A DNA stretch of 64,000 nt from Mucilaginibacter conchicola (lineage in GTDB: Bacteria > Bacteroidota > Bacteroidia > Sphingobacteriales > Sphingobacteriaceae). Position numbers and translations under genes: made by a program. The stretch spans positions 62,001-126,000 of the forward strand of contig NZ_QWDC01000001.1 in assembly GCF_003432115.1 (NCBI RefSeq), written 5' to 3'. The notes under the pieces were generated by a model that saw only the letters and a program-made list of their open reading frames with translations, searched no databases and was not told where the DNA came from. Of the stretch, positions 1 to 64,000 are shown piece by piece; position 1 is the stretch's first letter, and each line of letters opens with the position of its first letter.

Positions 1-1
1 C

Positions 2-895
2 AGTGTTTCATTTTATGTTAAGCCGGTTATCACTTTCCGGTTCAATCATTACCTCCATTTTGTTTTTGCGGCTTTTGTTCTCATTATAACACTTATCTCG
101 TTCAGGTTAGATGCGGGTGACTATCCCGATGAGTCCCCTACAGGAGCCGCAGAGAATATCTTTAACAGCCTGTTTAGTATCCAGGTCACGGTTTATTGCT
201 TGCTGGCTGCGTGGAAGATAATAAAGTATCAGCGCGGATTGCTTCAGCACCGCTCCGTTTTAGAAACCATTGATCTGAACTGGTTGAAACACATCAGCAT
301 TGGTGTGCTGATCATGTCGTTGTTTTGGACGGCGGATATCGTTTTTCAGTTATCAGAGCATTACCCTGCAGTTGATATAGCTACCAGCCTGGTTTATCTC
401 TCGGGTACATTTTACATTGCTAATTACTGGTTAAAACAGAAAGAGGTATTCCCGTACTCGGCCGAAGAGAAGAAAGAGATTAATACTATTATTGACGAAC
501 CGACGGCTACCAACCGTAAAGATCTCTTAACGGATGATAAACTGGCAACCTTGAAAGCGGAGTTACTCGAGCTGCTTGATAACGAAAAACCTTACATAGA
601 TGCCGACCTCAACCTGATAAAACTTGCGGAGATGCTGAAAGTCTCCGCGCATATCCTTTCTTATGTTATCAACGCAGGCTTTAATGAAAACTTTTACCAA
701 CTGATAAACCGTTACAGGGTAGAAGAAGCTAAACGACTAATACCCGATCCAAAAATGGCACACCTGAGTTTGCTGGGCATTGGGTTTGAAGTGGGTTTTA
801 ATTCTAAAAGTGTATTCAACAGTACGTTCAAAAAAGTTACGGGGCTTACACCATCGGCTTACAAAGCCTCTCACGCAAATAAAAAGGAGTCCTGA
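2..895 (+). CDS. AraC-type regulator with N-terminal membrane segments (5' truncated by window edge)
   Basis: The reading frame is open from base 2, so the gene starts upstream of the window; the first possible internal start (TTG at 200) is not believed. The visible N-terminal part carries hydrophobic stretches (around bases 50-110, 185-230, 300-350 and 385-430) that look like membrane helices. The last ~100 residues form an AraC/XylS helix-turn-helix domain ending in GLTPSAYKAS. Membrane-anchored AraC regulators of this shape are common in Bacteroidota, where the membrane part probably senses an unknown signal. No neighbour shows its target. It stops 63 bp before the next gene. AraC fold: confident. 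Ligand and regulon: unknown. Confidence 0.8.
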   Translation, partial: SVSFYVKPVITFRFNHYLHFVFAAFVLIITLISFRLDAGDYPDESPTGAAENIFNSLFSIQVTVYCLLAAWKIIKYQRGLLQHRSVLETIDLNWLKHISIGVLIMSLFWTADIVFQLSEHYPAVDIATSLVYLSGTFYIANYWLKQKEVFPYSAEEKKEINTIIDEPTATNRKDLLTDDKLATLKAELLELLDNEKPYIDADLNLIKLAEMLKVSAHILSYVINAGFNENFYQLINRYRVEEAKRLIPDPKMAHLSLLGIGFEVGFNSKSVFNSTFKKVTGLTPSAYKASHANKKES

Positions 896-958
896 TTGAT
901 AGATCAGGACGATTAAGCTTCAGTTTCTATGGTTTTTTGACGAAAACTGTAAAACAAC

Positions 959-1786
959 ATGACGTACTTAAAACACCTCTTTATTATTCCGGCTATTCTG
1001 TTACTAAATACCGCCTGCAAGAAAAGCGATGCACAGAAAGCCGTCTTTACGCAGAAAATTGTTAGCCTGCCTACGCATAAACTGAGTGCCTGGGTTGCCG
1101 CTAAGAACACCAAATATCTTGTTGTATTTGAATCGGGCCTTGGAGATGACCATACCGCCTGGCCGGAGAAGAACCTGACAGCCACGATCGCCGCCCAAAG
1201 TGATGTATTAAATTACGATAGGGCAGGCTATGGTAAATCAACCAGCGGCCCTGCGCCGCGAAATATTGCCAAACTGTGCGAAGAACTGGAGAAAGTGATC
1301 GGTGAGTTTGCCGGCGACAGGAAAGTTGTCCTCGTAGGTCACTCCTTAGGCGGCATGATCATCCGCGATTATGCGGTTAAAAATCTATCTAAAACGGCAG
1401 CCCTGTTATTCGTCGATCCTTCCAACGAAACCTATAACCGGCCTACGGCAGAAGAACAGGAGATGATCTATAACCTGTTCGCCGGTCAATACGGCGCGAA
1501 TTTCGGCGGCAGCCAGGAAGCCAAGTATTTGATTGATGATGCCAACTACGTGGCCGCGCTGCCTGCTTTACCTAATGTTCCGGTGGTTGTGCTCACCAGT
1601 ATGAAAACCGATGCAGACCATAACGCTGCCGACAGGAAGAAATGGTTTGACAGCCACGAGTTGTTAGGTAAAGGCCTCAGCGATTTTAAACACCTCAGTA
1701 CCACCAGATCCGGCCATTACATTATGCAGGAAGAATCTGAACTGGTGCTGAATAATTTAAAAGAGCTGTTGGCGAAACTGCCCTAA
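959..1786 (+). CDS. Alpha/beta-hydrolase lipoprotein
   Basis: The protein has 275 residues with a lipoprotein signal peptide: a hydrophobic segment ends in LLLNTAC with the lipidated Cys at residue 20, followed by Lys-Lys-Ser. The mature part is a single alpha/beta-hydrolase domain. The nucleophile elbow is GHSLGG (Ser129), the likely acid is the Asp in FVDPSN, and the likely catalytic His is in RSGHYIM near the C terminus. Ester or amide hydrolysis in the periplasm or at the outer membrane is expected, but the substrate cannot be told. It lies between the AraC-type regulator and topB on the same strand. A 7-bp hairpin without a T-run follows the stop (1791-1811). Confidence 0.8.
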   Translation: MTYLKHLFIIPAILLLNTACKKSDAQKAVFTQKIVSLPTHKLSAWVAAKNTKYLVVFESGLGDDHTAWPEKNLTATIAAQSDVLNYDRAGYGKSTSGPAPRNIAKLCEELEKVIGEFAGDRKVVLVGHSLGGMIIRDYAVKNLSKTAALLFVDPSNETYNRPTAEEQEMIYNLFAGQYGANFGGSQEAKYLIDDANYVAALPALPNVPVVVLTSMKTDADHNAADRKKWFDSHELLGKGLSDFKHLSTTRSGHYIMQEESELVLNNLKELLAKLP

Positions 1787-1852
1787 CGGCGGCTGTTACT
1801 TTTCAACAGCCATTGTGCCATCCTTAGCGTTTAGGTAGTTTCGGGCTGTACT

Positions 1853-3676
1853 ATGAAAGTGATCATTGCCGAAAAGCCATCTGTGGCGCGTGATATAGCT
1901 AAGGTGTTTGGCGCAACCACCAAACGCGAGGGGTATATTGAGGGGAAGGGCTATACATTTACCTGGGCCTTTGGGCATTTGCTGCAGCTGGCTCCGCCGC
2001 AGGAGTATGGCTTTTATGGCTGGAATGTGCAGAACCTTCCCATGCTGCCATCAAAGTTTAAGCTGTCTGTCCGCAAGACAAAAACTAAAGATGGCGTGGT
2101 GGATGATCCCGCCGCGCGCAAACAACTGGATGTGATCCGAACGCTGTTTGACGAAGCAACCGAGATCATCGTGGCAACGGATGCCGGGCGCGAGGGTGAA
2201 CTCATCTTCCGGTACATCTATTATCATCTTAAATGTAAAAAGCCATTTAAAAGGCTTTGGATCTCGTCGCAAACGGATGCTGCCATTAAAGATGGTTTCC
2301 GCAACCTTAAGCCGGGGACGGATTACGATACGTTGTTCTATTCGGCACATTGCCGTTCGCAGTCGGACTGGCTGGTGGGGATGAATGCCACGCAGGCCTT
2401 GAGCCTGGCATCAGGCAACAGGGCCGTATTATCGTTGGGCAGAGTGCAAACGCCTACTTTGGCCATGATATGCGCACGGTATCTGGAGAACAAAAACTTC
2501 GTACCCGAGATCTATTACCAGGTAGCTATACAGCCCGATAAAGACGGCATCACCTTCCGCGCTATATGCGACCGCCGTTTCAAGACCAAAGAAGAGGCAG
2601 AGGTTGTTTTAAGTAAGGTCGAGGATGTGGCATCGGGTTTCCCAGATGGTGGTTTGATACTCAGGGTAGAGGCAAAACCACGCAAAGAACCACCGCCGCT
2701 GCTGCACGATCTGAGCAGCCTGCAACAGGAAGGTAACAAAAAGAAAGGTTTTACTGCCGACCAAACCCTTGCGCTGCTGCAAAACCTTTACGAAAGCAAA
2801 TTGGTAACCTATCCGCGTACCGGCAGCCGCTACATTGGCGACGATGTATTTGCAACCGTGCCCGATCTGATATCAAAATTTGAAGACCATAAAGATTTTG
2901 GTAAACAGGCGCAATTGCTGAAAGGTGCCAAACTGAGTAAGAAAAGCGTAAACGCCAAAAAGGTTACCGATCACCATGCGATATTACCTACAGGTGAAAA
3001 GCCCAACTATTTAACGCCCGATCAGCAGGCTATTTATGACATGGTTGCCGGCCGCATGCTGGAAGCCTTCCATCAGGATTGTATAAAAGAAATTACCCGC
3101 ATTGTGGTACAAAGCGGCGAGAAGTTTAACGCCAGTGGTACGGTGATCAGTACCCCCGGATGGCGTGCGGTATTCAACGATGCCGATGAGGATAAAAAGG
3201 ACGAGGAGAATGTATCCCTGCCAAAAGTGGTAAAAGATGAGCGTTTACCCATCCGCCAAAAAGCCGTTTTAGAAAAGCAAACCAAACCCAAGCCGCTCTA
3301 CAACGAGGCGAGTCTGTTAAAGGCTTTGGAAACCGCTGGTAAAGATATTGACGATGAAGAACTGCGCGAGGCTATGAAAGAAAGCGGCCTGGGCACACCA
3401 GCTACCCGTGCGGCTATCATCGAAACGTTGATCAAACGCGCATACATCAGCAGGGAAAAGAAAAATCTGGTGCCTACCACAACCGGCCTTTCGGTTTACG
3501 AAGTGGTAAAGAGCCAACGCATAGCCCAGGCAGAGCTTACTGGTTCATGGGAAAAACGCCTAGAAGAGATAAGGGGCGGGGCATCCGTTACGGCCTTCCG
3601 CGAGGAGATAAACGCCTACACCAGAGAGATCACCGGCGAGTTATTGAAAGCAGGCATTCCCCTTAAAACAAGTTGA
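1853..3676 (+). CDS. topB: DNA topoisomerase III (type IA)
   Basis: The protein has 607 residues, normal for bacterial topoisomerase III. The N-terminal Toprim domain starts with IAEKPSVARDIAKVFG and contains the metal-binding ATDAGREGELI motif. The catalytic tyrosine is Tyr320 in LVTYPRTGSRYI, and LSLGRVQTPTLAM and GLGTPATRAAIIE are further type IA signatures. It cuts one DNA strand through a 5'-phosphotyrosine and decatenates DNA. There is no C-terminal zinc ribbon of the TopA kind, which also points to TopB. Sphingobacteria often have accessory topB copies on integrative elements, but no conjugation genes are nearby, so this looks like a chromosomal copy. The element TAGTTTCG at 1836-1843 resembles a -7 box but sits very close to the ATG. 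Confidence 0.93.
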   Translation: MKVIIAEKPSVARDIAKVFGATTKREGYIEGKGYTFTWAFGHLLQLAPPQEYGFYGWNVQNLPMLPSKFKLSVRKTKTKDGVVDDPAARKQLDVIRTLFDEATEIIVATDAGREGELIFRYIYYHLKCKKPFKRLWISSQTDAAIKDGFRNLKPGTDYDTLFYSAHCRSQSDWLVGMNATQALSLASGNRAVLSLGRVQTPTLAMICARYLENKNFVPEIYYQVAIQPDKDGITFRAICDRRFKTKEEAEVVLSKVEDVASGFPDGGLILRVEAKPRKEPPPLLHDLSSLQQEGNKKKGFTADQTLALLQNLYESKLVTYPRTGSRYIGDDVFATVPDLISKFEDHKDFGKQAQLLKGAKLSKKSVNAKKVTDHHAILPTGEKPNYLTPDQQAIYDMVAGRMLEAFHQDCIKEITRIVVQSGEKFNASGTVISTPGWRAVFNDADEDKKDEENVSLPKVVKDERLPIRQKAVLEKQTKPKPLYNEASLLKALETAGKDIDDEELREAMKESGLGTPATRAAIIETLIKRAYISREKKNLVPTTTGLSVYEVVKSQRIAQAELTGSWEKRLEEIRGGASVTAFREEINAYTREITGELLKAGIPLKTS

Positions 3677-3688
3677 TGATTTAAAATA

Positions 3689-3716
3689 TTTGTAAGGCTT
3701 GCCTGTTTTTCGCGAC
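3689..3716 (+). promoter_or_regulatory. Putative ECF promoter A (TTTGTAAG-N16-CGAC) of the DUF417 gene
   Basis: TTTGTAAG at 3689-3696 and CGAC at 3713-3716 are exactly 16 bp apart, the same arrangement as upstream of the spondin lipoprotein and the ECF sigma gene. The ATG follows 20 bp after CGAC. An inverted repeat, TTTTCGCG (3707-3714) and CGCGAAAA (3721-3728), overlaps the -10 side and could be an operator or an mRNA hairpin. Confidence 0.55.
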
Positions 3717-3736
3717 TTAGCGCGAAAACACAAGTC

Positions 3737-4168
3737 ATGAATTTAAAAAAAGCAAGTTATAACCTTGGGGTTATTGCCACCATCATCGTTTTATTCTGGA
3801 TAGGCATCGTAAAATTTACGCCGAGTGAGGCCGCAGGTATCAAAGGCTATGTTTCGCATAGTTTTTTAATGAGCTGGCTGTACCATGTAGCATCAGTACA
3901 AGGTGTATCAAACATTATCGGCACCGTTGAAATTGCCACGGCCATCTTACTCATCATTTCCTTTTGGAATACTAAAATCGGCCTTATTGCCGGTTATATA
4001 AGTGCCGGTATCTTTCTTATAACACTTAGCTTTTTGTTCACCACGCCAGGTGTATGGCATTTAATGGATGGCGTACCTGTTACCGACTTTTTTGTGGTGA
4101 AGGACATGGCCTTTCTTGCCGTGGCATTGCAGGTGATAGACAAGCATCAAACATCCGCTGCAAAATAA
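3737..4168 (+). CDS. DUF417 (YkgB/RclC-like) inner-membrane protein
   Basis: This 143-residue protein has four hydrophobic helices (roughly residues 8-25, 60-78, 82-101 and 122-137). Motifs such as FWIGIVKFTPSEAAGI and the PGVWHLMDGVP loop are typical of the DUF417 family, whose E. coli member YkgB/RclC belongs to the reactive-chlorine-resistance regulon. Length matches the family. The biochemical role is not known. It has its own ECF-type promoter signature shared with the spondin lipoprotein gene and the sigma operon, which also encodes a DoxX protein of similar build. This suggests an envelope or oxidative stress function; that last step is inference. Confidence 0.8.
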   Translation: MNLKKASYNLGVIATIIVLFWIGIVKFTPSEAAGIKGYVSHSFLMSWLYHVASVQGVSNIIGTVEIATAILLIISFWNTKIGLIAGYISAGIFLITLSFLFTTPGVWHLMDGVPVTDFFVVKDMAFLAVALQVIDKHQTSAAK

Positions 4169-4180
4169 ATTCTCAAAAAG

Positions 4181-4208
4181 TTTGTAAGGGCATCCCTCAA
4201 AACCCGAC
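4181..4208 (+). promoter_or_regulatory. Putative ECF promoter B (TTTGTAAG-N16-CGAC) of the spondin lipoprotein gene
   Basis: TTTGTAAG at 4181-4188 and CGAC at 4205-4208 are separated by 16 bp, as in promoters A and C. The ATG lies 22 bp downstream of CGAC. Confidence 0.55.
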
Positions 4209-4230
4209 AGACTGTTAAAATTTCACGCAA

Positions 4231-5535
4231 ATGAATACATTCAGAATTTTAAGAGCAATATCAGCAGTTACGCTGCTGCCGTTTACACTTACCGCCTGCA
4301 AAAAGGATAATAACTATGATAATGCGCCGTCTCAGCAAACTACCATCACGGTTGAGAATGTGCTTAAATCACAGCCGCTTGTAGAATCTGGTACTTTCCA
4401 GGGCGTGGGCTCACCTGCGCTGATTTTGCCGGGGCAATCAACCACTATTACATTCTCTGCTGCAAAAGGCGAGGCCCTGTCTTTCGCTACCATGTACGGC
4501 TGGTCTAATGACCTGTTCTTCGCTCCTGAGAACCCTGGCATACAGGTTTACGATAAAAGCGGCAACCCTATTGATGGCGACGTTTCTGCCCAGGTAAAGC
4601 TATGGGATAACGGTACGCGCATCAACCAGAAACCGGGCGCTGCCGTCAGTCATCCGGGTACTGCTGATAGTAAGAACATCACCGAGGTAAAAGGTGTTGA
4701 TGCGCAGGGTAACACTTACCTTGAAGCATCTAAACTGGTTAAAGCAACGCTTAAGTACCAAGGTAACTCGGTATTTACGCTTACGCTGCAGAACACATCG
4801 GGCGGTACGGCTAATGAAACTCCGCTTAGTCCGGGTGTATGGTCGGTATCGTACATTGCCGGTGGTAATCTGCTTGCGCCAAATCCGCTTTATGAGGCTG
4901 GTAAACCAACCGCCAACGGTTTAACCAATATTGCAGAAGCAGGTGATAACTCAATGCTAAGCGCTTATGCAAAAGGCATCACCGGTATCTTCACGCCGCT
5001 CTCACCTGTGCTGGTTGTGGTTTATAACGGGATAGATAATCCTATCTACAAAACAGGTGAATTGGACATGGGGCGCGGGCTAAAAGCTTTGGCACAACAA
5101 GGTAATGCCGATACATTAGCTGCATATCTGAAAACCCAAAAAGGTGTGAAAGCTGTTTACGTACTGCCCGCTCCTGACAGCAAAGTACTGCTGCCGGTTA
5201 TTGGAAACCAAAAAGGTGGCATGGTATCGCAACAACTTAACGTAAGCAAAGGCGACCGCATAGCCATAGCAACTATGTATGGTTTTTCGAATGATTGGTT
5301 CTTTGCCTCGGCTGATAACGGTGTTGATGCTACCCAAAAAGGCGATATATCAAACAGCACAAAATTATTTGATGATGGTACGGCCATCAACCAGTTCCCG
5401 GGTGCAGGTATAACGCAATTTAACCTGGCCGGTACGCCGCTTAAAGAAAGCAAAGCTATTGCTGCGGTACCTAATCCAAATGCATTTACAACCCTGCCTG
5501 ATATTGCGGGCATTATTAAAGTAACGCTTAAATAG
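4231..5535 (+). CDS. Lipoprotein with two spondin-like domains
   Basis: This 434-residue lipoprotein has the lipobox LPFTLTAC followed by Lys-Lys-Asp. It holds two copies of a domain resembling the spondin N-terminal domain (Spond_N). The first copy has ATMYGWSNDLFFA near residue 87 and KLWDNGTRINQKPGA near 125. The second has ATMYGFSNDWFFA near 346 and KLFDDGTAINQFPGA near 378. In animals this domain belongs to matrix proteins such as F-spondin; bacterial spondin-domain proteins are secreted and of unknown function. Anchoring to the outer membrane is expected. Its ECF-type promoter puts it in the proposed stress regulon, and a strong terminator follows the stop codon. Confidence 0.82.
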   Translation: MNTFRILRAISAVTLLPFTLTACKKDNNYDNAPSQQTTITVENVLKSQPLVESGTFQGVGSPALILPGQSTTITFSAAKGEALSFATMYGWSNDLFFAPENPGIQVYDKSGNPIDGDVSAQVKLWDNGTRINQKPGAAVSHPGTADSKNITEVKGVDAQGNTYLEASKLVKATLKYQGNSVFTLTLQNTSGGTANETPLSPGVWSVSYIAGGNLLAPNPLYEAGKPTANGLTNIAEAGDNSMLSAYAKGITGIFTPLSPVLVVVYNGIDNPIYKTGELDMGRGLKALAQQGNADTLAAYLKTQKGVKAVYVLPAPDSKVLLPVIGNQKGGMVSQQLNVSKGDRIAIATMYGFSNDWFFASADNGVDATQKGDISNSTKLFDDGTAINQFPGAGITQFNLAGTPLKESKAIAAVPNPNAFTTLPDIAGIIKVTLK

Positions 5536-5546
5536 TTGTGTGTGTC

Positions 5547-5587
5547 AATTCTCTGGTGGGCGGCTTTGTGCCGCTCATCAGAGAATT
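5547..5587 (+). terminator. Rho-independent terminator after the spondin lipoprotein gene
   Basis: An 18-bp stem (5547-5564 with 5570-5587, two G-T pairs) closes a 5-nt loop and ends in a T-run. Confidence 0.85.
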
Positions 5588-5659
5588 TTTACCCTGATAA
5601 AATAAATAAAAACCTCGCTTATAGCCAGATACGTATATGCTCAAAAAAATATCATTTAT

Positions 5660-5687
5660 TTTGTAAGCTTTTGTTTTCGGTTACGAC
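5660..5687 (+). promoter_or_regulatory. Putative autoregulatory ECF promoter C (TTTGTAAG-N16-CGAC) of the sigma operon
   Basis: TTTGTAAG at 5660-5667 and CGAC at 5684-5687 are separated by 16 bp, matching promoters A and B. The ATG of the sigma gene is 48 bp downstream. ECF sigma factors commonly drive their own operon, so this is the expected place for such a site. Confidence 0.55.
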
Positions 5688-5735
5688 TAAGTGCCATAAA
5701 AAGCTCCTCTTGAGATAAAGAGCAATTATATACAC

Positions 5736-6326
5736 ATGGATGCGGAGATCATAGAACATACTACTATACATACGCTTGAGCCCCAAAAATGGGTAGAGCT
5801 GTACGCTGATTACTTGTACACTTACGCACTCAGTAGGCTTAACGATGAAGAGACTGCACGTGACCTTGTGCAGGATACGTTTTTGTCGGCGCTTGAGAAA
5901 ACATCATCCTTCAGAGGCGATAGTACCGAGCGCACCTGGCTCACGGCCATCATCAAATACAAGATCATCGATGTTTATCGCAAGCAATCGAGAGGGTTAA
6001 CGGTAAAAAAGGCCGATGCTTTTGGGGATGATGAGAACGAGTTTTTTGACGCTGATCTTAATCACTGGAAAAAAGAACACTGGCCGGCTCCCTTTGGTGT
6101 TGAGCAGCATGATCCTTTGCATAACAAAGAATTTATGAGTACGCTGCAAAGGTGCCTTACCAAACTGCCGCCGCTTTGGAACTCGGTTTTTAAAATGAAG
6201 CATATTGACGATGAGCAGACCGATGAAATTTGTAAGGAGCTGCGCATAAGTGCAGGTAACTTTTGGGTTATTATTCACAGGGCTAAAGTGAACCTTCGTT
6301 CGTGCCTGCAAAAAAACTGGATATAA
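5736..6326 (+). CDS. ECF-family RNA polymerase sigma factor
   Basis: The protein has 196 residues. Region 2 is visible in ETARDLVQDTFLSALEKTSSF with the following FRGDSTERTWLTAI, and region 4 in LPPLWNSVFKMKHIDDEQTD followed by a helix-turn-helix (ICKELRISAGNFWVIIHRAK). This is the two-domain build of extracytoplasmic-function sigma factors. The gene is followed after 1 bp by a zinc-binding anti-sigma gene and then by a DoxX gene, forming a compact operon. Its promoter shares TTTGTAAG-N16-CGAC with two nearby genes, so it probably controls itself, the DUF417 gene and the spondin lipoprotein. The trigger is unknown. Confidence 0.9.
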   Translation: MDAEIIEHTTIHTLEPQKWVELYADYLYTYALSRLNDEETARDLVQDTFLSALEKTSSFRGDSTERTWLTAIIKYKIIDVYRKQSRGLTVKKADAFGDDENEFFDADLNHWKKEHWPAPFGVEQHDPLHNKEFMSTLQRCLTKLPPLWNSVFKMKHIDDEQTDEICKELRISAGNFWVIIHRAKVNLRSCLQKNWI

Positions 6327-6327
6327 G

Positions 6328-6618
6328 ATGAAGAAGCGACTGAATACTGAGATAGAAAAAATAGCCTACAACTGCAGGCAGGCCACGCTGTTGATAGAGA
6401 AAAAGCAGGAAGTTGAACTCACCAACCGCGAGAAACTGGAGTTGAAGATCCACCTGGCCGGCTGCTATATATGCCGCGTGTATGAAGAACAAAGCGTGCT
6501 GATAAACAGCATGATGAGGACTTTATTTAAAGGTACATCAACCGATGGTATAAAGCTGGATGACAGCTACAAACAAAAGCTCAAAAAGCAAATAGAAGAT
6601 GAGCTTGATAAAAAATAA
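6328..6618 (+). CDS. Zinc-finger-type anti-sigma factor (soluble)
   Basis: The product is 96 residues, mostly helical. It contains the His-x3-Cys-x2-Cys signature of the ZAS (zinc-binding anti-sigma) fold: HLAGCYICRVYEEQ near residues 41-54. No membrane helix follows, so it would be a cytosolic anti-sigma. It begins 1 bp after the sigma stop codon and its end lies just before the DoxX ATG, so the three genes are almost certainly one transcript. In related soluble ZAS proteins, oxidation of the Cys pair or zinc loss frees the sigma factor; whether that holds here is inference. Confidence 0.78.
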   Translation: MKKRLNTEIEKIAYNCRQATLLIEKKQEVELTNREKLELKIHLAGCYICRVYEEQSVLINSMMRTLFKGTSTDGIKLDDSYKQKLKKQIEDELDKK

Positions 6619-6625
6619 TACCGCA

Positions 6626-7072
6626 ATGGAAAACAAGTTTGGCGCATGGTCGCCATTACTTTTAAGAATAATAACCGGCATTGGCTTTATTGTACATGGT
6701 TGGGCAAAAGTAGCCCGTGGCACAGCGGGTTTCGAAAAATTATTGATCCAGACAGGCATACCCATGCATCACCTCATGTCGATCATTGCGCCGTACACCG
6801 AAATATTGGGTGGCGCGGCATTGCTGGCAGGTTTGTTTACACGCCTTATTGCCGTGCCATTAATAGTAACCATGCTAACCGCAATGTTCACTGTTAATAT
6901 TAATTACGGTTTCAGCTCTATAAAAACTATAGGTTTAACGCCAAGCGGCCCTTTGTTTGGCCCGCCGGGATACGAGATCAATTTGTTGTACATAGCTGTT
7001 TTGCTGTCTCTCATCATCACAGGTGGGGGCAAGTTCTCTGCCGATCATCAGTTTAAGCTAAAGTGGCGTTAA
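6626..7072 (+). CDS. DoxX-family membrane protein
   Basis: ATG 6626 (MENKFGAWSP) is preferred to the in-frame ATG at 6599, which would overlap the anti-sigma gene and add nine residues foreign to the family. The 148-residue product has about four hydrophobic helices and the DoxX signature LLRIITGIGFIVHGWAKVAR near the N terminus, with YTEILGGAALLAGLFTR in the middle. DoxX proteins are small inner-membrane proteins; in Mycobacterium one works with superoxide dismutase and a thiosulfate sulfurtransferase in redox protection. It is the third gene of the ECF operon. Its last 20 bp overlap the 3' end of the convergent LysR gene. Confidence 0.85.
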   Translation: MENKFGAWSPLLLRIITGIGFIVHGWAKVARGTAGFEKLLIQTGIPMHHLMSIIAPYTEILGGAALLAGLFTRLIAVPLIVTMLTAMFTVNINYGFSSIKTIGLTPSGPLFGPPGYEINLLYIAVLLSLIITGGGKFSADHQFKLKWR

Positions 7073-7946
7073 CGGTCTCGCTTCGGCTTTGTATCAAATC
7101 AATAAATGCATTAAGTGCCCTTGCTGGCGCTGCGCTGCTACGCGATATCAACACAGTGCTCATAGTACCCAGTTCTTTACCAACGGGGAAAGTTTTAATG
7201 TTTTTAGCCAGATAGTAGCTTTTTATGATATCGGCAGGCAACATGCTGATACCCAAACCGGCCTCAACAAAGTTGATAACAGCCTCTATCGAGTTAACCA
7301 CAATAGGCTTGTACTGCATTACACCCTGCGCACTCAACCATGATTCCAGTCTGGCTCTAAATACACATCCCTGGTCAAATACCACTATTTTAACCAGCGG
7401 GTTACCGGTAAGCAGTTTGGCAAGCGTTTCTGTTTTGGCAGGGGCCAGGATAGTAAGTTGCTCTTCAGATATAGGCTCAGACCGTAAGCCCGCGATGCTC
7501 ACCGGCCCGGGTACAAACGCTGCATCAAGGTTATGGTCCAGCACATCTTTAATGAGTTCTGCTCGCATGGCCGATTTAAATTCCAGCTCGACACGAGGGT
7601 GCAGTTCGGCAAAGCTGTTAAGTATATCGGGCACTTTGAGCACCATGGTAGTTTCAATACAACCTATCTTTAAATGCCCGGCCAATGAATCGGCACTGTT
7701 TATCTCCGTTTTGGCTTCCTCAACCAGATGGGCTATCTGTTTTGCGTAATGCGATAATATGTCGCCTGCGGGGGTAAGTGAAACCTTGCGCGGGCTGCGT
7801 GCAAACAGCGGTGCGCCAAACTCTTCTTCAAGGCTTCTGATACGCGCGGTTACGTTTGATTGTACCGTAAACATTGCCTCTGCGGCTTTGGTAAAGCTAC
7901 TATGCGTGGCAACTGCTTCAAATATTTTAAGGTCGTTGATATTCAT
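7053..7946 (-). CDS. LysR-family transcriptional regulator
   Basis: The 297-residue protein has the classic LysR layout. An N-terminal winged helix-turn-helix spans residues 1-60 (LKIFEAVATHSSFTKAAEAM, then VTARIRSLEEEFGAPLFAR). A linker helix and a two-lobed effector domain beginning near HLKIGCIETTMVL follow. It is divergent from a secreted epoxide-hydrolase-like gene, with 91 bp between the two starts containing a perfect 12-bp inverted repeat. Standard LysR logic suggests it controls that neighbour and itself. The effector is unknown. The 3' end overlaps the convergent DoxX gene by 20 bp. Confidence 0.9.
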   Translation of the reverse strand: MNINDLKIFEAVATHSSFTKAAEAMFTVQSNVTARIRSLEEEFGAPLFARSPRKVSLTPAGDILSHYAKQIAHLVEEAKTEINSADSLAGHLKIGCIETTMVLKVPDILNSFAELHPRVELEFKSAMRAELIKDVLDHNLDAAFVPGPVSIAGLRSEPISEEQLTILAPAKTETLAKLLTGNPLVKIVVFDQGCVFRARLESWLSAQGVMQYKPIVVNSIEAVINFVEAGLGISMLPADIIKSYYLAKNIKTFPVGKELGTMSTVLISRSSAAPARALNAFIDLIQSRSETVNATLA

Positions 7947-7959
7947 AAATCATTTTTTA

Positions 7960-7997
7960 TGATTATTAAAATCAAAATTAATCGTTTTTAATAATCA
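7960..7997. promoter_or_regulatory. Candidate LysR operator: 12-bp inverted repeat
   Basis: TGATTATTAAAA (7960-7971) and TTTTAATAATCA (7986-7997) are perfect inverted repeats with a 14-bp spacer, in the middle of the divergent LysR/hydrolase gap. The dyad and its position fit a LysR-type operator. Confidence 0.55.
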
Positions 7998-8037
7998 ATT
8001 ATAGGGAATACTTTTGAATCATCAAAACAGAAAAACA

Positions 8038-9003
8038 ATGAACAAAAAAATAGTAAGCTACCTGAGTGTGTTGCTGATGACTTTTGCAGGAGCAGCAAAC
8101 GCCCAAAAAACAAAAACACCAAATACAACAAACATGAAAAATAACCAGGTTCATTTCAATTACATCAAAGCCAATGGTATAAACGTTTTTTACCGCGAAG
8201 CAGGCCCAAAAGATGCTCCGGTAATATTGCTGCTGCACGGTTATCCAACATCATCATTTATGTACAGGAACCTTATTCCTTTGCTTAGCGAAAAATACCA
8301 TGTAATAGCGCCCGATCTGCCAGGGTTTGGCTATACCGATATGCCCGCTGCCGATAAATTCAGCTATACGTTTGAGAATTTCACCAAAACCATGCAGGAC
8401 TTTATTGACCAGTTATCGCTTAAACGCTTTGCTATTTATGTGTTTGATTACGGCGCACCTACAGGCTTCAGGCTGGCACTGGCTAACCCTGAGAAGATAA
8501 CCGGTATTATCTCGCAAAATGGCAATGCTTATGATGAAGGCCTTAGCGATGGCTGGAACCCCATTCGCAAGTATTGGGAAAACCCGACTAAAGAGAATAG
8601 GGAAGCCCTGCACGAGGTAGTGACCATGAAGATAACCCGCTGGCAATACGAGCACGGTGTAGCCGATAAAACCCTGATAGCACCTGAGACTTATACTTTA
8701 GACCAACACTTTCTTGACCGCCCTGGCGCTGCGGAGATCCAACTGGATATTTTGCGCGATTACCGAACTAATGTATCGCTATATCCTAAATTTCATGAAT
8801 ACTTCAGGCAGTACAAGCCAAAGCTACTGGCGGTTTGGGGAGATAAAGATCCTTACTTTTTACCGGCTGGTGCACAGGCGTACAAAAAGGATATACCTGA
8901 CGCTAAAGTGGTTTTGTATGATACCGGCCACTTTGCTTTAGAAACACATTGCGAGGAAATAGCCGCTGAAATTATGGCGTTTATGGCAACGTTGCCTAAG
9001 TAA
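8038..9003 (+). CDS. Secreted alpha/beta hydrolase of the epoxide hydrolase/haloalkane dehalogenase type
   Basis: ATG 8038 is used (MNKKIVSYLSVLLMTFAGAA); a longer frame from a TTG at 8014 is less likely. The first ~24 residues form a signal peptide cleaved near ANAQ. The mature domain has the oxyanion motif LLLHGYPTSS, then APDLPGFGYTD. The nucleophile position reads VFDYGAPTG, with Asp instead of Ser, and the catalytic His is in YDTGHFALETH. An Asp nucleophile is the mark of epoxide hydrolases and haloalkane dehalogenases. Substrate is unknown. The divergent LysR gene probably regulates it. A strong bidirectional terminator follows. Confidence 0.83.
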   Translation: MNKKIVSYLSVLLMTFAGAANAQKTKTPNTTNMKNNQVHFNYIKANGINVFYREAGPKDAPVILLLHGYPTSSFMYRNLIPLLSEKYHVIAPDLPGFGYTDMPAADKFSYTFENFTKTMQDFIDQLSLKRFAIYVFDYGAPTGFRLALANPEKITGIISQNGNAYDEGLSDGWNPIRKYWENPTKENREALHEVVTMKITRWQYEHGVADKTLIAPETYTLDQHFLDRPGAAEIQLDILRDYRTNVSLYPKFHEYFRQYKPKLLAVWGDKDPYFLPAGAQAYKKDIPDAKVVLYDTGHFALETHCEEIAAEIMAFMATLPK

Positions 9004-9015
9004 TAGTTTAAATTA

Positions 9016-9046
9016 AAAAGGCTTCGGTACTATCCCGAAGCCTTTT
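9016..9046. terminator. Bidirectional terminator between the hydrolase and AraC genes
   Basis: A perfect 12-bp stem (9016-9027 with 9035-9046) has an A-run on the left and a T-run on the right, so it can serve both convergent genes. Confidence 0.88.
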
Positions 9047-9855
9047 TATATCGCCCTGGTAGGCGCGTTACCATATTGTTTTTTATAAGCGTGAGAAAAG
9101 TGCGAAAGCGTTTCAAAGCCCAGATCAAGGTAAATGGCTGATGGCTTTTGTTGTTTGTGTTCTATCAAATGTTTGGCTTCGGCCAGGCGGCGTTGCTGCA
9201 GCCATTGGTGTGGTGCCATGCCAAAGGTTTTGCTGAAATCGCGTTTAAAACCGGCAAGGCTTCGGCCCGTTAGTTGGGCAAACTTTTCAATGGGCAGGTT
9301 AAAGTGGAAATGGCTGGCCATAAAAGTTTCCAGATCTATCTTATGCGGTGCCGAAAAATCAAACAGCAAATTCTTTAGCTGTGGCATAGCGTGCAACAAG
9401 AGTTTAACCGCCTCGCGCACTTTAAGTACACCCATTTCCTGCGTTATGGTATCTGCCGGACTATGCACGTATGGGACGATTGATTGGAAAAATCCTTTCA
9501 GGTATTCGTTTGGTGTGATGAGGATGTTTCGCTCGCCGTTATGCTTTTCTTTTATATCTATCTGCTCTTCAAGGGCTATTTTTCTCAATATCTCTTCCTG
9601 CAGGGTAATAATGATGGTTTGGTAAGGTTCATCATCCAGAGGCGTTTTGTTGATCTGTGCCAGCTGGTTTTTGCCTATCAGCAGCATCTGGCCTTTTTGC
9701 ATGGTAACCTGCTGGTGAGCAGTTTCCAGGCTAAATAGCCCGGAAACCTGCATTACCAGTGTGTTATGTTTCAGGAATCCTACCTTATCCTTGCGCTTGG
9801 CAGAAAGGTAAGAGTAGAATACAATGCCCGGAATTATCTCGGTAGGGTTAACCAT
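9046..9855 (-). CDS. AraC-family transcriptional regulator
   Basis: This 269-residue protein has an N-terminal cupin-like sensing half and a C-terminal AraC helix-turn-helix pair. The second half starts near FNLPIEKFAQLTGRSLAGF and ends with FETLSHFSHAYKKQYGNAPT. It lies 22 bp downstream of the aldo/keto reductase gene on the same strand, so the two are probably co-transcribed and the reductase is its most likely target. Its stop codon sits at the base of the bidirectional terminator stem. Confidence 0.87.
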   Translation of the reverse strand: MVNPTEIIPGIVFYSYLSAKRKDKVGFLKHNTLVMQVSGLFSLETAHQQVTMQKGQMLLIGKNQLAQINKTPLDDEPYQTIIITLQEEILRKIALEEQIDIKEKHNGERNILITPNEYLKGFFQSIVPYVHSPADTITQEMGVLKVREAVKLLLHAMPQLKNLLFDFSAPHKIDLETFMASHFHFNLPIEKFAQLTGRSLAGFKRDFSKTFGMAPHQWLQQRRLAEAKHLIEHKQQKPSAIYLDLGFETLSHFSHAYKKQYGNAPTRAI

Positions 9856-9877
9856 GCGCTAAATATATAAAATTGAC

Positions 9878-10849
9878 TTAGCGTTGCAGATAAGTACCGC
9901 CAACAATAGCACCAGGCGCAAAGTGTGTGTTCAATAAATTCATTTCTTCGGCAGAGAATACAATTTCCATTGCGGCGGTATTCTCCGGCAGGCGGCTTCT
10001 GCGGCTCATGCTCACCAGCGGCATAATGTGCTCTCCCTGTTGGTTTACCCAGGCAATAGCCAGTTGGGTAGGGGTAACGCCTTTATCGTTTGCCATTTGT
10101 TTCAGCAGTTCAACTTTCTCCAGGTTTTTGATGAGGTTAACTCCCTGGAAACGCGGGAAATGGTTCTGATAAGCATCAGCAGCAAGGGGCGCTGTCATGG
10201 TGCCGGTCAATAAACCCTCGGCAGTGTTGGCAAAGGCTACTACAGCTATGCTTAATTCTTTGGCTACTGGCAACAGTTCGGCTTCTATCTGGCGGTCGGC
10301 TAACGAATAACCTATTTCTAATGCTGATATAGGGTGAACATTATTAGCCTCACGTAATTGTGCAGGCGTAATTTCAGATACACCAATGTGGCGCACTTTG
10401 CCTTCTTTCACCAGATCCGCCACGGTGCCAATGATATCCGCAACCGGTACGCTGCCATCCATGCGGCAGGGCTGGTAAAGATCAATAAACTCTGTACCCA
10501 AGCGTACCAATGAATAGTTGATGAAATTCTTAATCGCCACCGGGCGAAAATCCATCCCGATAAATTGCCCGTTATGAACCATACCGCCAAATTTTACGCT
10601 GATGAAGGCGTCGTCTCTGCGGCCTTTAATGGCTTTGCCTACCAATAACTCGTTATGGCCTGCGCCGTAAAAATCGCCGGTATTTAAGAAATTGATGCCG
10701 CTGTCTAAAGCCGCCTGTATGGTGGCAATGCTTTCGGTCTCGTCACCAGCTTTGCTTCCCCAAACAGAAGACATGCGCATACAGCCTAAACCAAGTTTTG
10801 AAACCAGCGGCCCGTTATTTCCTAATTGTATCTTTTTAATTGCTGTCAT
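9878..10849 (-). CDS. Aldo/keto reductase
   Basis: The start is placed at ATG 10849 (MTAIKKIQLGNNGP), because the 23 residues of the longer frame do not fit the family. The 323-residue product is an NADP-dependent TIM-barrel reductase of the YajO/Tas type: GLGCMRMS near the N terminus, NTGDFYGAGHNELLVGKAI with the catalytic Asp and Tyr, VKFGG with the Lys, and IDLYQPCRMD further on. The last motif reads QPCRMD where the family more often has QxHRxD, so the usual His is Cys here. Two nucleotides beyond -33/-7 spacing, CATCTTTG upstream on the minus strand is a possible -7 box. It probably forms an operon with the AraC gene. Confidence 0.87.
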   Translation of the reverse strand: MTAIKKIQLGNNGPLVSKLGLGCMRMSSVWGSKAGDETESIATIQAALDSGINFLNTGDFYGAGHNELLVGKAIKGRRDDAFISVKFGGMVHNGQFIGMDFRPVAIKNFINYSLVRLGTEFIDLYQPCRMDGSVPVADIIGTVADLVKEGKVRHIGVSEITPAQLREANNVHPISALEIGYSLADRQIEAELLPVAKELSIAVVAFANTAEGLLTGTMTAPLAADAYQNHFPRFQGVNLIKNLEKVELLKQMANDKGVTPTQLAIAWVNQQGEHIMPLVSMSRRSRLPENTAAMEIVFSAEEMNLLNTHFAPGAIVGGTYLQR

Positions 10850-11058
10850 TTTCTTTGTTTTGTTTTGATATACAAAGATGCAGCCAATGTAAATGATCAA
10901 ATGTCGTGTACTGCTCAAAATGCTTGCTTGTGAGGCTCGCAGTATTCTCCATCTTTATAAAGCCTAAAGCACTGAAGGGAATTTGGGGATAATAGACCTT
11001 TTAATTCAACCGTTAGATAAATATCTAATTAATATAAGATTATTATCTTGTGGCTGTT

Positions 11059-14000
11059 ATGGAGAACCTAAAGCTATCACCTTCTTCCGTTGAATTTACT
11101 TACAACCCTGTTATCAATTTTGCGCTTCAGCAAAATTATGTGCCGGCTATTCGCGAACTGGTTATCAGTAATCCTTTTGAAACCGACATTGCCGGATTAA
11201 CCATCAGCGTAAAACCTGAGCCTGAGTTTGCTGCCAGTTGGACAGAACAAATAGGCCTTATACAAACGGGCGCATCGGTTACCCTGCGACCTTCCATTAA
11301 TCCGTCCACAAAGTTTTTGGGTGACCTTACCGAAAAGCTGACGGCGAACTATACTGTTACCATTAACAGGGGCGATGATGTGCTGTATACCGGCAACTAC
11401 CCGGTGAATCTGTTAGCGTTTGACCAGTGGAATGGGGTAGGCTTGATGCCCGAGATGCTTGCTGCCTTCTCTACGCCAAACCATCCGCAAATTGCCGGTG
11501 TGATACGCACCGCGGCCGGCATTTTAGGTAAGTGGACAGGCAACCCATCTTTTGATGAGTACCAAAGCAAAGAGCCGGATAGGGTGCGTAAACAAATGGC
11601 CGCCATATATGAAGCCATAGCTCAGCTGCAGCTTATATATTGTTCTGTACCTGCAAGTTTTGAAGAAACTGGTCAGCGTGTTCGCCTGGCCGATACCATA
11701 TTTAGCCAAAAGCTGGCCAACTGTCTCGATATGAGTTTGCTGTATGCCGCCTGTCTTGAGGCGGTGGGCATCAGGCCTTTGCTTATCATTACTAAAGGGC
11801 ATGCCTTTACCGGTGCCTGGCTTACCGATGATTCGTTTGCTGATGCCGTTAATGACGACCCCTCGCTGATCACCAAACGCATGGCCGAAGGGATAAACGA
11901 TATTGTGGTACTTGAGGCAACGTGTATGAATGCCGGTCAGCAAAGCAGCTTTGATGATGCTGTGCGCTCGGGCGAGCAAAAGATGCGAAACACCGACGAG
12001 TTTATTCTTTTTATAGATGTTAAACGTGCCCGTTTTGGTGCAGTGAGGCCTTTGCCGTTGCGCATTGCCACCGCACACGGCTGGGAAATTGCCGAACCTG
12101 AACTGAGTACCAGAGAAGCCATATCACCTGAGGATGTTATTAAAGGGCAGAAACTGGTAGAGGTTAGTCATATCGACATTTCCAAACAACGGTTGTGGGA
12201 ACGTAAACTACTTGATCTTACGCTTAGGAACAGCCTGCTCAACATCCGTATCACCAAAAGCGTGATCCAGTTTATGACGGTGAACGCCGGTAAACTGGAA
12301 GATGCCCTGGCGGATGGGAAAGAGTTTCAAATATTAGGCAAACCATCTGACTGGGATAATGCCGTGCGCGATAGTGGCTTATATCAAACACTTCACCAAA
12401 GCGATCCTGTTGCTAACCTGATAGAGCATGAACTTTCGCAAAAACGACTGAGGGCATACCTGCCTGATAATGACTTGAACGATAGCCTTACCAGCCTGTA
12501 CCGTTCATCGCGCGTATCTATTGAGGAGAATGGTGCTAACACACTTTATATTGCCCTCGGCTTATTAAAATGGTATGAAACGGATGCCAGCCAGCGCCCG
12601 CGTTATGCGCCTATATTGCTGCTGCCGGTAGAGATTGTTCGAAAATCGGCACAGCGAGGTTTTGTGATCCGCAGCCGCGAGGAAGAAACCATGATGAACA
12701 TTACCTTGCTGGAGATGCTTCGCCAGGATTTTGGCCTTACCATAGGTGGTTTGGATACATTGCCGCGCGATGAAAGCGGGGTGGATGTAAAGCTGATATT
12801 CAATATAGTTAGGCAGGCCATCATGTCGCGCCCGCGCTGGGATGTTGAGGAACAGGTACTTGCCGGAAACTTCTCGTTTAGTAAGTTTATTCTCTGGAAC
12901 GATATTCATAACAACGCCGATAAACTCGCTAAAAATAAAGTAGTTGCCAGCCTTATATCAGGTAAACTGGAATGGGATGCCACAGATAGCATTGCACCCG
13001 ATGCCATTAATGATGAAAAGCTGCACCCTGCAAAAGTGGCGCTGCCTATCAGCACCGATTCATCCCAACTGGAAGCCATCCTTAGCTCGGGCGAGGGCCG
13101 TAGCTTTGTGTTGCACGGCCCGCCGGGTACAGGTAAGTCGCAAACCATTACCAATATTATAGCCAATGCGCTTTACGCAGGTAAACGCGTGCTGTTTGTA
13201 GCAGCAAAAAAAGCGGCGCTTGATGTGGTGGAGAACCGTTTAGAGTCTATCGGTATAGGTTCTTTCTGTTTAGAGCTGCATTCAAACAAAGCCAAAAAGA
13301 CAACAGTATTAGAGCAGTTAAAAGCAGCTACCGAAGTTGCCCGCCATGCCCCGCCCGGCCGGTATACCGAAGATGCCGAACGCCTGTTTAACCTGCGTAA
13401 CGAACTTAATGGTTATGTAAGCCTCTTACACCAGCGTTATCCCTTTGGTTATTCCTTGTTTGAGCTGATAACGGCTTACGGCAACATCAAGGAAGATAGC
13501 AAGGTATCTTTCCCTCTGGATGCCTTTGAAAGCCTCACCACGCAGCAAGTTACCAACTGGCGCGATATTGCAGAAGATGTTGAGGCAGCAGGCAAACAAA
13601 TAAGCAAACCCAACGGCCACGCTTTGGCCGCCATAAATATTGAAAGCTATTCGCCGGTGATGCAGCAGCAGGGTGCCGAGCTTATCCTGCGCCTACAGGC
13701 CCTGCTTTCGCAATTGCGCGATCAGTCTGATATCACAGCCGATCTGCTTAAACTAAGTCAGGGGGTGAAAACTATTGAACAGGAGCAGGCACTGGCCCAA
13801 TTAACACAAGCGCTTATCCAGCTGCCCGATGTGCCTGCCAGTTTATTACAGGCTGATAGCTTTGAACAAACCCTTGCAGGTTTAACAGGCCTTGCCGAAC
13901 ATGGCATTAAACGTAATGCTTTAAGAGATGGGTTGCTGCAAGGCTATCGTAAAGAAATACTCTCTTTCTCCGCAGAGACCACGTTAAGCAAATGGCAGAT

Positions 14001-16902
14001 AGATGAAGGGAAATGGTTTCTGCCGCGCTGGCTGGGCCATCGCAGTATAGCGAAATCATTAAGGGCAATATCGGTAAGCGGACAGGTTGATAAAGACAGC
14101 ATAGTGCCTGTATTATCTGACATTATTAATTACCAGGAAGAGCAGGCCATTATTGATAAGGCAAATCATCTGCCGCAATTATTAGGTTTTCTGTGGAAGA
14201 ACGGCGAACCCGACTGGCAGCAGCTCATTTTAGCCTGCGAAAAGCTGATCACTATAAGCCGTGCAGCATCGGCGCTAATTGGCACAAGCAACGCTGCTGC
14301 TTGGCGCCGTGCTTTAGCAGCTGAGTTTAGTGAAGGCAGCAAGGCCTATACTCACGAACATGAGCAGGTTTTACAACAATACCTCGAAACAGAGGAGCAA
14401 ACCCGCAATACCATGGCCGCGCTGGCCGATGTGCTAACTGTAGATTTTGCACAGCTAAGCACCGCCGGTAGTAACTGGAAAGAAGCGGTAAGTAATGTTA
14501 TCGCCGGCTGGCAGAACAATCTTATTCAACTGCCCGATTGGTATAACTGGCTAACTGCCAAACGCAAAGCAATGCTTAACGGTTTGGCTACTTTAATATC
14601 TGCTTACGAACAAAACCTTGTGCCTACAGGTAAGGTGGTTCAGCATTTTTTGAAGGGATTTTATCAATCTGCCGCAGGGTATATTTTAACAAAGAACCCG
14701 CAGTTAGCTACATTTAACGGTGAGCTGTTTGAAGATAAGATCCGTAAATTCAAAGAGATAAGCACTGCCTTTGAGACCTTAACCCGACAGGAATTGTACG
14801 CACGCCTTGCCGCTAACATCCCGTCGTTTGTGCAGGAAGCTTCGCAAAGCTCTGAGATAGGGATGCTGCAGCGTGCTATCCGCAATAACGGCAGGGCGAT
14901 GTCTATCCGCAAGATATTTGATTCAGTTCCTAACCTGCTACCGCGGTTGGCACCTTGCATGCTTATGAGCCCTATATCTGTTGCGCAGTATTTTGATGCC
15001 GATAGCCCTAAATTCGACCTCGTGATATTTGACGAGGCATCACAAATGCCAACCTGCGAGGCCGTAGGTGCCATAGCTCGTGGTACTAACGTTATTGTTG
15101 TAGGCGATCCTAAACAAATGCCGCCTACCAGTTTCTTCAGCACCAACAATATTGATGAAGATAATATTGATAAGGAAGATCTGGAAAGTATTCTTGATGA
15201 TTGCCTGGCGCTATCAATGCCATCAAAACACCTACTATGGCATTACCGCAGTAAGCACGAGAGTTTGATAGCCTTTAGTAATGCTAAATATTACGATAAC
15301 AAGCTGCTCACTTTCCCGTCAACAGATGATATTACCAGCAAGGTTAAACATGTTGCGGTTGAAGGTTTTTATGATAAAGGTAAAACCCGCACCAATCTCG
15401 CCGAAGCAAAAGCTATTGTTAACGAAGTGGTGCGCCGCCTGTCAGATCCTAAACTGGCGCGCTTTAGCATGGGTATAGTTACTTTCAGTTCGGTGCAGCA
15501 ATTATTAGTTGATGACCTGCTGAACGATGTATTTAAGCTGAGACCCGATCTGGAAAAGCTGGCGCTTGAAGCTGCTGAACCCTTATTCATCAAAAACCTG
15601 GAGAATGTACAGGGTGATGAACGCGATGTGATCCTGTTCTCGATATGTTATGGTCCGGATGGCAACGGTAAATCAACCCTTAATTTTGGCCCTATTAACC
15701 GCGAGGGTGGCTGGCGAAGGCTTAATGTGGCCGTATCAAGGGCTCGTTACGAGATGATGGTGTTCTCAACTTTGCGCTCAGATCAGATTGATCTTAACCG
15801 TACGGCATCAGAGGGTGTGGCCGGTTTAAAAGCTTTCCTGGCGTATGCCGAGAAAGGTCGTACCGCACTGCCATACAGGCCAAAAATATCGGTTGGTACG
15901 CATGGTGCATTTGAGCAGCAGATAGCTGAGCAATTAGAGAAAGAGGGCTACACCGTGCATACGCAGATAGGTTGCTCAGATTATAAGATAGACCTTGCGG
16001 TAGTTGATCCTGAGGACAGCGAACGTTATATCCTCGGCCTGCTAACCGATGGTAACAATTACTTTGAAGCCCGCACATCCCGCGACCGCGAAATAGTACA
16101 AACGGATGTATTGCGTGCGCTTGGCTGGCAAATTCATAAAGTATGGGCAACCGAATGGTGGACACGCCCCGAGAAAGTGCTCGCGGGTATCATAAAAGCT
16201 ATTGACGCTGCACGCATAAAAAAACAAGAAATAGTTGTTGAAACACCGCCTGCACCGGTACAAACGTTAACGCCAATAGAGGTGCCGCTTGCCACTGCTA
16301 CAGCACCCGCGCAATCGCCTGTTAGTATCAGCAAAGGCGTGCCTTATGAAATTCATCAGCCGGAGCCGCAGCAAACCCAATCTGCCGATGACATTTTTTA
16401 TCCGCAGAATGTAGCAAGGATAAAGGCGCAGATATTTAATATACTTGAGGTTGAAGCACCAATCAGTCGCGATTTGCTTGGTAAACGCATTTTGGGTGCA
16501 TGGGGTATAGGTCGCATGGGATCGCGCGTGGGCGCGCACCTTAATCAGGTTTACGAGAAGATGAACCTGAGGCAGGAAGGTGCAGGTTACAATGTGTTTT
16601 TCTGGAAAGGCGGACAACAGCCTGAAGATTACCGTATTTTCAGGATAGCTACAAATGAAGCACAGATACGTTCTGCTGAAGACTTGCCGCCTGAGGAGAT
16701 AGCCAACGGTATCACCGAGATACTAAAGAACCAGATAAGCCTGCCCACTGCCGATCTGATACGCGAAGGGGCAAAACTGTTTGGTTATGCGCGTACAGGT
16801 TCAAATGTTGAACAAGCCATGCTGGCCGGTATCCGTAAGGCTATTGAAAGGGGCGAGGTATCAGAAGAAGGAGATAGGATCGTGTACCGCTCTGCGAGAT
16901 AA
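11059..16902 (+). CDS. Giant DUF4011 - SF1 helicase - Vsr-like nuclease - DUF3320 protein (candidate defence protein)
   Basis: ATG 11059 is chosen over GTG 11050, giving 1947 residues. Domains in order: an N-terminal beta-rich region; a transglutaminase-like segment with NCLDMSLLYAACLEAVG (Cys222) and TKGHAFTGAWL (His248); the DUF4011 signature KLLDLTLRNSLLNIR near 380; an SF1 (Upf1/Dna2-like) helicase with Walker A GPPGTGKSQT at 687, Walker B VIFDEASQMP near 1323, GDPKQMPPTSFF and NVAVSRAR near 1555, interrupted by a ~600-residue helical insertion; a PD-(D/E)xK/Vsr-like nuclease at ~1615-1705 (Asp1645 in KIDLAVV); and DUF3320 at ~1780-1940. Proteins of this architecture have been linked to anti-phage defence in large computational and experimental surveys (DUF4011-helicase-Vsr). 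The gene stands alone and no other defence gene is visible near it. Confidence 0.88.
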   Translation: MENLKLSPSSVEFTYNPVINFALQQNYVPAIRELVISNPFETDIAGLTISVKPEPEFAASWTEQIGLIQTGASVTLRPSINPSTKFLGDLTEKLTANYTVTINRGDDVLYTGNYPVNLLAFDQWNGVGLMPEMLAAFSTPNHPQIAGVIRTAAGILGKWTGNPSFDEYQSKEPDRVRKQMAAIYEAIAQLQLIYCSVPASFEETGQRVRLADTIFSQKLANCLDMSLLYAACLEAVGIRPLLIITKGHAFTGAWLTDDSFADAVNDDPSLITKRMAEGINDIVVLEATCMNAGQQSSFDDAVRSGEQKMRNTDEFILFIDVKRARFGAVRPLPLRIATAHGWEIAEPELSTREAISPEDVIKGQKLVEVSHIDISKQRLWERKLLDLTLRNSLLNIRITKSVIQFMTVNAGKLEDALADGKEFQILGKPSDWDNAVRDSGLYQTLHQSDPVANLIEHELSQKRLRAYLPDNDLNDSLTSLYRSSRVSIEENGANTLYIALGLLKWYETDASQRPRYAPILLLPVEIVRKSAQRGFVIRSREEETMMNITLLEMLRQDFGLTIGGLDTLPRDESGVDVKLIFNIVRQAIMSRPRWDVEEQVLAGNFSFSKFILWNDIHNNADKLAKNKVVASLISGKLEWDATDSIAPDAINDEKLHPAKVALPISTDSSQLEAILSSGEGRSFVLHGPPGTGKSQTITNIIANALYAGKRVLFVAAKKAALDVVENRLESIGIGSFCLELHSNKAKKTTVLEQLKAATEVARHAPPGRYTEDAERLFNLRNELNGYVSLLHQRYPFGYSLFELITAYGNIKEDSKVSFPLDAFESLTTQQVTNWRDIAEDVEAAGKQISKPNGHALAAINIESYSPVMQQQGAELILRLQALLSQLRDQSDITADLLKLSQGVKTIEQEQALAQLTQALIQLPDVPASLLQADSFEQTLAGLTGLAEHGIKRNALRDGLLQGYRKEILSFSAETTLSKWQIDEGKWFLPRWLGHRSIAKSLRAISVSGQVDKDSIVPVLSDIINYQEEQAIIDKANHLPQLLGFLWKNGEPDWQQLILACEKLITISRAASALIGTSNAAAWRRALAAEFSEGSKAYTHEHEQVLQQYLETEEQTRNTMAALADVLTVDFAQLSTAGSNWKEAVSNVIAGWQNNLIQLPDWYNWLTAKRKAMLNGLATLISAYEQNLVPTGKVVQHFLKGFYQSAAGYILTKNPQLATFNGELFEDKIRKFKEISTAFETLTRQELYARLAANIPSFVQEASQSSEIGMLQRAIRNNGRAMSIRKIFDSVPNLLPRLAPCMLMSPISVAQYFDADSPKFDLVIFDEASQMPTCEAVGAIARGTNVIVVGDPKQMPPTSFFSTNNIDEDNIDKEDLESILDDCLALSMPSKHLLWHYRSKHESLIAFSNAKYYDNKLLTFPSTDDITSKVKHVAVEGFYDKGKTRTNLAEAKAIVNEVVRRLSDPKLARFSMGIVTFSSVQQLLVDDLLNDVFKLRPDLEKLALEAAEPLFIKNLENVQGDERDVILFSICYGPDGNGKSTLNFGPINREGGWRRLNVAVSRARYEMMVFSTLRSDQIDLNRTASEGVAGLKAFLAYAEKGRTALPYRPKISVGTHGAFEQQIAEQLEKEGYTVHTQIGCSDYKIDLAVVDPEDSERYILGLLTDGNNYFEARTSRDREIVQTDVLRALGWQIHKVWATEWWTRPEKVLAGIIKAIDAARIKKQEIVVETPPAPVQTLTPIEVPLATATAPAQSPVSISKGVPYEIHQPEPQQTQSADDIFYPQNVARIKAQIFNILEVEAPISRDLLGKRILGAWGIGRMGSRVGAHLNQVYEKMNLRQEGAGYNVFFWKGGQQPEDYRIFRIATNEAQIRSAEDLPPEEIANGITEILKNQISLPTADLIREGAKLFGYARTGSNVEQAMLAGIRKAIERGEVSEEGDRIVYRSAR

Positions 16903-16911
16903 GCTGCGATA

Positions 16912-16946
16912 ATAAAGCCTTGGAAATGATTTTTCTGAGGCTTTAT
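16912..16946 (+). terminator. Weak hairpin after the DUF4011 gene
   Basis: ATAAAGCCT (16912-16920) pairs with AGGCTTTAT (16938-16946) around a T-rich 17-nt loop. No T-run follows, so termination is uncertain. Confidence 0.35.
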
Positions 16947-17032
16947 CATAAACCATTGGTACGTTGTTGCTATGCATCACATTGGTAAAATGCTATCTTC
17001 TTGCTATCTTTCACGGTTATTAGATAAGAGCG

Positions 17033-17917
17033 ATGAAAAGAAGGGACGGTTTTGATGGTCAGAAAATGATCAACCTGCCAAAGGATATCTACAAGAAATC
17101 GTTTAACACTAAAACTGATTTCCTGCAGTTGTATGTGGCGCATATTGGCTTTTTCCCTAAGGCATTGGGCCACTATCGCGAATGGCCGAACGGTTGTGAG
17201 GATAATATCATTTTCTATTGCCTGCAGGGCAAAGGCTATTACATTACTGAAGGTAAAAAGCACGAGATGACGGCGAACCAATTCACCATCATCCGCTCTA
17301 CCAATACCCGCCTCCGGTACTGGGCCGACGAGGAAAACCCATGGACTATTTACTGGATCCACTTTAAAAGCGAGAACATGGCTGAGATAAACAAACTGCT
17401 GCAGTTTGATCAGCACCATAGCCCTGTACAGATCCCCTATAACAAAAAGGGGATAGACATTTGGCACAATATCTATAAAACGCTTGAAGACGGTTACAGC
17501 CGCGAGAACCTTTTTAACGCTGCATTTTGCCTTAACTATTTCCTGGCTACGTTTCTTTTCCCAGATAAGCACTTTGAAAAAACACAGGCAGAACATCCGG
17601 ATATGGTAGCTACCACTATCAAATTTATGCGGGCCAACATCGAGAAAAGACTCACCGTTGAGGATATGGCCAAACATAACCAGTTATCGGCCTCACATTT
17701 TTCAACAGTATTCCGCAAGGCTACAGGTATGCCGCCAATTGATTATTTCAATAACCTTAAAATGCAGAAGGCTTGTCAGTTACTTTATACCGATCATTTA
17801 AAAGTACGTGATGTGGCTTTTCAATTAGGTTATGAAGACCCATTTTACTTCTCCCGCATCTTTAAAAAATACATGCAGGTATCGCCCGAGCGTTACAAAC
17901 TGATGCATGCCATGTAA
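17033..17917 (+). CDS. AraC-family regulator of the polysaccharide utilisation locus
   Basis: The protein has 294 residues: an N-terminal cupin-like arabinose-binding domain (NIIFYCLQGKGYYITEGKKH, then WTIYWIHFKS) and a C-terminal AraC DNA-binding domain (IEKRLTVEDMAKHNQLSAS to FYFSRIFKKYMQVSPERY). It lies 388 bp upstream of susC on the same strand. AraC regulators next to SusCD genes usually sense a sugar released from the target glycan and switch on the locus; no hybrid two-component system or ECF/anti-sigma pair is present here to do that job. The sugar ligand cannot be told from sequence. Confidence 0.85.
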   Translation: MKRRDGFDGQKMINLPKDIYKKSFNTKTDFLQLYVAHIGFFPKALGHYREWPNGCEDNIIFYCLQGKGYYITEGKKHEMTANQFTIIRSTNTRLRYWADEENPWTIYWIHFKSENMAEINKLLQFDQHHSPVQIPYNKKGIDIWHNIYKTLEDGYSRENLFNAAFCLNYFLATFLFPDKHFEKTQAEHPDMVATTIKFMRANIEKRLTVEDMAKHNQLSASHFSTVFRKATGMPPIDYFNNLKMQKACQLLYTDHLKVRDVAFQLGYEDPFYFSRIFKKYMQVSPERYKLMHAM

Positions 17918-18305
17918 TTTAAAGCTAAAAGTTTACTTCAAATTGCTCAGTTTGGCTATAAATAATATAATAGTCCATCTCGTTTGAAGCTTTATCCATT
18001 TTAAGGAATTTTTTTGCGCTGTAATTTTAGCCAACCAATTACCAATTTAAACGAGTATGAGATATTTAACTAAATGCAGGCTAAAGCCTTAGCCTCAATG
18101 TGGTCTGCCCACTAACGATCAGCATAAGCCCTTTGCTTTAATCGTTTCCTGATAACAGTATTTGCGATTAAACCGGTTACCCATAAATGGGGTGATTAGG
18201 ATTCTTATTGCCCTGTTTTTTCAGCAATGGCGTGGTGGGGTTACCAGGTAACCGGCAGATGTAGAGACCGATAACTAATTCCAAAAACATGATGAAGAAA
18301 ATTTT
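17918..18305 (+). promoter_or_regulatory. 388-bp leader upstream of susC with repeated GGTTACC motifs and a hairpin
   Basis: No gene longer than 27 codons was found. The stretch holds a 7-bp hairpin AGGCTAA/TTAGCCT at 18078-18095. The word GGTTACC occurs at 18175-18181 and again at 18239-18245, where it is followed after one base by its inverse GGTAACC (18247-18253). These are candidate sites for the AraC regulator. A 27-codon ORF starts at 18289 in another frame and overlaps the start of susC. Confidence 0.4.
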
Positions 18306-21300
18306 ATGGAAAAACTTTACGAGCGAACTGATAAATGTCAACCATACAGATACACCCCAGCGAAAGCCATAGGGGCTTTTTGTGTTTGTTTGATATTGAG
18401 TTTTTTATTAACGGGTAAGTCGTTTGCCCAATCAAAGATAACGATAACCGGCCGCGTGGCAGATAGCACCGGTACCAGCATTGTAGGCGCCAACATCACT
18501 GCAACAAACCACAAGAACGTGAGCACAGCTACCGATGTGAACGGTAAATTTGTGATAGATGCTGAAGCAGGAACTATCTTCCGCATTACCTATGTTGGTT
18601 ATAAAGAGAACGGCTTCACCGTAACCAGCGGCAAAACGGTATACAATATCACTATGGCTGTGGTTAAAAACGAATTTGCCGATGTAGTGGTTACCGCCTA
18701 CGGCCGCAAGCAACGCAAGGAAGCAGTTGTAGGTTCTGTTACCACTGTAACCCCAAGCGAACTGAAGATACCTGCAAGTAACCTTACCAATGCACTGGCA
18801 GGGCAGGTGGCGGGTGTAATTGCCTACCAGCCCAGTGGCCAACCCGGCATGGACAATTCATCTTTCTTTATCCGTGGGGTAACCACTTTTGGTTATAAGC
18901 GCGACCCGCTGATACTGATAGATAACGTTGAACTTTCAACATCAGACCTTGCGCGTTTGCAGGTGGATGACATTGCAAGCTTCTCTATCCTTAAGGATGC
19001 GAGTGCTACAGCATTATATGGTGCCCGCGGCGCAAACGGTGTTATCCTGGTTACCACAAAAGAGGGTAAAGTAGGTAAGCCGCAGATCAACTTCAGGGTA
19101 GAGAACTCTATGTCGCAATCGGTTAAAAACCTGGAACTGGCAGATCCTATTACGTATATGCGGTTGTTTAACGAAGCTACCGTTACACGCGATCCGTTGA
19201 GCCCGCTGCCTTTTAGCCCTAATAAAATCATCAATACCCAGGCTACGCTTGCAAAAGCACCCGGCAGTAACGAGTATGTTTACCCTGCGGTTGATTGGCT
19301 TAAAACCTTATTTAAAGACCACACCAGCACCCAACGTGCCGATATGAGTGTAAGCGGTGGTGGTGGCGTTGCCCGGTACTATGTTTCTGGCTCTTACAAC
19401 GTTGACCATGGTGTGCTGCGCGAGGATATCAGGAATAATAACAATAACAACATCAATTTCCGTAATTACCAGTTGCGTTCAAACGTGAACGTGAACCTCA
19501 CCAAATCAACAGAATTGGTACTAAGGTTATCCGGTACTTTTAACGAATACAATGGGCCGCTAACGTCTGATGCTTCGTTCTCAACCGATTTATATAACAT
19601 TGCCATGCACACCAGCCCGGTGCTGTTCCCGGCGTTTTACCCGGCTGATGAGGCTAACCAGAACACGCAGCACATCTTGTTCGGTAACGCGCCGGCAGCG
19701 GGTAGTTCGGCATCAAATGCAGTGGCCTATCTTAACCCGTATGCAGCTTTGCTAAGGGGGCATAAGAATTTTTCGCAGTCGCGGATGTCGGCACAGTTGG
19801 AGTTGAACCAGAAACTGGATTTCCTTACTAACGGATTGAATTTCCATGGTTTGTTCCATACCAACAGATACTCATACTTTGAATCGTCAATGGGGTACTC
19901 GCCGTTTTACTACAACATCGGCTCGTACGATAAACCATCAAATACTTACACCTTGTCGTGGTTAAACTCACAACCAGGTGCAGCTACCGAGTATTTAACC
20001 TACTACAGAGACCCAAACACCAGCCAGCTGAACACCTACATCTTCTTCCAGGGGGTGGTTGATTACTCAAGAAGATTTGGTGATCATAACATCAGCAGTT
20101 CTTTAATCGGTACACAGCAGCAAACACTTTATGGTAATGCAAACAGCCTGTTTACCTCGTTACCATACCGCAACCTTACACTGGCGGGCAGGGCTACTTA
20201 CTCGTTCAAAAGCCGTTATTTCCTGGAGTTTAACTTTGGTTATAACGGTACCGAACGTTTCTCTGCCAAGCATCGCTTCGGCTTTTTCCCAACCATTGGT
20301 GGTTCTTGGATAGTATCTGACGAGAAATTCTGGGGCGATAAACTGTACCAGTTTGTATCGCGCTTAAAACTAAGGGCCAGCTATGGTACCGTAGGTAACG
20401 ACCAGATTGGTAACCAGCGTTTCTTCTACCTGTCTGATGTTAACCTTAACGGCGGTAACCCGGCTTACTTTGGTACAAATAACGGTTATGGCCGCAATGG
20501 TGTTACGGTTTACAACTATCCAAATTCAGACATCACCTGGGAAACATCGCGCCAGCTAAACTTAGGCGTGGAGATGACGATCTTGAAGAACCTGAACATT
20601 GTTGCCGAGGTTTACAAATATCACCGCTACAACATTCTGCAAAACCGGACATCAATACCTACCACTATGGGGCTTGAAGCAGGCGCCAGTGCCAATTTCG
20701 GCGAAGCCGAAACAAAAGGTTTGGATCTGCAGATGGATTACAAGACAAGCTTAGGCCAAAGCGGTTGGTTGCAGGGCAGGGGTAACCTAACCATCGCCAG
20801 CAGCAAATACTCAAAATACGAAGAGCCGCAATATCCCGAAGCTTACCGCTACCAGGTGGGCCAAACCATTAACCGCGCGGTAGGCTACATTGCCGAGCGT
20901 TTGTTTGTTGATGACAACGAGGCCCGTAACTCGCCAACGCAGATCTTCTCTACCAATGGCGTGGCACCCAAAGGCGGCGATATCAAATACCGCGACCTAA
21001 ACGGCGATGGTAAAATTGATGGCGCAGATTTAACCTTCATCGGTTACCCTACAGTGCCAAACATTGTTTACGGCTACGGTTTATCAGGTGGTTATAAAGG
21101 ATTTGATCTTTCTGCTTTCTTCCAGGGCCAGGCGCAGGTGAGTTTCTTTATTGATCCATCTCGTACCAGCCCATTCATTCAAAGCCCCGATGGCGCTTAT
21201 GCCAGCGGTAATACGCAATTACTGAAAGCTTTTGCTGATGATCATTGGTCTGAAAGCAACCAAAACCTGTATGCCCAATACCCAAGATTAGGTACTACCG

Positions 21301-21566
21301 GCAACCAGATTGAAAACAACAGGCAAAACAGTACCTGGTGGATGCGCGATGGTAGCTTCCTTCGCCTTAAATCGGTTGAGTTTGGTTACACTATCCCGGC
21401 CCGTTTAACCCAGCGCTGGAACATGACCAAAGTGCGCATCTATTTCAACGGTTTAAACCTGTACACCTGGAGTCCATTTAAGTTATGGGACCCGGAGATA
21501 GGGGGCAATGGCTTTGCTTACCCTATACAAAAGGTGTTTAACATTGGCCTTAACGTAAACTTATAA
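18306..21566 (+). CDS. SusC/RagA-family TonB-dependent outer-membrane transporter
   Basis: The 1086-residue protein has a signal peptide with its hydrophobic core near residues 20-40 and cleavage near KSFAQ. A carboxypeptidase-like regulatory domain follows (~45-125, ITGRVADSTGTSIVGANI), then the plug (VVTAYGRKQRKEAVVGSVTT, SILKDASATALYGARGANGV) and a beta-barrel ending in the aromatic-poor strand FNIGLNVNL. This is the SusC architecture: with SusD it imports oligosaccharides using TonB energy. The N-terminal extension before the signal peptide is a little long, and another ATG (18289) in a different frame precedes it, so the exact start is uncertain. First gene of a seven-gene operon. Confidence 0.95.
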   Translation: MEKLYERTDKCQPYRYTPAKAIGAFCVCLILSFLLTGKSFAQSKITITGRVADSTGTSIVGANITATNHKNVSTATDVNGKFVIDAEAGTIFRITYVGYKENGFTVTSGKTVYNITMAVVKNEFADVVVTAYGRKQRKEAVVGSVTTVTPSELKIPASNLTNALAGQVAGVIAYQPSGQPGMDNSSFFIRGVTTFGYKRDPLILIDNVELSTSDLARLQVDDIASFSILKDASATALYGARGANGVILVTTKEGKVGKPQINFRVENSMSQSVKNLELADPITYMRLFNEATVTRDPLSPLPFSPNKIINTQATLAKAPGSNEYVYPAVDWLKTLFKDHTSTQRADMSVSGGGGVARYYVSGSYNVDHGVLREDIRNNNNNNINFRNYQLRSNVNVNLTKSTELVLRLSGTFNEYNGPLTSDASFSTDLYNIAMHTSPVLFPAFYPADEANQNTQHILFGNAPAAGSSASNAVAYLNPYAALLRGHKNFSQSRMSAQLELNQKLDFLTNGLNFHGLFHTNRYSYFESSMGYSPFYYNIGSYDKPSNTYTLSWLNSQPGAATEYLTYYRDPNTSQLNTYIFFQGVVDYSRRFGDHNISSSLIGTQQQTLYGNANSLFTSLPYRNLTLAGRATYSFKSRYFLEFNFGYNGTERFSAKHRFGFFPTIGGSWIVSDEKFWGDKLYQFVSRLKLRASYGTVGNDQIGNQRFFYLSDVNLNGGNPAYFGTNNGYGRNGVTVYNYPNSDITWETSRQLNLGVEMTILKNLNIVAEVYKYHRYNILQNRTSIPTTMGLEAGASANFGEAETKGLDLQMDYKTSLGQSGWLQGRGNLTIASSKYSKYEEPQYPEAYRYQVGQTINRAVGYIAERLFVDDNEARNSPTQIFSTNGVAPKGGDIKYRDLNGDGKIDGADLTFIGYPTVPNIVYGYGLSGGYKGFDLSAFFQGQAQVSFFIDPSRTSPFIQSPDGAYASGNTQLLKAFADDHWSESNQNLYAQYPRLGTTGNQIENNRQNSTWWMRDGSFLRLKSVEFGYTIPARLTQRWNMTKVRIYFNGLNLYTWSPFKLWDPEIGGNGFAYPIQKVFNIGLNVNL

Positions 21567-21589
21567 CCGACCAAACATCAGATAACATC

Positions 21590-23500
21590 ATGAAAAGAAT
21601 ATACCCAATATTTTGCCTGGTACTGATAGCGTCGCTATTTGCATCATGTAAAAAGTACCTTGACGTAGCGCCTGATAATACAGGCACGCTGGAGTACGCA
21701 TTTAGAAACCGCAACGAGGCAGAGAACTACCTGTTTACCTGCTATGCTACCCTGCAGCAGTTTGCAGAGGCTACAACCAACCCAAGTTTTACCACCTCGG
21801 GCGAGATCATTTACCCGAATAACCTTACCAAACACCCTATAGATGAGACTGGCTTTAACATGCTGCGCGGAACGCAGAACAGCAACAACCCCGGCTTAAA
21901 CTACTGGGATGGCGAGAATAGCGGTAAGGCAGTCTTCCGTTCTATCCGAAGGTGTAATACCATGCTGGAGAACATCGATAAACCTGCCGACCTTTCATTT
22001 GCTGAGAAAAAGCGCTGGATAGCCGAGGTTAAATTCCTTAAAGCTTACTATCATTTTTACCTGGCCCGCCTTTACGGCCCGGTGCCATTGATAAAAACCA
22101 ACCTGGATATCACCGCATCCTCAGACGAGATAAAGGTGAAACGCGCCACCATGGACGAGACCTTTGCCTACATTACACAATTGTTGGATGAAGCTATCCC
22201 TGATTTGCCGCCGGTTATCAATAACCAGGCACAGGAGCTGGGCCGTATCACGCAGTTGATCGCACTATCTGTTAAGGCCGAGGTATTGGCTACGGCTGCA
22301 AGTCCGCTGTTTAATGGTAACCCAGATTACAGCAGCGCGCAAAATAAAGACGGCCAAAAGCTTTTCTCATCAACTTATGATGCTGATAAATGGGTGAAAG
22401 CTGCTGATGCTTGTAAAGCTGCTATTATGGCTTGTGAGGCAAACGGTTTAAAACTTTACACTTTTATCCCGCCAGCGGTGATCACTTCACTGCCCGATTC
22501 ATTGCGTAAAGTGCTTACCATACAAAACGCGGTGACTGAAAAATGGGAGCTGAACAATGAACTGATTTGGGCGCTAAACCCAACGTTCGACTGGCAAGGT
22601 TACGCTACCCCGCGTATGACACAGAAGAGCGTGGTAAACATTTTCTCAAACCCATCAACCTTTGCGGTGCCGTTGGCTATGCAGGAGTTATTTTATTCTG
22701 ATAAGGGTGTACCTATTAATGAAGATAAAACGTTTGACTATGCAGGCCGCTACAGCTTGAAAAAGGGCGATCAGGACAGCCGTTTCTATATCGCAAAAGA
22801 TTCACTTACTGCTAAAGAGCACTTCAATCGCGAGCCGCGCTTCTACGCCAGTATTGGTTTTGATGGCGGTATCTGGTACGGTAACGGTAAATTGAACCTT
22901 AACGATATGTACCACGTTTGGGCACGCGGCATTGAATCTTACGCCGGCCCTAAGGATATCAATACTTTAAATATCACCGGTTACTGGCCTAAGAAACTGG
23001 TGCATTATCAATCGGTATATGATGATGGTTTTCAGCAGATAGCTTTCCGTTTACCGTTGATCCGTTTGGCTGGTTTATACCTGCTTTACGCTGAAGCTTT
23101 GAACGAGGTGAATGGCCCAACAGCAGAGGCTTATAGCTATATAGACAGGGTACGTACCCGCGCCGGTTTGCCTGGCGTGGTTGATGCTTGGTCTACATAC
23201 TCTAAAAATCCTTCAAAATTTGCTACCAAAGATGGTTTCAGGCAGATCATTCACCAGGAAAGAAGACTGGAATTGGCATTTGAAGGCCAGGCTGGCTGGG
23301 ACTTAAGAAGATGGAAAGAACTGCAAAGCGTATTGAGCGTGCCTATGCAAGGCTGGAATGTTTACGAAGCGCAACCTGCCAACTATTACCAGCCCCGTAC
23401 ACTGTTCAACGCCATATTTGGTGTAAGGAACTACCTATGGCCTATTAAGGACAATAGCCTGATAGTGAACGGCAATCTGGTTCAGAACCCCTACTGGTAA
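21590..23500 (+). CDS. SusD/RagB-family surface glycan-binding lipoprotein
   Basis: This 636-residue protein has the lipobox LIASLFASC with Lys-Lys-Tyr after the Cys. It shows the SusD helical TPR-like fold: RRCNTMLENIDKP, the segment KFLKAYYHFYLARLYGPVPL, and the C-terminal RagB motif IIHQERRLELAFEGQ with WDLRRWKELQ. SusD forms the lid over the SusC transporter and holds the oligosaccharide at the cell surface. It starts 23 bp after susC, as expected for a paired system. Confidence 0.95.
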   Translation: MKRIYPIFCLVLIASLFASCKKYLDVAPDNTGTLEYAFRNRNEAENYLFTCYATLQQFAEATTNPSFTTSGEIIYPNNLTKHPIDETGFNMLRGTQNSNNPGLNYWDGENSGKAVFRSIRRCNTMLENIDKPADLSFAEKKRWIAEVKFLKAYYHFYLARLYGPVPLIKTNLDITASSDEIKVKRATMDETFAYITQLLDEAIPDLPPVINNQAQELGRITQLIALSVKAEVLATAASPLFNGNPDYSSAQNKDGQKLFSSTYDADKWVKAADACKAAIMACEANGLKLYTFIPPAVITSLPDSLRKVLTIQNAVTEKWELNNELIWALNPTFDWQGYATPRMTQKSVVNIFSNPSTFAVPLAMQELFYSDKGVPINEDKTFDYAGRYSLKKGDQDSRFYIAKDSLTAKEHFNREPRFYASIGFDGGIWYGNGKLNLNDMYHVWARGIESYAGPKDINTLNITGYWPKKLVHYQSVYDDGFQQIAFRLPLIRLAGLYLLYAEALNEVNGPTAEAYSYIDRVRTRAGLPGVVDAWSTYSKNPSKFATKDGFRQIIHQERRLELAFEGQAGWDLRRWKELQSVLSVPMQGWNVYEAQPANYYQPRTLFNAIFGVRNYLWPIKDNSLIVNGNLVQNPYW

Positions 23501-23528
23501 TCAATAGTCAACATTAAAAATATTGATC

Positions 23529-24770
23529 ATGAAACATTATTTTAAATATATATACATCAGCATCTTATTAATAACAATAGGGTGTGGCTGCCTGCTATCG
23601 GCCTGTAAAAAGAACGAGGGCTATAACACCGAGCCGGTATCAAACGATAAGACTAAGCCGGGTGTAGTAACCAACATTAAGGTGGATAATTACCACGGCG
23701 GTGCTTACATTACGTATGATCTGCCAAACTCGGACAATATCTTATACGTTTTGGCCAAGTACCAGATAAACGATAAAACCGCGCGCGAAACCAAGGCCAG
23801 TTACTATACCGATACCATTAACGTTGATGGTTTTGCAAGCAACAAACCGTATGATGTTACGCTGTATACGGTAAGCCGCGCTAACGTCATGTCAGACCCG
23901 GTTAAAGTAACTGTTAACCCGGATGTGCCTTTTTACAAACTGGTTTCGCCAACTATTGAGATCAGTACAGATTTTGGCGGCGTAAATATCAAAGCGCTTA
24001 ACCTTAATAAGAAAGAAGTAGGTGTGATCCTTATTGCTATGGATAATTCAACCAAAGCGCTTGAGGTGAACGATCAGCACTATACCAATGCCGATACCAT
24101 TAACTACTCGGTACGAGGCTTTCCGGCGGTGGAGCGTAAGTTTGGCGTTTATGTAACAGATAAGTTCGGTAATATATCTGATACTACTTTGGTTGACATT
24201 ACGCCACTGTTTGAAACACAGCTGGATAAAACAAAATTCACCGTTTACAAACAACCAAGCGATAGCCAGATAGGTTACGGCTGGGAACTACCTTACTTGT
24301 GGGATAACAAGGTTGATGGATACTCTAACGGATGGCACACGCAACCCGGTACCGGCAAGCCTATGCAGTGTACCTTCGGGATAGGGGTAACCGCGCAGAT
24401 AAGCCGCATAAAAGTTTACGAACGCCCGTTGGAATATGCCTTCTTCCACGGTAACCCTAAAAACTTTAGCTGGTGGGGCGCTACCAAAGAATCGCCTGCT
24501 GATGTGGTGCTGCCGCAATCGGCACCGGTGGGTACCGTAGTGGGCGATTGGGTAAATCTTGGTAACTATCGTTATCCAAATCCGCCATCGGGCCTGCAAC
24601 CGGGCTTTACTAACGCTGCCGATGAGAAATTTGTAATGGCCGGGGTCGATTTCCTTGTTCCCGCATCGGCACCTGCGGTTAAATACCTGCGTTTGTTGGT
24701 ACATGATACCTGGGGCCGGGGCGATGCCGCACACTTAATGGAAGTAACAGTATTTGGTAAACCACTTTGA
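23529..24770 (+). CDS. DUF4959/DUF5126/DUF5000-type surface lipoprotein
   Basis: The ATG at 23529 is preferred to an in-frame TTG six bases earlier, giving 413 residues. The signal ends in CGCLLSAC with Lys-Lys-Asn after the lipidated Cys. The N-terminal half resembles DUF4959 (PGVVTNIKVDNYHGGAYITY) with a fibronectin-like continuation. The C-terminal part (LWDNKVDGYSNGWHTQPG to LMEVTVFGK) is a DUF5000/discoidin-like beta-sandwich. Lipoproteins of this kind sit directly after SusCD in Bacteroidota and probably act as additional surface glycan-binding proteins. Binding specificity is unknown. Confidence 0.8.
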   Translation: MKHYFKYIYISILLITIGCGCLLSACKKNEGYNTEPVSNDKTKPGVVTNIKVDNYHGGAYITYDLPNSDNILYVLAKYQINDKTARETKASYYTDTINVDGFASNKPYDVTLYTVSRANVMSDPVKVTVNPDVPFYKLVSPTIEISTDFGGVNIKALNLNKKEVGVILIAMDNSTKALEVNDQHYTNADTINYSVRGFPAVERKFGVYVTDKFGNISDTTLVDITPLFETQLDKTKFTVYKQPSDSQIGYGWELPYLWDNKVDGYSNGWHTQPGTGKPMQCTFGIGVTAQISRIKVYERPLEYAFFHGNPKNFSWWGATKESPADVVLPQSAPVGTVVGDWVNLGNYRYPNPPSGLQPGFTNAADEKFVMAGVDFLVPASAPAVKYLRLLVHDTWGRGDAAHLMEVTVFGKPL

Positions 24771-24796
24771 TCAATAGGTCAACTAATCAAATAATT

Positions 24797-26023
24797 ATGA
24801 GAAATCTTTTAACGATATGTTTTGTCCTGATCATTGCGGGCTTCTTTGCTTGCCGCAAGCAGGATACAGAATTTAAAAATTTCCTGGGCGATAAGGAAGT
24901 CGTGTATCCGGGTGTAGTGAACAATCCGCACTCGCGCCCGGGCAACCTGCGTACCGCGCTGGTTTGGAACCCAAGCTCAGACCCCAGCATCACCAAATAC
25001 GTAGTGTACTGGAACAATAAGACAGATTCTGTAGTTGTGCAATCTACCAAGCATAACCCTACAGATTCTATAACGGCTATTATCCCCGGCCTTAGCGAGT
25101 ATATATACTCGTTCACCGTTTACTCTTATGACGCTAAAGGTAATCGCTCTATTCCCTTAGAGATCAATAATGTAAAGGTTTACGGGCCTGTATTTCAATC
25201 GGGATTGGTGAACAGGGTTTACGATGCGGCTAATCCATTTACGGTATTTGAAAATGGTAATATAACGCTTAACTTCCTTACAGCAGATACATCAAATATC
25301 AATGTATCAACGGCAATTAAATATACTAACCGCGAGGGTAAGGAAGTGGAACATTTGCTGAGTGCTGATAGTACTAAGTTTACTATAACAGACTTTAAGA
25401 GCGGGTCGGCCATATCGTATAAGTCGGGCTATATCCCGGTTAAAGGTGCAATTGATACGTTCTATGTAACTAATGCTACAACCTTCCCACAGATAACCGG
25501 CATCCAGATATGTAAGAAGTCATTGTTCAGAGAAAATAAATTGCCTAATGATGCAGATACCTATGAATCGGGTACCAGTGTGAGCAAACTTTGGGATGGC
25601 TCAAACGGCCCGCAGGGGTATCCTAACATATTCCACAGTGCAGGTAACTCGGGCATGCCGCATACTATTACATTTGACATGGGGAAAGTTTACAAGAAAC
25701 TAACCAGTGTTGAAGAGGTTGGCCGTAACTGTTGTAACAACCCCGATGATTTCGAGATCTGGGGCATAGCCGATATCACTAATGCAGCCACGAACCTTTC
25801 TGCACGTGATGGCGGATGGAGCGACGAAATGAAAGCCAAAGGCTGGACGCTGCTGAAAACCATTAAACGTACAGATGATGGCCAGGCTGCCATAAAAGTA
25901 GATTTTGATGCCAACGTGCCGCCTGTTAGATACATCCGCGTACGCATAAAACACGTGGTTAATGGCGACGGTAATTACAGCAATATGAGCGAAATGACTT
26001 TCTGGAACGACGTACTTAACTAA
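24797..26023 (+). CDS. DUF4998-type surface lipoprotein
   Basis: ATG 24797 (MRNLLTICFVLIIAGFFAC) is preferred to a TTG that would overlap the previous gene. The 408-residue protein has lipobox IAGFFAC, a DUF4998-like N-terminal half (VVYPGVVNNPHSRPGNLRTA, then YVVYWNNKTDSVVV) and a C-terminal discoidin-like domain (KLWDGSNGPQGYPNIFHSAG to YSNMSEMTFWND). It parallels its upstream neighbour in domain logic. It is likely a surface-exposed glycan-binding protein of the same locus. Confidence 0.78.
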   Translation: MRNLLTICFVLIIAGFFACRKQDTEFKNFLGDKEVVYPGVVNNPHSRPGNLRTALVWNPSSDPSITKYVVYWNNKTDSVVVQSTKHNPTDSITAIIPGLSEYIYSFTVYSYDAKGNRSIPLEINNVKVYGPVFQSGLVNRVYDAANPFTVFENGNITLNFLTADTSNINVSTAIKYTNREGKEVEHLLSADSTKFTITDFKSGSAISYKSGYIPVKGAIDTFYVTNATTFPQITGIQICKKSLFRENKLPNDADTYESGTSVSKLWDGSNGPQGYPNIFHSAGNSGMPHTITFDMGKVYKKLTSVEEVGRNCCNNPDDFEIWGIADITNAATNLSARDGGWSDEMKAKGWTLLKTIKRTDDGQAAIKVDFDANVPPVRYIRVRIKHVVNGDGNYSNMSEMTFWNDVLN

Positions 26024-26096
26024 CATTAATTATCTTTCTGCCGCGGCCGGCAATTGTTACAAAACGTTGCCGGCTATTGCAGCAGATATTTGCATT

Positions 26097-28040
26097 ATGA
26101 GATTACCGTTTAGCAGACATTTTCTTATTGGCTTTTTGGCTTTGTTGGCAATATCTTCAAATACTTTTGCGCAGGGCGATGACACAAAGTGGAAAGGTTT
26201 TGAGCGCGTTAACTTCTTGATAGAGGGGCACAAAGCCTGGTATGTTAAACCTGTACATGAACTGGCAGGCAAGCCCTGGGTTTGGCGCTCATCATTCCAT
26301 TGGTGGCATACCGATATGGATAGCATCTTGCTTACCAGGGGGGTGTACGTAGCCTATTTAGATGCCGACGATCAGTACGGCAGCCCTGCATCTATGCAGC
26401 TTTGGGATAAGTTTTATAACTACATGGCGGCAAAAGGCTTCGCCTTGAAACCTGCTTTGGAAACCATTAGCCGCGGGGCTTTATATACCTATGCCTGGGC
26501 AAAGCGCAATCCCGATAAAGTAAGCTGTATTTATGCAGAAACGCCGGTATGCGATGTTACCAGCTGGCCGGGCGCAAAAGGCAAAGGTATTGGTGACGAA
26601 GGTGCCTGGAAGCAATTTTTGCAGGTATTTCACTTTACAGAGGCAGAAGCCATGGCTTATCGTGGTAATCCCATTGATAGTTTGGATGCACTGGCGGCAT
26701 TTAAAGTCCCGTTCCTGAATATCATTAACCCTGCCGATAGGTTTGTGCCGCCGTCAGAAAATTCTGACGTACTGGTACAACGTTACCGCGCTTTAGGCGG
26801 CAAAGCTGATGTGATATTAGAAGAAGGCCAGCCCGAAGAACTTTACGGGCATCACTTTAAAATTACCCATCCTGAAAAAATAGCAGATTTTCTGCTGAAT
26901 AATAGTTATCCCGTAAAAAGCAATTTGCCGTACCATAACTATTTTAATGTAAGAAACGGCGCTTCGCATTTCAACGAAGCGGTGAAACGTAAAACCGCAA
27001 CGGTGGCTTTCTTGGGTGGCTCTATCACATTCAATCCCGGCTGGCGCGAGAAAGTTTGCAAATACCTGCAGGAGCGGTATCTCGATACTAAATTCAGGTT
27101 TATTAATGCCGGCATCCCATCGTTAGGTAGTTTGCCGCATGCCTTCAGGTTTAAGCGTGATGTGCTGGATTCGGGCAAGATAGATTTGCTTTTTCTCGAA
27201 GCTGCCGTTAATGATCGCGTGAATAAAACGGACAGTATCACTCAAGTTAGAGATCTGGAAGGCATTATCAGGCAAGGAAAGGCAGCCAACCCTAAGATGG
27301 ACATTATCATGATGTCATTTGCTGATCCTTATAAGAACGAAGATTACAAAACCGGCCACACACCTGCAGAGATAACCAATCACGAGTTGGTAGCAAGCCG
27401 TTACGGCATCCCATCCATTAACCTGGCTAAAGAGGTTTTTGATAAGATAGCCAAAGGTGAGTTTACCTGGAATGGCGATTTTAAAGATCTGCATCCATCA
27501 CTATTCGGCCAGGAATTGTACGCTGCCAACATTAAATCGTTATTGGACACGCTGGCGCAAAAGAAAAGTACACGCAGCGCGGCTGATAAACTGCCTGTAC
27601 CACTAAATAAGCACAGCTTTACAAAAGGCGTTTATACCGATATCAGCAACGCAAAACATAACGCAGATTGGACTATTGACCCAAACTGGACGCCAAAGGA
27701 TGGCGTTGGAACACGCACGGGCTTTGTGAATACGCCGATGCTGGTAGCCAACACACCAGGTGCTGAATTGAGCCTGACTTTCAACGGAACAGCAGTGGGT
27801 ATGGCCGTGGTATCAGGGCCCGATGCCGGTATCGTATCTTATTCGGTAGATGGTAGTGTATATAAACAGATAGACCTGTTTACCGAGTGGAGTGAGGGCC
27901 TGCATTTGCCATGGTACATCCTGTTCAAAGGCGACCTTAAGCCGGGGAAGCATACGCTTAAACTGTTTGTGGCCGATAAGCATAATCGCAAAAGTAAGGG
28001 TAATGCCTGCCGTATAGTGCATTTCCTAACCAATAAATAA
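26097..28040 (+). CDS. Two-domain esterase: alpha/beta hydrolase fused to SGNH/GDSL hydrolase
   Basis: ATG 26097 gives 647 residues with a signal peptide cleaved near NTFAQG. The first ~270 residues form an alpha/beta-hydrolase: the elbow is ETISRGALY, the acid is probably in NPADRFVPP and the His in ELYGHHFKI. From ~295 a GDSL/SGNH hydrolase follows, with block I FLGGSIT, block II NAGIPSLGS, block III EAAVNDR and block V DLHPSLFG. The last ~130 residues look like a beta-sandwich. The signal suggests a periplasmic enzyme that removes acyl groups, perhaps acetyl or feruloyl, from the imported glycan. Both catalytic sets seem complete. Confidence 0.82.
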   Translation: MRLPFSRHFLIGFLALLAISSNTFAQGDDTKWKGFERVNFLIEGHKAWYVKPVHELAGKPWVWRSSFHWWHTDMDSILLTRGVYVAYLDADDQYGSPASMQLWDKFYNYMAAKGFALKPALETISRGALYTYAWAKRNPDKVSCIYAETPVCDVTSWPGAKGKGIGDEGAWKQFLQVFHFTEAEAMAYRGNPIDSLDALAAFKVPFLNIINPADRFVPPSENSDVLVQRYRALGGKADVILEEGQPEELYGHHFKITHPEKIADFLLNNSYPVKSNLPYHNYFNVRNGASHFNEAVKRKTATVAFLGGSITFNPGWREKVCKYLQERYLDTKFRFINAGIPSLGSLPHAFRFKRDVLDSGKIDLLFLEAAVNDRVNKTDSITQVRDLEGIIRQGKAANPKMDIIMMSFADPYKNEDYKTGHTPAEITNHELVASRYGIPSINLAKEVFDKIAKGEFTWNGDFKDLHPSLFGQELYAANIKSLLDTLAQKKSTRSAADKLPVPLNKHSFTKGVYTDISNAKHNADWTIDPNWTPKDGVGTRTGFVNTPMLVANTPGAELSLTFNGTAVGMAVVSGPDAGIVSYSVDGSVYKQIDLFTEWSEGLHLPWYILFKGDLKPGKHTLKLFVADKHNRKSKGNACRIVHFLTNK

Positions 28041-28145
28041 TCCATTGTTTCAAAGGTTCTGTCCATTTGGGCGTGCTGCATGAATGATAAATTTGTCTTT
28101 ATCGTTTGAGCACCAACTCAAGGCCGGTAACCAATTAACATCCGT

Positions 28146-30470
28146 ATGAGAAGAATTTTAAACCTGATATTGCTGATATCAGTAACTACCTGCGCTCAGG
28201 TTTCGGCGCAAAACAAACCGCTAAAGCTTTGGTATGATACCCCTGCATCGCAATGGGAAGAAACTTTACCCTTGGGTAATGGCCGCTTAGGGATGACACC
28301 CAACAGCCAGATTAACGAAGAGCATATTGTTTTAAACGATATTACCCTTTGGAGCGGTGCCCCGCAGGATGCCAATAATTATGAAGCTAACAAAAGCTTA
28401 CCCGAAATAAGACGCTTATTGGCCGAAGGCAAGAATGAAGAAGCTCAACGCCTGGTAGATAAGAACTTTATATGTACCGGCAAAGGATCAGGCAGCGAGC
28501 CGTTTGGCAAGTACCAGGTACTGGGCGATCTTAAAATGAAATTTCAATATTCCGGTAAGGGTACTCCCTCAAATTATAAACGAGAACTGTCTTTAGATAG
28601 TGCTATTGCCAAATGTACATTCACTATTAATGATGTAAATTATAAGCGCGAATATTTTACCAGCTTTAATAACGATGTGTCTGTTATCAAACTTACAGCA
28701 AGCAAGCCGGGCCAGTTAAGTTTCTCAACAGCGCTATCGCGCGAAGAGCGTTTTACCACCACGGCAAAGCCGGGCGAGCTGATCATGAAGGGCAGCTTGC
28801 GCAGCGGTACTGATGCTGAAGGTATGCAATATAGTGTGCGTGTAAGGGTTGAAACTAAAGGTGGCAAAGTAAATACAGATGGCAATAATGTGGATGTAGA
28901 AAATGCTACAGAAGCAATCATCTACATTTCTGCCGGAACAAATTTCAAGAACCCGGGCTACAAGCAATCTGTAGACAAGTTATTGGCAGCTGCATTAAAA
29001 ACGCCTTATGCTACAGAAAAGAGCAGCCACATCAAAAAGTTCAGGAAACTGTTTAACCGGGTTAATATTGATCTGGGCAACAGCACAGCTAAAGAGGAAA
29101 CAACCGGAACCCGTTTAATAAGCTTTAGAAAGGATCCTGATGCCGATAAAGGTTTACCGGTATTGTTCTACCAGTTTGGTAGGTACCTTACCATCAGCAG
29201 CACAAGAGTTGGGTTGTTGCCACCAAACCTGCAGGGCTTATGGGCTAACCAGGTGAACACGCCATGGAACGGCGATTACCACCTGGATGTAAATGTGCAA
29301 ATGAATCACTGGCCGGTAGAGGTATCAAACCTGTCTGAATTGAACCTGCCGTTGGCGCAGCTGGTAAAAGGCATGGTGCAACCCGGCGAACGCACGGCAA
29401 AGGCTTATTACAACGCTAAGGGTTGGGTGGCGCATGTTATTACCAATATATGGGGCTTTACAGAGCCCGGCGAGAGCGCTTCATGGGGCGTAACTAAAGT
29501 AGGTTCGGGCTGGTTGTGTAATAACTTATGGGAGCATTATGCTTTTAGTAACGACAAGAATTACCTGCGCGAGATCTACCCGATATTGAAAGGCGCAGCG
29601 CAGTTCTACAACGATATGCTTATCCCCGATAAGAAGACAGGTTGGCTGGTTACTTCCCCATCCTCATCGCCAGAGAACTCTTTTTACCTGCCCGATGGCA
29701 GCCATGCAAGTATCTGCGAAGGCCCAACCATCGATAACCAGATCATAAGGGAGTTATTTGGCAATGTGATCACCGCGGCGAAGGTTTTGGGTAAAGATGA
29801 AACATTTAGTAAAGAACTTGATCAGCGCATGAAGAAACTGCCGCCGGCAGGGCAGGTAGCTAAAGACGGCCGCCTGATGGAATGGCTGGAAGATTACAAA
29901 GAAACCGAGCCGCAGCACCGCCATGTATCACACCTATACGGACTTTACCCGGCATCACTTATCACCACCGATGCTACGCCTGCGTTGGCCGAAGCCTGCA
30001 GGAAAACACTTGAGGTAAGGGGAGATGATGGCCCAAGCTGGTCTATCGCCTATAAACAACTTTTCTGGGCGCGCCTGCACGACGGTAACCGTGCATATAA
30101 ACTGTTTAAAGAGATCATGCGTCCAACGCTTAAAACTGATATCAATTACGGCTCTGGTGGTGGTATTTATCCAAACTTGTTTTCGGCAGGGCCGCCGTTC
30201 CAAATCGACGGCAATTTTGGCACCACAGCCGGCATTGCAGAAATGCTGGTGCAAAGCCACGCAGGTTACATTGAACTATTGCCTGCCATGCCCGATGCCT
30301 GGAAGGCTAACGGCAAGGCCAATGGTTTAAGGGCAAGGGGAAACTATACCGTGTATTTTGACTGGGCTAACGGAAAGGTGATCAATTACCGCATTACCTC
30401 TGCCGATGGCCGCGCTGTAAAAGTGAAGATCAACGGCGTAATGAAGACCGTTAAAACCATCAAAGTTTAA
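28146..30470 (+). CDS. Glycoside hydrolase family 95 alpha-L-fucosidase (or alpha-L-galactosidase)
   Basis: The 774-residue protein has a signal peptide (cleavage near QVSAQN) and is GH95 throughout: WYDTPASQWEETLPLGNGRL at the N terminus, VLNDITLWSGAPQDANNY, PPNLQGLWANQVNTPWNGDY in the (alpha/alpha)6 core, the SPSSSPENSF loop, and FQIDGNFGTTAGIAEML near the end. GH95 enzymes are inverting and mostly cleave terminal alpha-1,2-linked L-fucose; some act on alpha-L-galactose. A 105-bp gap precedes it, containing TATCGTTTG, which is one base longer than a -7 box, so an internal promoter is possible. Confidence 0.92.
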   Translation: MRRILNLILLISVTTCAQVSAQNKPLKLWYDTPASQWEETLPLGNGRLGMTPNSQINEEHIVLNDITLWSGAPQDANNYEANKSLPEIRRLLAEGKNEEAQRLVDKNFICTGKGSGSEPFGKYQVLGDLKMKFQYSGKGTPSNYKRELSLDSAIAKCTFTINDVNYKREYFTSFNNDVSVIKLTASKPGQLSFSTALSREERFTTTAKPGELIMKGSLRSGTDAEGMQYSVRVRVETKGGKVNTDGNNVDVENATEAIIYISAGTNFKNPGYKQSVDKLLAAALKTPYATEKSSHIKKFRKLFNRVNIDLGNSTAKEETTGTRLISFRKDPDADKGLPVLFYQFGRYLTISSTRVGLLPPNLQGLWANQVNTPWNGDYHLDVNVQMNHWPVEVSNLSELNLPLAQLVKGMVQPGERTAKAYYNAKGWVAHVITNIWGFTEPGESASWGVTKVGSGWLCNNLWEHYAFSNDKNYLREIYPILKGAAQFYNDMLIPDKKTGWLVTSPSSSPENSFYLPDGSHASICEGPTIDNQIIRELFGNVITAAKVLGKDETFSKELDQRMKKLPPAGQVAKDGRLMEWLEDYKETEPQHRHVSHLYGLYPASLITTDATPALAEACRKTLEVRGDDGPSWSIAYKQLFWARLHDGNRAYKLFKEIMRPTLKTDINYGSGGGIYPNLFSAGPPFQIDGNFGTTAGIAEMLVQSHAGYIELLPAMPDAWKANGKANGLRARGNYTVYFDWANGKVINYRITSADGRAVKVKINGVMKTVKTIKV

Positions 30471-30489
30471 TCCGGATAATAGCTATAAC

Positions 30490-32508
30490 ATGCTGAAAAA
30501 TATCGCCAGGCTAAGCACCGCCTTATGCCTTTTATTTGCCTCTATTATCGCCAATGCGCAAAAGAAAGTAAGCATCCCTTTCGGTAAGGATGGACGTATA
30601 AGTTACGATCTGTCGCGGGGTACTTTCGATACTTATCAAGCTAATGAAGCCGTATTTAAAACTATATATGCTGATGCTAAAGTAAATGATATAGAATTAG
30701 ATACACGTAAATACTTAAAGCGTTCATACACAAAGGAACGTATTAAAGACGGCTTCGGTAACGGGTACAAACATACCATAACACTAACCGCCGATGGGCT
30801 TCAGCAGATGAAGCAAGTGTTTTATACTTATGATGATCGTGGGTACTTTTTTACGGAGATATCTTTTACAGGGGCTGTATTAAAAAGCAACAACATGCAT
30901 CCTATAAACGGTGGCTTTGTACCCGTATCAGGCGGCGATTTGCAAACCGTTTTTGTGCCTTTTGATAATGATACTTTTATCAGTTATCAGTCTAAAGCTT
31001 TTGGTAAGGATAACGGCGTAAGTGCCGAAGTTGGTACCGTATACTCAGAGAAAGCAAGGGGCGGGCTTGTTGCCGGATCAATAGAGCATGGCGTTTGGAA
31101 AACGGGCGTATCTTTAAACGCTGGCGAACCTGTTAATAAAATAGATGTTTGGGCAGGTTATACCGCTGAGGCAGTAACCCGTGATAAAATTGCTCACGGT
31201 ATAATAGAAGGCAATACCATCCGTTCGCCACGGATAATGATGGGGTACTTTGCCGATTGGCGCAAAGGCATGGAAGAATACGGAAAAGCTAACCGTATTG
31301 CCGACCCGCCTGCTGTTGCTAAATGGACAAAGCCCACGCCCGTAGGATGGAACAGTTGGGGTGTGATACAAGAGCACATCAGCCTGGATAAGGCCAAAAA
31401 GGTGGTCGACTTTTTTGCCGATAGCATCCCCGCGTTTCGTACCGGTAAAACCGCTTACATCGATCTGGATTCGTACTGGGATAAGTTGGTGCATAACGGC
31501 GATTATGCTGAACTAAAAGAGTTTGTAACCTATTGCCGCGCAAAAGGATTGGAGCCGGGTGTTTACTGGGCACCGTTCACCGATTGGGGCCATGGCGGCG
31601 GGCCAAACCGAAAGGTAGACGGTAGTGATTACACTTTCGGCGATATATGGACAAAGGTTGGCGGCGGTTATCATGACTTGGATGGCGCAAGGGCTATTGA
31701 CCCAACGCATCCCGGTACAAAGCAACGCATCGCCTACATTATTGGTAAACTTAAAGCCTGTGGTTTCTCCATGATCAAGATAGACTTCCTTGGGCATGCC
31801 GCTATTGAAGCTAACGGCTTTTATGACAAATCGGTTAAAACGGGGATGGAAGCGTACCGTAAGGGGATGGAGTATTTGATCAGTCAAACAGGTAAAGATA
31901 TGCTCATCTATGCTGCTATTTCGCCAAGCCTGGCTACAGGCAGGTATACCCACATGAGGCGCATAGCTTGTGATGCCTTTAAATCTATTGATAATACGCA
32001 ATATACCCTAAATAGTGTAACCTACGGCTGGTGGCAAACCTACCTGTATGATTATCTCGACGCCGACCACGTGGTTTTTAATGACGAGACTGAAGGCGCC
32101 AACCGCGCACGTTTATTATCTGCTCTGATAACAGGTACCTGGCTGTCTGGTGACGATCTATCAACCCACGGCCAATGGAGTGAGCGTATCAAAAAATACT
32201 ACGAAAAGCCAGAATTGCTGGAAGTGGTTAAACCAGGTAAAGCATTCCGCCCGGTTGACGGCAATACAGGGAAAGGCGCATCTGCCATATTCTCTAAACG
32301 GGAAGGTAATGTGTTTTACGTGGCTGCCTTTAATTACGGTAAACAGCCGACAAGTTATTCGCTCACAGCAGATCGTTTAGGCATCAACTTTAAAACATTG
32401 TTGAACGGGAAAGAATTGCTGCAAAATAACCCGATAATTAATAATGGTGCTCTTCAATTTAAACTTGGTGGGGCAGATGCTGCTCTTTATAAATTTACTG
32501 TGAAATAA
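30490..32508 (+). CDS. Clan GH-D glycosidase, alpha-galactosidase-like (GH27/GH36 type)
   Basis: The protein has 672 residues, a signal peptide cleaved near IANAQ, a beta-sandwich N-terminal part, and a TIM barrel from ~275. The barrel shows PVGWNSWG, IDLDSYWDKL, GLEPGVYWAPF and the nucleophile motif MIKIDFLGH near residue 430. ITGTWLSGDDLSTHG may hold the acid/base. These fit alpha-galactosidases and alpha-N-acetylgalactosaminidases of clan GH-D; I cannot say which family number applies. It begins 19 bp after the GH95 gene and is the last gene of the operon. With GH95 it suggests removal of terminal fucose and galactose. Confidence 0.82.
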   Translation: MLKNIARLSTALCLLFASIIANAQKKVSIPFGKDGRISYDLSRGTFDTYQANEAVFKTIYADAKVNDIELDTRKYLKRSYTKERIKDGFGNGYKHTITLTADGLQQMKQVFYTYDDRGYFFTEISFTGAVLKSNNMHPINGGFVPVSGGDLQTVFVPFDNDTFISYQSKAFGKDNGVSAEVGTVYSEKARGGLVAGSIEHGVWKTGVSLNAGEPVNKIDVWAGYTAEAVTRDKIAHGIIEGNTIRSPRIMMGYFADWRKGMEEYGKANRIADPPAVAKWTKPTPVGWNSWGVIQEHISLDKAKKVVDFFADSIPAFRTGKTAYIDLDSYWDKLVHNGDYAELKEFVTYCRAKGLEPGVYWAPFTDWGHGGGPNRKVDGSDYTFGDIWTKVGGGYHDLDGARAIDPTHPGTKQRIAYIIGKLKACGFSMIKIDFLGHAAIEANGFYDKSVKTGMEAYRKGMEYLISQTGKDMLIYAAISPSLATGRYTHMRRIACDAFKSIDNTQYTLNSVTYGWWQTYLYDYLDADHVVFNDETEGANRARLLSALITGTWLSGDDLSTHGQWSERIKKYYEKPELLEVVKPGKAFRPVDGNTGKGASAIFSKREGNVFYVAAFNYGKQPTSYSLTADRLGINFKTLLNGKELLQNNPIINNGALQFKLGGADAALYKFTVK

Positions 32509-32535
32509 AGCCTTATTTAGTATTGCTGGTATTGG

Positions 32536-34083
32536 CTATGCTTTCATAAATTCCTTTATCAGCAAGCTATGATAAACAGGGGGCATAGCAGTATTGGCTT
32601 TGTCTTTTTCGTACGCTTTAAGAAATGGCTCAAGATATTTTATCTCATAGGCTGATTTGCGCGTCTTAGCTTTAAGCTTTTTAGAAATGGAGCGGATCAT
32701 GTTGTCCGCTTTTTTATCGTCTCCATTGGTTTTGTAATGATATACAAAAGCTAACAAAATGGCATACGGGCTATCAAACAGCAGGTAATCAGGAATCACG
32801 CCCGAACCGTCTACACCATTCTCCATCAGGTAGAGTAAGTTTTCAGGGCCGCGATTAAAGAAAGCATTGGGAAATTCCTTCTCCAGGAAATCGAAGTATG
32901 TATTTTCCGCTATCGCGATGTCTTCTATCAGGTTATTTATCTGTGCTTCTAAAGTTTTTAGAGGCTTGGTAATATCAAATTTCCAGCCACCATAAGGGTG
33001 AATAAACTTCTTATTCTCTTGCCGTTTTTCAGGTAATGATGCGATGGCCATTTGGTAGAAGTGGATATGTGGTAATTCCAGGTCGGAATTGCGCTGTTGC
33101 CATTGTAATAATTGGTTGTGCTGCAAGCCCAGGTGGCACATCAGAAATTTATCAGCCTCTTCAAATACCAGCCATACAAACTTTCTGCCTGTGGGTGCAT
33201 CTTTAAACCATCGCCACGAATTTTGTTCATCAGTGGTTATTCCAGTCCAGCCTGCGGCCAATAAAGCATCCTGTAGCTTAATATCAATTAACTGTTCTAT
33301 TACATCACCACTTAAGGCTTTGGCCTTTGCTGCTTTATCATAAGCAGCCTTGAGGGTAATGATTGATTTTTTCAGATCGAGAAAGAAGCGTGCGGTATAT
33401 TCTTTTTCCAAGCCGCCGGCTATTTGTATTTCGTCTGATAGGATAGGCAGTATCAGATCTTCATCAGCATTGCGCAGGCGTTTTATCTGGTTGTGTTGGG
33501 CAATGGTGCGGATGTTAAGCAGATGTTTATCTATTATCAGTTTCTCAAAAGTTTGCGGGAGCTTTTCCTGTTCGCCAAGGCTGCCATCAAGATAACTGTT
33601 TACCAGGAGGCCATACCAATTGGTGAGTAATGCCTGTTCGCCTTGTTTTTCGGCTTCGTGCAGAATGTTGCTTAACAATTCGCTTAAATTAAATTCTGCT
33701 AAAGGCGCACAATCATTACCTGTTAATACACCATTTTTACAAAGTGTTTCCCAGGCAATGTTGCCTGCATCAATATAAAAATAAGTCTCATTATCCCTGG
33801 TTTGTACGTAAGCCAACTCGCCTGTAGTTTCCTCTTTTGCCCAACCGGGTATTTGGGTTATCTGTTTGGCAAGGTTTGGATAATTGTGGGCCGGTATACG
33901 GTAAACGAATTTGTATTTCAATAATATATCAATTACCCTAAAGTGAGTGTAACCGGTATCATAAAGCGCCTGTATGCGATAAATGCCGGCAAGGTATTGG
34001 CGTTTTATTGTATCGGTAAGTTTTGCTTTATCTATAAGATGTACGGTATCCTCAATAAGGTTCTCAATGGCATGTTGCGACAT
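32536..34083 (-). CDS. Unrecognised 515-residue protein
   Basis: I do not recognise the family. The product is soluble and mostly helical, without signal peptide or membrane helices. Its N terminus (residues 1-75) is helix-rich with YRIQALYDTGYTHFRVIDIL. The middle has a long charged stretch around residues 190-275. The segment SWRWFKDAPTGRKFVWLVFE looks like a beta-hairpin. The C-terminal region is lysine-rich. It follows the PIF1-like helicase on the same strand after 89 bp and may be co-transcribed with it. It converges on the last gene of the glycan locus with only 27 bp between stops. Confidence 0.6.
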   Translation of the reverse strand: MSQHAIENLIEDTVHLIDKAKLTDTIKRQYLAGIYRIQALYDTGYTHFRVIDILLKYKFVYRIPAHNYPNLAKQITQIPGWAKEETTGELAYVQTRDNETYFYIDAGNIAWETLCKNGVLTGNDCAPLAEFNLSELLSNILHEAEKQGEQALLTNWYGLLVNSYLDGSLGEQEKLPQTFEKLIIDKHLLNIRTIAQHNQIKRLRNADEDLILPILSDEIQIAGGLEKEYTARFFLDLKKSIITLKAAYDKAAKAKALSGDVIEQLIDIKLQDALLAAGWTGITTDEQNSWRWFKDAPTGRKFVWLVFEEADKFLMCHLGLQHNQLLQWQQRNSDLELPHIHFYQMAIASLPEKRQENKKFIHPYGGWKFDITKPLKTLEAQINNLIEDIAIAENTYFDFLEKEFPNAFFNRGPENLLYLMENGVDGSGVIPDYLLFDSPYAILLAFVYHYKTNGDDKKADNMIRSISKKLKAKTRKSAYEIKYLEPFLKAYEKDKANTAMPPVYHSLLIKEFMKA

Positions 34084-34172
34084 AAGTTTAGATATGGTAA
34101 AACCAATAAGTACTTATTTAACAAGATGTAAGCTATTGAAATTGTTTGCAGAAAATGTGAAGCTACTTATGT

Positions 34173-36155
34173 TCAAAACAGGCTGGCCTGATCGTCACCG
34201 CCGCTTAGTTCCTGCTGGTATGCCCTGATAAGTGTGATTAGTTTGGCGCCATAACGCGTTACCTTCTCCGGGCCAACACCCTTTACGCCACTTAGTGTTT
34301 TTAATGTTGCAGGCAACCTGGCGGCAATGGCGGCTAAGGTTTGTTCAGAAAATAACATGCTCGCCAACACACCTTCTGTTTGTGCGGTTGTTTCGCGCCA
34401 TTCAATTAAACGCTCATAAAGCGCTTCGTTTGGCTTAGCATTTAATGCTTTAAGTAGCGATTGCTCTGGCGTTTGTTTTTGTAACGATATGCGCAGATAG
34501 TCATCCGTTGTGAAGGTTTGGTCGCTAAATGCCTTTAATAGCCATAGCCGGTTAACAAGCCAATGCATGAGTTTATCTGCCTGCGCGGCAAGTTCTTTAG
34601 AGGTGCCTACATATCCGCTTAATGACACATAGAGACCCGCCAGCATTGTTTCTAATTTATCACTAAAAAAGATGGCAGCTTTTTGGATCCGTTCATCCGT
34701 ATACTGGGATAATTTCATCTTATCAGCAACATTGAATATCTCGTCTCCGCCGCCGGGCAGCAAAGCTTTAAACTTGGATAATGTTTCTTTTAAGCCCGAA
34801 AAGTTAAACAATTCTGATAAAAGGAATAGCCTGTAGGCTTCTTTGTGTTTCTCTAAAGTATCGAAATTAGGCTCCCTGTTTTTTGCTTCAAGATTAAAGC
34901 GGTTTACAACAGGGTCGGCAATTACATTACGTGCAGATACCGGGTTACTTAAAACAAGCCCCTCTAAAGATCGGCACCTGCTAAGCGCAACGTAAGCTTG
35001 CCCGTGGGTAAATGCTTCGCTAACATCAATAACCGCTTTATCAAAAGTTAGGCCCTGGCTTTTGTGGATAGTGATGGCCCACGCCGGTTTTAAAGGGATC
35101 TGCGCAAAACTTCCGGCATTGTTCTCATTTATGCCATCGTCTCCGCCAAGTTCGTATTTCACATTTGTCCACTCCAAGGCTTCAACCCGTATTTCCAGCC
35201 CATCTGGTGTGGCGACCAATACGGCTGCCGGCTCAAGATCGATAACGCGGCCTATCTTTCCGTTATAATAACGTTTTTCAGGCGAGTTATCATTCTTTAC
35301 AAACATAACCTGCGCACCAACTTTAAGTGATAGTGTTGTTTCAGTAGGGTAGGCATCTGCCGGAAACTCGCCACGGATGGTGGCTTTATACACGGTTTCG
35401 GCCCCGGGCAATGCTTCAAGATGCCCCGCATTAATTGATTGTGCAATACGGTTGTGCGTAGTTAGTGTAATGTAACCTTCGCCAACATCCGCCATAAAGC
35501 CGCGGATAAACCTGGTATTTAAACGAGTTAGATCTTGCTCGGTGAGCTGCTGATCGCGCATGGCATTAAGGATGCCCACAAAGGTTGGGTCGCTTTGGCG
35601 GTAAACCTTATCCAACTCAACACGCACGTAATCTGTTTGTTGTAAAACCAGGCTGCTAAAAAAATATGGCGTTGAGTAATAAGGCCGTAACAGGCTCCAT
35701 TCTTCTTCGCGAATGATGGGGCTTAGCTGGGCCAGATCGCCGATGAGCAGTAGCTGCACACCACCAAAGGCATGTTTGTTACCCCGTATATTTCGCAGTA
35801 TAAGATCAACCTGATCAAGCACATCTGGCCGTACCATACTTATCTCGTCTATGATCAAAAGTTCAAGCGACCGCAGCAATTCGCGCTTTTCGGCATTGTA
35901 CTTTGTTTCGGGGCGATCAGTTTGTTCGGGCAACAGGGGGCCAAATGGTAATTGGAACAACGAGTGAATGGTCATGCCACCTGCGTTTATAGCCGCTACC
36001 CCTGTAGGTGCTACGATCACCATTTTTTTGGTTGATGATTGTCGTATCTTCCTTAAAAATGTAGTTTTTCCGGTACCTGCTTTTCCTGTAAGAAAAACAA
36101 GTGTGTTGGTATAGTCTACGTATGCTTGTGCGAGGCTAATTGACGGGTTATCCAT
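34173..36155 (-). CDS. PIF1-like SF1B helicase with C-terminal HRDC-like domain
   Basis: The 660-residue protein opens with Walker A FLTGKAGTGKTTFLRKI and APTGVAAINAGGMTIHSLFQ, typical of PIF1. Further motifs are LLIIDEISMVRPDVLDQVD, LLLIGDLAQLSPI, and WAITIHKSQGLTFDKAVID with AYVALSRCRSLEGLVLS at the end of the helicase. The C-terminal ~170 residues contain an HRDC-like region finishing in LSGVKGVGPEKVTRYG. PIF1 enzymes unwind 5'-3' and resolve G-quadruplexes and R-loops; the HRDC part would add DNA binding. A tiny conserved-looking ORF precedes it by 11 bp. Confidence 0.88.
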   Translation of the reverse strand: MDNPSISLAQAYVDYTNTLVFLTGKAGTGKTTFLRKIRQSSTKKMVIVAPTGVAAINAGGMTIHSLFQLPFGPLLPEQTDRPETKYNAEKRELLRSLELLIIDEISMVRPDVLDQVDLILRNIRGNKHAFGGVQLLLIGDLAQLSPIIREEEWSLLRPYYSTPYFFSSLVLQQTDYVRVELDKVYRQSDPTFVGILNAMRDQQLTEQDLTRLNTRFIRGFMADVGEGYITLTTHNRIAQSINAGHLEALPGAETVYKATIRGEFPADAYPTETTLSLKVGAQVMFVKNDNSPEKRYYNGKIGRVIDLEPAAVLVATPDGLEIRVEALEWTNVKYELGGDDGINENNAGSFAQIPLKPAWAITIHKSQGLTFDKAVIDVSEAFTHGQAYVALSRCRSLEGLVLSNPVSARNVIADPVVNRFNLEAKNREPNFDTLEKHKEAYRLFLLSELFNFSGLKETLSKFKALLPGGGDEIFNVADKMKLSQYTDERIQKAAIFFSDKLETMLAGLYVSLSGYVGTSKELAAQADKLMHWLVNRLWLLKAFSDQTFTTDDYLRISLQKQTPEQSLLKALNAKPNEALYERLIEWRETTAQTEGVLASMLFSEQTLAAIAARLPATLKTLSGVKGVGPEKVTRYGAKLITLIRAYQQELSGGDDQASLF

Positions 36156-36166
36156 GTTTTGCTACC

Positions 36167-36373
36167 TTACAGGCCTGCTGCCGCCACTACAGCATTAACA
36201 AGGCCCGGTACCATGATCATTTGATTGGTAGAGTGATTTTTCCACTCATCATCCTTTTTTACCAATGTATAAACTGCACCATACATCGTGATCCTTATCT
36301 CATCCGGTTCTTTTGAGGTAATAAAAAAATAAAATGTTCTGTCCTCGTAATGTGCTTCGTATTTGGTAGACAT
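36167..36373 (-). CDS. Small uncharacterised protein upstream of the PIF1-like helicase
   Basis: ATG 36373 gives 68 residues starting MSTKYEAHYEDRTFYFFITS. A longer frame to 36424 adds 17 residues without support. The sequence alternates charged and hydrophobic residues like a small beta-sheet protein and ends in PGLVNAVVAAAGL. The family is not recognised. Its stop lies 11 bp before the helicase start, so the two are likely co-transcribed. It is divergent from the lipoprotein gene at 36493. Confidence 0.6.
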   Translation of the reverse strand: MSTKYEAHYEDRTFYFFITSKEPDEIRITMYGAVYTLVKKDDEWKNHSTNQMIMVPGLVNAVVAAAGL

Positions 36374-36415
36374 TCCGCAAAAATAAACGATGGCAGTGCT
36401 CCGGCCAATTATAGT

Positions 36416-36447
36416 TTTGAACACGTTGATATATTTCGATAGTTTTG
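36416..36447 (+). promoter_or_regulatory. Bacteroidota-type promoter of the lipoprotein gene
   Basis: TTTG at 36416-36419 and TAGTTTTG at 36440-36447 match the -33/-7 consensus (TTTG, TAnnTTTG) with 20 bp between them. The ATG is 45 bp downstream. Confidence 0.6.
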
Positions 36448-36492
36448 TAGCGTTACGGCAAATACAATCGTAACTACACTAAACCTTTCCTT

Positions 36493-36981
36493 ATGAAAAA
36501 AACACTATTAATCCTTTTTGTGCTTTTTGTTGTTGGCGTTGGCTGTAAGAAGATGAATAATGGCGGCGAGCTTTGTGCATGTTCGCCAATGCGGGGGCCG
36601 GAGTTGTATTTATCAGTAAAAAACGCTACCGGTACAGATCTGCTAAACGAATCGAATGCCGGTGCGTATACAAAAGACCAGGTGCAACTGTATCAGAAGA
36701 ATACAGCAGGACAAACTACTGCACTTCTGTTTGCTGTAAGACCACCTTTTACTTATGGTGATAAAAAGTTTGAATCCTATTCGATATATATTCCCGTTAG
36801 CTTTGCTGGGCAAGCAAACAACACCGTGTACCTAAAGTTAAAAGAAAAGGAATATACGCTTAAGGTGCAGTTAACTCAAAATAATGCTGAAGTAACAGCA
36901 CTTATGATTGATGAGAAGCCGGTGGTTAAGGATAATACTGATCTTACCAATTATCTGCAAATGTTTTATTTAACAGAATAA
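36493..36981 (+). CDS. Uncharacterised lipoprotein
   Basis: This 162-residue protein has a lipoprotein signal with VVGVGC and Lys-Lys-Met after the Cys at residue 18. The mature part begins with a short Cys-containing stretch (ELCACSPMRGPE) and then resembles a beta-sandwich (LYLSVKNATGTDLL, YSIYIPVSFAG, VYLKLKEKEYTLKVQLTQN). The family is not recognised. It has its own promoter and a strong terminator, so it is monocistronic. Confidence 0.75.
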   Translation: MKKTLLILFVLFVVGVGCKKMNNGGELCACSPMRGPELYLSVKNATGTDLLNESNAGAYTKDQVQLYQKNTAGQTTALLFAVRPPFTYGDKKFESYSIYIPVSFAGQANNTVYLKLKEKEYTLKVQLTQNNAEVTALMIDEKPVVKDNTDLTNYLQMFYLTE

Positions 36982-37006
36982 AGAAGAGCTTGAACTATAT
37001 TTAATA

Positions 37007-37040
37007 AAAAGCCCTTAGCAAATGGTTGCTAAGGGCTTTT
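37007..37040 (+). terminator. Terminator after the lipoprotein gene
   Basis: A 15-bp stem (37007-37021 with 37026-37040) with a 4-nt loop has A-run and T-run flanks. Confidence 0.88.
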
Positions 37041-37048
37041 TATATGCG

Positions 37049-37120
37049 TGACCGATAGGTACAGATATCGAACTCTTTTATTGATGATTGCAAAATCATC
37101 TTGGCTCTAAAGCATCGTTC
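37049..37120 (-). pseudogene. Degenerate tRNA-like sequence
   Basis: Read on the minus strand this 72-nt stretch has six of seven acceptor pairs (5' GAACGAT with 3' ATCGGTC), a T-loop-like GTTCGAT, TAGAGC at the expected 3' side of the D arm, and an anticodon-like hairpin GATGA/TCATC whose 8-nt loop contains TGC and GCA. The D arm is shortened and the T stem is poor. It shares GAGTTCGA, TAGAGC and a terminal GGTCA with the intact tRNA-Lys 900 bp away on the same strand. A decayed tRNA or an attachment-site remnant are both possible. Confidence 0.4.
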
Positions 37121-37175
37121 TTAACTATCATTGACTAATAAAACCTATATCTTTATTTCGATTAAATTTCATCAA

Positions 37176-37961
37176 ATGCCAGTATTCAATTTTTTTAAGA
37201 AAGAAAAAAAAGAAACAAAACGAGAAAATATTTTATTGGCAATGCCAATATTTAATGATAATAACAATTATCAATTGGATAAAGTTATTGACAATTTGAA
37301 AATATTTTGGGGACTTGATATTACCGAATTAGTAGGAGACGATGAAGCAGCATCATTCAATATAAACGGCGAAACAATTGCTTTAGCAAACATGGGGGTG
37401 CCAATACCTTGGGGTGATATAGAGGGTACAGCTCAATATGCTTATAATTGGCCGTCCGCCCTAAAAGACTTAGAGAGCCACACAGGGCATGCGATTGTAT
37501 CAATTATGGCGGGAACAAAATCCTCTTTAGAAAGATTTAAAATCCTAAGCCAGGTTTTGAGTGCGGTTTTAATGACATCCGAAGCAGTCGCGGTATACCA
37601 AGGAAGTCAATCATTGCTTATTCCACGTACACAATATCTTACCTATATTGAATCGCTTAAAGAAAATGAAATTCCCGTCGCACTGTGGATTTACATTGGA
37701 CTAAGAAATACTGATAAGGGTAACAACGCTTATACTTATGGCCTAAAAGACTTTCAGAAATCCGAAATTGAAATTATCAATTCAAAACTAACGTTAGAAG
37801 AATTATTCGACCTCTTGTTCAATATTACTTCCTATGTGATAGGTAATGATGTTACTCTAAAAGAAGGCGAAACAATAGGACTTACCGCTGAGCAAAAAGC
37901 ATCCATTAGTATATCAAAAGGACGATTTATTGAGGGGCAGTCGATTAAGCTTGAGATATAA
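37176..37961 (+). CDS. DUF4261 domain protein
   Basis: ATG 37176 (MPVFNFFKKEKKE) is used; an upstream TTG adds 15 residues. The 261-residue soluble protein matches the DUF4261 family: ILLAMPIFND at the start, ALANMGVPIPWGDIEGTAQY, the HTGHAIVSIMAG segment, and a C-terminal TIGLTAEQKASISISKG. Its function is unknown; the family often appears as a single accessory gene. The gene is visibly richer in A+T than its neighbours. It stands alone between a degenerate tRNA-like sequence and tRNA-Lys, with its own perfect terminator, which suggests acquisition by transfer. Confidence 0.8.
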   Translation: MPVFNFFKKEKKETKRENILLAMPIFNDNNNYQLDKVIDNLKIFWGLDITELVGDDEAASFNINGETIALANMGVPIPWGDIEGTAQYAYNWPSALKDLESHTGHAIVSIMAGTKSSLERFKILSQVLSAVLMTSEAVAVYQGSQSLLIPRTQYLTYIESLKENEIPVALWIYIGLRNTDKGNNAYTYGLKDFQKSEIEIINSKLTLEELFDLLFNITSYVIGNDVTLKEGETIGLTAEQKASISISKGRFIEGQSIKLEI

Positions 37962-37962
37962 G

Positions 37963-37998
37963 TTAAAAGGATCGTATTATTGGATACGATCCTTTTAA
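37963..37998 (+). terminator. Terminator after the DUF4261 gene
   Basis: A perfect 15-bp stem (37963-37977 with 37984-37998) closes a 6-nt loop directly after the stop codon. The T-run lies inside the stem. Confidence 0.82.
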
Positions 37999-38028
37999 GG
38001 AAACTTGAGTAGTACTCAAAAAAATCAG

Positions 38029-38101
38029 TGACCCCGGAGAGGCTCGAACTCTCGACCCAATGATTAAGAGTCATTTGCTCTACCAGCTGAGCTACGGAGT
38101 C
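38029..38101 (-). tRNA. tRNA-Lys (anticodon CTT)
   Basis: The minus strand folds into a standard 73-nt cloverleaf: acceptor GACTCCG/CGGGGTC, D arm GCTC-AGCTGGTA-GAGC, anticodon stem ATGAC/TCATT-type with loop TCTTAA carrying CTT, and T arm GAGAG-TTCGAGC-CTCTC. The CCA end is not encoded. Its 3' end faces the DUF4261 gene, the side on which integrating elements usually insert. Confidence 0.93.
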
Positions 38102-38182
38102 GGTAAATATTTGCTGAGGGCTACAAATATATACTATCCGTGCCTTAATTATTATACTTTAAAATACAAACAGCGCGGTTGC

Positions 38183-38353
38183 TTAATGCAGTGGCGTCCG
38201 TTTTACAAATAGGTGATAAATGTAGTCCGGTAACTTCCATCCCGGGTAAAAATGTGACTTGATGTATTTAAGAAAATTGAAGAGGATGACCCCCATCCCC
38301 AGGATGAAGGCAAGGCTAAGTATTATGTAGCCCATAATTGCGATTACATACAT
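38183..38353 (-). CDS. Small membrane protein (56 residues)
   Basis: A short frame starting MYVIAIMGYIILSLAFILGM encodes one strong hydrophobic helix (residues 2-26) followed by a basic tail rich in Lys, Tyr and Pro (KYIKSHFYPGWKLPDYIYHL) that ends KRTPLH. A single helix plus a positively charged C-terminal tail is a plausible single-pass inner-membrane protein. It fills most of the gap between tRNA-Lys and the carboxypeptidase-regulatory-domain gene. The family is not recognised. Confidence 0.55.
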   Translation of the reverse strand: MYVIAIMGYIILSLAFILGMGVILFNFLKYIKSHFYPGWKLPDYIYHLFVKRTPLH

Positions 38354-38443
38354 AATAATATAGTTTAAAGATGGTTTGATCGGTTATCTAAAACTACCTA
38401 TTATTAACTGAATATCAATGAATTGTTGATAAATTGTTGTAAC

Positions 38444-39256
38444 CTAATATTCTGCCAGTACGTTAAAGCCCAATCCGGCTATCCCAACCTTGTCCCAAGC
38501 GGCCTGGCTGGTGTTTCTGGCTATTATTGATCCGCTAAAAAAGCTGGCCGAAAACCATAAGTTTTGCACACGCGCTTGCTTTATCCATTCTAAACTTACA
38601 AAAAATTTATCCTCAACCACAATGTTATATGGTTGAAGGTCAACTGTTATCATATCCTGTCCGCGTTTAACCACGGCAAATATATTCTGATGTTGAATGA
38701 GCTGATCGGGCAGGCCATCTTTCACGGTATAAAAGTTAACGCGCAGTATCGTGGAATCAAATTCGGCAGCTGAGGACAAAGAAGCATTGAATTGCTTTAA
38801 ATAAGTAGGCGATTTTTTGATCTTGATAATGGTGCCTATCTCGTTGCCCGGCCTGCCGGTGTTGAAACTGGCGTTGGTATTTTTTGAGCGTGTGGTGTTA
38901 CCTAATATAACCTGTTTCCAATTATGGTTGCTTACCCTTACTTCGTTAAGTTGGGTTACAGATGGCAATAGTGTGAAGGTTTTTCCGGGCTGGGAGATGA
39001 TGTCTGCCACCTTATAGGTTTGTGGCGCGTAACCTACCATTGACATGCGCAGGCTATCGTTATCATGATTAGCGAGGTTTATCTTGTATGCGCCGTTATC
39101 ATCGGTAACAGTACCTACGTTTTTGCCAACTATACCCACGTTAACGTAGGGCAGGGGCTGGTTGGTTTTGCCATCGGTTATGCGGCCGGTAAAGTCTTGC
39201 GCATAAACAAAAAATACCGGTATGGTTAGTAATACAGTTAATAGTACACGTTTCAT
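38444..39256 (-). CDS. Secreted protein with carboxypeptidase regulatory-like domain
   Basis: The 270-residue protein has a signal peptide (VLLTVLLTIPVFFVYAQ, cleavage after AQ). A CarboxypepD_reg-like beta-sandwich spans residues ~22-105 (FTGRITDGKTNQPLPYVNVG, KINLANHDNDSLRMSMVGYA). The C-terminal half (NTGRPGNEIGTIIKIKKSPT to SWFSASFFSG-like strands) is a second beta-rich domain common in Bacteroidota without known role. Unlike TonB-dependent transporters there is no plug or barrel. It may be a surface or periplasmic adhesin-like protein. It stands 30 bp downstream of the ABC-F gene on the same strand. Confidence 0.78.
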   Translation of the reverse strand: MKRVLLTVLLTIPVFFVYAQDFTGRITDGKTNQPLPYVNVGIVGKNVGTVTDDNGAYKINLANHDNDSLRMSMVGYAPQTYKVADIISQPGKTFTLLPSVTQLNEVRVSNHNWKQVILGNTTRSKNTNASFNTGRPGNEIGTIIKIKKSPTYLKQFNASLSSAAEFDSTILRVNFYTVKDGLPDQLIQHQNIFAVVKRGQDMITVDLQPYNIVVEDKFFVSLEWIKQARVQNLWFSASFFSGSIIARNTSQAAWDKVGIAGLGFNVLAEY

Positions 39257-39286
39257 ACCGGTATAGACGATTCAAAAAGGAATTAG

Positions 39287-40924
<1,638 letters not shown>

Positions 40925-40935
40925 CTAATTTGCCG

Positions 40936-40943
40936 CAAAGGTA
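40936..40943 (-). promoter_or_regulatory. -7 promoter element of the ABC-F gene
   Basis: TACCTTTG on the minus strand matches TAnnTTTG and lies 20 bp upstream of the ATG. A clear TTTG -33 box was not found. Confidence 0.5.
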
Positions 40944-41050
40944 CGCTAAATTGTTAAGTAATTGAAGTGCGGGGATAATTTAGGCCTGTTTTAGGCAATT
41001 GGGATAATAATCTACAACCCGTTGTTGTTGTGGGGATAAGGTTCCTCAAT

Positions 41051-41122
41051 ATATTTAAAAGTATTAGTTAAAAAACTTTTAAATATGCTTGCATGATTCA
41101 ATTATTGCATATATTTATGCAA
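41051..41122. promoter_or_regulatory. Two palindromes upstream of a 28-codon ORF
   Basis: ATATTTAAAAGT (41051-41062) and ACTTTTAAATAT (41075-41086) form a perfect 12-bp inverted repeat. TTGCATA (41105-41111) and TATGCAA (41116-41122) form a second of 7 bp. They lie in the gap between the ABC-F gene and the small ORF at 41188; the rest of the gap shows nothing else. Confidence 0.4.
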
Positions 41123-41187
41123 CGGTATAACATTTGAACAGGTTATTCCGTAAAACAAACAAATCCCCTAAAACCCCTAATTAAACT

Positions 41188-41274
41188 ATGGCTATTGTAG
41201 TAACCAGTCTGTTCATCGTAAACGCGTTAGTGGCCGCCAATCACATTAAGAACGGAGCCAGAAACGAAATTTAA
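41188..41274 (+). CDS. Possible 28-residue microprotein
   Basis: A short frame (MAIVVTSLFIVNALVAANHI then KNGARNEI) has a hydrophobic N-terminal half and a charged tail. A hairpin followed by a T-rich run starts 6 bp after its stop and points the same way, and two palindromes lie upstream. That arrangement of leader, ORF and terminator supports a real transcription unit. The family is unknown; translation is unproven. Confidence 0.4.
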   Translation: MAIVVTSLFIVNALVAANHIKNGARNEI

Positions 41275-41280
41275 TCCTCA

Positions 41281-41312
41281 CGGCTAACTTAGCAAACGTA
41301 CTAAGTTAGCCG
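41281..41312 (+). terminator. Terminator of the small transcript, overlapping the SRPBCC 3' end
   Basis: A perfect 12-bp stem (41281-41292 with 41301-41312) with an 8-nt loop is followed by TTTCTTCTT on the plus strand only. The stop codon and last codons of the convergent SRPBCC gene lie inside the stem. Confidence 0.7.
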
Positions 41313-41679
41313 TTTCTTCTTCTACGAGTTTCTTTAACGGGCCACTGGCCACCATCTTCATCATCATATTCAGATCGGCAGTGATGGTAAACTTTGCTTC
41401 GGTATTTTCTGATGCGCTGTTTAATTCCCATTTCAGTTCCAGATCAAATGGAGCTTTTTCTGCCGGGATAATTCTGATCAATGTATCAGCAACACGTTCA
41501 TCTATTTTTAATGATAGTGTAGTGATGTTTTGCACGTTGAAACTCGCCTGGTCGGTTGTTGATTGCCAATCGGTAATACTATCGGGCATTAACTGCCTGT
41601 GGTTATTCATATCTCCTAAAAAGGCATAAACAACACTTGCAGGTTTATTGATGGTAACTGCACTTTCAAATACACTCAT
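41284..41679 (-). CDS. SRPBCC/START-like domain protein
   Basis: The 131-residue protein has the SRPBCC (polyketide cyclase/START) pattern: MSVFESAVTINKPASVVYAF with LGDMNNHRQLMPDSI, then alternating strands (SLKIDERVADTLIRIIP, FDLELKWEL, AKFTITADLNMMMKM) and a long C-terminal helix ending NLVRLL. The fold makes a deep hydrophobic pocket; the ligand is unknown. The gene lies 15 bp downstream of pyrE on the same strand, so it is probably co-transcribed with it, an arrangement frequent in Bacteroidota. Confidence 0.82.
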   Translation of the reverse strand: MSVFESAVTINKPASVVYAFLGDMNNHRQLMPDSITDWQSTTDQASFNVQNITTLSLKIDERVADTLIRIIPAEKAPFDLELKWELNSASENTEAKFTITADLNMMMKMVASGPLKKLVEEETANLVRLLS

Positions 41680-41694
41680 AATAAGATCAGATTT

Positions 41695-42336
41695 TTATTG
41701 GCCCCAGGTTGATGGCTCTTCACGCCATTTTTTCAGCATTTCTACATCTGCCGCAGTAACATACTGTTTCTCTTCGGCATATTTTATTAATGCGTTATAG
41801 TTTGATAGTGTAAAGTAAGGGCATTTAGCATTCTTAAAGTTCTCATCGGCTACATCAAAACCGTAGCTGAAGATAGCGGCTAAACCTGCAACCGTGTAAC
41901 CGGCCTCGCGCAGAGCATCAACAGCCTGTAAGCTGCTTTTGCCGGTTGATACAAGGTCTTCAATTACTACCACGCGCTGGCCCGGTGTAATTTCACCCTC
42001 GATCAAATTGCCACGACCATGCTCTTTTGCTTTAGCACGTACGTAGATGAAAGGTAAGCCAAGCTCTTGCGCTACAAGGGCACCTTGTGGTATGCCGGCG
42101 GTAGCAACACCTGCAATGGCATCAACCGAGCCAAACGTTTCTTGTATGGCCGACGATAGTTGTTGCCTTATGTAAGTGCGGATGGTTGGGTAGGATAGGG
42201 TTACGCGGTTATCGCAATAGATGGGTGATTTCCAGCCTGAAGCCCATGTAAAAGGATTAGTAGGTTGTAATTTTATTGCTTTAATTTGCAGCAAAAATTC
42301 GGCGACCTGCTGTTGGGTCTCACTATTGTTAAACAT
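41695..42336 (-). CDS. pyrE: Orotate phosphoribosyltransferase
   Basis: The 213-residue enzyme joins orotate and PRPP to form orotidine 5'-phosphate in pyrimidine synthesis. The PRPP-binding loop is RVVVIEDLVSTGKSSLQAVD, and FTWASGWKSPIYCDNRVTLS plus YVRAKAKEHGRGNLIEG are typical PyrE segments. Length is normal. Its ATG is at 42334-42336 on the minus strand and overlaps by 2 bp the ATG of the divergent Nudix gene (CATG at 42334-42337), so the promoter must lie inside the other gene. The SRPBCC gene follows. Confidence 0.95.
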   Translation of the reverse strand: MFNNSETQQQVAEFLLQIKAIKLQPTNPFTWASGWKSPIYCDNRVTLSYPTIRTYIRQQLSSAIQETFGSVDAIAGVATAGIPQGALVAQELGLPFIYVRAKAKEHGRGNLIEGEITPGQRVVVIEDLVSTGKSSLQAVDALREAGYTVAGLAAIFSYGFDVADENFKNAKCPYFTLSNYNALIKYAEEKQYVTAADVEMLKKWREEPSTWGQ

Positions 42337-42958
42337 GGCTCAAAAATACAGAATTTATATTAACGAAAAAGTGGTTTTGCTTACCGTTAAAACACCCGAT
42401 CTTGAATTGGGGTATAAAGCGATTGATGCAGAGCACTTTGATCTGAAAATTGTTTACCATTGGGCACTTAAGCAAAAGCATAAATTATTTTATGTGCTTT
42501 GCAATGACGCAAAGGCATTTCTGAAACAGGTGATCAAAGATAACTTTCTGATTGAGGCTGCCGGCGGACTGGTGACTAACCAGCATGGCGAACACCTGTT
42601 TATTTACCGCAATGATAAATGGGACTTGCCAAAAGGTAAGATAGAGAAGAAAGAGAAAACCAAAATTGCCGCCGTGCGCGAGGTAGAAGAGGAATGCGGC
42701 ATTAAAGTGAGCAAGCTGGAAGAGAAGATCTGCAAAACTTACCATACTTATATATATAAGAACGAAGTGGTGCTTAAAAAGACCCACTGGTTTAAAATGC
42801 GTTATAAAGGCAAGGCTAAATTAGTACCCCAACTGGAAGAGGGTATAACCGATGTGCGCTGGTTTAGCGACCGGGAGGTGCCTGCCATTACCAACAACAC
42901 TTTCCCATCAATTATTGATGTACTGGTAAAAGAAAAGCTTATTGCAGAAAAGGTATAG
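42335..42958 (+). CDS. Nudix hydrolase
   Basis: The start is ATG 42335 (MAQKYRIYINEKVVLLT), because the longer frame runs antisense into pyrE. The 207-residue protein has an extended N-terminal part of ~65 residues, then a Nudix domain with the box GKIEKKEKTKIAAVREVEEE followed by CGI (G-x5-E-x7-REUxEExGU satisfied). The Nudix enzyme cuts X-linked nucleoside diphosphates; N-terminal extensions of this type are seen in Bacteroidota homologues of unknown substrate. It is divergent from pyrE with overlapping start codons, and its 3' end overlaps convergent coaD by 20 bp. Confidence 0.85.
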   Translation: MAQKYRIYINEKVVLLTVKTPDLELGYKAIDAEHFDLKIVYHWALKQKHKLFYVLCNDAKAFLKQVIKDNFLIEAAGGLVTNQHGEHLFIYRNDKWDLPKGKIEKKEKTKIAAVREVEEECGIKVSKLEEKICKTYHTYIYKNEVVLKKTHWFKMRYKGKAKLVPQLEEGITDVRWFSDREVPAITNNTFPSIIDVLVKEKLIAEKV

Positions 42959-43403
42959 CTTCTTTGGGTACAAACTGCGAAACATCGCCATTGTAACGGA
43001 TAATTTCGCGCACAATGCTTGAGCTGATGGACGAATAACCAGGTTTGCTTACAATGAATATGCTTTCTATCTCCGGCTCAAGCGCATGGTTCATTTGTGC
43101 GATAGCTTTTTCGTACTCAAAATCGCTTACGGTACGTATACCGCGGATCATGTAATCGGCACCAATACTGCGGCAAAAATCAACGGTAAGGCCTTCATAA
43201 GCTACGATGTGGATGCGTTCGTCATAAGAGAACACTGCGCGTAACATTTCTTCGCGTTTACCGGCAGAGAGCAGGCCTTGTTTACTGCTGTTTACACCTA
43301 CGCCTATGTAAAGCTTATCAAAAAGGTTTACTGCCCGTTTTACAATATCTACGTGCGCTTTGGTAACAGGATCAAACGAACCCGGGAACAGGGCTATTTT
43401 CAT
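42939..43403 (-). CDS. coaD: Phosphopantetheine adenylyltransferase
   Basis: ATG 43403 (MKIALFPGSFDPVTKAH) gives 154 residues, the family length; the longer frame to 43475 adds 24 residues outside the fold. CoaD transfers AMP from ATP to 4'-phosphopantetheine, the fourth step of coenzyme A synthesis. Visible motifs are the nucleotidyltransferase GSFDPVTKAH (the usual TxGH reads TKAH), ADYMIRGIRTVSDFEYE and the ATP-binding ISSSIVREI near the C terminus. The gene overlaps the 3' end of the Nudix gene by 20 bp. A MITE-like element lies upstream. Confidence 0.95.
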   Translation of the reverse strand: MKIALFPGSFDPVTKAHVDIVKRAVNLFDKLYIGVGVNSSKQGLLSAGKREEMLRAVFSYDERIHIVAYEGLTVDFCRSIGADYMIRGIRTVSDFEYEKAIAQMNHALEPEIESIFIVSKPGYSSISSSIVREIIRYNGDVSQFVPKEAIPFLQ

Positions 43404-43469
43404 ATCAGTAGCTTTGTTGCTCATCAAAAATAGGGAATAGTTATTAGAAAAAGCTGTTAAAAACCTAAC

Positions 43470-43592
43470 TGTCATTTCGAGCGAGCAGAAGGGCTGGGAC
43501 GGTGCGAGCGGGGCGACGAGAAATCTTCTACGAGCGATTTGTACGCGTAAGTTTATGAAGTAGAAGATTTCTCTCTATCGTTCGAAATGACA
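43470..43592. repeat. MITE-like element with terminal inverted repeats
   Basis: The 123-bp stretch is bounded by TGTCATTTCGA (43470-43480) and TCGAAATGACA (43582-43592), perfect 11-bp inverted repeats. An inner pair, GAGAAATCTTCTAC (43518-43531) and GTAGAAGATTTCTC (43560-43573), is also perfect. It fills most of the gap between coaD and nudK and has no coding capacity. Similar palindromic elements are dispersed in Sphingobacteriaceae genomes as I recall them; copy number here cannot be told from one window. Confidence 0.7.
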
Positions 43593-43599
43593 TGAATTA

Positions 43600-44184
43600 T
43601 TAGTTCAATAATTGATTTATCTGCGCGTACTGCAACAGCATTATCGTCTTGGCATCTTTTATCTCACCGGTTTTCACCATCTCTAAAGCTCGGCTAAATT
43701 CGAGCTCCAATACCTCAATGCTTTCGGTTTCATCGGCTAAGCCGCCGCCGTCGCTAACTTTCATGTCTTTGCTGTATTCGGCCACAAAAAAGTAAAGTAT
43801 CTCGGTGACCGAGCCCGGCGACATATACGCTTCAAATACTTTTTGCACCTGCGTTATCTTGTAGCCTGTTTCTTCCTCGGTTTCCTTGCGGATACAATCC
43901 TCTGGGTTATGTTCATCTAACAAACCTGCGCAGGCTTCTATCAGGTAACCATCTTCGTTTCCATTTAAATAAGTAGGCAGCCTGAACTGGCGGGTAAGGA
44001 TCACTTTGCCTTCGGCTTTGTTATATAGTAAAATAACTGCACCGTTGCCACGGTCATAAGCTTCGCGTTGCTGGGCCTGCCACTCGCCGTCGCGGCCCAA
44101 AAGTTCGTAGGTTGCTTTGCGCAGGGTGTACCAGTTATCTGATAGTACGGTGGTCTGTAGGTTTCTTACGTGGTTATTGCTCAT
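43600..44184 (-). CDS. nudK: GDP-mannose pyrophosphatase-like Nudix hydrolase
   Basis: The 194-residue protein is closely similar to E. coli NudK along its length: TVLSDNWYTLRKATYELL, YDRGNGAVILLYN, LTRQFRLPTYLNGNEDGYLI, the Nudix region AGLLDEHNPEDCIRKETEEE, MSPGSVTEILYFF and EFSRALEMVKTGEIKDAKT. NudK hydrolyses GDP-mannose and related sugar nucleotides. Within the Nudix box the first Glu (G-x5-E) reads Asn, with Glu two residues earlier. Its start overlaps the end of rsmD by 11 bp, so DUF3822-rsmD-nudK form one operon. Confidence 0.88.
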   Translation of the reverse strand: MSNNHVRNLQTTVLSDNWYTLRKATYELLGRDGEWQAQQREAYDRGNGAVILLYNKAEGKVILTRQFRLPTYLNGNEDGYLIEACAGLLDEHNPEDCIRKETEEETGYKITQVQKVFEAYMSPGSVTEILYFFVAEYSKDMKVSDGGGLADETESIEVLELEFSRALEMVKTGEIKDAKTIMLLQYAQINQLLN

Positions 44185-44722
44185 CGGTAGGATGCTTAAA
44201 AAAAGAGAACGACGAATGCCCGTATTTACGCTGCTCTACAAAAGACGGATGGTTGGCCAGGTTTTGCATACTTTGATGTTCAACAATCAGTAAACCATCG
44301 GGCTTAAGCAGGTTACGCTCAAAAACTACTTTTGAAATGGTAGGGATCTTATCCAGGTCATACGGCGGGTCGGCAAATATAAGGTCGTATTGTTCGGTCT
44401 CCATAGCCAGGTATTTAAATACGTCGGCTTTAAAGGTTTCTATTTGGGTAAGACCATGCTGGCGCGATGCATCTTTCAAATAATGAACGCAATGGATGCT
44501 CCTGTCAACCGAGGTTACTTTCTCTGCATAGCGCGAAGCAAACTCCATGGAGATATTGCCGGTGCCGCTAAAAAGATCAAGCACGGTGATGCCTTCAAAC
44601 TCTATCTGGTTTTGCAGGATATTGAAAAGGGCTTCTTTTGCCAGATCGGTAGTGGGGCGTACCGGTAAATTCTTTGGCGGGTTTAACCGCAGGCCTTTTA
44701 ACTTACCACCAATTATACGCAT
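44174..44722 (-). CDS. rsmD: 16S rRNA (guanine966-N2)-methyltransferase
   Basis: The 182-residue protein starts MRIIGGKLKGLRLNPP and has TTDLAKEALFNILQN, the SAM-binding LDLFSGTGNISMEFASR, and the catalytic LIFADPPYDLDKI of N2-guanine methylases. RsmD methylates G966 (E. coli numbering) of 16S rRNA during 30S assembly. Length is normal. It overlaps the upstream DUF3822 gene by 10 bp and downstream nudK by 11 bp, so translation of the three is probably coupled. Confidence 0.93.
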   Translation of the reverse strand: MRIIGGKLKGLRLNPPKNLPVRPTTDLAKEALFNILQNQIEFEGITVLDLFSGTGNISMEFASRYAEKVTSVDRSIHCVHYLKDASRQHGLTQIETFKADVFKYLAMETEQYDLIFADPPYDLDKIPTISKVVFERNLLKPDGLLIVEHQSMQNLANHPSFVEQRKYGHSSFSFFKHPTDEQ

Positions 44723-45510
44723 AGCGATAATGCTCCAAGGGCCAGCAACTTATGTAAAGGCACAGTATAAGGCGCCTCTAAAACCGTGATATTACTGATG
44801 CGTACCTGTCCGAAAAACTCTTTCAAATAGTTAAAGTAACCATCAGTATCGTTTATTTCGCCGCTTAGTACCAGGCGCATATCTTTTGGTTCCAGCTCCA
44901 GTTCTTTAGCAACCAGTGCACAGAAATAAGCCAGTTCTTCGTGGTTTTTTATGCTGAAAGTATTGTAGAAACGTACTTTGTTGTATTTGTAATTAACTAC
45001 AGAAGCCATATCATGACCAATGCTCAAATACAAAGTATTGCTTGTAGGGTAATCATTAGGGATGGCCTTAATAAAGCCCGCATCAATATGGCAGATGGAT
45101 TGGTTATCAAAGTCTTTAACTGCGTAAGTAAGGCTTTCATCAACTTTGTAGATGATCACGTTATCATCGTTCAGTTCCTGGGCAAATACCTTTTCGGTCT
45201 CTTTAACATCAAGCAGGCGGGCAATTTCGTTAGCACGCTCAGGCTCGTAAAGCGATTTTGGCAGCAGGGTAAAAGCTTCGGCAGCCAAACCGGTTATTAC
45301 CTGTTTGTAGTTGGCTGTGAGGATATCGCGCAGCAGGTTAGGGTCGCGTAATTCATCAGTGCTGAAATTTTCGCCCCAGCTTAAAAGCTGCTTGCCGTGT
45401 ACAATAGCGTAATTGAAACTGTTGGGTTCAACTTGTAACAGCAGGGTATAGCTGTTGGCCTGGTTAAGGCTTAAGTCGGTGCTGGTGTAAAGGGTTTTAT
45501 TCTCGCTCAT
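44713..45510 (-). CDS. DUF3822 protein
   Basis: ATG 45510 (MSENKTLYTSTDLSLNQANS) gives 265 residues; a longer open frame to 45975 runs antisense to the divergent helicase and is rejected. The protein resembles the DUF3822 family, an actin/ASKHA-like fold of Bacteroidota: YTLLLQVEPNSFNYAIV, SICHIDAGFIKAIPN, YLSIGHDMASVVNYK and LVLSGEINDTDGYF. Function is unknown, but the gene regularly sits directly upstream of rsmD, as here, with a 10-bp overlap. Confidence 0.82.
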   Translation of the reverse strand: MSENKTLYTSTDLSLNQANSYTLLLQVEPNSFNYAIVHGKQLLSWGENFSTDELRDPNLLRDILTANYKQVITGLAAEAFTLLPKSLYEPERANEIARLLDVKETEKVFAQELNDDNVIIYKVDESLTYAVKDFDNQSICHIDAGFIKAIPNDYPTSNTLYLSIGHDMASVVNYKYNKVRFYNTFSIKNHEELAYFCALVAKELELEPKDMRLVLSGEINDTDGYFNYLKEFFGQVRISNITVLEAPYTVPLHKLLALGALSLCV

Positions 45511-45579
45511 GCAGTTAAAGCAAAAGTAATATTTTTTCTCAATTACCTGTATTAACATAGTTATTGGCATTTTTGTGCT

Positions 45580-46998
45580 ATGCAAGGCACCGAATATATC
45601 AGTAAAAGTTTTCCGCACCAGCCAACGGCCCAGCAGCAGGAGCTTTTTCATAAGCTGCATACTTTTCTGGCTACCGAAGACGGCGACGAATGCTTTATTC
45701 TTCGTGGCTACGCCGGTACCGGTAAAACAACCATTGTCGGTGCGCTGGTAAAGGCCTTGCCTAAATATAATTTTCGGTCGGTGTTGCTGGCACCTACGGG
45801 CAGGGCGGCCAAGGTGATCACTAACTATAGTGGAAGAAAAGCTTTTACCATTCATAAACGCATCTATCGTAAAAAGTCTGCCATAAATGTTGATGAAGCA
45901 TTCGCCCTGGCCGAGAATATGAGCGCCAATACGCTTTTTATTGTGGATGAGGCGTCGATGATCTCGAACGAGCACAACAGCGGCAACCGCGAAACCCTGC
46001 TGCGCGACCTGGTGAACTACGTTTACAACACCAAAAATTGCAAACTGATGCTGGTTGGCGATACCGCCCAGTTACCACCGGTAGGTACTATAGACAGCCC
46101 CGCGCTTGATGCCAAACTAATGAAAGGCGTTTTTGGGCTGGATGTACATACCTATGAACTGACGGATGTTCTGCGCCAGCAAAAAGAATCGGGCATTTTG
46201 TACAACGTAACTAATGTGCGCAACATCATCCGCCAGGAAAAAGAGGTGATGCCCCGCATAGTTACAAAAGGTTATAAAGATGTTTTCCGCATGCGTGGTG
46301 ATATGCTGGAAGAAGGGCTTAACTATGCCTATAACAAATATGGTAATGATGATACGCTCATCATCTGCCGCAGTAATAAGAACGCCAACCTTTATAACAA
46401 ACAGATTCGCGGCCGTATCCTCTACCGCGAGGAAGAACTAACCGGCGGCGACCAGCTGATGATCGTTCGTAATAACTATTTCTGGCTAAAAGATCAGGAA
46501 GACAGCAGCACGGGTTTCATTGCCAACGGCGATATAGCCCGCGTAAAAAAGGTGCGCCGGTTTGAGGAAATGTACGGTTTCCGCTTCGCAGATGTGCAAC
46601 TGGAGTTTATTGATTACGCCGAAGATCCCATACTGGACTGTAAGGTGTTGTTAGATACGCTATACTCAGAAGCCCCCGCACTTTTACAGGAAGACCAGCG
46701 TCGCTTTTACGAAGAGGCCATGAAAGATTACGACCACATCCTCAACAAACGCGATAAGCATAACGAGCTAAAAATGAACCCGTACTACAATGCACTGCAG
46801 GTGAAGTTTGCTTACGCCATTACCTGCCACAAAGCCCAGGGCGGCCAGTGGGGTGCTGTGTTTGTTGATCAGGGTTACCTTACCGAAGAAATGGTAAATA
46901 CCGATTTCCTGAGATGGTTCTACACCGCCTGCACCCGTGCAACAGAGGAATTATATCTGGTGAATTTTAATGATAAGTTCTTTACGGATAAAGAGTAG
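45580..46998 (+). CDS. RecD-like SF1B DNA helicase (AAA family)
   Basis: The 472-residue protein has Walker A LRGYAGTGKTTIVGALVKAL, LLAPTGRAAKVI, Walker B TLFIVDEASMISNEH, LMLVGDTAQLPPVGT and the C-terminal UvrD_C_2 motif AITCHKAQGGQWGAVFVDQG with RWFYTACTRATEELYLV. This is the core of RecD2/TraA-type 5'-3' helicases without the long N-terminal domain of RecD2. It is divergent from the DUF3822 operon by 69 bp. A word hairpin follows its stop. Confidence 0.9.
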   Translation: MQGTEYISKSFPHQPTAQQQELFHKLHTFLATEDGDECFILRGYAGTGKTTIVGALVKALPKYNFRSVLLAPTGRAAKVITNYSGRKAFTIHKRIYRKKSAINVDEAFALAENMSANTLFIVDEASMISNEHNSGNRETLLRDLVNYVYNTKNCKLMLVGDTAQLPPVGTIDSPALDAKLMKGVFGLDVHTYELTDVLRQQKESGILYNVTNVRNIIRQEKEVMPRIVTKGYKDVFRMRGDMLEEGLNYAYNKYGNDDTLIICRSNKNANLYNKQIRGRILYREEELTGGDQLMIVRNNYFWLKDQEDSSTGFIANGDIARVKKVRRFEEMYGFRFADVQLEFIDYAEDPILDCKVLLDTLYSEAPALLQEDQRRFYEEAMKDYDHILNKRDKHNELKMNPYYNALQVKFAYAITCHKAQGGQWGAVFVDQGYLTEEMVNTDFLRWFYTACTRATEELYLVNFNDKFFTDKE

Positions 46999-47048
46999 AT
47001 CATGGTTTATGGATGATAGTTCATGGCAGTTACTACGACCATGATCTA
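46996..47048. repeat. Intergenic word hairpin 1
   Basis: TAGATCATGG (46996-47005) pairs perfectly with CCATGATCTA (47039-47048). The word TAG(A/T)TCATGG also occurs as TAGTTCATGG inside the left half and, inverted, as CTATGAACTA on the right, so the arms pair in more than one register. It lies between convergent genes. Confidence 0.6.
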
Positions 47049-47059
47049 TGAACTACAAG

Positions 47060-48397
47060 CTACTGAACTTCCGGCAACGTTACCGTAAACAAACTGCCTT
47101 CGCCTTCTTTACTTTGTGCTGTTATTTTGCCGTTGTGGCTGTTCACAATATCGCGCACAATGCTGAGGCCTATGCCTGTAGATTGCTCGCCGCGCAAACC
47201 CGAACGGCCGGCACCTGAGAAGCGCTCAAATATTGTCGGCAGCATTTCCTTCGGGATGCCCATACCGTGGTCTTTTACCTGGATAATGAGGTTGCGCTTA
47301 TCGCGGTTTAAATGAACTTCAACCTTGTTGCCATCTTTTGAGAATTTAAGGGCATTGCTGATGAGGTTATCTATCGCCCTCGGGAATTTCTCGTGGTTCA
47401 TCATCACAAAGGCCGATTTTACGTTGCTTATCAGTACCACATTCTCCCTGCCGCCTTGTTGTATCTTCCAGGTGGCTACAATATCCTGCAAGCATTTATT
47501 CAGGTCGGTACGTTGCATTTTATCTGTAGATAGTCCGGCGTTTTCATCTCGCGCCGCATCAAGCAGGTCGTCAATAATGGTACGTGCCTTCACGCATGAT
47601 TCGCGCATCATGTTCAGGTTATCCTCGGTATCTGCGTCAATGTCATCAAGCGCCATCATCATGGTTAATGATTCAACAGCTGCGATAGGGTTACGCAGGT
47701 CATGTGCAACGGTGCCCAATACCTGGTTTTTGAATACGTTGGCTTTTTCTATCTGTGTTTTCTGTTCGCGTATCTCTACTATCTGCCCGTAATAACTGGC
47801 CTTGTAGCTAAAGAAATACCGCGAGGTGAGATAGAACCCGGCTAACAAAATGGCCGATATCATCTGGTTATACACCATATCGGTAGGGCTTACCTGCGCG
47901 TGATAGCACAATACTGTGAACAATAGCTCGATACCTACTAATAAGATTAGTGTTTCGTAATACTCAAATGTGAAAAGCATACTCACCACACTCAAGGCAA
48001 TAAGGTAAAGCGTGAGGCTGTTGCTGGGGTCTGATGTGGAGATAAAACTGGAATACATCCCGCAAACAATGATGTAAAGACCGAAAATAAATACGAATAA
48101 CGACATGCCCGCCGTACCATGCTTTGTTTTGCGCATCTCAATAATAAACAGATGGCTTATTATATAAAAGAATGGTGTTATGCCAATAAATAACCAGTTG
48201 ATAAAATCAAACTCGGGGAAATTCTGTGCCTTGGTTAAACTCTCCGGAAACAAATGGTACAACACCCTGATGATGATACTTAGGCTCAGAAAAATAAAGC
48301 TGGCAGTACGTACACCCTGTAAATTTTGATAGGTGTAGTAGTTGCGATAGGGTTCGCGATACTTTTGGGCAAGCTTTGTAAAAAAATGGGTCTCCAC
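47060..48397 (-). CDS. Membrane sensor histidine kinase
   Basis: The start is GTG 48397, giving 445 residues. Six hydrophobic helices fill residues ~30-195 without a large periplasmic loop. The HisKA domain has His232 in VLGTVAHDLRNPIAAVESLT, and the ATPase part shows the N box NLISNALKFSKDG, the G1 box VKDHGMGIPKE and G2 GLRGEQSTGIGLSIV. The lack of a sensory loop suggests it senses a membrane-associated or membrane-permeable signal. No response regulator gene is adjacent, so it is an orphan kinase. Confidence 0.88.
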   Translation of the reverse strand: METHFFTKLAQKYREPYRNYYTYQNLQGVRTASFIFLSLSIIIRVLYHLFPESLTKAQNFPEFDFINWLFIGITPFFYIISHLFIIEMRKTKHGTAGMSLFVFIFGLYIIVCGMYSSFISTSDPSNSLTLYLIALSVVSMLFTFEYYETLILLVGIELLFTVLCYHAQVSPTDMVYNQMISAILLAGFYLTSRYFFSYKASYYGQIVEIREQKTQIEKANVFKNQVLGTVAHDLRNPIAAVESLTMMMALDDIDADTEDNLNMMRESCVKARTIIDDLLDAARDENAGLSTDKMQRTDLNKCLQDIVATWKIQQGGRENVVLISNVKSAFVMMNHEKFPRAIDNLISNALKFSKDGNKVEVHLNRDKRNLIIQVKDHGMGIPKEMLPTIFERFSGAGRSGLRGEQSTGIGLSIVRDIVNSHNGKITAQSKEGEGSLFTVTLPEVQ

Positions 48398-48526
48398 GGT
48401 TACGTATTAGGGGTACTCAAATGTATCAAATAGTTGGTTTTTAAACAAATGTGAAATGTGCATTTAGTCAGGCGGGTTGACAAAATGGCGTGTGGTTTTC
48501 AAATGTTTCTGTCAAATATTCAGACT

Positions 48527-48559
48527 GTTGCAGGGGCAGATGCTATGGCCTTAGTTTTG
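48527..48559 (+). promoter_or_regulatory. Probable clpB promoter
   Basis: GTTG at 48527-48530 and TAGTTTTG at 48552-48559 fit the Bacteroidota -33/-7 pattern with 21 bp between them. The clpB ATG (48576) is 17 bp downstream. No CIRCE inverted repeat was seen. Confidence 0.45.
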
Positions 48560-48575
48560 ATGATACTTGTGTACT

Positions 48576-51176
48576 ATGAATTTTAACAACTTTACCATAA
48601 AAGCCCAGGAAGCTGTACAAAAGGCTTCTGAAATTGCAACCGGTAATCAGCAACAAGCTATTGAACCGGCCCATTTATTAAAGGGTTTGTTACTGGTTGA
48701 TGAAAACGTTATAACCTACCTTTTAAAAAAGCTAAACGTTAACCTTAACCGGCTAAACGATACCCTCGACGAACAGATCGCATCGTTCCCTAAAGTGAGC
48801 GGAAGCAATATCTATTTGTCGTCAAATACAAACACTGCTTTGCAAAAAGCACAATCGTACCTCAAAGAATTTAAGGACGAGTTTGTATCGGTAGAACATA
48901 TTTTATTAGGCATTTTGGCCGGTAGCGATAAAGCTGCCGGAGCCCTGAAAGATGCCGGTGTAAACGAGAAGGACCTGAAAAAAGCAATCGTAAGCCTGCG
49001 CGGCGACAACAAGGTTACCGACCAAAACGCCGAAGCTACTTACAATGCTTTAAATAAATATGCCCGTAACTTAAACGAGTACGCAGAAAGCGGAAAGCTC
49101 GACCCGGTTATTGGCCGTGATGAAGAGATCCGCCGTGTTATCCAGATTCTTAGTCGCCGTACCAAGAACAACCCGATACTGGTGGGTGAACCCGGCGTAG
49201 GTAAAACCGCCATTGCAGAAGGTATTGCCTTCCGTATCATTAAAGGTGATGTGCCTGAGAGCTTAAAAAGTAAAACCGTGTACTCATTAGATATGGGTGC
49301 GTTGGTAGCAGGCGCCAAATACAAAGGCGAGTTTGAAGAACGTTTGAAAGCCGTTATCAAAGAAGTGGTGCAAAGCGATGGCGATATCATATTGTTTATC
49401 GACGAGATCCACACCCTTGTTGGTGCCGGCGGTGGCGAAGGTGCTATGGATGCTGCAAACATCCTTAAACCGGCCCTTGCCCGTGGCGAACTGCGCTCGA
49501 TAGGTGCAACTACTTTGAACGAGTATCAAAAATACATCGAAAAGGACAAGGCGTTGGAGCGCCGTTTCCAGAAAGTAATGGTTGATGAGCCTGATTCTGC
49601 CGATGCCATTTCCATCCTTCGCGGATTGAAGGAGCGGTATGAGGCTCACCATAAGGTGCGTATTAAAGACGAGGCCATCATCGCCGCCGTTGAAATGTCG
49701 CAACGCTACATCTCAGATCGTTTCCTGCCGGATAAAGCTATCGACCTGATGGACGAGGCTGCTTCTAAACTGCGTTTAGAAATGGATTCGGTACCTGAAG
49801 CGGTTGATGAACTGGAACGCCGCATCATGCAGTTGGAAATTGAACGCGAAGCGATAAAACGCGAGAAAGATGACCATAAGGTTGCCGAGCTGAGCCAGGA
49901 GATAGCCAACCTGTCATCACAACGTGATTCGTTACGTGCCAAATGGCAGGGCGAGAAAGACCTGGTTGACGGCATTAACCAAAAGGTTGAGCAAATTGAG
50001 ACCTATAAGCTGGAAGCTGAGCAAGCCGAGCGTGCCGGTGATTATGGCAAGGTAGCCGAGTTACGTTACGGTACCATTGTGCAGGCACAGAAAGAAGTTG
50101 AAGACCTGAAAGCTGCCCTGCAGGAAAACCAGGATGATAGCCGCATGCTGAAAGAAGAAGTTACTGCCGATGATATTGCCGGTGTGGTTTCACGCTGGAC
50201 AGGTATCCCGGTGAGTAAAATGGTGCAGAGCGAGCGCGAAAAGCTGCTGAGTTTGGAAGATGAGCTGCACAAACGCGTGGCCGGTCAGGAAGAGGCTATT
50301 GAGGCCATAAGCGATGCTATACGCCGCAGCCGTGCCGGTTTGCAGGATAAACGTAAACCAATCGGTTCGTTCATTTTTCTGGGTACTACCGGCGTGGGTA
50401 AAACCGAGCTGGCCAAAGCACTGGCCGAGTACCTGTTTAACGATGAAAACTCGATGGTACGTATTGATATGAGCGAGTATCAGGAACGCCATGCCGTATC
50501 AAGATTAATTGGAGCGCCTCCGGGATACGTGGGATACGATGAAGGCGGCCAGTTAACCGAAGCTGTTCGCCGTAAGCCATACAGTGTAGTGCTATTGGAT
50601 GAGATAGAGAAAGCTCACCCGGATGTATTCAACATTCTGCTACAGGTGTTGGATGACGGCCACTTAACGGATAACAAAGGCCGCGTGGTGAACTTTAAAA
50701 ACACCATCATTATCATGACCTCGAACATCGGCTCAAACATTATCCAAGAGAACTTCCAGGATTTTGAGGACAGCGATAAAGAAGCGGTGATAGCCAAAAC
50801 CAAGAACGAATTGTTTAACCTGTTAAGGCAAACCATTCGCCCCGAGTTTTTGAACAGGATAGACGAGATCATCATGTTCACTCCGCTAAGCCGTGATGAG
50901 ATAGGGGATATTGTGAAACTACAGTTTAAACAAGTGCAGCAAACCCTGGCTGAAATGGGAGTAAGCATTGAAGCGACAGACGAAGCTTTAGACTGGCTGG
51001 CCCAGTTAGGTTACGACCCGCAATTTGGTGCACGCCCGCTTAAACGGGTTATACAAAAGAGAATACTGAACGAATTATCAAAACAGATCCTTGCTGGCAA
51101 GGTGGATAGAGATAGTAAGATAAAGTTGGATATGTTTGATAACAACTTTGTGTTTATGAATGCGAATGAAGGATAA
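48576..51176 (+). CDS. clpB: ATP-dependent chaperone ClpB
   Basis: ATG 48576 ([20 protein letters not shown]) is chosen over a TTG nine bases upstream, giving 866 residues, normal for ClpB. It shows the N-terminal Clp repeat domain, AAA-1 with Walker [14 protein letters not shown] and [16 protein letters not shown], a coiled-coil middle domain (~residues 400-525, rich in [23 protein letters not shown] heptads) and AAA-2 with [18 protein letters not shown], ending with the D2 small domain ([20 protein letters not shown]). It lacks the ClpP-binding IGF loop, so it is a disaggregase working with DnaK. A hairpin terminator follows. Confidence 0.96.
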
Positions 51177-51270
51177 GTGCTGTTGATAGCAGACCGGACG
51201 TTACACGGCTATGTGATTGATTGATAAATTTGCCGGTCTGCGGCATTCTTTAAACACAGTTCAGACAATG

Positions 51271-51295
51271 GAGCTGCCTTAGGGCGGCTCTTTTT
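51271..51295 (+). terminator. Terminator downstream of clpB
   Basis: An 8-bp stem (51271-51278 with 51283-51290) with a TTAG loop is followed by five T residues. Confidence 0.75.
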
Positions 51296-51296
51296 G

Positions 51297-52064
51297 TTAC
51301 TTATAATTGATGTAGGTATATTTTGTGATTGTATGACCGTCAGTACCAAATGGTGTATCAGATGTTAGCGGGTAGCCGCTTTCATCGTACGTATATTTGT
51401 AAAGCACCGAGTAATTTTCATCAGGGGATTTACGGGTGTATTTGATTATTTCATTTTTGCTGCTAGATGGGTAATTAAAAACTTTCCATTTCAGGCCAAC
51501 TCCGGTGTTAGCGCTCTTGTTGTCGCCATACTCATATTCGCCGGTTGCGATGTATGGTTTGTTATTGCTAACATCTGTCGATACTGATTTTATCAGGTTA
51601 CCATTTTGATAAAAATATTCGTTAAAGCTTCCCGGATAAGTCTGCGAAATGGTTTTTACTACTAAACCATTTTCAACAACAAGTTTGTCAACAACTGTTC
51701 TCGGGTTATCGGCAGACGGTTGGTAGGTCATCATTGTAGGGATTCCTTTATCATAAGTGTACGTAAAAACAGATTTTACTCCGTTTTCAATACTAACGGT
51801 TTTAATAAGGTTTTCTTCGTTATCGTAAAAAAAGGTTTGATCTACGTCGTCTGGCGGAAACTGCGTGCCGGTGTAACGGGTTTGTAATGACGTAAGACGA
51901 TTGTTATTATCGTAATCATAATTAATTACGTATTGATCGCCATTGGGGTAAGTGCTAACAGCAGATTTTATTAGCTTTTTATCTGAGCTTTGATTGTCGT
52001 TGTTTTTCTTACATGCCAGCAACAATAACATAAAACATGTACAGATTAAAAGCGCTTTTTTCAT
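51297..52064 (-). CDS. Uncharacterised YD-repeat-like lipoprotein
   Basis: This 255-residue protein has lipobox MLLLLAC with Lys-Lys-Asn after the Cys at residue 17. The mature part is made of short repeating beta-hairpins with Tyr-Asp and Asn-Gly turns (VINYDYDNNNRLTSLQTRY, FFYDNEENLIKTVS, FTYTYDKGIPTMMT, YKYTYDESGYPLTS), the pattern of YD/RHS-type repeats seen in many Bacteroidota lipoproteins. Function is unknown. It converges on clpB. Confidence 0.75.
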   Translation of the reverse strand: MKKALLICTCFMLLLLACKKNNDNQSSDKKLIKSAVSTYPNGDQYVINYDYDNNNRLTSLQTRYTGTQFPPDDVDQTFFYDNEENLIKTVSIENGVKSVFTYTYDKGIPTMMTYQPSADNPRTVVDKLVVENGLVVKTISQTYPGSFNEYFYQNGNLIKSVSTDVSNNKPYIATGEYEYGDNKSANTGVGLKWKVFNYPSSSKNEIIKYTRKSPDENYSVLYKYTYDESGYPLTSDTPFGTDGHTITKYTYINYK

Positions 52065-52375
52065 TTATGCGATAAGGTTAATTTGCTTTCGAAAATAAGT
52101 AAATTACTTTGAAATTTACTTATTGGTGATGACTTTAGCTTAAATATTAGAGCTACGTTAAACTGAATTTTGAGCAATTAAAAGTGTATTTATCCAACTG
52201 GTAAATCTCTGTTAGTAACAAACTGCTCATTATCAAGCGTTCACGAATGTTCACGATGTTCATGGCGTGAACGTGAACACTCGTGGTCGCATTTATCAGT
52301 CGGCCATCAAACAACGGGCACGCTTTTTGGGTTACTAAGTTGTGGTTACGGCCACACCAATTAAACGCTATCATC
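52065..52375. promoter_or_regulatory. 311-bp gap with a cluster of GTTCACG repeats
   Basis: Within 40 bp, GTTCACG occurs at 52239-52245 and 52249-52255, and its inverse CGTGAAC at 52266-52272 and 52272-52278. The first half of the gap is A+T-rich and should hold the promoter of the minus-strand lipoprotein; the repeat cluster is about 100 bp upstream of the plus-strand gene. No coding frame was found. Confidence 0.45.
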
Positions 52376-52723
52376 ATGAAAAATTTTGAAACATTAGTGG
52401 ATGCCACTAACGACCTTACTAAAAGAGGATATACAGAGAATTTAAGCCTTGAAGGAGATACCATAGACGACAAGTCTAAAGATATACACATGACCGCCGA
52501 CGATTTTGAGATAGATGAGTTCTACCGTTTCGAGGGCCAAAGCAATCCCGACGATATGGCTATTGTCTATGGCATCAGCTCGGCTAAATATGGTATTAAG
52601 GGCATTCTTGTAAACGCCTACGGTACCTATGCCGATGATAGTTCATCGGCTATAGCAGCCAAATTGCACCACCACCAGGTGAGCACAAATTTAAATGGGG
52701 CGGACAGACCGGCGAATAATTAA
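52376..52723 (+). CDS. Small conserved protein often misnamed phosphoribosylpyrophosphate synthetase
   Basis: ATG 52376 ([20 protein letters not shown]) gives 115 residues. The sequence ([39 protein letters not shown]) matches a small family widespread in Bacteroidota that databases often label phosphoribosylpyrophosphate synthetase. It has none of the PRPP synthetase motifs and is far too short, so that name should not be used. Function is unknown. The acidic, compact sequence looks like a cytosolic regulatory protein. Confidence 0.75.
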
Positions 52724-52730
52724 GTCAAAA

Positions 52731-52806
52731 TTCAAAATTAAAAAGTCAAAATTTGGAAGCAGGGCAAGCACGCTAAGCTTTTTAATTTTGACTTTTTAAT
52801 TTTGAA
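52731..52806. repeat. Intergenic word hairpin 2 (23-bp perfect inverted repeat)
   Basis: The 23-base arm at 52731-52753, built from TCAAAATT words, is perfectly repeated in inverse orientation at 52784-52806, with a 30-bp spacer. The right arm supplies the stop codon and last codons (Ile-Gln-Asn) of the convergent gene. Confidence 0.85.
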
Positions 52807-53353
52807 TTAAGCTCAAAAGCTTTCTCCCTCTTACCTGTATCGCCGCAGTACCATCGCGCATCATAAAGTGAAGCTGGTTCACCAGTTCATCCTTTATCCA
52901 ATCATACCGCGGACTAAGGTTATACAATATCTCGGCGGCAAAGGCTTTAACTGCCACCTTCACTTTCGGGTCTATCAGCCAATCAAAACATTTTTCAACC
53001 ACGGGTTCCATATCCAGGGCTGCTATTTGCTTACGAATGGCATCCGGTGCTTTCTTGTCGGTGAAGGATAGTAGCACACGGGTGTAGTGGCGTTGGCAGC
53101 TTGGATAGGTTACATCTGCCATGCGGGTAATAAAGTAGGGGAGATCATCTGCATAACGCTCAGGTTCTGCATGTAAAGTTGTATCCAGCAACCATGCTGC
53201 TCTGAAGCCGGTCTGTTCGTCCTTGTGGAATGTCAGGTCTATCAGTTGGTTGATATCAAAGTTTTCATCGCGCACTTTTTGCGATAGGCGATCTACAAAA
53301 CCTTTTGTACGGTCGGCAGACAGGGCTTTGATGATATCGTCGGGTGTAAGCAT
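52796..53353 (-). CDS. HEAT-repeat-like protein of unknown function
   Basis: The 185-residue protein is all-helical (DDIIKALSADRTKGFVDRLS, TGFRAAWLLDTTLHAEPERY, HYTRVLLSFTDKKAPDAIRK, KVKVAVKAFAAEILYNLSPR). Paired amphipathic helices recur with the Ala/Leu pattern of HEAT repeats. Homologues in Bacteroidota are sometimes called adenylosuccinate lyase, but no active-site motif of that enzyme is present. It probably mediates protein binding. Its last three codons and stop lie in the arm of a 23-bp inverted repeat. Confidence 0.7.
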   Translation of the reverse strand: MLTPDDIIKALSADRTKGFVDRLSQKVRDENFDINQLIDLTFHKDEQTGFRAAWLLDTTLHAEPERYADDLPYFITRMADVTYPSCQRHYTRVLLSFTDKKAPDAIRKQIAALDMEPVVEKCFDWLIDPKVKVAVKAFAAEILYNLSPRYDWIKDELVNQLHFMMRDGTAAIQVRGRKLLSLIQN

Positions 53354-53509
53354 CTAAAATAAAATCAGCTGAAACTTTATCAGGGTTATCAAACTTACTT
53401 AAATATAAACCAAATAATTATGCCGATGGCAAGGTAAGTGCTCAGTCGATTTTTATTGGCTCAACTGAAAAACTTACACAGCATTTATACCACCGCATAC
53501 TAAAAATTA

Positions 53510-53517
53510 TACATTTG
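53510..53517 (+). promoter_or_regulatory. -7 promoter element of the M16 peptidase operon
   Basis: TACATTTG matches TAnnTTTG and lies 20 bp before the ATG. A weak TTTA at 53484-53487 is the only -33 candidate. Confidence 0.5.
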
Positions 53518-53537
53518 CTAACCGTTATTTAATATAC

Positions 53538-54818
53538 ATGGTTAAATTTAATCGCTTTACCCTTGACAATGGGCTGCGTGTCCTTGTCCACGAAGATAGT
53601 ACTACACCGATGGCGGTGCTTAACATTTTATATGATGTTGGCGCCCGCGACGAAGATGCCGAACGTACCGGTTTTGCTCACTTGTTTGAGCACCTCATGT
53701 TTGGTGGATCAGTAAATATTCCCAATTATGATGGCCCGCTGCAACGTGTAGGCGGCGAAAATAACGCCTTCACCAGCAACGATATTACCAACTATTATAT
53801 CACCCTGCCATCTGCCAATATCGAGACCGCATTTTGGCTCGAGAGCGACCGCATGCTGAGCCTCGCCTTTAGCGAGAAAAGCCTTGAAGTACAGCGTAAT
53901 GTGGTGATAGAAGAATTTAAACAGCGTTATTTAAATCAGCCTTATGGCGATGTGTGGTTAAAGCTGCGCCCGCTGGTTTATAAAACGCACCCTTACCGCT
54001 GGGCTACCATTGGCCAAACCATTAAACATATTGAGGATGCCAAGATAGAGGATGTAAAAGCCTTCTTTAAAAAGCATTACAATCCGCAGAATGCCATAAT
54101 GGTTGTTGGGGGAGATGTGACCACCGAGCAGGTGAAAGAACTGGCCGAAAAATGGTTCGGCAACATTCCCGCTGGCGAAAAATATGTACGCAACCTGCCA
54201 CAAGAGCCGGCACAGCGCGAAGAGCGCCGCGAAACTACCAGTGGTAAAGTACCTTTGAATGATATCTACATTGCATTTCAAACTTGCGACAGGGCAGATC
54301 CTGCTTACTATCCAACAGAGCTGATCTCTGATGTCCTTTCGCGGGGCAACTCATCACGTTTGTATAAGAGCCTTATAAAAGACAAGCAGCTTTTCAGCGA
54401 GGTGCATGCCTACATCACCGGTAGTTTGGATAAAGGCATGTTTGTGCTGCAGGGCAAGCCTGTACAAGGGGTTAGCATGGAAGATGCCGAGCAGGCGCTT
54501 TGGGCAGAGTTAGAGAAACTGAAGGCTGAAGATGTTTTGTTAGAGGAGCTTACCAAAGTGCAGAACAAGACCGAAAGCACGATGGTGTTCGCTGAAATGT
54601 CGTTACTGGATAAGGCCATGAACCTGGCTTATTATGAGCTTTTGGGCGATGCCAACGAGTTTAACCGCGAAACGGCTAAGTTTTTAGCAGTTACCCCCTC
54701 GCAAATAAGAGAGCAGGCGCTAAACATTTTCCGTAAGGAAAACTCTTCTACGCTTATTTATCTTGCCGAGCGAGCCGATGGTGTTGATGAGCCCGAATTA
54801 TCTGAAGCCGAAAATTGA
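53538..54818 (+). CDS. M16 family zinc peptidase, catalytic subunit
   Basis: The 426-residue protein has the inverted zinc motif HxxEH (His48, Glu51, His52 in GFAHLFEHLMFGG) and the distal Glu in the helix NVVIEEFKQR. This is the active half of an M16B (pitrilysin/processing-peptidase type) heterodimer that degrades or trims unfolded peptides. No signal peptide is visible, so a cytosolic place is likely. The second subunit gene follows after 30 bp and lacks the zinc motif, giving the usual alpha/beta pair. Confidence 0.92.
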   Translation: MVKFNRFTLDNGLRVLVHEDSTTPMAVLNILYDVGARDEDAERTGFAHLFEHLMFGGSVNIPNYDGPLQRVGGENNAFTSNDITNYYITLPSANIETAFWLESDRMLSLAFSEKSLEVQRNVVIEEFKQRYLNQPYGDVWLKLRPLVYKTHPYRWATIGQTIKHIEDAKIEDVKAFFKKHYNPQNAIMVVGGDVTTEQVKELAEKWFGNIPAGEKYVRNLPQEPAQREERRETTSGKVPLNDIYIAFQTCDRADPAYYPTELISDVLSRGNSSRLYKSLIKDKQLFSEVHAYITGSLDKGMFVLQGKPVQGVSMEDAEQALWAELEKLKAEDVLLEELTKVQNKTESTMVFAEMSLLDKAMNLAYYELLGDANEFNRETAKFLAVTPSQIREQALNIFRKENSSTLIYLAERADGVDEPELSEAEN

Positions 54819-54848
54819 TTTGAGATGGCAGCCCAACCGGCTGCGTAA

Positions 54849-56141
54849 ATGCTAAACATGACTGAACTTGACAGAAAAACGCCGCCACAATTTAACGGTG
54901 TAGAAAATATAAACCTCATCCATCCCGAAAGGCAAACACTTGTCAACGGAACTAAACTATTCGTTTTTAATTCAGGCGAGCAGGATCTGGTGCGCATCGA
55001 ATTTATCTTCAGTAACCTGCGTTTTGATCCGGCCAAGCCGCTGATGAACGTTGCGGTGAATACTTTACTGAATGATGGTACCACCACCATGACAGCCGCA
55101 CAAATAGCCGATAAGATAGATTTTTACGGCGCTTTTCTGCAGTTTGACTATGGGTATGATAACTCGCAGGTAACGTTATACACGCTTACCAAACACCTGA
55201 ATGCTACGCTGCCGGTGGTGAAAGAGGTGTTAACGGATTCTATCTTCCCCGAGAAAGAACTGGCTACCTATAAACGTAACCAGCAACAGAAGCTACAGGT
55301 AAGCCTGCAAAAGAACGATTTTGTTGCCCGCCGATTATTCAATGAAGCTGTGTTTGGCGATACTATTTACGGTAAAGCTGCTCAACCGGAAGATTTCCAA
55401 TCGCTTAACCGCGAGGATATGCTGCAGCACTTTAAGCAAATGTATCAGCCTGCAAACTGTACTATAGTAATTGCAGGTAAAGCAGGTGCCGAAGTTATTG
55501 CCGCGGTAACCAATACATTTGAGGATGACTGGAACAACACCACTGCAAAAGGTGATACTAACCAACCCGAAGTAAAATCGGCAGAGGAGCGCTTTATCTA
55601 CAAAGAGAAGGCGGGCGCTTTGCAATCGGCTATCCGCATAGGTACGCCGTTCGTTAAACGCTCACATCCCGATTTTCCGGCTTTGCAGGTTTTGAATACC
55701 GTGCTTGGTGGTTATTTCGGTTCAAGGCTGATGAGCAATATCCGAGAGGATAAAGGTTATACCTACGGCATCGGCTCTGGCATGGCATCATTTAAAAATG
55801 CAGGCTCATTCTTTATCGCATCAGAGGTAGGGGCTGATGTTTGCAAAGCCGCGCTTACTGAGGTGGAGAAAGAGATCAATCAATTGAAAGCAGATCTGAT
55901 CCCTGATGAAGAACTATCACTGGTGCGCAACTTTATGCTGGGTTCATTATTGGGTAGTCTGGAGAATGTAATGTCGCACGCAGATAAGTTCAAGAACATA
56001 TATTTCTCGGGTCTTGGTTATGATTATTACGAGCGTTACGCCGAAACAGTGAAGAATATAACCGCTCAAGACCTGAAAGCACTTGCCAATAAATATTATG
56101 ATTTCGACAACTTTTATAAAGTTGTGGTAGGGAAATATTAG
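54849..56141 (+). CDS. M16 family peptidase, non-catalytic subunit
   Basis: The 430-residue protein (ATG 54849; ATG 54858 is an alternative) has the M16 fold but no HxxEH motif. The C-terminal RxxxxY-type substrate-binding segment is present (SRLMSNIREDKGYTYGIGSG), as expected for the partner subunit of M16B heterodimers, where it completes the substrate cavity. It forms an operon with the catalytic gene upstream. A word hairpin follows. Confidence 0.9.
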   Translation: MLNMTELDRKTPPQFNGVENINLIHPERQTLVNGTKLFVFNSGEQDLVRIEFIFSNLRFDPAKPLMNVAVNTLLNDGTTTMTAAQIADKIDFYGAFLQFDYGYDNSQVTLYTLTKHLNATLPVVKEVLTDSIFPEKELATYKRNQQQKLQVSLQKNDFVARRLFNEAVFGDTIYGKAAQPEDFQSLNREDMLQHFKQMYQPANCTIVIAGKAGAEVIAAVTNTFEDDWNNTTAKGDTNQPEVKSAEERFIYKEKAGALQSAIRIGTPFVKRSHPDFPALQVLNTVLGGYFGSRLMSNIREDKGYTYGIGSGMASFKNAGSFFIASEVGADVCKAALTEVEKEINQLKADLIPDEELSLVRNFMLGSLLGSLENVMSHADKFKNIYFSGLGYDYYERYAETVKNITAQDLKALANKYYDFDNFYKVVVGKY

Positions 56142-56142
56142 T

Positions 56143-56249
56143 AAAGAGAATCAAGAAGTAAGAGTCAAGAATCAAGACGAAAGCGGAATGTTTGTTCTTC
56201 GGAATGTCAAATTCTTGACTCTTGGCTCTTGATTCTTGTTTCTCTTTTA
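56143..56249. repeat. Intergenic word hairpin 3
   Basis: The left arm (56143-56177) is made of near-copies of AAGAATCAAGA and AAGAGTCAAGA; the right arm (about 56211-56249) carries the same words inverted (TTCTTGACTCTTGG, CTCTTGATTCTTG). The arms pair imperfectly over ~35 bp. It lies between the M16 operon and guaB. Confidence 0.65.
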
Positions 56250-56267
56250 AAATCCGAAATAAAAATC

Positions 56268-56275
56268 TATCTTTG
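56268..56275 (+). promoter_or_regulatory. -7 promoter element of guaB
   Basis: TATCTTTG is a full match to TAnnTTTG and lies 35 bp before the ATG. No well-spaced TTTG was found upstream, since the word hairpin occupies that place. Confidence 0.55.
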
Positions 56276-56301
56276 CCCGGCAAATAATAACTCCAATTTA
56301 A

Positions 56302-57780
<1,479 letters not shown>

Positions 57781-57790
57781 TTAATGATTG

Positions 57791-57880
57791 AATTAGTGAA
57801 TGAGTGAGGGAGTGAATTAACTCTACATTCATTCACTAATTAATAATGCTTTCGTTTTATTCCACCCTTCACTCAATCAC
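57791..57880. repeat. Intergenic word hairpin 4
   Basis: AATTAGTGAATGA (57791-57803) pairs perfectly with TCATTCACTAATT (57829-57841). Beyond it, the words GAATGAGTGA and GGGAGTGAA on the left recur inverted on the right (TTCACTCAATCACTCATT), reaching up to the ATG of the next gene. Confidence 0.65.
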
Positions 57881-57888
57881 TCATTTAA

Positions 57889-58473
57889 ATGAGATCCATC
57901 TGCGTTTTCTGTGGTGCCAACTTCAACGGCGACCTTCAACTTAAACAAGCTATTGAGCAACTGGCCGAAGTATTTGTGGCTAAAAATATCAAACTGGTAT
58001 ACGGGGGTGGTAAAGTAGGGGTAATGGGTTTAATTGCCGATGCCATGCTGAGTCGTGGCGGAGAGGTAGTGGGTATCATTCCTCAGTTTTTGATGGATAA
58101 AGAGGTAGGCCATAAGGGTATCACCGAATTGCACGTGGTTGATAATATGCACCAGCGCAAACAAATGATGAATGATCTTAGCGATGGCATCATTATGCTT
58201 CCGGGCGGTTTCGGTACGCTCGAAGAATTTTTTGAGGTGTTAACCTGGCTGCAGTTAGGCCTGCACAGTAATCCGGTAGGCGTTTTAAATGTAAGCGGAT
58301 TCTACGATAACTTGCTTAAACAAATGGATGTGATGGTTGAACAGCGCTTCCTTAAACCTGCCAACCGCCAATTGGTGCTAACCTCAGCCGACCCAGTTGA
58401 ACTGGTTAACCTGATGGAAAACATCGATATAAAACCCGAAAGTGTTTGGTATAAAGACAAGGACGTTATTTAA
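57889..58473 (+). CDS. LOG-family protein (TIGR00730), cytokinin riboside monophosphate phosphoribohydrolase-like
   Basis: The 194-residue Rossmann-fold protein has the family motifs PGGFGTLEEFFEVLTWLQLG and the Arg/Lys pair in NMHQRKQMMND, starting ICVFCGANFNGD. LOG proteins cleave nucleoside 5'-monophosphates to base and ribose 5-phosphate; in plants and some bacteria this activates cytokinins, while in most bacteria the physiological substrate is unclear. Its ATG abuts word hairpin 4 and its stop begins word hairpin 5. Confidence 0.88.
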   Translation: MRSICVFCGANFNGDLQLKQAIEQLAEVFVAKNIKLVYGGGKVGVMGLIADAMLSRGGEVVGIIPQFLMDKEVGHKGITELHVVDNMHQRKQMMNDLSDGIIMLPGGFGTLEEFFEVLTWLQLGLHSNPVGVLNVSGFYDNLLKQMDVMVEQRFLKPANRQLVLTSADPVELVNLMENIDIKPESVWYKDKDVI

Positions 58474-58535
58474 TTGCTGAATTAATGAATCAGGGAGATT
58501 ATTGAATAATCTATAATTCACTAATTCAACAATTC
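58471..58535. repeat. Intergenic word hairpin 5
   Basis: The arm at 58471-58490 (TAATTGCTGAATTAATGAAT) pairs with 58516-58535 (ATTCACTAATTCAACAATTC) at about 17 of 20 positions; both are made of GAATTA/TGAAT words. The left arm contains the stop codon of the LOG gene. Confidence 0.6.
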
Positions 58536-58540
58536 AATAA

Positions 58541-59140
58541 TTATACTGTCGGTTTAACGTACATCCTTATGCGATGGGTTGGGCTAATGGTTACCACGCC
58601 GCTGGTGATCTCTTTGTTTGATAGTACGATATACATCTCAACATCAACACCATTCTTAGAGAAAACATCTTTTCTTTTAAACTTACCACTTTCAATTAAC
58701 GACAGGTCATCAATAGAACCTGTAGTTTCCGGCTTGCCGTAATTAGCACTTACTTGCTTAAGCAATTCTTTATACTTAGTGATATAGTTGTTCAGCACCT
58801 CAGGAGATTCAGGCGATGAATGATGATCAGGCGCAAAGTTGCTGTCGTCCCACTCGTACATTACGTTGTTGATAGTAGAGTCTTTAGCATTAGGGAAATA
58901 GTAAACCCACAGATTAGGTACTGTAGCTTCCTGGCGCTCAAAAACAACCGGATCTGCAATGCCCGGCGGGTTCATATAAGTGCTTGATGGTGTAACCTGT
59001 TTGCTGTTTGAAGCAATTTCGTTATTACGGATCTCAGATATATGTTTGTCTTTAAAATTGAATATCAGCTGCGCAACAGAAGTTTCACAGCATATAGCGA
59101 TAAATAATAAAGCAGCAACAGACTTTCTTAAATACTTCAT
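58541..59140 (-). CDS. Secreted protein of unknown function
   Basis: The 199-residue protein has a signal peptide (SVAALLFIAICCETSVAQ, cleavage after AQ). The mature sequence has alternating strands (VPNLWVYYFPNAKDSTINNV, DVEMYIVLSNKEITSGVV) and a central helix, EVLNNYITKYKELLKQVSAN. It ends TISPTHRIRMYVKPTV. No family is recognised. The gene is divergent from the DUF3592 gene, and the 191-bp gap between them holds no clear promoter match. Confidence 0.7.
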   Translation of the reverse strand: MKYLRKSVAALLFIAICCETSVAQLIFNFKDKHISEIRNNEIASNSKQVTPSSTYMNPPGIADPVVFERQEATVPNLWVYYFPNAKDSTINNVMYEWDDSNFAPDHHSSPESPEVLNNYITKYKELLKQVSANYGKPETTGSIDDLSLIESGKFKRKDVFSKNGVDVEMYIVLSNKEITSGVVTISPTHRIRMYVKPTV

Positions 59141-59331
59141 ATCAAAATAGGTCTTAAGGGCAATAATTGGTGATGCCCGTAATTGGTTAATGCTAATATA
59201 TGCAAATTTGCTGTGATTTACAGCTATTTATTTAACTTACATTATGAAATAAATACCTGCTGGTTTTGATATTGTTTTCAAAACAGCGGTTTTCTTACGG
59301 GTGAAAGCCACTTTTACAACAATAAGATCTA

Positions 59332-59784
59332 ATGCATATCAATTTGTCTGACGATAATTTTAATCAACTCATCATTCTAATGGCGGGGCTTATTTTCCTG
59401 TTGGCGGGCTATTTTAATTTAAAACGTAAACGTTTTCTGTATGACAAAGGAATAGGTGCTGAAGGTGTTGTTATTTCGATAGAACGGAATGATGGTTTTA
59501 GGTTTGGGAAAAATGCCGACATTAATTGGTTCGTGACGATAAGATATCTTACAAACGATAAATTATGGATAACCAAACGTTACGATGAACTGAATGAAAC
59601 GCTGCCTTTTACCGAAGGCGATAAGGTAAAGATCATTTATGATCCTGCAGATCCGGAAGAATTTATTTTGGATAATAGCTCGTCGAAATACGGGCCGCTG
59701 GTATTTACCACAATTGGTATTTTAATGATTGCAGGTTCAGTACTCTTTTATTTTTTTAACATTAAAACGGGTGATTTAGAATGA
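59332..59784 (+). CDS. DUF3592 membrane protein
   Basis: The 150-residue protein has an N-terminal hydrophobic helix (residues ~12-25) and a C-terminal one (~124-143) around a soluble beta-rich core (GVVISIERNDGFRFGKNADI, KVKIIYDPADPEEFIL). This is the DUF3592 layout. Function is unknown. Its TGA overlaps the ATG of the dipeptidase gene (ATGA at 59781-59784), so the two are translationally coupled. Confidence 0.78.
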   Translation: MHINLSDDNFNQLIILMAGLIFLLAGYFNLKRKRFLYDKGIGAEGVVISIERNDGFRFGKNADINWFVTIRYLTNDKLWITKRYDELNETLPFTEGDKVKIIYDPADPEEFILDNSSSKYGPLVFTTIGILMIAGSVLFYFFNIKTGDLE

Positions 59785-60956
59785 AATTTTTTTTGTGGTT
59801 ATTTCCTGTGTTATTTGTGATTTCAGCGTCGGCGCAAAATGCTACACAGATCCATCAGAAAGCCATCCTTATTGATACGCACAATGATGCCCTCTCAAAC
59901 GAACTGATAACCGGTGTTGATCTTGGCAAAAGCCAGCAAACCGGCAATTTTGATCTGGTGCGCGCCAAACAAGGTGGTTTAAAAGCGCAGGTATTCTCCG
60001 TTTGGTGCGGCGATCAGTACGGCAACGGCACGGCCTTCCGCTTTGCTAACAGGGAGATAGATTCGCTGGATGCATTAATTAAACGATATCCGAATAAAAT
60101 AAAACTGGTACGTACAGCAAGTGATCTGCAAAAGACTGTAAAGCAAGGTAAACTGGCTGCGCTAATAGGTGTAGAGGGCGGCCACATGATTGAGGACAGG
60201 CTGGATTATATTGAGATCCTTGCCCGTCGCGGGATGATCTATTTAACGCTTACCTGGAACAACAGTACATCATGGGCAACATCGGCACGTGATGAGGTAT
60301 TGCATGGCGATACTTTAAAACATAAAGGCCTTACTGATTTGGGCAAGCAAGTGGTGAAAAAACTCAACAAGCTCGGCGTCATCATCGATCTGTCGCATCC
60401 TGGCGAAACAACTTTTAATGATGTAATGGCGCTTACTACAAAGCCGGTTATTGCATCGCACAGCTGTGCTTATGCATTGGCCCCGCATCGCCGTAACCTA
60501 AAGGATTATCAATTAAAAGCCATTGCAAAAAATGGGGGTGTGGTGTTTATTAACTTTTATAGCGGCTTTTTAGATCCTACTTACGAGGCTAAACACGAGG
60601 CTTATCTCGCAAAGCATAAACCGGAGTTAGATTCGCTCATCAAAATTTATAACGATTACGACCTGGCCAGCATCCGCCTCAATTCCATCAATAAAACCGA
60701 AGCCGATCAGCTTCGCCCGCCGTTGAGCCTGCTTATTAAACACATCGATTACATGGTGAAATTGATAGGTGCCAACCATGTAGGTATAGGGTCTGATTTT
60801 GATGGTGCGGAATCATATCCTTTAGGATTAGACAGCGTAACCGATTACCCTAAGGTGACTGCAGAGTTGTTAAAATTAGGTTACAGCACTAAAGATATAG
60901 ACAAGATACTGGGCGGCAATTTTATCCGCGTTTTAAAAGCCAACAAGGGCAGCTGA
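59781..60956 (+). CDS. Membrane dipeptidase-like M19 peptidase
   Basis: The 391-residue protein has a signal peptide (LWLFPVLFVISASAQ). The M19 zinc ligands are visible: His and Asp in LIDTHNDALSN, Glu in IGVEGGHMIED, His in IDLSHPGETTF and PVIASHSCAYAL, and Asp in HVGIGSDFDGAE. The enzyme hydrolyses dipeptides, probably in the periplasm; some M19 members prefer D-residues at the C-terminal side. It overlaps the DUF3592 gene by 4 bp. Confidence 0.9.
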   Translation: MKFFLWLFPVLFVISASAQNATQIHQKAILIDTHNDALSNELITGVDLGKSQQTGNFDLVRAKQGGLKAQVFSVWCGDQYGNGTAFRFANREIDSLDALIKRYPNKIKLVRTASDLQKTVKQGKLAALIGVEGGHMIEDRLDYIEILARRGMIYLTLTWNNSTSWATSARDEVLHGDTLKHKGLTDLGKQVVKKLNKLGVIIDLSHPGETTFNDVMALTTKPVIASHSCAYALAPHRRNLKDYQLKAIAKNGGVVFINFYSGFLDPTYEAKHEAYLAKHKPELDSLIKIYNDYDLASIRLNSINKTEADQLRPPLSLLIKHIDYMVKLIGANHVGIGSDFDGAESYPLGLDSVTDYPKVTAELLKLGYSTKDIDKILGGNFIRVLKANKGS

Positions 60957-61059
60957 GCTTATTATTAACACCCTTAACACAACGTTAATAAGTTTTACGG
61001 GGTGCTGACCGTGCTTTTTTTAGTTTTTGTTAACTTCGCATCTCAATACTTAGAAAGAA

Positions 61060-62016
61060 ATGTCACAAGATACTGAACACGTAAAATGTTTAATTATTGG
61101 CTCGGGCCCTGCAGGGTACACCGCAGCCATTTATGCTTCACGCGCCGATCTTAAGCCGGTTATGTATACCGGTATGCTCGCGGGTGGTCAGCTTACCCAA
61201 ACTACCGAGGTAGAGAACTTTCCGGGTTACCCTGAAGGTGTGATGGGCCCTGAGCTGATGGAAGATTTCCGCAAACAGGCTGAGCGCCTGGGTACTGATA
61301 TCCGCTTTGGATATGTTAGTTCGGTTGATTTTTCATCATTGCCGCACAAAGTTACGGTTGATGAGAGCAAAACCATTTTGGCTGATACGGTTATCATTTC
61401 TACCGGTGCATCTGCAAAATGGCTGGGTTTAGAGAGCGAGCAAAAATACAGCGGTTTCGGCGTATCTGCCTGTGCCGTTTGTGATGGCTTTTTCTTTAAA
61501 GGACAGGATGTAGCTATTGTTGGTGCCGGTGATACCGCTGCCGAAGAAGCTACCTACCTGGCTAAAATGTGCCGCAAAGTTTACATGATTGTTCGCCGTG
61601 ATGAGTTCCGCGCTTCAAAAGCAATGGTTCACCGCGTGCTGAATACTCCTAATATCGAGATACTTTACAATACCGAAACCATTGAAATTATGGGCGACGG
61701 TGTTGCCGTAAACGCTGTTAAAGTTTGCAATAACGAAACACAGGAAACTACTGTGTTAGATGTTACCGGTTTCTTTGTAGCTATCGGCCACAAACCAAAT
61801 ACTGATATCTTCCGCGGACTGATCAACATGGACGAAACAGGTTATATCATTACCCGCCCCGGCTCAACCGAAACCAACGTAGAAGGTGTATTTTGCTGCG
61901 GCGATGCGCAAGATCATATCTACCGCCAGGCAGTAACTGCCGCAGGTACCGGCTGTATGGCCGCTATTGATGCAGAGCGTTACCTGGCTGCTAAAGAGCA
62001 TGTGGTAACCGCTTAA
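61060..62016 (+). CDS. trxB: Thioredoxin reductase
   Basis: The 318-residue flavoprotein has the FAD motif LIIGSGPAGYTAAIYASRAD, the redox pair Cys138/Cys141 in SACAVCDGFFFKG, the NADPH motif IVGAGDTAAEEATYLAKMC, and the C-terminal FAD motif FCCGDAQDHIYRQAVTAAGT. It reduces thioredoxin with NADPH. The active site is CAVC where most orthologues have CATC; this is a mild change. The element TAACTTCG at 61031-61038 is a weak -7 candidate. Confidence 0.95.
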   Translation: MSQDTEHVKCLIIGSGPAGYTAAIYASRADLKPVMYTGMLAGGQLTQTTEVENFPGYPEGVMGPELMEDFRKQAERLGTDIRFGYVSSVDFSSLPHKVTVDESKTILADTVIISTGASAKWLGLESEQKYSGFGVSACAVCDGFFFKGQDVAIVGAGDTAAEEATYLAKMCRKVYMIVRRDEFRASKAMVHRVLNTPNIEILYNTETIEIMGDGVAVNAVKVCNNETQETTVLDVTGFFVAIGHKPNTDIFRGLINMDETGYIITRPGSTETNVEGVFCCGDAQDHIYRQAVTAAGTGCMAAIDAERYLAAKEHVVTA

Positions 62017-62024
62017 GCGTTTAC

Positions 62025-62112
62025 AGTGATTAGAGATTTGTGATCAGAGATTAGTCTTCTTATTGTTTTAGGACTTTCCAACTAATCTCTACTCTTCAAC
62101 CTCTAATCTCTC
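62025..62112. repeat. Intergenic word hairpin 6
   Basis: AGAGATTAGT (62046-62055) pairs with ACTAATCTCT (62081-62090). A second layer of the word GATTAGAGATT at 62028-62038 pairs with CTCTAATCTC at 62101-62110. It follows trxB and precedes its terminator. Confidence 0.6.
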
Positions 62113-62129
62113 TTCCTAAAAAACTTTAA

Positions 62130-62163
62130 AAAGGCTGGTTCTTCATAAAGAACCGGCTTTTTT
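62130..62163 (+). terminator. Terminator downstream of trxB
   Basis: A hairpin with left arm AAGGCTGGTTCTT and right arm AAGAACCGGCTTT (two G-T pairs) is followed by a run of T. Confidence 0.82.
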
Positions 62164-62256
62164 GTTTCTATTCGGGTAATTTTTGTGTGATAATGGCACA
62201 TTATTTTCAAATAATGCTAAATTGAGCGCTCATTTATTCACCTGAAAATTTTTATT

Positions 62257-64000
62257 ATGAATAAAAAGCTCACTGCTTTACTGTTCTCCTGCTTGCTTGG
62301 ATCATCAGCAATGGTTAACGCGCAGGACACTAACCCGTATGCGGGAATTATCCCTGCGCCGGTATCGGTTACCAAATCTCAAGGTCAGTTTGTACTGAGT
62401 CAGGAGACTATAATCCAAGCTGATACACCCGATAACAAAGCAGTGCAGTTCTTCTCGAAATTTTTGGCCGATAACATGGCATACAATAAGCAGGTTGCCG
62501 CCCGCAATGCGCGTGTAAGTACTACCAGCATCGTATTTACATCTGCAGGTACCGATAACTTGCCTGCCGAAGGTTATCGTTTAACGGTTACCCCAAACCA
62601 GGTTACCGTTGCAGGTAAAGGGGCGGGCTTGTTCTACGGTATCCAGACATTAATTCAACTGATTCCACTGGAACATGGCGGTACAGCCAAATTGCCCGCC
62701 GTTACTATTGAAGATTATCCGCGTTTCGGTTACCGTGGTATGATGCTGGATGTTTGTCGTCACTTTTATACTGTTGAGTTTGTGAAACGCTACATCGACC
62801 TGATGGCTTCTTACAAACTGAACCGCTTCCACTGGCACTTAACTGATGATCAGGGATGGCGCATTGAGATAAAAAAATATCCAAAACTCACCTCGATAGG
62901 CAGTACGCGTAAAGAGAGCGTAATAGGTAACTATAAAGACCGCCAGCCATTGCAGTATGATGGCGTACCGGTATCTGGTTATTACACGCAGGATCAGATC
63001 CGCGATGTGATCAAATATGCAGCAGATCGTTACATCACTATTGTTCCGGAAATTGAAATGCCGGGCCATGCTTTAGCCGCTTTGGCTGCATACCCGGAGT
63101 TAAGCTGCGACCCGAGCCTGACCTATGAAGTGAGCGGCAAATGGGGGGTGTTTAATAATATCTTCTGCCCGTCAGAAAAAACGTTCAGCTTTTTACAGGA
63201 TGTATTGACTGAGGTGATTGATCTTTTCCCAAGCAAATACATCCACATAGGTGGTGACGAAGCGCCTAAAGAGGTATGGAAGCAATCGAAGTTTTGTCAG
63301 GACTTGATAAAGCGTTTGAAACTGAAAGACGAGCACGGCCTGCAAAGTTACTTTATACAACGTATGGAGAAATTTGTGAACAGCAAAGGCCGCAGCATCA
63401 TTGGTTGGGATGAGATATTGGAAGGTGGCCTGGCACCCAATGCTACCGTAATGAGCTGGAGAGGCGAAGGAGGCGGTATAGAGGCTGCTAAACAACAGCA
63501 CGATGTGATCATGACGCCAAGCAGCCAGGCTTTATACTTTGACCACGCACAGGGCAAAATTAACCAGGAACCTGTAGGCATTGGCGGTAATGCACCCATC
63601 GAGAAAACATACGCTTACAACCCAACACCGGCTGCGTTAACGCCCGATCAGCAGAAATACATCAAAGGCGTACAGGCTAACCTTTGGACCGAGTATATTA
63701 CTACCGAAAACAAAGTGGAATATATGATACTGCCACGCATGCTGGCTTTATCTGAAGTTGCATGGACACCTGTTGCTAACAAGAATTTTAAAGACTTTTA
63801 CGAGACCCGCATGCCTGAACATTTGGCATGGTTTGATAAAAACGGGTACAATTTCCGTGTGCCACCTGCTATTGGTGGTGTAGATACCGTGATGATAGGC
63901 TCTACTATGACGGTTAACCTGAAATCGCCGGTTAAGGGGGCTAAGATCTACTATACCATTGATGGCTATACCCCGCGCGAGACCGAATTACTTTACACCG
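62257..64000 (+). CDS. GH20 beta-N-acetylhexosaminidase (3' truncated by window edge)
   Basis: The frame is open from ATG 62257 to the end of the window: 581 codons plus one base. It starts with a signal peptide (MNKKLTALLFSCLLGSSAMV, cleavage near NAQ). An N-terminal GH20b domain comes next, then the TIM barrel: YRGMMLDVCRHFYTVEFVKR, FHWHLTDDQGWRIEIKKYP, MPGHALAALAAYPEL, and the catalytic Asp-Glu pair in HIGGDEAPKEVWKQS. WTEYITTENKVEYMILPRM follows. The C terminus begins a chitobiase-like C-terminal domain (KGAKIYYTIDGYTPRETE). The enzyme removes terminal GlcNAc or GalNAc by substrate-assisted catalysis. Confidence 0.93.
   Translation, partial: MNKKLTALLFSCLLGSSAMVNAQDTNPYAGIIPAPVSVTKSQGQFVLSQETIIQADTPDNKAVQFFSKFLADNMAYNKQVAARNARVSTTSIVFTSAGTDNLPAEGYRLTVTPNQVTVAGKGAGLFYGIQTLIQLIPLEHGGTAKLPAVTIEDYPRFGYRGMMLDVCRHFYTVEFVKRYIDLMASYKLNRFHWHLTDDQGWRIEIKKYPKLTSIGSTRKESVIGNYKDRQPLQYDGVPVSGYYTQDQIRDVIKYAADRYITIVPEIEMPGHALAALAAYPELSCDPSLTYEVSGKWGVFNNIFCPSEKTFSFLQDVLTEVIDLFPSKYIHIGGDEAPKEVWKQSKFCQDLIKRLKLKDEHGLQSYFIQRMEKFVNSKGRSIIGWDEILEGGLAPNATVMSWRGEGGGIEAAKQQHDVIMTPSSQALYFDHAQGKINQEPVGIGGNAPIEKTYAYNPTPAALTPDQQKYIKGVQANLWTEYITTENKVEYMILPRMLALSEVAWTPVANKNFKDFYETRMPEHLAWFDKNGYNFRVPPAIGGVDTVMIGSTMTVNLKSPVKGAKIYYTIDGYTPRETELLYT

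Follow-up and report, generated by a model that had tools for sequence, protein, structure and literature searches.

Several small regulons that couple an ECF sigma factor to oxidant defence have been described, and we compare a Mucilaginibacter conchicola locus with them. Neisseria sigma-E, paired with the zinc-binding-type (ZAS) anti-sigma MseR (NMB2144-NMB2145), is autoregulated and has a very small regulon that includes MsrA/B, and the available text of PMC2893595 gives its promoter consensus as GTMAGBWTT-N12/13-CGTCTAAH, with a conserved A six nucleotides further on. RpoE2/HrsE of Haemophilus influenzae is described, in the accessible part of PMC7907618, as mediating a response to HOCl with MsrAB and DoxX among its targets. 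SigF/NrsF of Caulobacter and Azospira and BcrS/AbcS of Brucella (the latter termed ECF16 in its paper) are associated with GTAACC-N16-CGAA, with a Met-rich MXKDX protein and methionine sulfoxide reductase, and with HOCl resistance (available portions of PMC3511200, PMC8315932 and PMC4623255). As for possible target proteins, the excerpted text of PMC12096828 reports that HOSCN resistance depends on the DUF417 protein RclC and HOCl resistance on its homologue RcrB, and that of PMC12452194 places DoxX in the core of copper-chelating bufferin clusters.

The window, i.e. the whole stretch of 64,000 nucleotides that was analysed, contains a motif of an 8-bp and a 4-bp block that a sequence-only reading had reported in three identical copies, 16 bp between the blocks, each just upstream of a gene. 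All three proved exact and on the forward strand (Table 1), the distance from the end of CGAC to the ATG being 20 bp for DUF417, 22 bp for spondin and 48 bp for sigma; the 16 intervening bases are different in each site.

Table 1. Features of the putative ECF sigma locus, in window coordinates
Feature	Position	Strand	Details
Putative ECF promoter 1	3689..3716	+	TTTGTAAG-N16-CGAC, exact; before DUF417 gene; weight-matrix score 28.6
DUF417 protein, predicted inner-membrane	3737..4168	+	143 aa; PF04224 120.4 bits (cut-off 27)
Putative ECF promoter 2	4181..4208	+	exact; before spondin lipoprotein gene; weight-matrix score 21.5
Spondin-domain protein, predicted lipoprotein	4231..5535	+	434 aa; NF038123 211.6 bits (cut-off 40)
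Predicted intrinsic terminator	5547..5587	+	hairpin -32.4 kcal/mol (5536-5600), z -7.26, terminal T run
Putative ECF promoter 3	5660..5687	+	exact; before sigma operon; score 31.8, full CGACTAA
ECF sigma factor	5736..6326	+	196 aa; regions 2 and 4 only; PF04542, PF08281, both above cut-off
Soluble ZAS-type anti-sigma	6328..6618	+	96 aa; Cys16-His42-Cys46-Cys49; hydrophobic segment absent
DoxX / HvfX-family membrane protein	6629..7072	+	third sigma-operon gene; PF07681 67.3 bits; alternative upstream start at 6599
LysR-type protein	7053..7946		gene adjoining the sigma operon

The genome-wide search that the same reading had proposed (5,335,313 bases, 99.87% complete) returned exactly these three matches to TTTGTAAG-N16-CGAC, all within at most 2 kb, and none for the reversed control; with the first T removed from the pattern the same three sites still stood alone, against two control matches. 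Allowing one mismatch gave 19 matches (the three sites and 16 others), fewer than the 35 of the control, so one-mismatch matches are background; the other 16 score at most 9.6, and a larger regulon in this genome was rejected. The genome's own DUF1223 genes have no site. With a weight matrix built from relatives, every position of the window outside the three sites scored 5 or less, and the best score on 20 mononucleotide shuffles of the window was 14.5. Two mismatches, allowed in the window alone, gave 7 matches where 5.6 were expected, so that within the window exact matches alone are meaningful. A scan for sigma-70-type promoters stayed at shuffle level (5 vs 6.6).

The motif recurs in relatives, for which we collected 79 named loci, chosen by the sigma gene alone and coming from about 69 genomes (by count of record titles). 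TGTAAG-N16-CGAC has 209 matches there, while the 17 other spacings tested have 0-3; for TTTGTAAG-N16-CGAC the count is 82, with 0-2 at other spacings, and 199 letter-permuted patterns gave a mean of 0.23 and a maximum of 3. At least one site is present in 78 of the 79 loci. Three of the 209 sites duplicate another site's 44 bases (L038 and L047 are overlapping parts of one contig), leaving 206 distinct. Sites lie no more than 100 bp before a same-strand ORF in 183 of 209 cases, vs 24% of random positions, and inside an ORF of at least 100 aa in 28 of 209, vs 84.5%. Single substitutions reduce the 82 matches of the unaltered pattern to 0-1 (in TGTAAG) or 0-4 (in CGAC). The 8-bp block originally proposed is conserved in its TGTAAG part; at its first letter the relatives vary, with counts of T 82, A 60, C 22 and G 12. 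The relatives' consensus can be written as TTGTAAGGWTT-N12-CGACTAA, and its logo shows an A-rich stretch about 10 nt past CGAC. Together with the Neisseria parallel this makes a start about 10 bp past CGAC more likely than the roughly 7 bp suggested before, and places the predicted transcript starts near 3726, near 4218 and near 5696-5698 for promoters 1, 2 and 3.

The motif is enriched in sigma-bearing genomes only: 112 sigma-positive genomes of the genus have 249 exact sites vs 120 in the control, while 37 sigma-negative ones have 17 vs 23. Among the 150 sites listed of the 266 in these genus genomes, 70 lie within 3 kb of the sigma gene. A site precedes 69 of the 81 sigma ORFs in the relatives' loci (in 68 of 79 loci), in keeping with the proposal that one predicted promoter drives the sigma gene itself. 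The fixed N16, the position before genes, the self-targeting, the recurrence in relatives and the sigma-linked enrichment all agree with an ECF promoter, and as judged from these patterns promoter function of the sites is strongly supported. Across the phylum, the strict motif TTGTAAGGWTT-N12-CGACTAA was found in 2 of 395 genomes, both of the same genus as our strain, but it misses our own genome as well, and three of the other five sampled from the genus, and so carries little information on spread. A looser family-level pattern hit 93 of 301 genomes in 10 of 25 genera (the control had a match in 17 genomes); it too misses our genome, in which the sites fall short of the complete consensus.

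Genes downstream of the relatives' sites lean toward redox repair. For six of the 209 sites no ORF on the same strand lies within 400 bp, and these were not classified; the targets of the remainder include 50 DUF1223 ORFs, which are thioredoxin-like, 30 encoding Met/Lys-rich exported proteins, 15 peroxiredoxins and two MsrB-like ORFs that form one cluster, the DUF1223, peroxiredoxin and MsrB clusters each being identified by scanning one representative. YHS-domain targets are also present. In a larger sister group the same promoter stands before DUF1223, Met-rich and peroxiredoxin genes in place of spondin, and five loci have a site at a peroxiredoxin gene as well as at a spondin gene; the motif recurs before homologous genes despite different gene order. 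The redox connection originally suggested from the DUF417 and DoxX families gains support from these promoters of the same form.

The sigma factor scores 154.1 bits against TIGR02943, under the cut-off of 162.2 and the best among 23 matches in the genome. Its cysteines 140, 166 and 190 are invariant in 34 aligned rows, identity is 57-93% in the loci in which spondin was compared, our genome has a single match to it at E 1e-25, and no relative was found in the viral contigs searched. The ZAS motif, C-x25/26-H-x3-C-x2-C, is kept in 69 of 69 anti-sigmas; the protein of the window has a maximal hydropathy of 0.75 and scores 46.5 against the curated model NF052368 (cut-off 50). Against PDB sequences the anti-sigma found nothing as a single sequence and six unrelated chains as a profile.

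The spondin protein, 69-94% identical in 12 relatives, has a single Cys, at position 23. Fourteen of 15 distinct spondin genes are preceded by a site, 18-23 bp from the ATG (10 exact to TTGTAAG-N16-CGAC, four with one mismatch), and the start of the remaining gene (in L092) is truncated by a contig end. A fold search with its structure model gave no usable match (best E 0.043), the model being too poor (pLDDT 62). The predicted terminator follows the spondin gene, dividing it from the sigma operon; it comes from hairpin folding and is absent from the pattern-scan output. The DUF417 protein lacks Cys, reaches a 19-residue Kyte-Doolittle mean of 2.27 and scores 68.7 bits against the RclC equivalog NF040476, far under its cut-off of 275; 6 of 9 DUF417 genes (at least 35% identity) have a site. 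DoxX is the least consistent member, two of seven genes, counting that of the window, having their own site; the gene here has none and would be transcribed as part of the sigma operon. Its protein passes the HvfX-type model NF050144 (85 bits, cut-off 80). These spondin, DUF417 and DoxX counts omit repeats in L047, L112, L113, L114 and L118 and include L047's own DUF417 (35% identity). The clan relation between DUF417 and DoxX did not show in a comparison of their profiles, which failed to align (probability 0.1, from small alignments).

Compared with Neisseria sigma-E as the available text describes it, this locus likewise has an ECF sigma with an adjoining ZAS anti-sigma, a site before the sigma gene, few targets and a DoxX gene in the regulon. 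The -35, spacer and TAA of the Neisseria promoter agree with the Bacteroidota TGTAAGGWTT-N12-CGACTAA, and the A-rich position falls at the same place, but the -10 is CGTC there and CGAC here. The phylum also differs, spondin and DUF417 are targets here, and no MsrA or MsrB gene is at our genome's three sites. Haemophilus RpoE2/HrsE, in the accessible part of its paper, shares a small cytoplasmic anti-sigma beside the sigma gene (67 aa vs 96 aa here) and a DoxX target; there DoxX goes with COG3767, UPF0276 and DUF2063 genes, none of which was seen here, and the sigma autoregulation is reported as weak. The SigF/NrsF and BcrS/AbcS systems have the two-block N16 layout in common with ours but differ, on the text available, in the letters (GTAACC/CGAA vs TGTAAG/CGAC), and TTTGTAAG-N16-CGAA has no match in the 79 loci; a Met-rich target of their type occurs in our relatives and is absent at our genome's own three sites. 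NrsF is a multi-span DUF1109 membrane protein, whereas the anti-sigma here is soluble. With E. coli RclC/RcrB the locus shares a DUF417 membrane protein; RclC is under RclR in the available account, whereas the gene here has a putative ECF promoter.

The best reading takes the locus as the equivalent, in Bacteroidota, of the SigE-MseR regulon of Neisseria and the RpoE2 regulon of Haemophilus, newly joined by the spondin lipoprotein and DUF417. The earlier suggestion of an undescribed combination of DUF417, spondin and DoxX fits as to membership and not as to the kind of regulon, which is known. We put at about 0.72 the probability that the DUF417 gene, the spondin lipoprotein gene and the sigma/anti-sigma/DoxX operon form an ECF regulon for envelope oxidant defence. 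The three sites would be copies of one motif, TTGTAAG-N16-CGAC, read by the neighbouring sigma. The anti-sigma, presumably binding zinc through Cys16, His42, Cys46 and Cys49 and sensing thiol oxidation, would keep the sigma inactive until reactive chlorine or a similar oxidant frees it to switch on all three units. DUF417 and DoxX may then guard the inner membrane or the thiol pool, and the spondin lipoprotein may guard or mend the outer surface, with sigma autoregulation acting as a positive loop that would stop once the anti-sigma is re-reduced. More tentatively, and with the balance somewhat against it, spondin lipoprotein and DUF417 could constitute a new Bacteroidota oxidant shield under a promoter code (GTAAG-G-W-TT-N12-CG-W-CTAA, the start A being fixed) common nearly letter for letter to Bacteroidota and Neisseria, the regulon contents having been swapped.

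The same regulon might instead answer to copper or to some other thiophilic metal able to displace the anti-sigma zinc, with targets for metal stress. The HvfX-type score of DoxX (a family of Cu-binding RiPP maturation) and its place in bufferin clusters point this way, as do Caulobacter SigF, which has DoxX and DUF692 in its regulon and whose inducers, in the source text available, are chromium and cadmium, with no response to ROS agents, and the Met-rich and YHS-domain targets of relatives, which could bind metals. Yet no MNIO/DUF692 or bufferin protein is among the eight proteins scanned (1853 to 9003), the genome's single MNIO gene is on another contig (C9), and the peroxiredoxin, DUF1223 and MsrB targets favour thiol and methionine repair; we consider a metal signal unlikely. 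Of an HvfX/bufferin cluster, with an MNIO gene and a RiPP precursor gene beside DoxX, the HvfX-type DoxX alone turned up among the same eight proteins; a precursor may be encoded in a small ORF outside this set. Somewhat less probable still is a role in surface remodelling with the spondin lipoprotein as main product and the redox partners incidental: spondin is more conserved than sigma, DUF417 and DoxX in the same loci and has the tightest promoter-to-ATG distance, but the sister group's promoter drives other genes, and in five loci a peroxiredoxin gene and a spondin gene each have a site.

The two remaining explanations concern the motif itself. Binding by some other regulator, such as the LysR-type protein encoded next to the operon, is very improbable in view of the constant distance between two dissimilar blocks, the ECF-like CGACTAA, the placement before same-strand genes, the A-rich predicted start and the sigma-linked enrichment. 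An origin of the sites by chance or by recent copying of a single repeat, for which the control-level matches in genus genomes lacking the sigma gene might be cited, is ruled out by the genome-wide, 79-loci and weight-matrix/shuffle controls, and the inter-block bases differ between sites.

No such regulon was found for Bacteroidota in the open-licence literature, among the best 20 or fewer matches listed, and the literature found on spondin concerns, by its titles, algal, zebrafish and human proteins. The oxidant-defence reading describes a compact ECF regulon, distinct genome-wide, of three promoters, one sigma and one small anti-sigma, in which spondin lipoproteins and DUF417 are likely co-workers in envelope oxidant defence. 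The motif lets members be listed by sequence alone, and from the 209 sites in relatives further candidates emerge: DUF1223, Met/Lys-rich exported proteins, peroxiredoxin and MsrB. The role of RclC-like DUF417 proteins thereby becomes testable outside enterobacteria.

As far as sequence can show, the three-site ECF regulon is real. The pattern TTTGTAAG-N16-CGAC occurs exactly where the sequence-only reading had placed it, ahead of the DUF417, spondin and sigma genes, and a genome-wide check (15 contigs, 5,335,313 bases, 99.87% complete) found these to be the sole exact copies, the pattern read backwards giving none. Dropping the first T again returned the three sites alone (control, 2). Permitting one mismatch gave 19 matches vs 35 in the control, so these looser matches are background. 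At E 1e-25 a single sigma factor of the group is encoded in the genome; it is also the top one of 23 regions that show some resemblance to the TIGR02943 model.

Features of the sigma locus (window positions)
Feature	Position	Remark
Topoisomerase	1853-3676	first gene, upstream of DUF417
Site before DUF417	3689-3716	+ strand, exact
Inverted repeat TTTTCGCG...CGCGAAAA	3709-3728	hairpin z -2.2
DUF417	3737-4168	
Site before spondin gene	4181-4208	+ strand, exact
Spondin-domain lipoprotein	4231-5535	
Strong hairpin with terminal T run	5547-5587	after spondin gene; -32.4 kcal/mol, z -7.26
Site before sigma operon	5660-5687	+ strand, exact
ECF sigma	5736-6326	
Anti-sigma	6328-6618	
DoxX	6629-7072	without own site; directly after anti-sigma gene
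LysR-type gene	7053-7946	opposite strand, after DoxX

The hairpin and T run after the spondin gene are absent from the output of a terminator pattern scan; given them, the sigma operon would be a separate transcription unit. The LysR-type gene is convergent with DoxX, overlapping its end by 20 bp. In the DUF417 promoter, the inverted repeat covers both the -10 block and the predicted start; it is possibly linked to the end of the topoisomerase gene, or an operator. The sigma factor keeps Cys 140, 166 and 190 in all 34 aligned rows; a redox role inside the sigma factor itself is conceivable.

To examine relatives we took, from about 69 named genomes, 79 loci chosen solely by sigma protein similarity (the best 80 of 434 matches); nearly all are Mucilaginibacter and Pedobacter, with a few Chitinophaga, Olivibacter, Pararcticibacter and unclassified Bacteroidetes. 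In their 1,473,855 bases the full pattern occurs 82 times, and its two blocks 0 to 2 times at each of 17 other spacings (8 to 25). The first T of the block originally proposed is not conserved there, and the shorter TGTAAG-N16-CGAC occurs 209 times vs 0 to 3 at other spacings; 199 letter-permuted patterns average 0.23 matches (maximum 3). The logo of the 209 sites reads TTGTAAGGWTT, 12 freer bases (the last being C in 118) and CGACTAA, with A/T-rich bases upstream and, inside an A-rich stretch, an A ten bases past CGAC in 172. That the sites stand just before genes, as first proposed, is borne out in these relatives: for 183/209 a same-strand ORF starts within the following 100 bp, vs 24% of random positions (within 200 bp, 192/209 vs 37%), and 28/209 fall within an ORF of at least 100 aa vs 84.5% of random positions. 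Among these loci (best 80 of 434 matches), 78/79 show one or more such sites no further than 400 bp ahead of an ORF, and in 68/79 a site precedes a sigma ORF (69 of 81 sigma ORFs).

The sites also track the sigma gene, which is present in 112 of the 149 genomes of the genus: these hold 249 exact sites vs 120 in the control, and the 37 genomes lacking it hold 17 vs 23. Within 3 kb of a sigma gene lie 70 of the 150 sites listed, from 266 in total. One exact match, TTTGTAAGGAATACTTATTTAAGCCGAC with its variants, recurs in many genus genomes outside the sigma locus; translatable as F-V-R-N-T-Y-L-S-R, it looks like a conserved coding stretch that contributes background matches to the pattern. At family level, a looser search recovered the extended promoter from 93/301 genomes and 10/25 genera; a very strict phylum-level pattern hit 2/395 genomes, both Mucilaginibacter, and is no measure of spread, because it misses our own genome too. 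Some genomes (loci L037, L038/L047) carry two sigma paralogues of the group within about 4-13 kb, with the same promoter motif in the locus, which suggests cross-talk.

From the 79 loci 202 target ORFs were classed, with names taken from one scanned representative per cluster: the sigma factor itself (69), DUF1223 (50), Met/Lys-rich small exported proteins, a class defined by composition (30; median 87 aa, 14% Met, 23% Lys), AhpC/TSA-type peroxiredoxins (15), spondin (13), DUF417 (4), DoxX (3) and others (18). The others include two MsrB-like (SelR) proteins in one cluster, a cupin, a cytochrome b561 and a YHS-like protein (29.5 bits vs its cut-off of 30.3). Counting distinct genes with one mismatch permitted, a site precedes 14/15 spondin genes (the start of the fifteenth is beyond its contig end), 6/9 DUF417 genes and 2/7 DoxX genes, the DoxX of the window lying instead inside the sigma operon. 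Gene order and orientation vary among loci, so copying of a single neighbourhood does not account for the common promoter. In the sigma tree, loci of the spondin type occupy two main parts, one including the window and one from Pedobacter, plus a further locus (L092). In the sister group no target but sigma is commoner than DUF1223, yet two DUF1223 genes of our genome (L166 and L167, at G000:C12:41972 and G000:C11:5665) lack the promoter.

No description of a regulon combining spondin, DUF417 and DoxX was found among the listed matches from open-licence papers. The main rival to a redox signal is induction by metals. Clusters for bufferins (copper-binding RiPPs) have DoxX among their core genes (PMC12452194); the main text of that paper mentions neither spondin nor DUF417. 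The only MNIO (DUF692) gene of our genome (L170 607-4479, in G000:C9:525500-531500) comes after a 698-aa protein whose C-terminal part is rich in Cys, and another gene follows it; by eye none of the surrounding ORFs looks DoxX-like, and this is maybe a different MNIO pathway. The DUF417 protein RclC is required for HOSCN resistance, by an unknown mechanism (PMC12096828). In systems of the SigF/NrsF type the promoter is GTAACC-N16-CGAA or close to it; in some species the targets include Met-rich peptides and methionine sulfoxide reductase, and HOCl resistance has been shown in Brucella (PMC3511200, PMC4623255, PMC8315932). In Haemophilus, RpoE2 is paired with a cytoplasmic anti-sigma of 67 aa, responds to HOCl and has MsrAB and a DoxX cluster under its control (PMC7907618). 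Neisseria sigma-E has the ZAS anti-sigma MseR, controls MsrA/B and recognizes GTMAGBWTT, a spacer of 12-13 and CGTCTAAH; six nt beyond this consensus a further A is conserved, and the start of gonococcal msrA/B maps to it (PMC2893595). Compared with that published consensus, the Bacteroidota logo agrees in its -35 block, spacing, TAA and start A, a single letter of the -10 being different. Because of that letter, and because the sigma factor falls below the curated cut-off, we do not file the regulon as a member of the Neisseria/Haemophilus ECF-ZAS oxidant systems; judged from its sequence features, it resembles them in working, and its predicted function is likely redox.
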